Assembly (NCBI RefSeq): GCF_017551775.1
Contig: NZ_JAFZKX010000007.1
Span: forward strand, 1-34,227
DNA: 34,227 nt
Origin: Fibrobacter sp.
Lineage (GTDB): Bacteria > Fibrobacterota > Fibrobacteria > Fibrobacterales > Fibrobacteraceae
Direction: 5' to 3'
Numbering within the stretch: position 1 is the first letter of the stretch; the number at the start of each line of letters is the position of its first letter. Of the stretch, positions 1 to 34,227 are shown piece by piece. A program made the position numbers and the translations under genes. Under the pieces are notes generated by a model, which searched no databases, was not told the DNA's origin, and saw only the letters and a program-made list of their open reading frames with translations.

Positions 1-1
1 C

Positions 2-208
2 GACGACATCAAGGCCAAGAAGGACAACGGCACCAAGGAAGAAATCAAGGCCGCTATGGACAAGCTCCAGGGCATGATCAGCTCCATGGCTCAGGCTGCC
101 GGTGCAAACCAGGCTCAGCCGGGTCCGCAGCCGGGTGCTTCCGAACAGCCGAAGAACGACAAGAAGGGTGACGGCCCGGAAGTCGTCGACGCTGAAGTCG
201 TTGACTAA
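2..208 (+). CDS. dnaK: Molecular chaperone DnaK (Hsp70), C-terminal end only
   Basis: An open frame enters from the left edge and ends at a TAA at 206-208. The 68 visible residues are a charged helical stretch followed by a Gly/Pro/Gln-rich linker and the acidic ending EVVDAEVVD, which is the typical disordered tail of bacterial DnaK. The helical part matches the end of the lid subdomain. The ATPase and substrate-binding domains lie outside the window. dnaJ follows on the same strand 141 bp later, the common dnaK-dnaJ order, which supports the call. DnaK is the ATP-dependent cytoplasmic Hsp70 that DnaJ stimulates. Confidence 0.88.
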   Translation, partial: DDIKAKKDNGTKEEIKAAMDKLQGMISSMAQAAGANQAQPGPQPGASEQPKNDKKGDGPEVVDAEVVD

Positions 209-258
209 TTAGGCTACGGCGGGTAATCGGTGTGTCGCCGGTTATCGGCCGCATACAG

Positions 259-295
259 AAAGGATTGGCTCTCTTTTAGGGAGCAATCCTTTTTG
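259..295 (+). terminator. Intrinsic terminator after dnaK
   Basis: An AAGGATTG-type stem with a one-base bulge pairs with GAGCAATCCTT and is followed by a short T tract. It lies 50 bp after the dnaK stop and before dnaJ, so dnaJ may be transcribed partly by read-through or from its own promoter in the AT-rich stretch 297-330. Confidence 0.6.
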
Positions 296-349
296 CGTAA
301 AAAGAGAATACAGTTTTTTGATTAAGAATCGCGACGAAGTGAGCGAAGT

Positions 350-1495
350 ATGGCAGAGAAAAGAGATTATTACGAAGTTCTAGGTGTCGGTAAGGACGCA
401 AGTGCTGACGAGATCAAGCACGCGTACAAGAAGCTTGCCATCAAGTACCACCCGGACAAGAACCCGGGCGACAAGGAAGCCGAAGAAAAGTTCAAGGAGG
501 CGGCCGAGGCCTACGACGTGCTCAGCAACCCCGAGAAGCGCAAGAACTACGACCAGTTCGGTTTCAACGCCCCGGGCGGTGGCTTTGGCGGCGGAGGATT
601 CGGCGGACAGGGCTTCAGCTTCGAAGATATCTTCTCGCAGTTCGGCGACATTTTCGGCGGCGGGTTCGGCTTTGGCGGCGGTGGCCGCAGAGGCGGCGGT
701 CGCAAAGCGGGACCTCCGCGCGGTAACGACTTGCAGATCAAGGTGGCGCTCAGCTACAAGGAAATCTTCGAGGGTTGCACCAAGAAGGTGCGCCTGAAAC
801 GCTATACTCCCTGTACGGAATGTAACGGCAAGGGCGGCACGAACATCAAGACTTGCGATACCTGTAAGGGTACGGGTCGAGTGCGCCGCGTGTCTGGCGG
901 TTTCTTCCAGATGGTTTCCGAGAGTGCCTGCCCCACCTGTAACGGTATGGGCGAAGTCATCTCGAATCCGTGTAGCCATTGCCGCGGCGAGGGCCGTGTG
1001 CAGGAAACGGAAGAAATCTCCATCAAGATTCCGGCGGGCGTTGCCGAAGGCCAGTACCTGAACCTGCGTGGCGAAGGCAACTGCGGGCCTCGCGGCGGTG
1101 CCTGCGGCGACTTGCTGGCGGTCATTGCCGAAAAGCCCGACGACTTCTACACCCGCGAAGGTGACGATTTGCACTGCGAAATCAAGGTGCCGGTCCACAA
1201 ACTGGTCCTTGGCGGAACGCAGCGAATCCCGACGCTGGACGGTGGCGAAGTGCAGATCAAGATTGCGGCCGGAACCCAGGCCGGGAGCATCTTGCGCCTG
1301 CGCGAACAGGGCCTGTACCCGCTGAACAAGCGCGGCGACCGCGGAAGCCTCTACGTGAACATCGGCGTGGAAATCCCGAAGGACCTTAGCCGCGAAGAGA
1401 AGGAACTCTACCAGAAACTCGCGGAACTGCGGCACGACAAGGAAACCGCGCAGGAAGAAAGTTTCCTCGAGAAGATGAAGAACCTGTTTAAGTAA
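350..1495 (+). CDS. dnaJ: Chaperone protein DnaJ (Hsp40, type I)
   Basis: The 381-residue protein has the full type I architecture. The N-terminal J domain (about residues 6-70) carries the HPD motif at 34-36, which stimulates the DnaK ATPase. A Gly/Phe-rich linker follows (about 75-120). The zinc-finger domain has four CxxCxGxG-type repeats with cysteines at 155/158, 169/172, 194/197 and 208/211. The C-terminal substrate-binding domain completes it. Length is normal for the family. It acts in the cytoplasm, delivering unfolded clients to DnaK, which is encoded just upstream. The ATG at 350 starts the J domain directly; only a weak purine-rich ribosome binding site is visible. A large opposite-strand frame across the gene is a shadow of its biased codons. 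Confidence 0.97.
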
Positions 1496-1499
1496 AAGA

Positions 1500-1522
1500 G
1501 ATCCCCGCCCGGAGGCGGGGAT
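1500..1522 (-). terminator. Hairpin terminator, probably for the minus-strand gene ending at 1590
   Basis: A GC-rich 9-bp stem (ATCCCCGCC / GGCGGGGAT) with a 4-nt loop. Read on the minus strand it is followed by ATCTCTTTT, a weak T tract. It lies between the convergent dnaJ and the 1590-3392 gene. Confidence 0.5.
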
Positions 1523-1536
1523 GACATGAGTGTACG

Positions 1537-1567
1537 AATCCCGGACAGCGATGCCCGGGATTTTTTT
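1537..1567 (+). terminator. Intrinsic terminator after dnaJ
   Basis: An AATCCCGG / CCGGGATT stem is followed directly by seven T residues. It lies 42 bp after the dnaJ stop and is the second of two hairpins in the convergent intergenic region. Confidence 0.8.
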
Positions 1568-1589
1568 ATTTCAGGTTCTTAGTGGTCTA

Positions 1590-3392
1590 CTAAAAGTAAA
1601 CGCCGTAGTTGGGGCGCGATTTCGGGCTGCGGCCCTTTATGTCGTATTTGCGGGCGCGGTCTAGTTTGAACGGGACCGGGGCGACAGCCTTGCGGATATT
1701 GACCGTTCCGTCATTCCACTTGCCGATCAGGACGATGTCATCCTTGTTGCCCTGGAGAAGTTCTGTCACGCGGGTCTTGAATGTCGAATCCGTAAACCAG
1801 CCTTCGAACGTATAGCCATCCTTCGTGGGCTCGTTTAGGACATACGTGGAAGAATCCGCATAGCGGTAGGTCGGATTCTTTTTCCATACGTACTTGTAAT
1901 TGCCGTCATTCACGTAGGTGATGGAATAGCCGCTTTCCCAACGGGCGAAATACTTCTGGTTGCCTTCCGCTGTAGAGGGAATCTTTTGCGCGGGCTTCGT
2001 GAAGTTCGTGTCGAGGAACCAGCCTTCGAACACATCGTTCTCCTTCACCGCGGGCTTCAGGGCGACCTCTTGCTTGGGCGTATAGTAGCCTGGGTTGGAG
2101 GGATTTGTGCCGCCATGCAATCTGTACGTGATGTCGTAAAATGCGCCGCTCAGTTTCGGGTAGGCATCTCCGGTGTTCTGCACCCATATGGGAATTTCGG
2201 TCGAGTCCTTCAGTTTTTTCAAGACCGTCCCGTTGGAAAATTCCGTAGCAGATGCGGGTGTGCCCTTGAAGCCTTCATTCGTGTAATTGCCTGGATAGAA
2301 TACGTTTTTTATAGACACGTCGCGTGCCGAGAGAAGCTGGCACAATTTCTCAAGTTGCAGGCCAATACCCGAAAACTTCTCCGTTATGTCGATTTTCCCA
2401 TTGTAGAAGGAATTCTTGACCAGAATATTGTCGGCGATACCTACAAGGCCGCCACCTTGCTGACCCATCAGGTATCCGGTAGAATAGGAGTTTTCTATCT
2501 GCATGTAAAAATGGTTCATATCGTCAAAGGAGCTATAAGCTGCGGGGTTTCGGTCCGGTTCGGGGTCCGGTGCGGCCGGGTCTAGGCATAAATCGCCTCG
2601 CATATCGGCGTAACCCACAAGCCCACCTACATAGCCATTTGTGCCGACCACGGTCGCCGTGCTATATACATTCTTGAGTTTAAGTTTTCCCTGTTGAATG
2701 TTAGACACAAAAGCGCCCGGGTTTTCACCGCTGAAATACGAATCCTTAATTCCAAGATTCTGGATAACTGCAGGGTAATAATCAATCATTTCAACCAGGC
2801 CCACATTGCCATACAGGCCCGAGATGGTGTGGCCGTTCCCCTCGATGACGCCGTTAAGTATTTTAAACGGTTTCCACCAGTAGTAATCGCCCGTGTTTGC
2901 AAAACCATCGGACGCGAGCACGTTCTCGTTGACGACGATATCGTCTTCGATGAAAATACAGACTTGCGTTCTTAGTGTATCGAGTATGTTTGCAGCCCCG
3001 TAAAGTTCGGCCGCATTGTGAATCAGCAAGCAGCCAGCATCGTCTTTCTCGGGTTCCTTCGAAACGACACCCCAGCGCGCATGGAGTTTCAATTTTCCGG
3101 AAGCATTATTGGGCGTGTCAAATGGGTAAAGAGCTTTCTTCTTGAAGTTATCGGCAAGAGGTGTGGTTTTCGTCGTATACCAGCCCAAAAATTCTGCGCC
3201 ATCCTTGGTAGGAGCAAACAGGTCATACACAACGGAGCTTGTCTTGTCGTATATAATGAAGGAGCGGTTATCCGGATTGTTTACGCCACCCTGCAGGTCA
3301 TAATCGATATAGACGGTATCGCCTTGATTAATGGCGAAGGCCGGCGCTGCGATAAAAAAGCTAGCTAAAAGGCAATATAAGACGTGTCTCAC
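1590..3392 (-). CDS. Secreted protein with InlB B-type repeats and GLUG-like beta-helix
   Basis: The start is a GTG at 3392, chosen because a strong AAGGAGG site lies just upstream and a clear signal peptide follows (about residues 1-20, ending AAPAFA). Three Listeria-Bacteroides (InlB B) repeats are visible: one near the N-terminus and two near the C-terminus. Each has the signature of a xxGGT-like strand, KDGYTFEGWF-type turn and GKW/ARW end. Between them lies a right-handed beta-helix-like region with GLUG-type motifs (NGYVGGLVGYAD, GQQGGGLVGIAD). The last 20 residues (YDIKGRSPKSRPNYGVYF) resemble the C-terminal region of many secreted Fibrobacter proteins, suggesting specialised export or surface attachment. 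The role is probably adhesion or surface display; the ligand is unknown. A TATATTGT box lies upstream near 3425-3440. Confidence 0.8.
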   Translation of the reverse strand: MRHVLYCLLASFFIAAPAFAINQGDTVYIDYDLQGGVNNPDNRSFIIYDKTSSVVYDLFAPTKDGAEFLGWYTTKTTPLADNFKKKALYPFDTPNNASGKLKLHARWGVVSKEPEKDDAGCLLIHNAAELYGAANILDTLRTQVCIFIEDDIVVNENVLASDGFANTGDYYWWKPFKILNGVIEGNGHTISGLYGNVGLVEMIDYYPAVIQNLGIKDSYFSGENPGAFVSNIQQGKLKLKNVYSTATVVGTNGYVGGLVGYADMRGDLCLDPAAPDPEPDRNPAAYSSFDDMNHFYMQIENSYSTGYLMGQQGGGLVGIADNILVKNSFYNGKIDITEKFSGIGLQLEKLCQLLSARDVSIKNVFYPGNYTNEGFKGTPASATEFSNGTVLKKLKDSTEIPIWVQNTGDAYPKLSGAFYDITYRLHGGTNPSNPGYYTPKQEVALKPAVKENDVFEGWFLDTNFTKPAQKIPSTAEGNQKYFARWESGYSITYVNDGNYKYVWKKNPTYRYADSSTYVLNEPTKDGYTFEGWFTDSTFKTRVTELLQGNKDDIVLIGKWNDGTVNIRKAVAPVPFKLDRARKYDIKGRSPKSRPNYGVYF

Positions 3393-3481
3393 GGTTCCTC
3401 CTTAGTCGGGGTTATGTAACACCCTTTTGCACAATATATATTTTTTTCGGCACGCAAGCGAGGCTTTCAATTCACGCAGGG

Positions 3482-3991
3482 CTAAAAATAGACGATGGGG
3501 AAACCTTCGCGGTATTCCTTGACGATATACGGGTGCGTTTTGGTGTACTCGAATATTTTTTCGCCGAGGCCGTTTTTTACGAGGTCAATGAGTGCCTGGT
3601 TTGGAACCGCGCCGATGGAGGGGCATGTGGGCGTGAGCGCGATGACGAGCTTTCCGCCCTTGTCCATGATGCGCAGCGGCCAGATGCTACAATCGAAGGG
3701 CTTGTCCTCCCCTTTCAGGATGCAGCCCTTTTGCGGGTCGAGGAATGTACACGGGACTTCTTCTTCGGGGGCGGCGGTGCGGTAGTTGTTCTCGAGGACG
3801 AGGCGGAAGGCATCCTGGGCACCGTCTGAAGCGGGCGCGAACTCCCCCACTACGCCGTATTCATTGGGCCGGCTCAGTTTTTCTGCAACCTCAGGCGGAA
3901 AAAGCGGAGTTTCCCAGAGGCTCTGCCGGCGGAAAGAGCAGCAGAACTTGCAGGCGGCGCAGGTGTTTTTGGACAAGATAGATGAAAGCAT
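3482..3991 (-). CDS. YkgJ-type cysteine-cluster (metal-binding) protein
   Basis: A 169-residue protein with the N-terminal cluster CAACKFCC (Cys 11, 14, 17, 18) and further cysteines at 81, 90, 101 and 123 in the spacing typical of the YkgJ/UPF0153 zinc- or iron-chelating family. Its biochemical function is not established. The start is the ATG at 3991, which shares its A with the TAA of the upstream gene (TAATG) and has a GGAAGG site 6 nt before it, so it is translationally coupled. The same frame stays open far upstream inside the neighbouring gene, but that extension has no protein-like character. It is the last gene of a tgt > DUF2156 > YkgJ set. Confidence 0.82.
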   Translation of the reverse strand: MLSSILSKNTCAACKFCCSFRRQSLWETPLFPPEVAEKLSRPNEYGVVGEFAPASDGAQDAFRLVLENNYRTAAPEEEVPCTFLDPQKGCILKGEDKPFDCSIWPLRIMDKGGKLVIALTPTCPSIGAVPNQALIDLVKNGLGEKIFEYTKTHPYIVKEYREGFPIVYF

Positions 3992-4986
3992 TATGCACCT
4001 TCCGACAAAACAGTTGCGTGGCACTTGTCGAGGATAGTCAGCGGGTAGTATGAGAGTTTCGCCTTGCGGAGTCCTTCTATCCCGATGTCCTCTTCTCGGT
4101 TGATAAGCCTTGCACCGGAGAGCGTGGCGGCAAACATCTTGTTGATGACGGCATAGCCGCCGTCGTTGGCATATTCGTCGATGACTTTCTCGAAATGGAT
4201 GTCCCACACGCCGGGAATGATTGGGGAAGCCATGGTCATGCCCACGGGCTTTCCACCGACGTAAAGTATTGCGCCTTTCATGCCGAGCGCTTCGAAGTTC
4301 TGCAGCGCCTCTTCGATGGCGCAGTATTCCGCAAAGCGGGACTTTTCGTCTTCGGAGCGCTCCGCCCATGCGGCCTCTTCGCATTCGCAGGAGGGCTCGC
4401 AGGGTTCTGAAGATTCCGCCGCAGCCCCGTTGTTCATCCAGAGCTTTTCCACCTGCAGGGCATCTGCCATGTTTTCCTGGGTGATTTCCCGCAGTTCGTA
4501 GTTTGCGTAGGTGCGGCTGAATCTGGAAATGTGGTTCCGCTTTTTGCGGTAGGTGGTTCCAGGTAGGTTCGCCAGGCTTTCCGCAGAATAGAGGTAATCG
4601 CTGTCGCCGCGGTTCTCCGCAAAACGGATGACGGCGATTTCGGCCGCAGATTGCCCACCGAAATAATCGCGCAAAATCTGTGCGCGGGGCTCGTCCACCA
4701 GGCAAAATTCCAGAGGCCGGCCTGATTCCGCTGCATCTTGGGCGATTAACGCCAGCGCTGCCCGCGGGTCATCTGCCCCAAGCGGGAAGGCATACCCCCT
4801 GCGGCTACCCTGCCCGTTGTAATAGCGGAACAGGAACCCCTCTTGCAGCGCGATTTCCGTACCATATTTTTTGCGGAGCAGGAAGATGTTTGCGAAAGAG
4901 GCATCGCTGCCCATATAACCCGCTTCGGCCACCGCGCTTGTCACGGCAATCCGGTCTGGAATTTCTGGCGGGCGAAAATGGAGCAT
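3991..4986 (-). CDS. DUF2156 (phosphatidylglycerol lysyltransferase C-terminal-like) protein
   Basis: A 331-residue protein with the double GNAT-like fold signature of DUF2156/PF09924. It contains the KKRNHISRF-type segment at about 148-156 and the family ending INREEDIGIEGLRKAKLSYYP at 295-314, split here only by ordinary residues. Relatives transfer aminoacyl groups from aminoacyl-tRNA, as MprF does to lipids, but this soluble form lacks membrane segments and its acceptor is unknown. An unusual acidic insertion at about 187-215 holds Cys 196, 200 and 202. It sits 23 bp after tgt and overlaps the YkgJ-type gene by one base, so the three are probably one operon. Confidence 0.82.
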   Translation of the reverse strand: MLHFRPPEIPDRIAVTSAVAEAGYMGSDASFANIFLLRKKYGTEIALQEGFLFRYYNGQGSRRGYAFPLGADDPRAALALIAQDAAESGRPLEFCLVDEPRAQILRDYFGGQSAAEIAVIRFAENRGDSDYLYSAESLANLPGTTYRKKRNHISRFSRTYANYELREITQENMADALQVEKLWMNNGAAAESSEPCEPSCECEEAAWAERSEDEKSRFAEYCAIEEALQNFEALGMKGAILYVGGKPVGMTMASPIIPGVWDIHFEKVIDEYANDGGYAVINKMFAATLSGARLINREEDIGIEGLRKAKLSYYPLTILDKCHATVLSEGA

Positions 4987-5009
4987 ACTTACCTATTAGA
5001 AAAAAGATT

Positions 5010-6523
<1,514 letters not shown>

Positions 6524-6588
6524 TTTAGCCCGCGCTATGGGACAAAAAAAATATATATTTCCTGATAAACTCGGATTGGTGCGCTTCA

Positions 6589-7260
6589 ATGAAACAGGCG
6601 TTTAAAATAGCATTACTGCTCATTATTGCTTTTGCAACGATAGTTACAACCGTTTTTATCGTAAAGAAGCTGAGTTCGCCCGATTCCAGTGGGGTAAAAA
6701 TTACGAGCGCGTTCGTGGAACATCAAATCAGCGAAATCTCGGAATTGGCAACCCTGCACCACCACTACCGCAAGAACGCGAACTACCAGGACGCCAAGAA
6801 ACTCCTGGAGTATATGCCCGAATGGTGGATTAACCAGTCCATAAAGGAGTTTGTTCTGGTATACGAGGGCGACGTGAAGCTCGGTTACGACCTGAAGGAT
6901 ATCAAGATTAATGTCGAACCTGTCACGAGGACCATATTTATCTACCTTCCCGAGCCGAAAATCCTGAGCCACAGCATCGATTTTGAGAGCATCAAGGTCT
7001 TGTGGGAAAAGAGCGGCTGGCTCAACAACATCAAGTTCGAGGACTTCAAGCGGTTCTTTATCGCCGAACAGAAAAAGTACGAACAAGAGAATATCGACGA
7101 GCTGAAACGCAGGGCTCGTGAACACGCCATGCATATCATTCTGCTCTATCTCGGTTCCGCCGTCAAGCTGGCCGAAATCGACGAAAACGCCCAGAAATCC
7201 TTTGTCGATCGATGGCTACACCCCAACGACGGGTATCATATAACGATAGAGTCGAAGTAG
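6589..7260 (+). CDS. DUF4230 domain membrane-anchored protein
   Basis: A 223-residue protein. Residues 7-26 form one N-terminal membrane anchor. The rest resembles DUF4230 (PF14014): a beta-rich region with YEGDVKLGYDLKDIKINVEP, followed by an LPEPKIL segment and a helical C-terminal region rich in charged residues. Members are found in Bacteroidota and Firmicutes; their function is unknown. The ATG at 6589 is the first in frame and starts directly before the membrane segment. It is divergently placed from the lipoprotein-tgt operon, with no strong terminator seen after its stop. Confidence 0.75.
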   Translation: MKQAFKIALLLIIAFATIVTTVFIVKKLSSPDSSGVKITSAFVEHQISEISELATLHHHYRKNANYQDAKKLLEYMPEWWINQSIKEFVLVYEGDVKLGYDLKDIKINVEPVTRTIFIYLPEPKILSHSIDFESIKVLWEKSGWLNNIKFEDFKRFFIAEQKKYEQENIDELKRRAREHAMHIILLYLGSAVKLAEIDENAQKSFVDRWLHPNDGYHITIESK

Positions 7261-7316
7261 GCTGTACTTGTTAAGTGGCCTGACGTCTTTTAAATTTTGC
7301 TAGTTTACTGCACAAA

Positions 7317-7351
7317 TTGTCACTCACTGACAAAAATTTTTGTTATATTTG
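7317..7351 (+). promoter_or_regulatory. parE-parC promoter with inverted-repeat operator candidate
   Basis: A TATATTTG box at 7344-7351 fits the TAnnTTTG promoter element. Upstream at 7317-7333 is a perfect inverted repeat, TTGTCA-CTCAC-TGACAA, in the position where a repressor or the -33/-35 contact would lie. The implied leader to the parE ATG is about 110 nt. The rest of 7261-7463 shows no gene. Confidence 0.5.
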
Positions 7352-7463
7352 AAGAAAAGGGCGAACTGCGGCATGTGGTCCGAGTTTGCCTGTCAAATTT
7401 TCCTAAAATTGGCGAAAAAAGGCACTTTTTTAGTTTTTGCAAAAGCAAGTGAATAGGTAAGAA

Positions 7464-9314
7464 ATGGCTGTAAAATACGATAAGGACAGCATCAAGACTC
7501 TAGATTGGTACGAACACATTAGGCTCCGCCCCGGTATGTACATCGGCAAGCTGGGCGACGGCCAGAGCCCCGACGACGGTATCTACGTTCTCGCGAAGGA
7601 AGTCATCGACAACTCCATCGACGAGTTCGCCATGGGCGCGGGCAAGAAGATTGAAATCGACATGGAAGACCACAGCTGCCGCGTGCGCGACTACGGCCGC
7701 GGCATCCCGCTCGAAAAGGTCATCGACTGCGTGTCGAAGATGAATACGGGCGGCAAGTACGACTCCGAAGCCTTCCAGAAGTCCGTCGGCATGAACGGCG
7801 TGGGTACCAAGGCGGTGAACGCCCTTTCCACCAAGTTTATCGTACAAAGTTTCCGCGACGGCAAGGTCAAGCGCGCCGAATTCAGCAAGGGCATTTTGGT
7901 AAAGGATTTCAAGATTGCCCCGACAAACGAGAAAAACGGCACCGAAATCTATTTCGAACCCGATAACGAGCTGTTCAAGAACTTCCGCTTCCTCCCCGCC
8001 TACATGGAAGAGAAGATCTGGAACTACGCCTACCTGAACAACGGGCTCACGCTGGTGATGAACGGCAAGGATTACAATAGCCCCAACGGGCTCTTGGACC
8101 TGCTCCACAGCCGCACCGACGATACTATCCGCTACGAGGTCATCCACTGCAAGGGCAAGGACCTGGAATTCGCCATCACCCACTCCAACGTGGAAGGCGA
8201 GCACTACTTCAGCTTCGTGAACGGCCAGCACACCACCCAGGGCGGCACCCACCAGGCGGCTTTCCGCGAGGGTCTCGTGAAGGGCGTGCGCGACCACTTC
8301 AAGAAGGAATTCGACGCCTCCGACGTGCGCAACTGCATTATCGGGGCGATTTCCGTGCGCATCCAGGAACCGGTTTTCGAATCGCAGACCAAGACGAAGC
8401 TCGGTAGCACCACCACGGCCCCGAACGGCCCCGCGCTCCGCACCTGGATCGTGGATTTCGTGGCCCGCGAGCTCGACAACTACCTGCACAAGAACGAAGA
8501 TACGGCCAAGAAGCTCCTGGAACGCATCACGCAGAACGAAAAACTGCGCAAGGAACTGGCCGGCGTCAAGAAACTGGCCAACGAACGCGCCAAGAAGGCG
8601 AACCTCAACAACAAGAAACTCCGCGACTGCAGCGTGCACCTCACCGACGCGAAGAACCCGCTCAAGAGCGAGACGATGATCTTCATTACCGAGGGTAATT
8701 CCGCATCGGGTACCATCACGACGGCTCGTAACCCCAAAACCCAGGCGGTGTTCAGCCTGCGCGGTAAGCCGAAGAACAGCTACGGCCTTTCGAAGAAGAT
8801 CGTGTACGAAAACGAGGAATGGAACCTTTTGCAGGCGGCCCTCAACATCGAAAACGGGCTCGAGGACCTGCGCTACGACAAAGTGATTATCGCGACCGAT
8901 GCTGACGTGGACGGTATGCACATCCGCCTTCTGGTGATGACGTTCTTCCTGCAGTTCTTCCCGGAACTCGTGCAGGAAAAGCACCTCTACATTCTGCAGG
9001 CCCCGCTGTTCCGCGTGCGTAACCGTAAGGACAAGAAAAAGACGTTCTACTGTTACGACGAAGAGGAACGCGACAACGCCGCGAAGGAAATCAACAAGAA
9101 AGATTTGGAAATCACGCGCTTCAAAGGCCTCGGTGAAATGGATTCCGAGGACTTCAAGCTGCTCATCGGCGAAAACATGCACCTGGAGACGGTCACCATG
9201 CCGAACGACGCCTCCCTGGGCAAGCTCCTGGAATACTACATGGGCAAGAACACGCAGGCCCGCCAGGACTACATCGTCGAAAACCTGCGCACCGAAGCCG
9301 TGGAGGAACTCTAG
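7464..9314 (+). CDS. parE: DNA topoisomerase IV subunit B (ParE-like type IIA topoisomerase ATPase)
   Basis: A 616-residue type IIA topoisomerase B subunit. The GHKL ATPase domain shows EVIDNSIDE (46-54), DYGRGIPL (76-83) and [13 protein letters not shown] (110-122). The TOPRIM domain shows EGNSASG starting at E410 (Asn replaces the usual Asp of EGDSA) and DADVD at 479-483, which binds magnesium. The wording [21 protein letters not shown] and the short length match the ParE branch of Bacteroidota-like organisms rather than gyrase B. With ParC it decatenates daughter chromosomes. The ribosome binding site AGGTAAG precedes the ATG. Its TAG stop abuts the parC ATG with no gap. Confidence 0.92.
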
Positions 9315-11846
9315 ATGGACGAAGAACAGAAAACATTGGGACTTTCGAACGTAAACCACCTGGAAAAGCTTTACAACGGCTGGTTCCTGGACTATGCGAG
9401 CTATACTATCCTGGACCGCGCCGTCCCCTACTTCGAGGATGGCCTCAAGCCGGTGCAGCGCCGCATTCTCCACACGATGTACGAGATGAACGACGGGAGT
9501 TTCCACAAGGTGGCGGGCATCGTGGGCGACACCATGCACTACCACCCGCACGGCGACTCCTCCATCTACACGGCCCTCGTGAACATGGGCCAGAAGGACC
9601 TGCTTATCGAACCGCAGGGTAACTGGGGTAACCCCCTGACCGGCGACGAGGCCGCCGCCCCGCGTTATATCGAAGGCAAGCTCAGCGAATTTGCGCTCGA
9701 GGTGATGTTCAACCCCGAGACCACGGAATGGATCCCGAACTACGACGGACGTTCCAAGGAACCGGTGACGCTTCCCGCGAAATTCCCGATTCTGTTGGCG
9801 CAGGGCGTGGACGGCATCGCGGTGGGCCTTTCCACCACCATCCTCCCCCATAACTTCAAGGAACTTTGCCAGGCGAGCATCGACTACCTGCGCGGCCGTA
9901 AGTTCACGCTGTACCCGGACTTCTTTACCGGCGGCATCATCGACGTGAGCGAATACAACGACGGCGAACGCGGTGGACGCCTCAAGGTGCGCGCCCGCAT
10001 CGAAAAGCTCGACAACAAGACGCTCGTCATCCGCGAACTGCCCTTCGGCACCACCACCGACAGCCTTATCGACTCCATCGTGGCGGCAAACGACAAGGGC
10101 AAAATCAAGATCAAGCAGATTGTGGACCACACCACCGAAAACGTGGAAATCCAGATCCACCTGCAGGCGGGTTCCGATCCGCAGGTCGTGATGGACGCGC
10201 TTTACGCGTTTACCGACTGCCAGACGACCCTTGCCGCGAACAGTTGCGTGATTATCGACAAGAAGCCGCGTTTCAGCAACACGACTGAACTCCTGAAGCT
10301 CAGCACCGACCATACAGTGAAGCTTTTGGACTGGGAACTTGACAACCAGCTCAAGCACCTGCAAGACCAGTGGCACATGACGAGCCTCGAGAAGATATTC
10401 ATTGAGAAGGAAGTCTACGAGGTCATCAAGAAGGCGAAGACCCACGAAGAGATGGTCCAGCTGATTGACGAAGGCTTGAAGCCCTATGTGCGCAAGCTCC
10501 GCCGCGAAGTGACCCGCGAAGAAATCCTCAAGCTCGCCGAAATTCCGGTCCGCCGCATCAGCCGCTTTGACCGCAAGAAGGCCGACGAACTGCTCGAAGA
10601 ACTCGACCGCAAGATCGAGGAAGTGAACTACAACAAGGAACACCTCACCGACTACGCCGTGAACTACTTCAAGAACATCATGAAGAAGTACGGCGAAGGT
10701 CGCGACCGCCGCACAGAAATCGCGGAATTCGGCCAGGTGAGCGCCGTGCACGTGGCTCTTGCCAACCAGAAGCTCTACGTGAACCGCAAGGAAGGCTTCC
10801 TGGGCACGGGCATGAAGAAGGAAGAATACCTCTTCGACGTGTCCGAATACGACGACCTCATCGTATTCAAGGCCGACGGCAGCTTCAAGGTCGTGAAGGT
10901 CTCCGACAAGGACTTCGTGGGCAAGAATATCGTGCTCGTCGAGAAGTTCAACAAGGACGACGAACGCCATATCTACAATGTGATCCACCAGGACGGCAAG
11001 GAAGGCACGGCCTACATCAAGCGCTTCAACGTGGGTGGCGTAACCCGTGACAAGGACTACTTCATGGGTAAGAACAAGCCCGGTAGCCGCCTCTTGTACC
11101 TTTCCAGCAACATGAACGGCGAAGCCGAAGTCGTGGAAGTGACGCTCAAGCCGCGCCCGCGCACCAAACTCAACTTCGAAGTGGACTTCAGCTCCATCGA
11201 GGTGAAGGGCCGCGGCGCCATGGGCAATATCGTCACCAAGTACCCGGTCAAGAGCGTGAAGCGCATCCGCAAGGGCGTGAGCACCCTCGGTGCCCGCGTG
11301 CTCTACTTCGACGCCCCCAGCGGCCTCATCAGCACGCAGAAGAAGGGCGACCGCATCGGCGAATTCGGCGAGAAGGACAAGATCCTTATCGTGAAGGAGA
11401 ACGGTACGGCCCGCGTGCACGACATGGCGGACCCGATTCTCGTGGGTAGCGGCGTGAAATACGTCCACAAGTTCGACCCCACGCAGGTCTTTACCATCCT
11501 CTACTTCGAGGGCGGCAACTTCAACTACATGGTGAAGCGCTTCAACTTGGAAGGCTGCCCCATGACGACAGAATTCAGCCTCATCAGCGACCACAAGGAT
11601 TCGCAGCTGATTGAATTCTTCGCCACCGAGGACGCACGCCAGCTCATGGAATACCAGGTGGGCCGCGAAGTCCAGAAGGAAGAACTCGACCTCACGGAAG
11701 TCGCCGAAATCAAGAGCTACAAGGCGCTCGGCAGCAAGTTCACCGCCAAGAAGGTGAAGCGCACGAGCCGCATCAGCCCGCCGGACGCCTTCGACGACGG
11801 CGCAAGCGAAGATAGCGGCGAGCCCGAAGACCCGACGCTGTTCTAA
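9315..11846 (+). CDS. parC: DNA topoisomerase IV subunit A (ParC-like)
   Basis: An 843-residue type IIA topoisomerase A subunit. The winged-helix region holds YHPHGDSSIYTALVNMGQ (76-93) and the catalytic tyrosine Y118 in AAAPRYIEGKLSEF, which forms the covalent DNA link. A coiled tower region follows (about 340-440), then a beta-propeller C-terminal domain without a gyrase-type QRRGGKG box. The last 20 residues are acidic. Its ribosome binding site (GAGGA) lies in the last codons of parE, so the two subunits are translationally coupled. At the quinolone-contact site the usual acidic residue is Thr (T86), while S82 is kept. Confidence 0.92.
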   Translation: MDEEQKTLGLSNVNHLEKLYNGWFLDYASYTILDRAVPYFEDGLKPVQRRILHTMYEMNDGSFHKVAGIVGDTMHYHPHGDSSIYTALVNMGQKDLLIEPQGNWGNPLTGDEAAAPRYIEGKLSEFALEVMFNPETTEWIPNYDGRSKEPVTLPAKFPILLAQGVDGIAVGLSTTILPHNFKELCQASIDYLRGRKFTLYPDFFTGGIIDVSEYNDGERGGRLKVRARIEKLDNKTLVIRELPFGTTTDSLIDSIVAANDKGKIKIKQIVDHTTENVEIQIHLQAGSDPQVVMDALYAFTDCQTTLAANSCVIIDKKPRFSNTTELLKLSTDHTVKLLDWELDNQLKHLQDQWHMTSLEKIFIEKEVYEVIKKAKTHEEMVQLIDEGLKPYVRKLRREVTREEILKLAEIPVRRISRFDRKKADELLEELDRKIEEVNYNKEHLTDYAVNYFKNIMKKYGEGRDRRTEIAEFGQVSAVHVALANQKLYVNRKEGFLGTGMKKEEYLFDVSEYDDLIVFKADGSFKVVKVSDKDFVGKNIVLVEKFNKDDERHIYNVIHQDGKEGTAYIKRFNVGGVTRDKDYFMGKNKPGSRLLYLSSNMNGEAEVVEVTLKPRPRTKLNFEVDFSSIEVKGRGAMGNIVTKYPVKSVKRIRKGVSTLGARVLYFDAPSGLISTQKKGDRIGEFGEKDKILIVKENGTARVHDMADPILVGSGVKYVHKFDPTQVFTILYFEGGNFNYMVKRFNLEGCPMTTEFSLISDHKDSQLIEFFATEDARQLMEYQVGREVQKEELDLTEVAEIKSYKALGSKFTAKKVKRTSRISPPDAFDDGASEDSGEPEDPTLF

Positions 11847-11892
11847 GCCAGAAATAAACAGCGCCAGCGATAAACGGCGTCGCCACTAATGC

Positions 11893-11924
11893 AAAAAGCC
11901 CACGGTTCAAACCGCGGGTTTTTC
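11893..11924 (+). terminator. Bidirectional intrinsic terminator after parC
   Basis: A stem CCCACGGTT / AACCGCGGG (one mismatch) is flanked by AAAAAG on the left and TTTTT on the right. It can stop parC on the plus strand and the convergent small gene ending at 11963 on the minus strand. Confidence 0.75.
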
Positions 11925-11962
11925 TGTTCAATCGCAAAATTCAGGGCGAACGCCCCGGGGAA

Positions 11963-12388
11963 TTACAGGCCGTAGCGGGCGAAGGCGTCTTCTTCGCCGA
12001 CGATCTTGAAATCTACGATGTACTGCTTCTTCGAGACGGGATTGTTGTATTCAAAGACTTCGATAACCCAGGCGTTCTTTTCGCACTGGATAAGGAAGCC
12101 GGTGCGTTCGAGCGTTCCGACAGTCTTCGTGCCGAGAATTTCGAAACCCACGGGCTTGCCGTACTGCGCTGCGATATTCTGGAATATCGTGGCGTATTGC
12201 ATCTTGAGGTTCGAAACGTTCACGTTGCCCTTGAGGAAGGGGCTGTCGTCGAGCACGGCATCGAAAGCCTTGTCGTACTTATCTGCCTTCAGGTGGTCGA
12301 CCATCGCCTTGACGCAGTCGCTGGAATGCGGGCCCGCAAAAGCGAACGAGCAGAGCAACAGGGAAAGAATTGCAGCCTTGATTTTCAT
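11963..12388 (-). CDS. Small exported protein, paralogue A
   Basis: A 141-residue protein with a signal peptide (about residues 1-18, ending SFAFA). The mature part is a small alpha/beta domain of unrecognised family. It ends with IQCEKNAWVIEVFEY and an EEDAFARY segment that match the downstream-encoded half of its neighbour (INCEKSAWLIVIKEY, EEDVFKYY). The ATG at 12388 has an AAGGAG site. It lies 12 bp after paralogue B, so the two are probably co-transcribed and arose by tandem duplication. Predicted location is periplasm; function unknown. Confidence 0.75.
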   Translation of the reverse strand: MKIKAAILSLLLCSFAFAGPHSSDCVKAMVDHLKADKYDKAFDAVLDDSPFLKGNVNVSNLKMQYATIFQNIAAQYGKPVGFEILGTKTVGTLERTGFLIQCEKNAWVIEVFEYNNPVSKKQYIVDFKIVGEEDAFARYGL

Positions 12389-12400
12389 AGTTTCTCCTTT

Positions 12401-12829
12401 TTATTTTTTATCATAATACTTGAATACGTCTTCTTCGGTCAACACGCGCAATTCGCTGAACTCGCTCTTGCCGTTTGGTGAAACGTATTCCTTTATCACA
12501 ATCAGCCACGCAGATTTTTCACAGTTAATCTGGTAAACAGTTTCGTCGTAAACCTTGGACAGGCGGCGCGTACGCAGTTTTGTATGGTTCAGCACCTTGC
12601 CATGCTGCTTGACAAATTTCTCGAAATATCCGGCGTACTGCGTGACTCCCACCGTCTTTTGTTCGTCAGCCAAGTTCATGCCATAATCGAGCAATGCCGA
12701 GGCGGCCTCCTTGTACTTGGACTTCTTAAGAAATTTTTCGACCTTGTCCATCTGCTTGTCGGAAACTTCTCCGGCATAGCAAAAAGACGCCATCAAGAAA
12801 ACACACAACAAAAAACGCAATTTATTCAT
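12401..12829 (-). CDS. Small exported protein, paralogue B
   Basis: A 142-residue protein starting MNKLRFLLCVFLMASFCYA, a typical signal peptide. An in-frame TTG lies three codons upstream, but the ATG at 12829 sits exactly 5 nt after a TATATTGG box, so ATG is preferred and the mRNA may be leaderless. The shared architecture with paralogue A is a helical N-terminal half, a QYAGYFEKFVKQHGK-type helix, then CEKSAWLIVI and a C-terminal EED motif. The family is not recognised. Confidence 0.72.
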   Translation of the reverse strand: MNKLRFLLCVFLMASFCYAGEVSDKQMDKVEKFLKKSKYKEAASALLDYGMNLADEQKTVGVTQYAGYFEKFVKQHGKVLNHTKLRTRRLSKVYDETVYQINCEKSAWLIVIKEYVSPNGKSEFSELRVLTEEDVFKYYDKK

Positions 12830-12894
12830 ATTATCCAATATAGCAATTCCAAGAAAAACTGTTCAAAAATGTGCTGGCGAGACAAGGACATCAT

Positions 12895-13063
12895 CTATGG
12901 ACACTCGTTGGCCGTCTTTATGAGTTCGTGCTCAATGACATATCTGCTTTAATGAATCCAGGAACTCGACAGCATGCGTGGAATCCCGAAGTTCATTAAG
13001 GGCATGAATCAAATTTTTTGCCTTATGAGGTCTACATTTGTTGAATTTTCCTTTTATTATAGT
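12895..13063 (-). pseudogene. Possible frameshifted coding remnant between paralogue B and ddl
   Basis: Between 12830 and 13117 no intact gene is seen. On the minus strand a frame open from 13063 to the TGA at 12932 has no ATG or GTG. It reads like real protein, with the piece NLIHALNELRDSTHAVEFLD. A second frame shifted by one (12945 down to the TAG at 12897-12895) continues with YVIEHELIKTANECP. Together they look like the remains of one gene broken by a frameshift and lacking its start. No family is recognised. Confidence 0.25.
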
Positions 13064-13088
13064 TCATATTATTTCACTTTACTATAAT
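13041..13088 (+). promoter_or_regulatory. Putative ddl promoter region
   Basis: AT-rich DNA directly upstream of ddl. TTGAAT (13041-13046) is followed 18 nt later by CATATT, and a TATAAT lies at 13083-13088. An AGAGG ribosome binding site precedes the ATG at 13118. Which -10 element is used cannot be decided from sequence. Confidence 0.35.
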
Positions 13089-13117
13089 TAACGGCAGAAC
13101 ATTACAAAGAGGTTTTT

Positions 13118-14152
13118 ATGTCCCGCTTACGCGTTTTGGTCCTGATGGGTGGTCCGTCCACCGAACATGATGTTTCCGTAGTCAGCGGCACCGGTGTGGT
13201 GCGCGCCATGGACCCGGAACGCTACAACATCCATCCCGTTTTGATCGACAAGGACGGCACCTGGCACTGGTCCGCCCGCGAACTTTCCCCCTACCAGAAG
13301 GACAACTTCTCGGTCAACTACTTCCGCAGCCTCGAAGGCACGGCCGCCTGCACCAAGAAGTCCCCGGCTCTTTCCGAGCTCCCCGCCGCCGATATCGCAT
13401 TCCTGGCACTCCACGGCAAATGGGGCGAAGACGGCCACATCCAGGCCATGCTCGAAAACTGGAACATCCCGTACACCGGCTGCGGTCTCCTCGCATCGGC
13501 CCTCGCGATGGACAAGGTAAAATCCAAGGAAATCTACAAGGCGAACGGCATTCCTACCCCGCCGTACCGCGTCATCTGGAAGCATGACTTTACGGGCGAT
13601 ACGCTCGTTTCCGTCGCCGACGAACTCGGATTCCCGCTGGTGATCAAGGACCCGCTGGGCGGCTCTTCCATCGGCATCGGCATCGCGAAGGACATGGACG
13701 AAGCCGGCAAGATCGTGCAGGACCTGTTCAAGGATTCCAACCGCCTGCTGTGCGAAAAGTTTATCGCCGGCGGCGAAGCGAGCTGCGGCTACATCGAAGG
13801 CGAAAAGCCGCTCCCGCCCACCGAAATGCGCATGACGACGCGCGAATACTTCGACTACGAGGCCAAGTACAACGGCGAATGCAAGGAAGTGACGCCGGCA
13901 GAATTCCCGGAAGACCTGACCAAGCGCATCCAGGAACTCGTGAAGAACGCCCACTACGCCCTCGGCGGCGCGGGCTACAGCCGTACCGACGTGCGCATCA
14001 CGAAGGACGGCGAACTGTTCGCCATCGAGACGAATACGCTCCCGGGCATGACCCCGACATCGCTCCTGCCGCAGCAGGCCGCCTGCAACGGCATCACGTA
14101 CAGCCAGCTCATCGACATGATTATCGACAAGAGCCTCACCATCAAGAGGTAG
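13118..14152 (+). CDS. ddl: D-alanine--D-alanine ligase
   Basis: A 344-residue ATP-grasp enzyme that joins two D-alanines for the peptidoglycan pentapeptide. Visible motifs are GGPSTEHDVS (11-20, with catalytic E17), LHGKWGEDG (98-106), the ATP loop with KDPLGGSSIGI (177-187), the omega-loop FDYEAKYNG (245-253) with the Tyr seen in D-Ala-D-Ala rather than D-Ala-D-Lac enzymes, and the metal ligands D291, E304 and N306 in ETNTLPGMTPTSL. Length is normal. It starts a plus-strand series with tsaB, rimI, a YdcF-like gene and a DUF748 gene. An AGAGG site precedes the ATG. Confidence 0.95.
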   Translation: MSRLRVLVLMGGPSTEHDVSVVSGTGVVRAMDPERYNIHPVLIDKDGTWHWSARELSPYQKDNFSVNYFRSLEGTAACTKKSPALSELPAADIAFLALHGKWGEDGHIQAMLENWNIPYTGCGLLASALAMDKVKSKEIYKANGIPTPPYRVIWKHDFTGDTLVSVADELGFPLVIKDPLGGSSIGIGIAKDMDEAGKIVQDLFKDSNRLLCEKFIAGGEASCGYIEGEKPLPPTEMRMTTREYFDYEAKYNGECKEVTPAEFPEDLTKRIQELVKNAHYALGGAGYSRTDVRITKDGELFAIETNTLPGMTPTSLLPQQAACNGITYSQLIDMIIDKSLTIKR

Positions 14153-14160
14153 GGTACAAG

Positions 14161-14234
14161 TTACTAGTTACTAGAAATCAAGGTATAGAGATGTTTATTG
14201 CCTAAAAAGCACTAGGAACTCAGAACTTAGAACT
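14161..14234 (+). repeat. Degenerate heptanucleotide repeats ahead of tsaB
   Basis: Two perfect TTACTAG heptamers (14161-14174) are followed after 35 nt by CACTAGG, AACTCAG, AACTTAG and AACTATG in unbroken 7-nt phase (14210-14237). The tsaB start codon lies inside the last unit. A related array is at 26259-26287, and both contain ACTAGGAACT. Confidence 0.55.
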
Positions 14235-14903
14235 ATGGCAAAGACTTTTGACATATACGTAGATACTTCCCGAAAGGGCATCTCGATGGCGCTCGCGACA
14301 AGCGGACAGCCCGAAGGAGCGCAAGCCATTTACGAGGAAATCGTGAATACGGAAGCCCGCGGGGAAATCCTCGGGGAATCTCTCGACACGCTCCTGAAGC
14401 GCGTGGGCGCGACGCTCGACGACGTGAAGCGCGTGATGGTGACGCTCGGGCCGGGCTCGTTCAGCGGGCTTCGCACCGGAGTGGCATTCTGCCAGGGGCT
14501 CAGCTTTAGCGGGAAGCGCGAACTTTACGGGGTCACTACCCTGCAGGCGCTCGCATGCTTCGCGGGCAACGCGCAGCAGTCCCAGAATCCCGAGACGGCG
14601 GTAATCATCCGCGCTCGCACCGGGTTCTGGTACCTTAGGCTGAACGGCGAAGAATTCTTCATCGAAACGCCCGATGTGGTTTCGCGCATCAAAACCGCGC
14701 AGGTCAAAACTGTCGTCGCAGACGATGCCGCACTTGCGGACGAGACCCTGAAGGCGACGTTCGATGCGCTCGGAGCCAAAACCGTACGCGATACGGGCAA
14801 TCCGCTCAGCATGTGGGCCCCGCTTTTCGATACCGTCAAGCCGTCGCTTATTCAAGAAGCGAACTACATCCAGCCTTCGTACTTCGAGAAGCTCAAGGCA
14901 TAG
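14235..14903 (+). CDS. tsaB: tRNA threonylcarbamoyladenosine biosynthesis protein TsaB (YeaZ)
   Basis: A 222-residue member of the ASKHA-fold TsaB family. It keeps the diagnostic LGPGSFSGLRTGVAF at 71-85 and a C-terminal ANYIQPSYFEKL like the family's final helix. TsaB is the non-catalytic partner of TsaD and, with TsaE and TsaC, makes t6A37 in ANN-decoding tRNAs. The N-terminal DTS (residues 10-12) is the usual start of the fold. No ribosome binding site is seen: heptanucleotide repeats run right into the ATG. rimI follows after 31 bp, a very common tsaB-rimI pairing. Confidence 0.92.
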   Translation: MAKTFDIYVDTSRKGISMALATSGQPEGAQAIYEEIVNTEARGEILGESLDTLLKRVGATLDDVKRVMVTLGPGSFSGLRTGVAFCQGLSFSGKRELYGVTTLQALACFAGNAQQSQNPETAVIIRARTGFWYLRLNGEEFFIETPDVVSRIKTAQVKTVVADDAALADETLKATFDALGAKTVRDTGNPLSMWAPLFDTVKPSLIQEANYIQPSYFEKLKA

Positions 14904-14934
14904 ACCGGATTCACGCAGGATAGGTTGTCTGTAA

Positions 14935-15363
14935 ATGCCGGTCCGTGAAATGACAGAAGCCGACCTCCCGCAGGTGCTCGCGATACAGCAGCAGCTCGGT
15001 TTTCAGGAATGGAACGAACGCGAATTTATTGCCGAAATCCGCGCAAGCTATGCCCTGTGCGTCGTTTTTGAACAAACAAATTCTATCGTGGGCTACGCCA
15101 TCTTCCACCTGATGGGGCCGGATTCCGAACTCCTGAGCATCGCGACATGCGAAAGCGAGCAGGGCAAGGGAATCGGAAGCGCGCTCCTGAACGCGGGATT
15201 CGAACGTCTCGACTTCGCGAACGGCGACCAAGTTTTCCTCGAAGTGCGCGAAGGCAACGAGAAAGCCCGCAAATTCTATGAGCATCATGGTTTCGCCGCT
15301 TACGCGGAACGCAAAAAATACTATTCTGATGGAGAGAATGCCGTCCTTTACAAGAAGGCATAG
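14935..15363 (+). CDS. rimI: Ribosomal protein S18-alanine N-acetyltransferase (GNAT)
   Basis: A 142-residue single-domain GNAT enzyme. The acetyl-CoA pyrophosphate loop is QGKGIGSALL (76-85), preceded by the RimI-like ELLSIATCESE strand, and NEKARKFYEHHGF is the C-terminal acetyltransferase motif. RimI acetylates the N-terminus of ribosomal protein S18. Identity is supported by its place between tsaB and the next gene, 31 bp after tsaB. Other GNAT substrates cannot be excluded. Confidence 0.85.
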   Translation: MPVREMTEADLPQVLAIQQQLGFQEWNEREFIAEIRASYALCVVFEQTNSIVGYAIFHLMGPDSELLSIATCESEQGKGIGSALLNAGFERLDFANGDQVFLEVREGNEKARKFYEHHGFAAYAERKKYYSDGENAVLYKKA

Positions 15364-15377
15364 CCAAGGAGCGCAAC

Positions 15378-16220
15378 GTGTCTAAAATCCTGATGAACGA
15401 CAAGAACCCGCGCAAGAACCGCAAGAAGATCTGGGGCATCGTCATCGCCTCGGTCGCCTGCCTCATGGCCCTGTTCTACATCGTAATTTCCAGGAGCGGA
15501 CACTGGCTAGTCGTAGACGACAAATTCGACCATGTGAAATGGGCCGTGATTCTCGATGGCCAGACGGCGAACCTGGAGCGCAACGACTTCGTGGCCGATC
15601 TCGTGCAGCAAGGCAAGGTCGATTCCGTAGTCATTCTCGGGCGCAGGGTATACCGCGACAGGAGCAACGTGGATTTTTACGCCGAAGACTTCATGCGCTT
15701 GGGCAAGTTCGACCCGGCCACCATTTTCCTTGTCCGCCACGACGACCCCTCCACGCTCAGCGAAGCCTGCACCATAATTCCTTGGCTCAAGAAGCACAAG
15801 GCGGACACCGTCCTCATCGTTACCGCCGCCCCCGCGACCCGCAGGGCAAAGCGCATATTCGAAACCCTTTCGGGTGACAAGCCGGTCTACCTGACCGCCG
15901 ACATCGCCTACAACCGCCAGTACAATGCCGACGCATGGATTTTCAACAGGGAATCCCGCAAGAACTGGATTCGCGAATGGTTTGCCTACGCCAATTCCTT
16001 TTACGACCTTTTCGGCGTGTACCCGCTTTCGGAGAAGGATTCCACGTTTTTCTCGAAAATTCGCTCCATTGCCGAAGAAGAGAAGGACGAGCCCATCATA
16101 AACCTGCTCGATTTGCAGGCGAAAACGGTAGCCGAAGACAAGCCCGCGCAGGATTCCGGCAAGCAGGCCGAAACGGCCAAGGCCAAGGCTGATACCGCAA
16201 AAGCCGATTCGCTCCCCTAG
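15378..16220 (+). CDS. YdcF/SanA-like (DUF218) membrane-anchored protein
   Basis: A 280-residue protein starting at a GTG with AAGGAG 6 nt upstream; a later in-frame ATG (15393) is possible but loses that site. A basic N-terminus precedes one membrane segment (about 19-39). The DUF218 domain shows WAVILDGQTANLERNDFVADLVQQGKVD split by typical YdcF features, then RVYRDRS and a PSTLSEA motif that forms the family's conserved E-containing turn. The C-terminal 50 residues are Lys/Ala-rich and low complexity. Relatives such as SanA and ElyC act in envelope integrity; the exact role is unknown. It lies 14 bp after rimI. Confidence 0.75.
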   Translation: MSKILMNDKNPRKNRKKIWGIVIASVACLMALFYIVISRSGHWLVVDDKFDHVKWAVILDGQTANLERNDFVADLVQQGKVDSVVILGRRVYRDRSNVDFYAEDFMRLGKFDPATIFLVRHDDPSTLSEACTIIPWLKKHKADTVLIVTAAPATRRAKRIFETLSGDKPVYLTADIAYNRQYNADAWIFNRESRKNWIREWFAYANSFYDLFGVYPLSEKDSTFFSKIRSIAEEEKDEPIINLLDLQAKTVAEDKPAQDSGKQAETAKAKADTAKADSLP

Positions 16221-16248
16221 CCCAGCATAGACAAACTTCCCTTTTTGC

Positions 16249-16256
16249 TAGATTTC
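16249..16256 (+). promoter_or_regulatory. TAGATTTC promoter box ending 5 nt before the DUF748 start
   Basis: This matches TAnnTTTG at seven of eight defined-or-free positions. Exactly five bases separate it from the ATG at 16262, as at three other genes here, predicting a leaderless transcript. Confidence 0.4.
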
Positions 16257-16261
16257 TTGGC

Positions 16262-18589
16262 ATGAAAAAATTTGTCAAGATTGCGGCAATCGTCATCGCC
16301 GTTTTAGTCGTCCTCGTCATCGCCACCCTCAAATTCGCACCCGGTATCGTGCGAAGCTATGTCGTAGGGCACTCCGAAGAACTCATCGGGCGCAAGGTCG
16401 CCATCCAGAACATATCGCTCAACCCGTTCACGTTCAAACTCGAAATTGACAGCCTCGCCGTATTCGAGAAGGACGGTGAAACGCGCTTTGTCGCCTTCGA
16501 CAAGTTCCGCGTGAACGTCGACCCGCTGCGACTTTTCACGGGTACGGCCGCCGTGAGCGAAATCTACCTGAAGGGGCTATACGCACGCGTGCTCCAGCAC
16601 GAAGACCGCTTCAACTTCTCCGACATCATCGAGTTCGTCGCCAAGGGCGATACGACTGCATTCGATTCGGCCATGGTCGCAGATAGCCTCGCCGCCAAGG
16701 CCGATTCTACCGGCATGGTGAACGCCGTAGAAATCGCAGACGAGCTCCCCTTCAGCATCTCGGTCGAAAACATCGTATTCGAGAAGGGAAACATCATTTA
16801 CCAGGATACGAAAATCGGATCCAAGATCCAGCTCGACGACTTTTCCATCAGCATTCCCGCGGTTTACCTGAGCAACAAGCAGACCGACATCGGCGTGAGC
16901 TTCAAGTTCGCGGATGGCGGCGACCTCAACGTGAAGGTTCTCGCGAACGCGGCGACAAACGATTTCCACGTAGGGGTTGACCTGCGCAAGTTCGCGCTCG
17001 CCTGCGGAAAGCCCTACCTGAACGACTTCATCAACTACAAGGACTTCTCGGGTTCGCTCTCCGTCTTGATGGATATCGACGGCAACCTGAACCAAATTCT
17101 CGCCTCGAACGTCAAAGGAACGGTCTCGCTCGACGATATCGTGTTGACGGAAACCAGCGGGAGGACTCTCGGCGTGAACCACGTGGGCGTGGGCATCGCA
17201 AGCGCGAACGTCGAGAAGAACGAGTTCCGCATCGATTCCGTAATCGTGGACGGCGGTTTCGCGCACCTCGATCTCTACAAGAACGGCAAGACCAACATCG
17301 ACGTGCTCCTGAAGAAGGGTTCCGCCGACGAGCCGGACAGCACGCAGCTTGCAGCCGACCAGCAGCTCGTTCTCGGCGATGCGCCCGATTCCACGGCAAC
17401 CGAAGCGAAGCCCGAAGAAGCGGCAAGCCCGGCTGAAGAAACGCCAAAGGCCAAGCCGCTCAAGGCAAAGATAAACAAGCTCCTCGTGCAGAACACCACG
17501 GCTAGCGCGACCGACCATTCCATCACCAAGCCGTTCAACTACACCGTCAAGGCGATAACCGTGAAGGGCTCGAACATCAACTTCGACACGCCCTGCACCA
17601 TCAACGTGAACGCATCGTTCCCCGAAGGCGGAAGCGTCGCCGTGAAGTACAAGGGAGCGCTCAGCGATATCGGCACGATGGATGCCTACATCAGCGTGAA
17701 GAACCTCGCCCTCAAGCATTTCAGCAACTACAGCCACCACTTTACCGGCTACCCGATAAGCGCGGGTACGCTTGCCTTCGCGAGCGAGAACAAGATAAAG
17801 AACTTCGAACTCGACAGCAAGAACGTTATCGACATCTACAACATCGACGTGGGCGACAAGGATCCGGAATCCGATCCGGAATTCCTGGTCCCGATGAAGG
17901 TGGGCCTGTACATCCTCAAGGACAAGGACGACAAGATTGAATTCGACGTTCCCGTACACGGCAACATGAAGGACCCGAAGTTCTCCATCGGGAAAATCAT
18001 CTGGACGACGGTTTCGAACCTGCTTATCAAGGTGGCGCTCTCCCCGCTCAAGATGGTCGGGAACCTCGCCGCTACCGGAGCCGGGGCCATCGGTATCGAC
18101 CTCGGGAAGAACGACGAAATCATCATCGACGCGACGCGCGCCTCGTTCACGAGCGAACAGTACGCCAAGGCCTCCAAGATGACCGAAGCCGTCGCGAAAG
18201 ACAAGAACCTGAAGCTCATCTTCACGCAGTTCTACAACCCGCGCAAGACCACGGAAGCCTACAAAACCATCAAGCTCAAGACGGATTACTACAAGAAGTC
18301 GCAGGGCAAGGACAAACTGACCGAACTCGACGAACGCGCCATTGCTGACATGAGCAACAGCGACGAAGGATTCCAGGCATACCTCAAGGAAATCGGGGAA
18401 ATCGACCAGAAGGCACTCCGCAAGGAAGTCGCCGCACTCGCCGAAACCAGGAACCAGGAATTGCTCAAGGTGCTGCAGCAACAGAAAGGCGTGACCAAGA
18501 AGAACATCACGGTCATCACGGCCCCTGCGGACAAGCTTTCGGCCCACCGCGGCAAGGCCCTGTACAAAGTGACCGTCGACGTGCAGTAA
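16262..18589 (+). CDS. DUF748 / AsmA-like envelope protein
   Basis: A 775-residue protein with one N-terminal membrane anchor (about 7-27) and a long beta-rich periplasmic part. Typical DUF748/AsmA-like wording is visible: GRKVAIQNISLNPFTFKLEI near the start, and later NYSHHFTGYPISAGTLAFASENKIKNFEL with a conserved D/GNMKDPKFSIGKI block. Such proteins belong to the AsmA/TamB/YhdP superfamily, which is linked to lipid transport and outer-membrane homeostasis; a role here is inferred only. A low-complexity Glu/Ala/Pro insert lies at about 365-400. It lies 41 bp after the YdcF-like gene and probably also has its own promoter. Confidence 0.82.
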   Translation: MKKFVKIAAIVIAVLVVLVIATLKFAPGIVRSYVVGHSEELIGRKVAIQNISLNPFTFKLEIDSLAVFEKDGETRFVAFDKFRVNVDPLRLFTGTAAVSEIYLKGLYARVLQHEDRFNFSDIIEFVAKGDTTAFDSAMVADSLAAKADSTGMVNAVEIADELPFSISVENIVFEKGNIIYQDTKIGSKIQLDDFSISIPAVYLSNKQTDIGVSFKFADGGDLNVKVLANAATNDFHVGVDLRKFALACGKPYLNDFINYKDFSGSLSVLMDIDGNLNQILASNVKGTVSLDDIVLTETSGRTLGVNHVGVGIASANVEKNEFRIDSVIVDGGFAHLDLYKNGKTNIDVLLKKGSADEPDSTQLAADQQLVLGDAPDSTATEAKPEEAASPAEETPKAKPLKAKINKLLVQNTTASATDHSITKPFNYTVKAITVKGSNINFDTPCTINVNASFPEGGSVAVKYKGALSDIGTMDAYISVKNLALKHFSNYSHHFTGYPISAGTLAFASENKIKNFELDSKNVIDIYNIDVGDKDPESDPEFLVPMKVGLYILKDKDDKIEFDVPVHGNMKDPKFSIGKIIWTTVSNLLIKVALSPLKMVGNLAATGAGAIGIDLGKNDEIIIDATRASFTSEQYAKASKMTEAVAKDKNLKLIFTQFYNPRKTTEAYKTIKLKTDYYKKSQGKDKLTELDERAIADMSNSDEGFQAYLKEIGEIDQKALRKEVAALAETRNQELLKVLQQQKGVTKKNITVITAPADKLSAHRGKALYKVTVDVQ

Positions 18590-18602
18590 ATCGCGCTCCC
18601 GA

Positions 18603-18880
18603 TTGCCGCGGCTCTCGCCATTTGCAAAATTGGCGCTCGTTCCGAGCGCATTTGGCATCTGCGATGCCATGCGGCTGCATTTCGGCCATAGGTAATGTAA
18701 ACATTACCTGCGGCACTCAATTTGCACGCATTTGGCTAGGCTCGGCCATGTCAAAACAAAAAAGTTTTGACGTCTTCGACGTCCGTGGCTACGGCTCGAA
18801 GATGCAAAAATGCTTTTTGCACTTTCTCGCCTTGCACACTTTTGCCGCGGCTCTCGCCATTTGCTAAATTTGCGCTCGTT
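18603..18880 (+). repeat. Hairpin-rich intergenic element bracketed by a 39-bp direct repeat
   Basis: The 291 bp between the DUF748 gene and the NifU-like gene hold no plausible gene. Copies at 18603-18641 and 18842-18880 are identical at 37 of 39 positions, 239 bp apart. Between and including them lie inverted repeats: 18633-18649 (7-bp stem), 18654-18668 (6 bp, loop TGC), 18669-18680 (4 bp), 18690-18709 (AGGTAATGT-AA-ACATTACCT), 18750-18771 (8 bp), 18773-18802 (7 bp with an inner 4-bp stem) and 18803-18821 (8 bp, loop TGC). A 10-bp direct repeat CGCATTTGGC is at 18647 and 18727. Confidence 0.7.
18841..18872 (+). promoter_or_regulatory. Promoter of the NifU-like gene (TTTG-N20-TAAATTTG)
   Basis: TTTG (18841-18844), a 20-nt spacer and TAAATTTG (18865-18872) match the Bacteroidota -33/-7 promoter pattern in both sequence and spacing. 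The box ends 8 nt before the ATG, so the leader would be very short. The upstream duplicate of this block carries AAAATTGG instead and should be inactive. Confidence 0.5.
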
Positions 18881-19720
18881 ATGAGTGAAGAAATGTGCGC
18901 CAACCTCTCCCAGAAAGTGCAGGAGATTGCAAAGGCCCCGAAGTACCGCGGAGCCATATTCCAGATTGAAGCCGACGAGAAAGGACTCGCGCTTGTAGAC
19001 GTGAAGGTATCCAGCCTGAAGGTCTACCTGATGATTGACCCCGAATGCGACAAGATTCTCGAGACCAGGTTCTTTACCTACGGCGGCCCCATATTCACCG
19101 CGCTCGCCGACACGTTCTGCAAGATGATTCAGCAGAAGACCATCGACGAGGCGTGCGCCATCACCACAGTGAGCATCGAGGAAAGCCTCCGCGACACGCC
19201 CGATGTGAGGGCCATTCCGGAGAGCGCACCCGAAATTTCGCAGATGCAGACGCTTATCGAGATGGTTGCGCAGGTCTACCCCGAAAAGAAGGGAACCGCA
19301 ATCCTCGTGCGCGAGAAGATGGACCGCATCAAGTACCGCACGCAGACCGCCGAAGGCCGCGCGGAAGCGGATGCGGAATGGAACGCGATGACCAAGCCAC
19401 AGAAAATCGAGAAAATCGAGGCCTGGCTCCACCAGTCCGTACGCGGCATGCTTCAGGGTGACGGCGGCGACGTCGAGATCCTCGACCTGACCGAAGACAA
19501 CAGGCTCAAGATACGCTACCAGGGCGCATGTGCCGGCTGCGGCTCCGCCATGGGCGGAACACTCTTCTACATCGAAGACGAACTCAAGAACAACGTGTAC
19601 TACAACCTGATTGTAGAGCCCGAAGACCCGCTCGACAACCTTCCGCCGAACGCGATGTCCGATGCCGACCGCAATTTGGCCGGACTGGACGACAACAATC
19701 CTCCAGCGAGTTTGTTCTAG
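18881..19720 (+). CDS. NifU-like protein: degenerate IscU-type domain fused to NifU C-terminal (Nfu) domain
   Basis: The ATG at 18881 is chosen because upstream codons run through the hairpin repeat. The product has 279 residues. The C-terminal domain (about 180-240) is a clear NifU_C/Nfu domain with QGDGGDVEILDL and the cluster-binding CAGC at 217-220. The N-terminal half resembles the NifU/IscU scaffold (FFTYGGPIFTALADTFCKMIQQKTIDEA) but lacks the cysteine of the usual FGCG motif. It probably carries or transfers Fe-S clusters through the C-terminal CxxC, with the N-terminal domain structural. No cysteine desulfurase gene is nearby. Confidence 0.8.
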   Translation: MSEEMCANLSQKVQEIAKAPKYRGAIFQIEADEKGLALVDVKVSSLKVYLMIDPECDKILETRFFTYGGPIFTALADTFCKMIQQKTIDEACAITTVSIEESLRDTPDVRAIPESAPEISQMQTLIEMVAQVYPEKKGTAILVREKMDRIKYRTQTAEGRAEADAEWNAMTKPQKIEKIEAWLHQSVRGMLQGDGGDVEILDLTEDNRLKIRYQGACAGCGSAMGGTLFYIEDELKNNVYYNLIVEPEDPLDNLPPNAMSDADRNLAGLDDNNPPASLF

Positions 19721-19754
19721 TTAAAAAAATGTCCTTGAGGACTCCCAACCCCAG

Positions 19755-19776
19755 AAGCCCGCAAAAGCGGGCTTTT
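19755..19776 (+). terminator. Intrinsic terminator after the NifU-like gene
   Basis: A perfect AAGCCCGC / GCGGGCTT stem with an AAAA loop is followed by TT. It overlaps by two bases the stop of the candidate small gene on the opposite strand. The T tract is short. Confidence 0.65.
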
Positions 19777-19936
19777 ATGTTTCGGGTGCCTTTTTCCTGG
19801 GCGCACGGTGCAAACTCGGGCGCTTGTTGCCCGGATGCAACGGCATGACCTTAGCCGTGGCCGAAAGAGAGTGTTCGATCTTCTCCTCACCGATGGAGGA
19901 GCACTGTCCCGAGAAAAGTCTGTTGTCAATTGCCAT
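19775..19936 (-). CDS. Candidate 53-residue small protein of unknown function
   Basis: An ATG at 19936 opens a 53-codon frame starting MAIDNRLFSGQCSSIGEEK and ending with a basic tail (RAPRKKAPET). An AGGT-type ribosome binding site lies 8 nt upstream, and a TTGACA-N16-TATCTT promoter lies 45-73 bp upstream on the same strand. The protein has one cysteine, no membrane segment and a strongly basic second half. It fills the otherwise empty interval between the NifU-like gene and trpB2. No family is recognised; conservation in relatives would be the test. Confidence 0.45.
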   Translation of the reverse strand: MAIDNRLFSGQCSSIGEEKIEHSLSATAKVMPLHPGNKRPSLHRAPRKKAPET

Positions 19937-19980
19937 AAATCGTACCTGTGAAAGCGAAAATGGATAAAGCGATATTTATT

Positions 19981-20009
19981 CAAGATAATTTATTTTTTTC
20001 AAATGTCAA
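19981..20009 (-). promoter_or_regulatory. Promoter for the 53-residue ORF
   Basis: On the minus strand TTGACA (20009-20004), a 16-nt spacer and TATCTTG (19987-19981) form a near-consensus promoter in AT-rich DNA, reading toward the small ORF. Confidence 0.45.
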
Positions 20010-20066
20010 CAGGCCGTGCCGCGGGAAGCCGGAAATCCCCAAAATGGCGCTATTTTTTGGAAACAC

Positions 20067-20099
20067 TTCGTTCTAAAATCCCTTTTTAAGGTATATTTG
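20067..20099 (+). promoter_or_regulatory. trpB2 promoter with TATATTTG box
   Basis: TATATTTG at 20092-20099 matches TAnnTTTG exactly. TTCG (20067-20070) lies 21 nt upstream in the -33 position. The leader is about 25 nt and includes an AAGGA ribosome binding site. No attenuator hairpin or leader peptide with Trp codons is present. Confidence 0.5.
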
Positions 20100-20129
20100 G
20101 AGCGTTAAAATTCAAAAAAGGAATTATCT

Positions 20130-21512
20130 ATGAGAAACTCGCTCAAACTCGACGGCCAGGTCAAGACTTACCTCGAAGAAAACGAACTCCCGAAGGCATG
20201 GTACAACGTCCGTGCCGACATGAAGAAGAAGCCCGCTCCGCTTCTGAACCCGGGCACCGGCAAGCCCGTGACCTTCGAAGACCTGCAGCCCGTGTTCTGC
20301 GACGAACTCATCAAGCAGGAACTCGACAACGATACGCCGTACATTCCTATTCCCGAAGACATCCTCACGTTCTACAAGATGTACCGTCCGTCGCCGCTGG
20401 TCCGTGCCTACTTCCTCGAACAGGCTCTCGGCACCCCGGCCCACATCTACTACAAGTTTGAAGGCAACAACACCTCGGGTTCTCACAAGCTCAACTCCGC
20501 CATCGCTCAGGCCTACTACGCCAAGAAGCAGGGCCTCAAGGGCGTGACGACCGAAACGGGTGCAGGCCAGTGGGGCACCGCCCTTTCCATGGCTTCCGCC
20601 TTCTTCGGCCTCGACTGCCAGGTGTACATGGTGAAGGTTTCCTACGAACAGAAGCCGTTCCGCCGCGAAGTGATGCGCACTTACGGTGCCAAGGTGACCC
20701 CGTCCCCGTCCATGACGACCGACATCGGCAAGAAGATCAACGCTGAATTCCCGGGCACCACCGGAAGCCTCGGCTGCGCCATCTCCGAAGCCGTGGAAGC
20801 CGCCGTGAAGCAGGAAGGCTACCGCTATGTTCTCGGTTCCGTGCTGAACCAGGTGCTCCTCCACCAGTCCGTCATCGGTCTCGAAACGAAGGCCGCCCTC
20901 GACAAGCTCGGCGTGAAGGCCGACCTCATCATCGGTTGCGCTGGCGGTGGTTCCAACCTCGGTGGTCTTATCAGCCCGTTCGTCGGCGAAAAGCTCCGTG
21001 GCGAAGCCGACTACGATATTCTCGCCGTTGAACCGGCCAGCTGCCCGAGCTTCACTCGCGGTAAGTACGCCTACGACTTCTGCGATACCGGCATGGTCTG
21101 CCCGCTCGCCAAGATGTACACGCTGGGCTCCAGCTTCATTCCGTCTGCCAACCACGCCGGTGGCCTCCGTTACCACGGCATGAGCAGCATCCTCTCTGAA
21201 CTCTACGATCAGGGCCTGATGCGCGCTACTTCCGTCGAACAGACGAAGGTGTTCGAAGCCGCCAAGCTCTTCGCCCAGACCGAAGGCATCCTCCCGGCTC
21301 CGGAATCCAGCCACGCCATCCGCGCCACAATCGACGAAGCCCTCAAGTGCAAGGAATCGGGCCAGGCCAAGAACATCGTGTTCGGCCTCACCGGTACGGG
21401 TTACTTCGACATGGTCGCCTACCAGAAGTTCAACGACGGCGAAATGAACGACTACATCCCGACGGATGAAGATATCGCCAAGAGCCTCGCCAAGCTTCCG
21501 CAGATTGGCTAA
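20130..21512 (+). CDS. trpB: TrpB2-type tryptophan synthase beta chain (PLP enzyme)
   Basis: A 460-residue fold-type II PLP enzyme of the TrpB2 (TIGR01415) type. It is longer than TrpB1 and encoded without trpA. The PLP lysine is K120 in GNNTSGSHKLNSA, and the phosphate loop is CAGGGSNLGG (about 270-279). Characteristic TrpB2 wording includes the N-terminal PPKAWYN-like PKAWYNVRADM and the RPSPL entry. It condenses indole or an indole-like acceptor with serine; TrpB2 may salvage indole. It stands alone between a promoter and a strong terminator, so its expression is independent of a trp operon. Confidence 0.93.
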   Translation: MRNSLKLDGQVKTYLEENELPKAWYNVRADMKKKPAPLLNPGTGKPVTFEDLQPVFCDELIKQELDNDTPYIPIPEDILTFYKMYRPSPLVRAYFLEQALGTPAHIYYKFEGNNTSGSHKLNSAIAQAYYAKKQGLKGVTTETGAGQWGTALSMASAFFGLDCQVYMVKVSYEQKPFRREVMRTYGAKVTPSPSMTTDIGKKINAEFPGTTGSLGCAISEAVEAAVKQEGYRYVLGSVLNQVLLHQSVIGLETKAALDKLGVKADLIIGCAGGGSNLGGLISPFVGEKLRGEADYDILAVEPASCPSFTRGKYAYDFCDTGMVCPLAKMYTLGSSFIPSANHAGGLRYHGMSSILSELYDQGLMRATSVEQTKVFEAAKLFAQTEGILPAPESSHAIRATIDEALKCKESGQAKNIVFGLTGTGYFDMVAYQKFNDGEMNDYIPTDEDIAKSLAKLPQIG

Positions 21513-21534
21513 TCGTTAAAGCGACAACGCAATT

Positions 21535-21565
21535 AAAAAGCCCCGGATTAATTCCGGGGTTTTTC
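21535..21565 (+). terminator. Bidirectional intrinsic terminator after trpB2
   Basis: A stem CCCCGGA / TCCGGGG with a 5-nt loop is flanked by AAAAAG and TTTTT, so it can end trpB2 and the convergent gene stopping at 21617. Confidence 0.85.
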
Positions 21566-21616
21566 TTGCTATTAACGCTTTCTTTTGAAAATCAAGTTTG
21601 CGCTAGCGTATCAAAA

Positions 21617-22327
21617 TTATTGTTCGTCACTCGTCTCTTCGGCAGGCGATTCGGCAGCCGTCTCCTGGGACTTTTTATGACGCCTTTTGCGAACGAAGTC
21701 CCAAATGCCGCCCAAGGCACCGAACACGATAATCGCGACCCAAAGGATATTGTTTATAACGAAGGCACGGATGTAATCCAGGACGCCCGGTTCCTCGGAC
21801 TCATACAGGAGCAAGTCGAAAGTCTCGTCGGGGTTGTTGTACATAACGAACTTCAGGAACAAGGTCTTCTCTTTTACGACATCGATGAGGATGGTGGAGC
21901 AAATCGTAGTATCTTCTTCGCAGACCACGACATTCCCGTGGATATCGCCCCATTCCGCCTTTTTGGTGACTTCGATGCGGTTCGTAGTCTTGATGAAATC
22001 CTTAAGAATGGCGGAATCACCGGGGTTCTTGATTTTAAGAGGCACTTCGCCATCGTCGAGCTTGAGCACGATACCTTCTTTCGAGAGGACGTAGTCTTCG
22101 CCCTCATAGGTATCCTTGTTCATCGCCGCTTCGATTTCCTTTTCGGCAATCTTTCCCGTCACGGCACCGACTCCAACGCCGACCAACTTACCCAGTCCGC
22201 CACGGCCCTTGTCCGCCACAGCGGCAGAAGAGAGCAGCAAGAGAGAAATCAGGAAGACCAGAATGGACTTCGGGAGGAAAGCACGATTATTTTGTTCACG
22301 ATTGAGGATATTCATGTTGTTCTCCAT
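21617..22327 (-). CDS. Unknown exported protein with C-terminal membrane segment
   Basis: A 236-residue protein. It has an N-terminal signal or anchor (about 19-38), a Gly-rich stretch (GRGGLGKLVGVGVGAVTGKIAEKEIEA, glycine-zipper-like), a beta-rich middle with two cysteines, a membrane segment at about 190-210 (NNILWVAIIVFGALGGIW) and a basic then acidic tail. A second ATG at 22315 has a better-placed GGAG site and may be the true start. A perfect TATCTTTG box precedes the first ATG, within the 33-bp gap after the next gene. No family is recognised. Confidence 0.7.
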   Translation of the reverse strand: MENNMNILNREQNNRAFLPKSILVFLISLLLLSSAAVADKGRGGLGKLVGVGVGAVTGKIAEKEIEAAMNKDTYEGEDYVLSKEGIVLKLDDGEVPLKIKNPGDSAILKDFIKTTNRIEVTKKAEWGDIHGNVVVCEEDTTICSTILIDVVKEKTLFLKFVMYNNPDETFDLLLYESEEPGVLDYIRAFVINNILWVAIIVFGALGGIWDFVRKRRHKKSQETAAESPAEETSDEQ

Positions 22328-22337
22328 AATTTGTCCC

Positions 22338-22345
22338 CAAAGATA
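22338..22345 (-). promoter_or_regulatory. TATCTTTG promoter box before the 236-residue gene
   Basis: A perfect TAnnTTTG match on the minus strand, 10 nt before the ATG at 22327, inside the short gap between two minus-strand genes. It suggests that the downstream gene can be transcribed separately. Confidence 0.4.
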
Positions 22346-22360
22346 ACAATTCGCATTCTC

Positions 22361-24610
22361 TTACTTTATTTCAACCAAGAATTCGAGAGCCAGATTCCCG
22401 TCACGAGTGAGGGCGACTTGAGGCTTTGTCGGGAAATCCGCCAGGCGCTTGCGCAGGATTTTCACAAGCTCCTGCCCGAAATCCGGTCGCAGCCCGAAGT
22501 TCAGGTCAAACGAAATTTTCGCATAGGCGACATTCCCCTTGAACTGATTCTTTTCGACAGGAACAGCCTTCTTCTTGATATCGAGAAATTCGACTTTGCA
22601 CGTACCCTCGGTTCCAAGGATATTTTTCCAGGCACCGTTGAACTTTTCGGCAAAGTCCAGCACATCGCCGAAGTTCTTGCGGTACCTCGCGCCCACATTT
22701 TTCACAAGGCCGTACCGGCCGTAATTCGAAGTATCCACGAAAACGACGCGGTCCATTTTCTCGACAACCGCCGCGACGTTCTTGACCGCCTCGCCGACGG
22801 AATCAGCCTTCGCAGACCCTTCCACATGATTGCGCAACTCGCGCAGGGCGTTTTCGACAGCATAGACATGGGTGAGCAAATCTTCGCCGGAGAACGAGGC
22901 GAAACGCTTCAAAGGAGCGGGCACAATCCATTCGCCACGATTAAAATCATAAGTAAATTTGTCCTTGCCGCCCTTGTTCTTCAGGTGCATCACGGTCGAG
23001 CGGTCCGCCATAAGCGACAGGGAATCAAACGTCAACACCATAGACGGATAGGGTTTCAGGATAGAATCAGCCACCGTCGGTTTTACACTCACGTCATACC
23101 GCAACTTCGCTCGACCCATGCCACGTGCATTATCGAACTTTACCGTAAACAAGCCAACCTCCATTGACGGGACCTGTGCCGACAGCGACACGTCCACCTT
23201 GTCCAAGATGATTTCGTCATAGACCAGCCAGTTCGCGTCCGTCACGTAGACCAAGACCTTCACATAGAAATTTACCGAGGCATCAACATCCTTGGCATTC
23301 AGCAGTCCCGTGTCGACATTCCCCTTGTACTTGAGCGTTTTGGGCCTAACCTTGAACACGATGTAGTTCTTGCCTTTACGCAATTTGACTTTACCGGACA
23401 CGGCAGGCAGGGAATCACCGTACAGTTCCACAAAATCGCGTTCACTGTATTCCTTGTGAACATCCTGAAGGGCGTGGTTCAAGAAGGCCACGCCACCCAA
23501 CGGAAGTTTTTCGACAAAGACGCTATCCAAGATTTTCTTCGCTTCCGCCAGAATAATCAGGTCGTCATCGCCTATCGTTGCGTCTATGGCATATTCAGCG
23601 ACCCGAAAATAATTATCGATATTCTTGGCGACATCCCCTAAGCTGTAGCTCGTTTTGCCGAACGAAAAACCCTTGCTTTCAAGGAACGGAATTTCGATTT
23701 TTTCCAGCGGTTCAAAAAAATTATCTAGCGAAAAATACGGTTCGATTTCACGCGACAACTGCAAATTATCCTTCGCCCCGTCCTTGGACAGGAAAATCTT
23801 GAAATTACCACCTTGGACCTGCGTCGGCCAGCTTTTCGTATCCACGTCCGTCAATCCGGGCATTTCCAAGACGAACGATTCGAAATTCGTCTTCATCGCA
23901 GAACCATTCTTGTCTTTATTATACTTGAAATCAAACGAAACCGTAGTATTGAGGGCGGACTGTTTTTTCATCAGCCCGAAATCCAGTAGCACGCTATCCG
24001 TATTGAGCTTGAAATCAAGGCCCGACAAATAAACAAAGTCGTCTGAAAAACAGGAATCACCTTTCAAAGCCAAGAGGTCGATGGTACGCAATTTGGTATT
24101 CGCACCACGTCCCACATTGAGTCCAATGGCAGAAAAGAAACGGGAAAACCGCCTCAAGGAACTATTCCTTATATTCAAGGAATCCATCGTCTTTTTCAGA
24201 CCCGGCAAGTCCAGCAGCAACGTATCCTTGTTTTCCCTCATATTGCCCCGCAAGGCGAGCATTATGTTCGTCCTCGCCGCATCGACCATACCGACCATTT
24301 CCGATGCGCTGTACCATCTACCGTCTATTTTCAAGGATCCACCCATCCCGATATACGGAATAACAAAATTCTCGTCAAATCGAGGCATGCTCGAGTCCGC
24401 ACTGACGACATCGAGTTTCAAGGCTGTCGACGGATCATTGGACTTCGCATTTTTCTTGCCGCATAAAACATTCGGCGCATACGGAGGCGCTTTTGTATCC
24501 AAGTAGACATCTTCTACATCGAGATCTTGCAAGTACGCATAAGCCCCGCCAACACAAAACACAAAGGCGGTAACTACAAAAGAACCGATAAAATTGCGAA
24601 CAAAATTCAT
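22361..24610 (-). CDS. Large exported protein of unknown function
   Basis: The ATG at 24610 is chosen because GGAG lies 7 nt upstream and a signal peptide follows (MNFVRNFIGSFVVTAFVFCVGG..., cleavage near AYA). The frame itself extends further upstream without signal-like sequence. The 749-residue product is beta-rich with many short alternating strands and the recurrent theme D-x-L-x-L-D, suggesting a long periplasmic or outer-membrane-associated beta structure. Helical sections occur near residues 560-660. No recognised domain. A small hairpin (24625-24642) and a 9-codon frame ending in ATGA with this start lie in its leader. The 236-residue gene follows after 33 bp. Confidence 0.7.
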   Translation of the reverse strand: MNFVRNFIGSFVVTAFVFCVGGAYAYLQDLDVEDVYLDTKAPPYAPNVLCGKKNAKSNDPSTALKLDVVSADSSMPRFDENFVIPYIGMGGSLKIDGRWYSASEMVGMVDAARTNIMLALRGNMRENKDTLLLDLPGLKKTMDSLNIRNSSLRRFSRFFSAIGLNVGRGANTKLRTIDLLALKGDSCFSDDFVYLSGLDFKLNTDSVLLDFGLMKKQSALNTTVSFDFKYNKDKNGSAMKTNFESFVLEMPGLTDVDTKSWPTQVQGGNFKIFLSKDGAKDNLQLSREIEPYFSLDNFFEPLEKIEIPFLESKGFSFGKTSYSLGDVAKNIDNYFRVAEYAIDATIGDDDLIILAEAKKILDSVFVEKLPLGGVAFLNHALQDVHKEYSERDFVELYGDSLPAVSGKVKLRKGKNYIVFKVRPKTLKYKGNVDTGLLNAKDVDASVNFYVKVLVYVTDANWLVYDEIILDKVDVSLSAQVPSMEVGLFTVKFDNARGMGRAKLRYDVSVKPTVADSILKPYPSMVLTFDSLSLMADRSTVMHLKNKGGKDKFTYDFNRGEWIVPAPLKRFASFSGEDLLTHVYAVENALRELRNHVEGSAKADSVGEAVKNVAAVVEKMDRVVFVDTSNYGRYGLVKNVGARYRKNFGDVLDFAEKFNGAWKNILGTEGTCKVEFLDIKKKAVPVEKNQFKGNVAYAKISFDLNFGLRPDFGQELVKILRKRLADFPTKPQVALTRDGNLALEFLVEIK

Positions 24611-24689
24611 AATTTTCTCCTCATGGCGTTTTTCATAACGCCTTTTCGATAAAATACAAAAATGAATAAATCTGACCAATCCGGGTGGA

Positions 24690-26018
24690 CTAGCAGCTCA
24701 CGGCAAGTTCACTGATGGCGAGCGCAGGTACCTGATAACTGGAGAACGGATTGTAGTATTCGTTCCCGACAGCGACAATGTTCTTCATGATGTCGAAGAA
24801 GTTTCCGCTGAGGGTCACGCCATCGACCGGATGCTGGACGACACCGTTCTCGCACCAGAAACCGTGCGCACCGATGCTCAGTTCTCCGCTCACGGAATTG
24901 CAGCCCGAATTGCCTTCGAGACGAACCACGAAAAGGCACTTGGGGAACATCTTCAAAAGTTCAGCCGTCCCCCGCTCGCCCGCCGGCACAAGCACGTTGT
25001 GGAACGCGGTAGTCATCTTGCTCCCGAAGCCGCGGGCACCGTTCCCGGTAGACTTGCAACCCGCCTTGGAGGCCGTCTCCAGGTTGTAAAGCGCAGACGT
25101 AAAGCGCCCGCCATCGACAACCTTCACGCGCTCCGCGGGCACGCCTTCGGAATCGACGTAGGTCACGTGCTGGAACATTTCACCCTGCGGGTCATTCCAG
25201 AGGGAAAACGCCGGAGAGGCAATCATCTCGCCTTCCTTGCCGGCAAGGCGAGAAAGTCCCTTCTGCATAGTCTCCGCAAAGAAGGGCGGCTCGTACATGC
25301 TCAGGAAGCGAGCCGCAATGCGTTCCGAAAGCACGACAGGAATGTTGCCGCCTTCAATCTTTTTCGCACCGAAAAGTTCCGTCGCGTATGTGGCCGCACG
25401 GGTGGCAATTTCATCGATGCTGAAGCTGTTCCAATCGCGGCCCGACTTCACGAAGTTGCCAAGCTTGGTAACGCCATCGCGGCTTGCCACGGCACCAACA
25501 CCCGCAGAAGCGGCATTTGAGCGGACCTCGTAAAAAGCGCCCTTGCTGTTTGCAACCACAAAGGTGTTGTGGTCAGTATCTGCACCGAGGTACGGAATAT
25601 TCTGGATTTCGCTAGACTTCGCAAAGGTCGCCTTCTCGAGGTCGATGCAGAAGTCCTTCATCTTAGCAAGGTCAAGACTTTCGAGTGCCGGATCGTAGTT
25701 CGGCTGGCCTGCGGGAACCTCGACCGGAGCGGGCAATTCGATATCCACCTTCTCCGTCCAAGCCGTGTGCGAAAGCGCATCCTTGAGCGTCTGCTGCAGG
25801 GATTCCTTCGTGAGGCGTTCCGTGTGCGCGTAGCCCGGATGACCGTCCTTGATAACGCGAATGCCTACCCCGACGGAATCGGAAATTTCGGTATTCTGCA
25901 CCTGGCCCTGAAAAACGGAAAGGCCTTCAGAATGCGTATTGGATGCGATGACATCGAACTGTTCTGCCTCGCCCTTTGCGAGGTCGCATATACAAGAAAC
26001 TGCGTCGGTAATATTCAT
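24690..26018 (-). CDS. pmbA: PmbA/TldE-family metalloprotease-like protein
   Basis: A 442-residue member of the TldD/PmbA family. It shows the family's N-terminal domain (DSVGVGIRVIKDGHPGYAHTERL), a central P-V-V-L-SERIAARFLS segment and the C-terminal block with GARGFGSKMTTAFHNVLVPAG and LEGNSGCNSVSGELSIGAHGFWCENG. TldD-TldE acts as a heterodimeric protease on unfolded peptides in microcin B17 maturation and CcdA antitoxin turnover in E. coli; the TldE/PmbA half lacks the HExxH metal site, which is also absent here. TldD is not in the window. Its ATG overlaps the TAA of the HigA-like gene (TAATG), with AGAGGA upstream. Confidence 0.92.
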   Translation of the reverse strand: MNITDAVSCICDLAKGEAEQFDVIASNTHSEGLSVFQGQVQNTEISDSVGVGIRVIKDGHPGYAHTERLTKESLQQTLKDALSHTAWTEKVDIELPAPVEVPAGQPNYDPALESLDLAKMKDFCIDLEKATFAKSSEIQNIPYLGADTDHNTFVVANSKGAFYEVRSNAASAGVGAVASRDGVTKLGNFVKSGRDWNSFSIDEIATRAATYATELFGAKKIEGGNIPVVLSERIAARFLSMYEPPFFAETMQKGLSRLAGKEGEMIASPAFSLWNDPQGEMFQHVTYVDSEGVPAERVKVVDGGRFTSALYNLETASKAGCKSTGNGARGFGSKMTTAFHNVLVPAGERGTAELLKMFPKCLFVVRLEGNSGCNSVSGELSIGAHGFWCENGVVQHPVDGVTLSGNFFDIMKNIVAVGNEYYNPFSSYQVPALAISELAVSC

Positions 26019-26254
26019 TATGCATTCCTCTTTGCTTTGCTGGCCAGCATGCGCCAGTAAGCGGCAGGGCTGCCAGTCACGGATTCCAGAGCGGAGGCCA
26101 GTTCGAGCGTAATCTCGACCGTACCTGCAATCAAGCCCTCAAGCGTCTCCATCGAGACTCCCAGACGGCGGGCAAATTCAGCCTTGTCCATCTTGAGCCA
26201 TTCGATACCTTCGAGAATTGCCTGCCCCGGAGTGGGCGTTCCATGCCTTGCCAT
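26018..26254 (-). CDS. Orphan HigA-like helix-turn-helix regulator
   Basis: A 78-residue protein with the HigA-family pattern: TPTPGQAILEGIEWL at the N-terminus, then a helix-turn-helix KAEFARRLGVSMETLEGLIAG (about 23-43) and the ending SPAAYWRML, like SPEFWLNLQ of HigA antitoxins. No HigB-like toxin lies on either side: upstream is the AlgX-like gene, downstream pmbA, with which it overlaps by one base. It probably binds DNA as a dimer and may regulate its own operon. The AGGA within the heptad repeats 4-10 nt upstream may be its ribosome binding site. Confidence 0.8.
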   Translation of the reverse strand: MARHGTPTPGQAILEGIEWLKMDKAEFARRLGVSMETLEGLIAGTVEITLELASALESVTGSPAAYWRMLASKAKRNA

Positions 26255-26258
26255 AATT

Positions 26259-26287
26259 AGTTCCTAGTCATTAGTCATTGGTCACTA
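26259..26287 (-). repeat. Degenerate heptanucleotide repeats ahead of the HigA-like gene
   Basis: On the plus strand GTTCCTA, GTCATTA, GTCATTG and GTCACTA follow in unbroken 7-nt phase (26260-26287). In gene orientation they read TAGTGAC, CAATGAC, TAATGAC, TAGGAAC. The TAG stop of the AlgX-like gene lies in the first unit. The 10-mer ACTAGGAACT is shared with the array before tsaB. Confidence 0.55.
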
Positions 26288-28012
26288 GAAGTCCACGTCC
26301 TTCCAGCCTTCCGCACCGAAGCGGAGGTCGCGTTCCACAAATTCCCAAATCAAGAGTTTCTTGCCCTTGAGCACGCCTGCCTTGCGGGCGAGTTTTTCGC
26401 GCACCAGCGTGGAAGCGCCGCCATCGCTCACGATAGATGCGACCGGGCGGTTCATGTTCTTCGCGAAATGCGCAATCCAGCCGGCGTTCACGGGAGCGTC
26501 TGTCTGGTAGATACGGCTGAAACTGTCGCCGAGAATCAAGATTTCGGACTTGCGGAAATCGTCCTTGAAGGGGGTTACAGTTGTGTCATAAATGAGCGAG
26601 TTGTCGTAATAGAGCGAGTCTTTACCCACGCAAAAATGAGACCTATAACACGATATATCTCCTTGGCAATTTTTGTTCAACGAATCCAAGCAATCGTGTA
26701 AACTCTGACCCGAACCCGTGTCACTTTTTTCCACGATGTTCTGTTGCATCACAACATGTCCCGTCACTTTCTGCACTTTGAACACGCCAAACTTGTTCAG
26801 TCCGCTCATCTCGCCCACATCGCCCATGCGGTCGGCAACGGAATCAGAACTGGCGTAGCTCACGCTTTCTTCACCAATGTCCACAAAGCCCGCATCCGCC
26901 ATTTCACGTACCTTCTTCGAGATTTCAGCAGCGGCAAGTTCAGCTCCGCGCGGAGTCCAGTGCGTGTCATCGTTCAGGTAGAGCGGCCCGAGGCTCGCAT
27001 CGTCCTTCTTCGCAGCCAGCAGCGGTGTATATAAATCAACAGTATTAAAGCCAGCACGCGTAAGCGAATCAAGGATTTTCTTGCCATGGCCCGCGCCGTT
27101 CAATCCTGAAGCATTCTCAGCACCCACAGCAGCCGAAGCGCCGGTCAGCCGTTCAGGATAGATGCTCGGCTTGCCCGGGGTAACCACCACGAGCAGTTCC
27201 ACGCCCTTCGCCTTGAGCTGGTCACGGAATTTTTCAATTGCCGTAATCGGGTTGTCGAGCTTCGCGCTGCGCACGTCCAGCGGGGACGGCTGCACCAGGA
27301 ATTCAACGTCCTGCCGGTAGAATAGCCAGCGGTCGGACGCCTCGGCTGTTTCGCGCCCGCAAGACTTGCCAATGCATTTGCCCGCAGCGCCCAGCACGAC
27401 CTTCTCGCCCGGGTCGTTGAAAATATTCCATACAGCGAGCTGGTAGCGCGGGCGCACGGCAAGCACCAGCGCATTCTCGTCTTCGACCTTCTTCTCGAAG
27501 GCGCGCAGGTAACGGCTCGTCCATACGCCATAATGCTTGACCGCAAGGAACGCACGCCAGAGCGAGAACTGCTCAAACTCGCCCACGACCGCCTTCAGGG
27601 TAGAATCAGCTGCCTTGAAATTTTCCGGCTCGTCCTCGAGGGTTGCAAGCAGCGTATCCGCCTGCTTGAGCAGCTTGTAGCCTACCTCCGCGGTATCGAG
27701 CTGCGCATACGCATTGACGGTCAGCGCAACCGCCTCCAAATCCGAAAGCGCCCCGATGACCGGTTCCAGCGCATCCGCAGTTTCTGCACCGCCCGCGATG
27801 GCCTCTCGCGCACCGCGCCAGGCAGAGTCCAGCCTAGCCGCGCCCGCTGCCATGTTCGACTCGCGCACGAACGGCGTGTAGACAACGTCCTTAAAGATGT
27901 CGAAGGAGACAAACCGTTTCTCGCCACGCAGGTCCGCGACCGCCTGCACCGTAAACGGAAGCAGGAGCAAGAGAGCAAACAAAACAACTATTGCAATGTA
28001 CTTTTTATTCAC
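26285..28012 (-). CDS. AlgX/AlgJ-like SGNH-type O-acetyltransferase-family protein
   Basis: A GTG at 28012 is chosen: a membrane segment follows at once (residues 5-26), while upstream codons read through tandem DNA repeats. A TATCTTTC box ends 5 nt before it. The 575-residue product has an AlgX/AlgJ-type catalytic domain with NDDTHWTPRG (D349, H351) and ILGDSFSR (S497), the Asp-His-Ser set of this SGNH fold. An N-terminal helical region (about 55-160) and a cysteine-containing insert (C441, C449, C455, C461) are additional. Relatives acetylate exopolysaccharides with an MBOAT partner; none is encoded nearby, so the substrate is unknown. Confidence 0.78.
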   Translation of the reverse strand: MNKKYIAIVVLFALLLLLPFTVQAVADLRGEKRFVSFDIFKDVVYTPFVRESNMAAGAARLDSAWRGAREAIAGGAETADALEPVIGALSDLEAVALTVNAYAQLDTAEVGYKLLKQADTLLATLEDEPENFKAADSTLKAVVGEFEQFSLWRAFLAVKHYGVWTSRYLRAFEKKVEDENALVLAVRPRYQLAVWNIFNDPGEKVVLGAAGKCIGKSCGRETAEASDRWLFYRQDVEFLVQPSPLDVRSAKLDNPITAIEKFRDQLKAKGVELLVVVTPGKPSIYPERLTGASAAVGAENASGLNGAGHGKKILDSLTRAGFNTVDLYTPLLAAKKDDASLGPLYLNDDTHWTPRGAELAAAEISKKVREMADAGFVDIGEESVSYASSDSVADRMGDVGEMSGLNKFGVFKVQKVTGHVVMQQNIVEKSDTGSGQSLHDCLDSLNKNCQGDISCYRSHFCVGKDSLYYDNSLIYDTTVTPFKDDFRKSEILILGDSFSRIYQTDAPVNAGWIAHFAKNMNRPVASIVSDGGASTLVREKLARKAGVLKGKKLLIWEFVERDLRFGAEGWKDVDF

Positions 28013-28017
28013 GAGAT

Positions 28018-28025
28018 GAAAGATA
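28018..28025 (-). promoter_or_regulatory. TATCTTTC promoter box ending 5 nt before the AlgX-like GTG
   Basis: The box and following sequence (TATCTTTCATCTC then GTG) closely match those at 30689-30696 (TATCTTTCACTCC then ATG). The arrangement predicts a leaderless transcript. Confidence 0.45.
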
Positions 28026-28057
28026 CAAAAATGAAGGCGGCACGTTCCAACCCCAAT

Positions 28058-28153
28058 GTCATGCTGAGGACGCTCAGCAACAGATATAAACATTCTGACC
28101 CTGCCGTCATGCTGAGGACGCTCAGCATCAGATATAAACATTCCGACCCTGTC
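28058..28153 (+). repeat. Two tandem 48-bp repeats with internal hairpin, plus CTGAC-rich tail
   Basis: Copies at 28058-28105 and 28106-28153 match at 45 of 48 positions. Each contains the stem TGCTGAG / CTCAGCA. The sequence after them adds a 7-bp stem TCCTGAC-CTGC-GTCAGGA and three related TCAGGrTGAC words up to 28213. The whole 28026-28221 interval, between the AlgX-like promoter and the tRNA terminator, is otherwise without genes. Confidence 0.7.
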
Positions 28154-28221
28154 CTGACCTGCGTCAGGATGACCAAGCGTCAGGGTGACTGTGGAGAGTG
28201 TCCTCAGGGTGACGATGGAAC

Positions 28222-28250
28222 AAAAAAAGCTGGCGGAATAATCCACCAGC
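28222..28250 (-). terminator. Intrinsic terminator after tRNA-Arg
   Basis: On the minus strand the stem GCTGGTGGA / TCCGCCAGC (one T-G pair) is followed by seven T residues, starting 5 nt after the tRNA. Confidence 0.8.
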
Positions 28251-28255
28251 GTAAA

Positions 28256-28328
28256 GACCCGGTCCGCGACTCGAACGCGGAGCTCATCCTTAGGAGGGAC
28301 GCGTTTTATCCTGTTAAACTAACCAGGC
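28256..28328 (-). tRNA. tRNA-Arg (anticodon CCU)
   Basis: A complete cloverleaf of 73 nt. The acceptor stem is GCCTGGT / ACCGGGT with two G-U pairs, the D stem GTTT / AAAC with loop containing GGA (A20, an Arg identity base), the anticodon stem CGTCC / GGATG with loop CTCCTAA, and the T stem CCGCG / CGCGG with loop TTCGAGT. The anticodon CCT reads AGG codons. The 3' CCA is not encoded (TTT follows). The apparent discriminator base is C, which is unusual for Arg. It has its own promoter and terminator. Confidence 0.9.
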
Positions 28329-28365
28329 ATGCAACCGACGGCCTTGCGGCACATCAAGTTCGCGA

Positions 28366-28396
28366 CAAATATAACTAAAAGCGCCAAATTTGTCAG
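28366..28396 (-). promoter_or_regulatory. tRNA-Arg promoter
   Basis: On the minus strand CTGACA (28396-28391), a 17-nt spacer and TATATTTG (28373-28366) lie about 37 bp before the tRNA. This satisfies both the sigma-70-like and the TAnnTTTG patterns. Confidence 0.6.
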
Positions 28397-28411
28397 CGGA
28401 AAAAACTACGC

Positions 28412-29947
28412 CTAGTAAGCGTGGTCGCAGTCCACGTTCTCCTTGCCCTTGATACCGTTCGCGCACTCGATGAGGCCCTGGAGTTCGCCGTTACGGAACG
28501 TACCCCAGCTCTTCTTGTCCTTCTTCTCGGTAAGGCAAACCTTGTTCGTAGTCGTGGAGTCGATGCCTTCCTGGCCATTCACGGGAATCCAGTCGTAGCA
28601 CGTCTCCTTCACGGTAAACGTCATGTACTTGCCGTCGAGCTTGCCATCGCGGTAGTTGCCGAAGGAATAGCCGAGATCGTTAGGACCGTGGAGCTTGCCC
28701 TTCTTGTAGTCGATGGTCACCTTGTCCTTCGGCTTGTTCTTTTCGCGCTCTTCTTTCTTCTTGGCGAAAGCCTCTTCGGCTTCCTTCTTCTTCTTGCCCT
28801 TGAGCTTGGAGATGCGCTTCTTTTCTTTCTTGTCGGCAGCCTCGATAGCTTCCGGATCTTCGACAAACGGGTAGTGCACCACCACGCGCCCATGAATCTC
28901 GTTATCCCAGTACGGGATTTCGGCCATGAGGAATCCCTTGTGCGAGAACATGTTCACCATGCCATGCACAGCACCCTTGCGGTACGGGACTTCGAGGTGG
29001 AGGAAGTAGTACTTCTCGAGTTTCTTCTTTTTCTTTTTGTCGGTCACGCTCAGGTTGTCCATCGCGCTGTAGCGGTAGAACTTGGCGGTGCCGTTCTTCA
29101 CGCCGTGGAAGTATTCGGCGGTGTAAAGCACCTTGCCGAAGTCCTTGCCCTGGCGGGCCGGGAGCGTGAGGTCGTTGCCGTAGCCGGTCTCGTGACCATG
29201 GAACTTGCCTTCCTCGTCGACGTTCATGACGTTCTCGACGTAACCGTTCACGAGGAACCCGGTCCACGTGTTGCCGTCCTTGCAGCGCACGTCACTATAG
29301 TCGGGGAAACTGCCGATGGATTCGGGCAACAGCTTTTCGGGAAGGCCCGAGATGCTGAACACGCCCTTCTTGTCCCAATCGAGGAACCTTTCGGTACCGG
29401 GACGTTCGTGATACTGGAAGAAGCAGAGGATGCTGTCGGCGTTCGCCTTGTGCTCCTGGAAATACTTGCCGAAGTCGGTCAAGTTGGAATTGTCGTCGCC
29501 CTTCGACTTCTTCTTGGAATCGGGGAACTTCTGCGCGACGGCACCATTGACCTTGCCGCCCTCCTTGAAGTCGGAGAGCTTGAAGCCGCTGTTGTTCAGG
29601 TGGTCGACGCACATGTCGAGGCTCTTCGAGTAGGTTTCACTCGTATCGCTGCAGTCCTTCGCATGGCACGGAAGAATCTGGAACTGCGGCAAATCCCATA
29701 CTTTGTTCACTTTCGTGAGGATTTCGCCTTCCTGCCAGTCCATGCCCTCGGTCTCTTCCACATTGAAGCAACCACAAATCCAGGCGTCGCCGTAGGTCTT
29801 GATGCCCAGACGCTCTTGTTCGGAAGGGGTCACATGCGCGACGTTTTCCATCCAGCAGTCAAAATATTTCGGGGAAAGTTCCTGCGCGCCAGCAACGGTA
29901 ACGGCGGCGGCAAGCATAAAAAAGGCTTTGTACAGAGGTCTTTTCAT
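28412..29947 (-). CDS. Secreted MORN-like repeat protein (YwqK-like repeats)
   Basis: The ATG at 29947 is chosen because it begins a signal peptide (MKRPLYKAFFMLAAAVTVAGA) with AGGA upstream. The 511-residue product has a cysteine-containing N-terminal domain (CGC at about 59-61, several more up to residue 120). Then come scattered MORN_2/YwqK-type units of the form xxGxxHGxxxxY: GKFHGHETGYGN, GVKNGTAKFYRY, GAVHGMVNMFSH, NEIHGRVVVHYP, GKLHGPNDLGYS, GKLDGKYMTF and GELQGLIECANG. A Lys/Glu-rich coiled segment (about 375-420) interrupts them. Predicted periplasmic or surface; function unknown. It has its own promoter. Confidence 0.75.
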   Translation of the reverse strand: MKRPLYKAFFMLAAAVTVAGAQELSPKYFDCWMENVAHVTPSEQERLGIKTYGDAWICGCFNVEETEGMDWQEGEILTKVNKVWDLPQFQILPCHAKDCSDTSETYSKSLDMCVDHLNNSGFKLSDFKEGGKVNGAVAQKFPDSKKKSKGDDNSNLTDFGKYFQEHKANADSILCFFQYHERPGTERFLDWDKKGVFSISGLPEKLLPESIGSFPDYSDVRCKDGNTWTGFLVNGYVENVMNVDEEGKFHGHETGYGNDLTLPARQGKDFGKVLYTAEYFHGVKNGTAKFYRYSAMDNLSVTDKKKKKKLEKYYFLHLEVPYRKGAVHGMVNMFSHKGFLMAEIPYWDNEIHGRVVVHYPFVEDPEAIEAADKKEKKRISKLKGKKKKEAEEAFAKKKEEREKNKPKDKVTIDYKKGKLHGPNDLGYSFGNYRDGKLDGKYMTFTVKETCYDWIPVNGQEGIDSTTTNKVCLTEKKDKKSWGTFRNGELQGLIECANGIKGKENVDCDHAY

Positions 29948-29968
29948 TTGTGTTTTCCTATTCCGAAA

Positions 29969-29999
29969 TAAATATAGACAACTTTTTCTGTTACGCAAC
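29969..29999 (-). promoter_or_regulatory. Promoter of the MORN-like repeat gene
   Basis: GTTGCG (29999-29994), a 17-nt spacer and TATATTTA (29976-29969) on the minus strand, with a leader of about 20 nt. Confidence 0.45.
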
Positions 30000-30051
30000 A
30001 GGTTGTAAGAAAAAAACGTGGAAGAAAACGCCACGGAAGCACCGGAGCGCA

Positions 30052-30378
30052 TCAACCGCCCGAAAGTTTGACCGTATAGCCTTTCTTTTCGAGTTCTGTT
30101 TTCAAAATATTACGTTTGTCGCCCTGGATTTCGATGTTGAAATCCTTTACCGAGCCACCTACCCCGCACTTCTGCTTGAGCGCGCGGGCCAAGTCCTTCA
30201 GCTCGTCCTCGTCCAGCGGGATTCCCGAAACGACGCTCGCCATCTTGCCGCCACCCAGGCGCTTGAGCGTTATGCGCACGACGCCGTCGCCCTGCGGGCG
30301 CTCGGCCTTCGGTTTTTCCTCTTTCACGCGGCCTACTCCGGTCGCAAAAACAAGCGTTGAACGATCTTCGATAGACAT
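30052..30378 (-). CDS. SUI1/eIF1-family translation factor (YciH-like)
   Basis: A 108-residue protein whose second half is a SUI1 domain: RITLKRLGGGKMASVVSGIP, LKDLARALKQKCGVGGSVKD and EIQGDKRNILKTELEKKGYTVKL. Bacterial homologues (YciH) resemble eukaryotic eIF1 and are thought to influence start-codon fidelity, though they are not essential. The first 30 residues are a linker. The ATG shares a base with the TAA of the upstream membrane protein gene (TAATG), with GAGGAGAGG just before, so it is co-translated. Confidence 0.92.
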   Translation of the reverse strand: MSIEDRSTLVFATGVGRVKEEKPKAERPQGDGVVRITLKRLGGGKMASVVSGIPLDEDELKDLARALKQKCGVGGSVKDFNIEIQGDKRNILKTELEKKGYTVKLSGG

Positions 30379-30683
30379 TACTGCCTCTCCTCTTTGCCGG
30401 CGCTATTCTCAGCCTCGGAACTGGCGGTTTTCTCCGCTTCAGCACCGCCCGCGGCATCCCCAGCCGGCGATTCACCTTCCTTTATAATCGGATGCTCCAT
30501 CTTCACGAGGCGCGGATCCTGGTGGTTGAACACGAGCGCGCAAATCACGATGACGGCGACATAAAAGAGCAATGCGGCAAGGAGCGCAAGCAAATCGCCC
30601 GACACGGCCTGCACCTTCACGAAAATAAGGACGCAGCACGGCATGGCGAGCAGGCACAAGATACCCGGAATGTTTTTCTTCAT
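30378..30683 (-). CDS. Small two-segment membrane protein
   Basis: A 101-residue protein starting at the ATG at 30683. It has two hydrophobic segments (about 5-27 and 30-52), then a charged Glu/Ala/Gly-rich tail (about 70-101) that is probably disordered. The frame extends upstream into the xylanase gene region without protein-like character, and a TATCTTTC box ends 5 nt before the chosen ATG. Its stop overlaps the SUI1 start. No family is recognised. Confidence 0.65.
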   Translation of the reverse strand: MKKNIPGILCLLAMPCCVLIFVKVQAVSGDLLALLAALLFYVAVIVICALVFNHQDPRLVKMEHPIIKEGESPAGDAAGGAEAEKTASSEAENSAGKEERQ

Positions 30684-30688
30684 GGAGT

Positions 30689-30696
30689 GAAAGATA
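30689..30696 (-). promoter_or_regulatory. TATCTTTC promoter box ending 5 nt before the small membrane protein gene
   Basis: Same box and spacing as at 28018-28025, implying a leaderless transcript for the membrane protein-SUI1 pair. Confidence 0.45.
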
Positions 30697-30721
30697 GTAA
30701 ACAGCGAGATGCGATTATACG

Positions 30722-30751
30722 AAAAAAGGGTCGGCATTGGCTGTCCGACCC
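30722..30751 (-). terminator. Intrinsic terminator after the xylanase gene
   Basis: On the minus strand GGGTCGG / CCGACCC with a 10-nt loop is followed by six T residues. Confidence 0.8.
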
Positions 30752-30768
30752 CGTCCTGACTTGCGTCA
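30744..30768 (+). repeat. Partial third copy of the CTGAC repeat
   Basis: These 25 bases match 28142-28166 at 23 positions. They overlap the arm of the xylanase terminator, showing that this repeat family is dispersed. Confidence 0.55.
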
Positions 30769-30789
30769 CGGTAATATTCAAAGGAACTG

Positions 30790-32451
30790 TTACTTGACGT
30801 CCATGTCGTACGTCTTGCCGTCGGCAGTGACCTGATAGCGGCCCTTGAACCCGCGGAAATGCGCGACGCCGTCTTCACCGGCGACTGCGGTAGTCTCAGT
30901 GGTCCAGACCTTGTGCCACAGGTCGTAAACGCGCTTCGCGGCAGGCTTCTCGCGACCGTCGGCAGCGACGATGCCACCGTTCTTGACCCAATGGCGGTTG
31001 TCCCAGAATCCCCACAGCACGATGCCGTTGATGGCGGGATGGCTGAACGCCGTACGGATGAAGGTTTCGAACTTTTCGGCCTGCACCTCTTCGCTGTCGT
31101 TCATGCCCACCTGCCAGTCACCCACGTCGAACTCGGTGACCTTGATGGGAAGCCCGAGCTTTGCGAGCTTGTCGAGGCGTTCCTTGATGAGTCCCGGCAC
31201 CACCGGACGCAGGCCGAAGTGGCACTGCACGCCGATACCGTGAACAGGCACCTTGCGGTCAAGCATTCCCTTGATGAGGCTTACGTAGCGGTCGGTCTCG
31301 CCCGCGGCAACCACGTTGTACTCGTTGATGTAGAGCTTCGCGTCGGGGTCCGCGCGGTGCGCCCAGATGAACGCGCTGTCGAGGACACCCCAACCACAGG
31401 TATTGAAGGTGTAGGATTCGTGCAGAGGTTCGTTCCACACGTCGTATTCCGTAATCTTGCCCTTGTATTCCTTGAGGTCGCGTTCGATGCGCGCCTTCAG
31501 GTACTTCTCGAAATCCTTGCAGTGCTTGGGCTTCTCGGGGTTAGAATAGTGCTTGTCGAAACCGTAGCCCTGGTGGCCCCACATGAGGGCGTGGCCACGC
31601 AACTTCCAGCCGTATTCCTGCGTGAAGTACACGTAGCGGTACATTTCCTCTTTCTTTATCTTGCCCTTCTTCGGCTCGTATTCGGGCCACTTGAACTGGT
31701 TCTCGCTCACCGCATGCCAGAAGAACTTCCGAGCCTCGGCCTTGTACCAGTTCTCGACGCTGTCGCGCTTGTCGCCCGTCGTGATGTTGAGCGCCGTACC
31801 GAACGGGAACGCGTGGCGCTTGAGTTTCACCGAGACCTTCGAACCCGGCTTCGCCTTCACGGTGAAGTCCTTCTTGCGCAGGCTGTCGATGCGGGATTCC
31901 GCAGCATTGTACCAGGCGGTATCCATCGCGTCGGACTTTTCGATTTCCACGTCGTCAATCTGCATCCAGCCCTTCTGGAGGCCCACATGGAACGTGACGT
32001 TGTTGAGCCCGTAGCCCTTCTGGTCGGCAAGGAACGTCATCGAGAAGGTCTGCCACTTGTCGGTGAGCTGGAAGCTTCCGCTTTCCTTCTGGCGGTAGTC
32101 CGGAGGGCCGCCCTGCACCACGGCGTTGATAGGCATGTTGCCCTTCGCCTTGAACGTGAGCGTGTAGTAGGCGGAATCCGCAAGCCACTTGGGCGGCTGC
32201 AACTGGAGGCCCCACCAGATTTTCGGGAGTTCCTTCACCACGACCTTCGCGCCTTCGGAACCGTCTACGCCGAGACCCATGACACCGATCTGCTGTTCGA
32301 CCTTCGCCGGACCGTCCGGGTTGTTCCACAGGTACCACCCGCCGTCGCCATAAGACATGTCGCCGTTGGTCAGCACGTTCTGCGCCAGGGCCGGAGCGGC
32401 AATCACGGCCGCCGTAAAGGCAATCGCCGATTTAACTTTCGAGAAATCCAT
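30790..32451 (-). CDS. Endo-1,4-beta-xylanase, GH10, with N-terminal carbohydrate-binding-like domain
   Basis: A 553-residue secreted enzyme that cleaves internal xylan bonds. Residues 1-23 are a signal peptide ending APALA. Residues 25-172 form a beta-sandwich like CBM4/CBM9-type domains. The GH10 barrel spans about 185-515. Catalytic residues are E341 (acid/base, in DVWNEP) and E440 (nucleophile, in KVTEFD); SENQFKWPEYEP and LRGHALMW are family motifs. The usual WHxQ motif reads WGHQ here. A short beta-rich C-terminal extension (about 515-553) follows. An AGAGG site precedes the ATG, and a TATATTCT box lies upstream. Confidence 0.94.
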   Translation of the reverse strand: MDFSKVKSAIAFTAAVIAAPALAQNVLTNGDMSYGDGGWYLWNNPDGPAKVEQQIGVMGLGVDGSEGAKVVVKELPKIWWGLQLQPPKWLADSAYYTLTFKAKGNMPINAVVQGGPPDYRQKESGSFQLTDKWQTFSMTFLADQKGYGLNNVTFHVGLQKGWMQIDDVEIEKSDAMDTAWYNAAESRIDSLRKKDFTVKAKPGSKVSVKLKRHAFPFGTALNITTGDKRDSVENWYKAEARKFFWHAVSENQFKWPEYEPKKGKIKKEEMYRYVYFTQEYGWKLRGHALMWGHQGYGFDKHYSNPEKPKHCKDFEKYLKARIERDLKEYKGKITEYDVWNEPLHESYTFNTCGWGVLDSAFIWAHRADPDAKLYINEYNVVAAGETDRYVSLIKGMLDRKVPVHGIGVQCHFGLRPVVPGLIKERLDKLAKLGLPIKVTEFDVGDWQVGMNDSEEVQAEKFETFIRTAFSHPAINGIVLWGFWDNRHWVKNGGIVAADGREKPAAKRVYDLWHKVWTTETTAVAGEDGVAHFRGFKGRYQVTADGKTYDMDVK

Positions 32452-32542
32452 AATAAACCTCTTTCCTTTCGCCCAGAATATAACTTATGGGCCAGCACTT
32501 TACTTCTATAAAATGCCTTTTTTCGGTTACAAAAATGAACAG

Positions 32543-32578
32543 AAGTGTTTGAGAAAATACCAAAGTGTAGCAAGTGTA
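32543..32578. promoter_or_regulatory. Three AAGTGT direct repeats between xylanase and the radical SAM gene
   Basis: AAGTGTT at 32543, AAGTGTA at 32563 and AAGTGTA at 32572 are spaced 20 and 9 bp apart in the 200-bp divergent region. They could be binding sites for a regulator of the xylanase gene. Confidence 0.3.
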
Positions 32579-32651
32579 TCTAAACCAGCCTTTTTAGCCC
32601 GCCTTTTCAGCTATCTATTGTCCTGCGGTTCATTTTTATTACTTTTAAAGC

Positions 32652-33536
32652 ATGCATTACACACCCTACCGCGATTTGCTCCTCAGGCTATTCCCGAACT
32701 ACCTCAAGGTGCGCAAGCTCCCGCTGAACGGCGGCATGAGCTGCCCGAACCTCGACGGCACCAAGGGATTCTCCGGATGCAGCTACTGCAACAACCGCAG
32801 TTTCAGCCCGGTGTTTGACCAGGCGAAAGTCTCCATCCAGGAACAGCTCGACAAGTTCGTGCCGCGCCTGCGCGAAAAGTACCCGCATGCGGGCATCCTC
32901 GCCTACCTGCAGCCGTACACGAACACGCACGCGCCGCTCGAGCACCTGAAGGGAATCATCGACCCGATTATAAACCACGAAGAAATTGCGGGACTCGCGA
33001 TAGGGACCCGCCCGGACTGCCTCGAACCCGAAAAGGTGGCATACCTCGCCGAGATAAACAAGAAGAAGCCGGTCATCGTGGAAATCGGCCTGCAGACGGC
33101 AAACGACCTTACGCTCGCGGCCATCAACCGCAGGCACACACTCGCCGAATTCGAAGACGCGGTGAAGCGCTGCCAGGCGGCCGCCCTCACCGTCACCACG
33201 CACGTGATTGTCGGGCTCCCCGGCGAGACATTGGTAGATTTCAAGAAGACGGCCGAAGTCGTACGCGACCTGCACCTCGCCGCCGTGAAGATTCACCCGC
33301 TGCACATCGTCGCGGGTACCGTGATGGCACAGGATTTTTCCGCCGGAGAAATCAAGCTGCTGGAATTCGAGGAATACTGCGCCGCCGTCGCCGAGATGAT
33401 AAAGATTATCGGGCCCGGGACCGCCATCGAGCGCTTCAGCGGCGAAAGCCCGAGCGACATGCTCATCGCCCCGAACTGGTGCGGAGAACGCGACAGGATT
33501 ATCGCCACCGTAGAAAGCATTCTGGACAGGGATTAA
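32652..33536 (+). CDS. Radical SAM protein, TIGR01212 (YhcC-like) family
   Basis: A 294-residue radical SAM protein. The iron-sulfur motif is C31-x11-C43-x2-C46 in CPNLDGTKGFSGCSYCNN, the widened spacing typical of YhcC/TIGR01212. GILAYLQPYTNTHAP, IGTRPDC, EIGLQTAND and HVIVGLPGET are further family blocks. The reaction is not established for this family. The ATG at 32652 follows a TTACTTTT stretch that ends 5 nt upstream, a degenerate version of the leaderless arrangement; no ribosome binding site is seen. apt begins one base after its stop. Confidence 0.9.
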   Translation: MHYTPYRDLLLRLFPNYLKVRKLPLNGGMSCPNLDGTKGFSGCSYCNNRSFSPVFDQAKVSIQEQLDKFVPRLREKYPHAGILAYLQPYTNTHAPLEHLKGIIDPIINHEEIAGLAIGTRPDCLEPEKVAYLAEINKKKPVIVEIGLQTANDLTLAAINRRHTLAEFEDAVKRCQAAALTVTTHVIVGLPGETLVDFKKTAEVVRDLHLAAVKIHPLHIVAGTVMAQDFSAGEIKLLEFEEYCAAVAEMIKIIGPGTAIERFSGESPSDMLIAPNWCGERDRIIATVESILDRD

Positions 33537-33537
33537 A

Positions 33538-34062
33538 ATGAAAAAAATCGAAGACTACATCATTTCCGTTCCGGATTTCCCGAAGCCGGGCATCCTGTTC
33601 CGCGACATCACGGGAATCCTGAACGATGCCGAAGGCCTAAGGCTCACGCTCGAAGCCCTCTACAAGGCGCTCGAAAACGTAGAATTCGACCTGATTGCCG
33701 GACTCGAGGCGCGAGGCTTCCTGTTCGGGGTATCGCTCGCCGAGCATTTTCACAAGCCGTTCGTGCCCGTACGCAAAAAAGGCAAGCTCCCCCGCGAAAC
33801 AGTTTCGATAGAATACGACCTCGAATACGGCAGCGCCTGCATCGAGGTGCACAAGGACGCCGTGAAGCCGGGACAGAAGGTGGTCATCATTGACGACCTG
33901 CTCGCGACCGGCGGTACGGCGAAAGCGGCGGCACGCCTCATCGAGAAGTTGGGCGGCAAGGTGGAAATGCTCCTGTTCGTCATCGAGCTCTTCGACCTGC
34001 ATGGCCGCGACGTGCTGAAGGGCTACAACATCGAGACGCTCACGAGATTCCCGGGGCACTAG
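33538..34062 (+). CDS. apt: Adenine phosphoribosyltransferase
   Basis: A 174-residue type I phosphoribosyltransferase that converts adenine and PRPP to AMP in purine salvage. Visible motifs are the N-terminal VPDFPKPGILFRDIT (11-25), AGLEARGFLFG (54-64) and the PRPP-binding VVIIDDLLATGGTAKAA (115-131). Length and order are those of bacterial Apt. Its ATG lies one base after the radical SAM stop, with AGGGA before it, so the two are co-transcribed. Confidence 0.96.
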   Translation: MKKIEDYIISVPDFPKPGILFRDITGILNDAEGLRLTLEALYKALENVEFDLIAGLEARGFLFGVSLAEHFHKPFVPVRKKGKLPRETVSIEYDLEYGSACIEVHKDAVKPGQKVVIIDDLLATGGTAKAAARLIEKLGGKVEMLLFVIELFDLHGRDVLKGYNIETLTRFPGH

Positions 34063-34106
34063 GACACCCGCCGCACAGACGCCACCGCGCATCAAAAAAA
34101 GCATCC

Positions 34107-34137
34107 AAAAAAAGGGACCCGCCGGCGAAGCCGGCGG
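34107..34137 (-). terminator. Hairpin terminator between apt and a minus-strand gene at the right edge
   Basis: A perfect 8-bp stem CCGCCGGC / GCCGGCGG with a 3-nt loop. On the minus strand a seven-T tract follows after GTCCC; on the plus strand only TTCTTC follows. It may serve both directions. Confidence 0.6.
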
Positions 34138-34167
34138 TTCTTCATATACGGGCGTAGCCCTACAATA

Positions 34168-34227
34168 CTAGCGGCGTGCAAGGGCACGCACGTCAATCTG
34201 CCACCTGCAAAAGTCCTTACTTGGCCG
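34168..34227 (-). CDS. Possible C-terminal end of a minus-strand gene
   Basis: On the minus strand a frame enters at the edge, reads 19 residues ending FCRWQIDVRALARR and stops at the TAG at 34170-34168. The terminator at 34107-34137 lies just beyond it in the right orientation. Too little is visible for a product call. Confidence 0.3.
   Translation of the reverse strand, partial: RPSKDFCRWQIDVRALARR

Follow-up and report, generated by a model that had tools for sequence, protein, structure and literature searches.

PATEs and the small mobile repeats of Haloquadratum are short, gene-free elements with palindromes near their ends, precise insertion and nesting (PMC3119063), all of which are shared by the units described here. 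REP/BIME sequences and their associated TnpA-REP are also comparable, in that both they and the present units are small dispersed intergenic palindromes that possibly represent non-autonomous transposons (PMC8266576). In IS608, a 4-nt guide pairs with the cleavage site to choose the target, and the specificity of this element has been raised in vitro by engineering 8-13 nt of pairing between the 3' base of the left hairpin and the target upstream of the cut (PMC5934647). As for the sites that are occupied, the TTTG (-33) and TAnnTTTG (-7) pair is known as the Bacteroidetes-type promoter (PMC6847099).

The window analyzed here, 34,227 nt in length, is contig C7 of a 3.2-Mb Fibrobacter sp. genome. 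Fibrobacter is a gut bacterium and a key rumen fibre degrader. Among the open-licence papers in PubMed Central, none was found that describes palindromic elements in Fibrobacter or maps its start sites, and the large family of units that emerged from this window is apparently undescribed in the genus.

A composite element upstream of a nifU-like gene

The initial annotation drew attention to a 39-bp direct repeat whose copies differ at only two positions, both in a promoter box, and sequence comparison confirmed this description. The copies (18603-18641 and 18842-18880) are spaced by 239 bp, and the two mismatches (18626 A versus 18865 T and 18632 G versus 18871 T) change the box from TAAATTTG in the downstream copy to AAAATTGG in the upstream one. 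The run of stem-loops and the 20-bp near-palindrome reported from the same stretch were also present on re-inspection (Table 1). Folding of the 295-nt stretch gave z scores of -5.2 (as RNA) and -5.0 (as DNA) relative to dinucleotide shuffles, none of which (0 of 200) equaled the native sequence. The stretch has no gene of its own, no terminator was detected in it on the strand of the downstream gene, and no Rfam family covers it, the sole Rfam match in the window being a tRNA elsewhere. A BLAST search of the element against plasmids returned no match, nor did a sigma-70 promoter scan of the region, sigma-70 being the wrong promoter type here. The identity between the two repeat copies extends over GCGCTCGTT, which belongs to hairpin 1 on the left and to the leader on the right and may be partly due to chance.

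With high confidence, the stretch can be interpreted as a set of nested non-autonomous mobile palindromic elements, referred to as units A, B, and C (∼75-90 nt each), inserted into the -7 box of a nifU-like gene. The 239-bp insert splits this box (TAAAT|TTTG), and the upstream neighbor, a gene for an AsmA/DUF748 protein, ends at 18589. In the closest relative (L047), the same gene is preceded by a single unit A tail and box, with the insert missing as a 238-nt gap in the alignment; another relative (L048) has neither tail nor box. This distribution argues that the 39-bp repeat is made up of two unit A tails with their boxes, one old and one new. In the alignments, units B and C are shown as having entered unit A later: the serS promoter carries unit A alone in L109 and A+B in L111, and the window copy differs from the latter by an insert of exactly 80 nt, which is unit C.

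A TAnnTTTG-type box is found ∼5-10 nt 5' of the ATG of the nifU-like gene in most species (L047-L092), despite the changing upstream gene. The leader of this gene is very short, possibly near-leaderless. If the spacing in Fibrobacter matches that in Bacteroidetes, the nifU transcript would start ∼4 nt before the ATG.

Table 1. Features assigned to the composite element and its surroundings (positions in the window)
Feature	Positions	Strand	Basis
Older unit A remnant: tail CCGCGGCTCTCGCC and former promoter box (now AAAAT); holds most of the upstream 39-bp copy	18590-18630	+	Single tail and box in L047, none in L048; alignment
239-bp composite insertion: unit A with nested C and B; right end re-supplies the promoter box	18631-18869	+	Absent in L047; module relatives elsewhere
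Unit A hairpin 1, GCGCTCG-TTC-CGAGCGC	18633-18649	+	Sequence; helix covaries in other copies
Nested unit C, 80 nt, at CGCATTT beside unit A hairpin 1	18654-18733	+	80-nt insert relative to A+B copy L111; own-genome copies on C83 and C79
Unit C hairpin, GGCATC-TGC-GATGCC	18654-18668	+	Sequence
Unit C 20-bp near-palindrome (center 18699.5)	18690-18709	+	Sequence
Unit A X', internal complement of the promoter box: ATTTGGCTA here, ATTTAGCTA in sister copies	18730-18738	+	Complementarity over 19 independent loci
Conserved core GGCTCGGCCATG	18739-18750	+	Alignment A1, invariant except for one base in one sequence; pattern matches versus 0 for control
Unit A variable hairpin 2, CAAAAC...GTTTTG, 3' arm ending in TTTG	18752-18769	+	Covarying helix, double changes in 6 of 8 pairs
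Nested unit B (75 nt), target TTTG in unit A; own end TTTTG	18770-18844	+	With/without pairs L254/L261, L106/L127, L109/L111
Unit B hairpin, loop TTC	18769-18783
Unit B hairpin, loop TGC	18803-18821
TTTG, -33-type element, with 20 nt to the TA of the -7 box	18841-18844	+	Spacing in 14 of 19 loci; consensus in PMC6847099
Unit A conserved tail CCGCGGCTCTCGCC	18845-18858	+	Alignment A1
-7 promoter box TAAATTTG: unit A right end (TAAAT) plus target (TTG)	18865-18872	+	Empty/filled metG pairs
NifU-like gene, start codon 8 nt past the box	18881-19720	+	PF01106 (1.7e-15), PF01592 (3e-11)

Anatomy and distribution of the units

Unit A is ∼85 nt long and has the order X|hairpin-X'-GGCTCGGYCATG-hairpin-CTCGCC-X, where X is the target sequence (a promoter box or, in other copies, a stop-codon region) and X', carried by most units, is an internal sequence complementary to it. 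In the left half, a flank ending in the promoter box is followed by hairpin 1 (GCGCTC-loop-GAGCGC) and X' (ATTTAGC, ATTTAGTAC, ATATAGC, or AAGATAG). The right half consists of the conserved core, the variable hairpin 2, which mostly ends in TTTG, CGCGGCNCTCGCC, a short T-rich spacer, and X (CTAAAT, CTATAT, or CTATCT), usually with TTG next to it; the start codon of the gene lies 8-12 or 30-59 nt past X. Subterminal palindromes in the absence of a gene, as in PATEs, are evident in alignment A1 and the pair counts. The covariation score of the helices was 0.307, compared to 0.119 in shuffles (0 of 500 as high) and no more than 0.085 in slid versions. Thus far, the comparisons show that the hairpins and the X'/X pair covary and that copies are sporadic at orthologous promoters.

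Within the same genome, the stretch matches contigs C83 (89% identity over 231 nt) and C79 (90% over 141 nt), with shorter matches on further contigs. The core pattern GGCTCGGCCATGYCA was found in 40 of the 80 genomes of the genus, mostly metagenome-assembled, and the reversed control pattern had no matches. A covariance model of unit A, built from 30 copies, matched all 37 Fibrobacter genomes searched (2-34 copies in each, 19 in this one) and none of the 24 genomes from other genera of the phylum. The copies were collected via the conserved core and are therefore a biased sample; the loci were thinned for redundancy, and the copy statistics given here and below ignore phylogeny. The search of the same genome and its relatives, which the initial annotation had suggested, thus refuted uniqueness, and the covariation of the stems did not uphold a chance structure; a chance duplication was rejected in view of the dispersed copies and the covariation.

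Related units also occur in other arrangements. In genome G058, four copies of a 165-nt composite (L294-L297, ∼2920-3190 of each), in which a GTCATCCTCGACC...GAATCCAG repeat encloses a related unit, are 94-99% identical, i.e., recently amplified. These equal-scoring copies were considered as a candidate autonomous element and rejected, as the 165-nt composites carry no gene. Several related units stand in a row in tandem in L083 (∼8600-9050, minus strand) and L308, at the 3' end of a gene whose product ends in ...VVLAKDTIIKA*. In L040, L052, and L327, related units with X = GTCAT are found within a GTCATTGCGA(A/G)G repeat.

Target sites, rebuilt promoters, and guide-like pairing

Unit A is found exactly at TAnnT|TTTG boxes and faces the gene: a gene start lies within 60 nt to the right of the unit in 41 of 45 copies and to the left in 6 of 45. 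The metG promoters of 50 genomes, all with a TAnnTT box directly 5' of the start codon, illustrate its patchy occurrence: 7 carry unit A (one of them with a nested B), 4 carry only B, and 39 carry neither. The units show the combination, typical of mobile elements in general, of precise presence or absence at orthologous sites and dispersed copies. In the clean empty/filled pairs at metG, the insert measures 83 nt once and 86 nt twice. In one, the empty site of L251 reads CTTTTACTAAATTTGG and L252 has an 83-nt insert. In the two others, the target CTATAT (empty in L259) is retained on the left in L254 with CTAAAT on the right, and the target CTACAT (empty in L260) is retained on the left in L243, again with CTAAAT on the right. 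The right ends of L254 and L243 differ from the empty targets and so appear to have come with the element; the remaining pairs match at both ends and are ambiguous in this respect, and such matches leave the edges of the gap uncertain by a few bases. Upstream of metG in L243 and L260, the loop of unit B hairpin 1 is broken by a ∼50-nt insert (TTTTCCCCAAAGAGGATAACTC...TTTCGTATA).

The right end of unit A brings a new TAnnT and so rebuilds the -7 box, and its hairpin 2 supplies a TTTG 20 nt upstream of the box. Of 19 independent loci, 14 have this TTTG exactly 20 nt upstream of the box's TA, and in the other 5 it is absent from that position. Unit B, in turn, inserts into the -33 element TTTG; because its own end reads TTTTG, this element too is rebuilt (L254/L261, L106/L127). 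The -33/-7 pair and its 20-nt spacing are those of the Bacteroidetes-type promoter, which was reported for Flavobacterium (PMC6847099). With both elements re-supplied, the persistence of the units at promoters probably reflects their low cost.

The pairing of X' with the right-end box averaged 6.3 of 8 positions over 19 loci, compared to 5.5 in shuffles (0 of 5,000 as high), and in all 7 loci with unlike left and right boxes, X' fits the right box better. Complementarity of X' and X is also seen at unrelated targets, such as AGTCCT/AGGACT in L298, TTGGCTT/AAGCCAA in L312, GACTACT/AGTAGTC in L336, GAGCATT/AATGCTC in L324, and GTCAT/ATGAC in L327. The complementary run averaged 4.79 over 29 non-promoter copies, versus 3.48 ± 0.17 in shuffles (0 of 2,000 as high), with the X'/X match being unconvincing in several of these copies, and unit B has no clear guide for its TTTG target. 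In the copies at unrelated targets, the identity run between the left flank and the right end was 6.45, versus 4.25 ± 0.24 (0 of 2,000 shuffles as high). In 17 of 46 non-promoter copies, a convergent gene has its stop codon within the initial 14 nt of the right end, compared to 4.9% of random positions, an excess that makes gene ends a second favored site. Taking promoter and gene-end targets together, the units occupy gene boundaries, whose sequence they repeat.

These observations suggest a mechanism in which the element would move as folded single-stranded DNA. By base pairing with both the target X and the right end of the element itself, X', which lies beside hairpin 1, could then serve as a guide and would determine the landing site.

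Alternative explanations and relation to known systems

The units could be classical PATE- or REP-type elements that are, or formerly were, mobilized in trans by a Y1 HUH transposase, either of the IS200/IS605 kind or REP-associated, an explanation that we consider possible but still unlikely. It would account for the palindromes near both ends, the guide-like pairing, and the asymmetric insertion with an element-borne right end, and Y1 transposase genes are indeed encoded in 27 of the 80 Fibrobacter genomes. However, they are absent from the other 53, and many near-complete genomes that carry copies (including G003, G013, G043, and G044) have no Y1 gene. No related Y1 element with matching ends was found: those inspected, such as the Fibrobacter IS200-type elements in L163-L170, end differently, in ACCACC..GGTGGT-like hairpins. 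X' also differs from the guide of IS608, being located 3' of the hairpin and exceeding 4 nt in length. Y2/IS91 transposases (PF04986) had no match in 41 genomes, where the controls were equally silent. A further view, that these are minimal transposons of a genus-wide class, with a 6-9-nt internal DNA guide often re-aimed (at promoter boxes and stop-codon regions) and moved by an enzyme other than Y1, is speculative and rather unlikely; the mobilizing enzyme could be lost, too divergent, or of another kind.

Self-templated correction is known from quasi-palindromes, and the X'/X match could accordingly have been made after insertion by snap-back templated synthesis, with the units spreading via ordinary recombination or template switching and not by guided transposition. 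In 7 of 7 loci, X' fits the right end, which forms the opposite side of the large stem, better than the left flank, and this speaks for the scenario. It is nevertheless quite improbable, given the clean, precise-ended insertions at many unrelated targets and the two metG pairs whose right end, unlike the empty target, appears to have come with the element. Even less credible is the idea that selection maintains the units before certain genes as a host promoter cassette or a cis-regulatory structure, be it an insulator, a cruciform, or an RNA switch. Strong covariation, constant orientation to genes, and the promoter elements conserved within the unit are all in its favor, but orthologous promoters carry the unit only sporadically, similar units are found at gene ends, and the hairpins lie 5' of the promoter. 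A structured noncoding RNA, one of the options offered in the initial annotation, is not supported: the structured part is upstream of the promoter it carries, Rfam has no match for it, its occurrence at orthologous promoters is sporadic, and the pairing reaches target DNA outside the element. Two other options, a dispersed palindromic element and a promoter duplication flanking an insertion, proved jointly right, with copies found genus-wide and sporadically at orthologous promoters.

If the nested mobile elements are indeed guided by X', they would constitute a natural case of DNA-guided target choice, with a geometry that, in the literature covered, has been reported from IS608 engineering. 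They also show how a mobile element that restores the -33 and the -7 element alike can inhabit the promoters of important genes, and this would account for much of the odd hairpin-rich sequence upstream of Fibrobacter genes. With the guide/target rule, both retargeting and the missing enzyme become open to direct tests.

Compared to MITEs, the X'/X inverted repeat is not terminal, as hairpin 1 lies outside it, and a parent transposon was not found. Unlike REP/BIME sequences (PMC8266576), the units have no conserved GTAG-type tetranucleotide at the hairpin foot (it is absent from the conserved columns of A1), combine two hairpins with a long stem, and are genus-wide without a co-occurring Y1 gene. 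PATEs (PMC3119063) differ from the present units in that the latter are ∼75-90 nt long, target promoter boxes and stop codons, and carry an internal X' complementary to both target and right end; an IS605 element with matching ends was not found for them. The guide/cleavage-site complementarity typical of IS200/IS605-derived PATEs is present, in a position and at a length unlike those of IS608: the guide is 6-9 nt and 3' of the hairpin (4 nt and 5' in IS608), the units carry no transposase gene, and their right end repeats target-like sequence. What they share with IS608 and the IS200/IS605 family (PMC5934647) is the choice of target via base pairing between element and target and a left-end hairpin next to the cleavage site. 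X' sits just where the engineered IS608 variant makes its 8-13 nt of pairing, on the 3' side of the left hairpin at its base (PMC5934647), and it is from this correspondence that we infer single-strand, guide-directed insertion.
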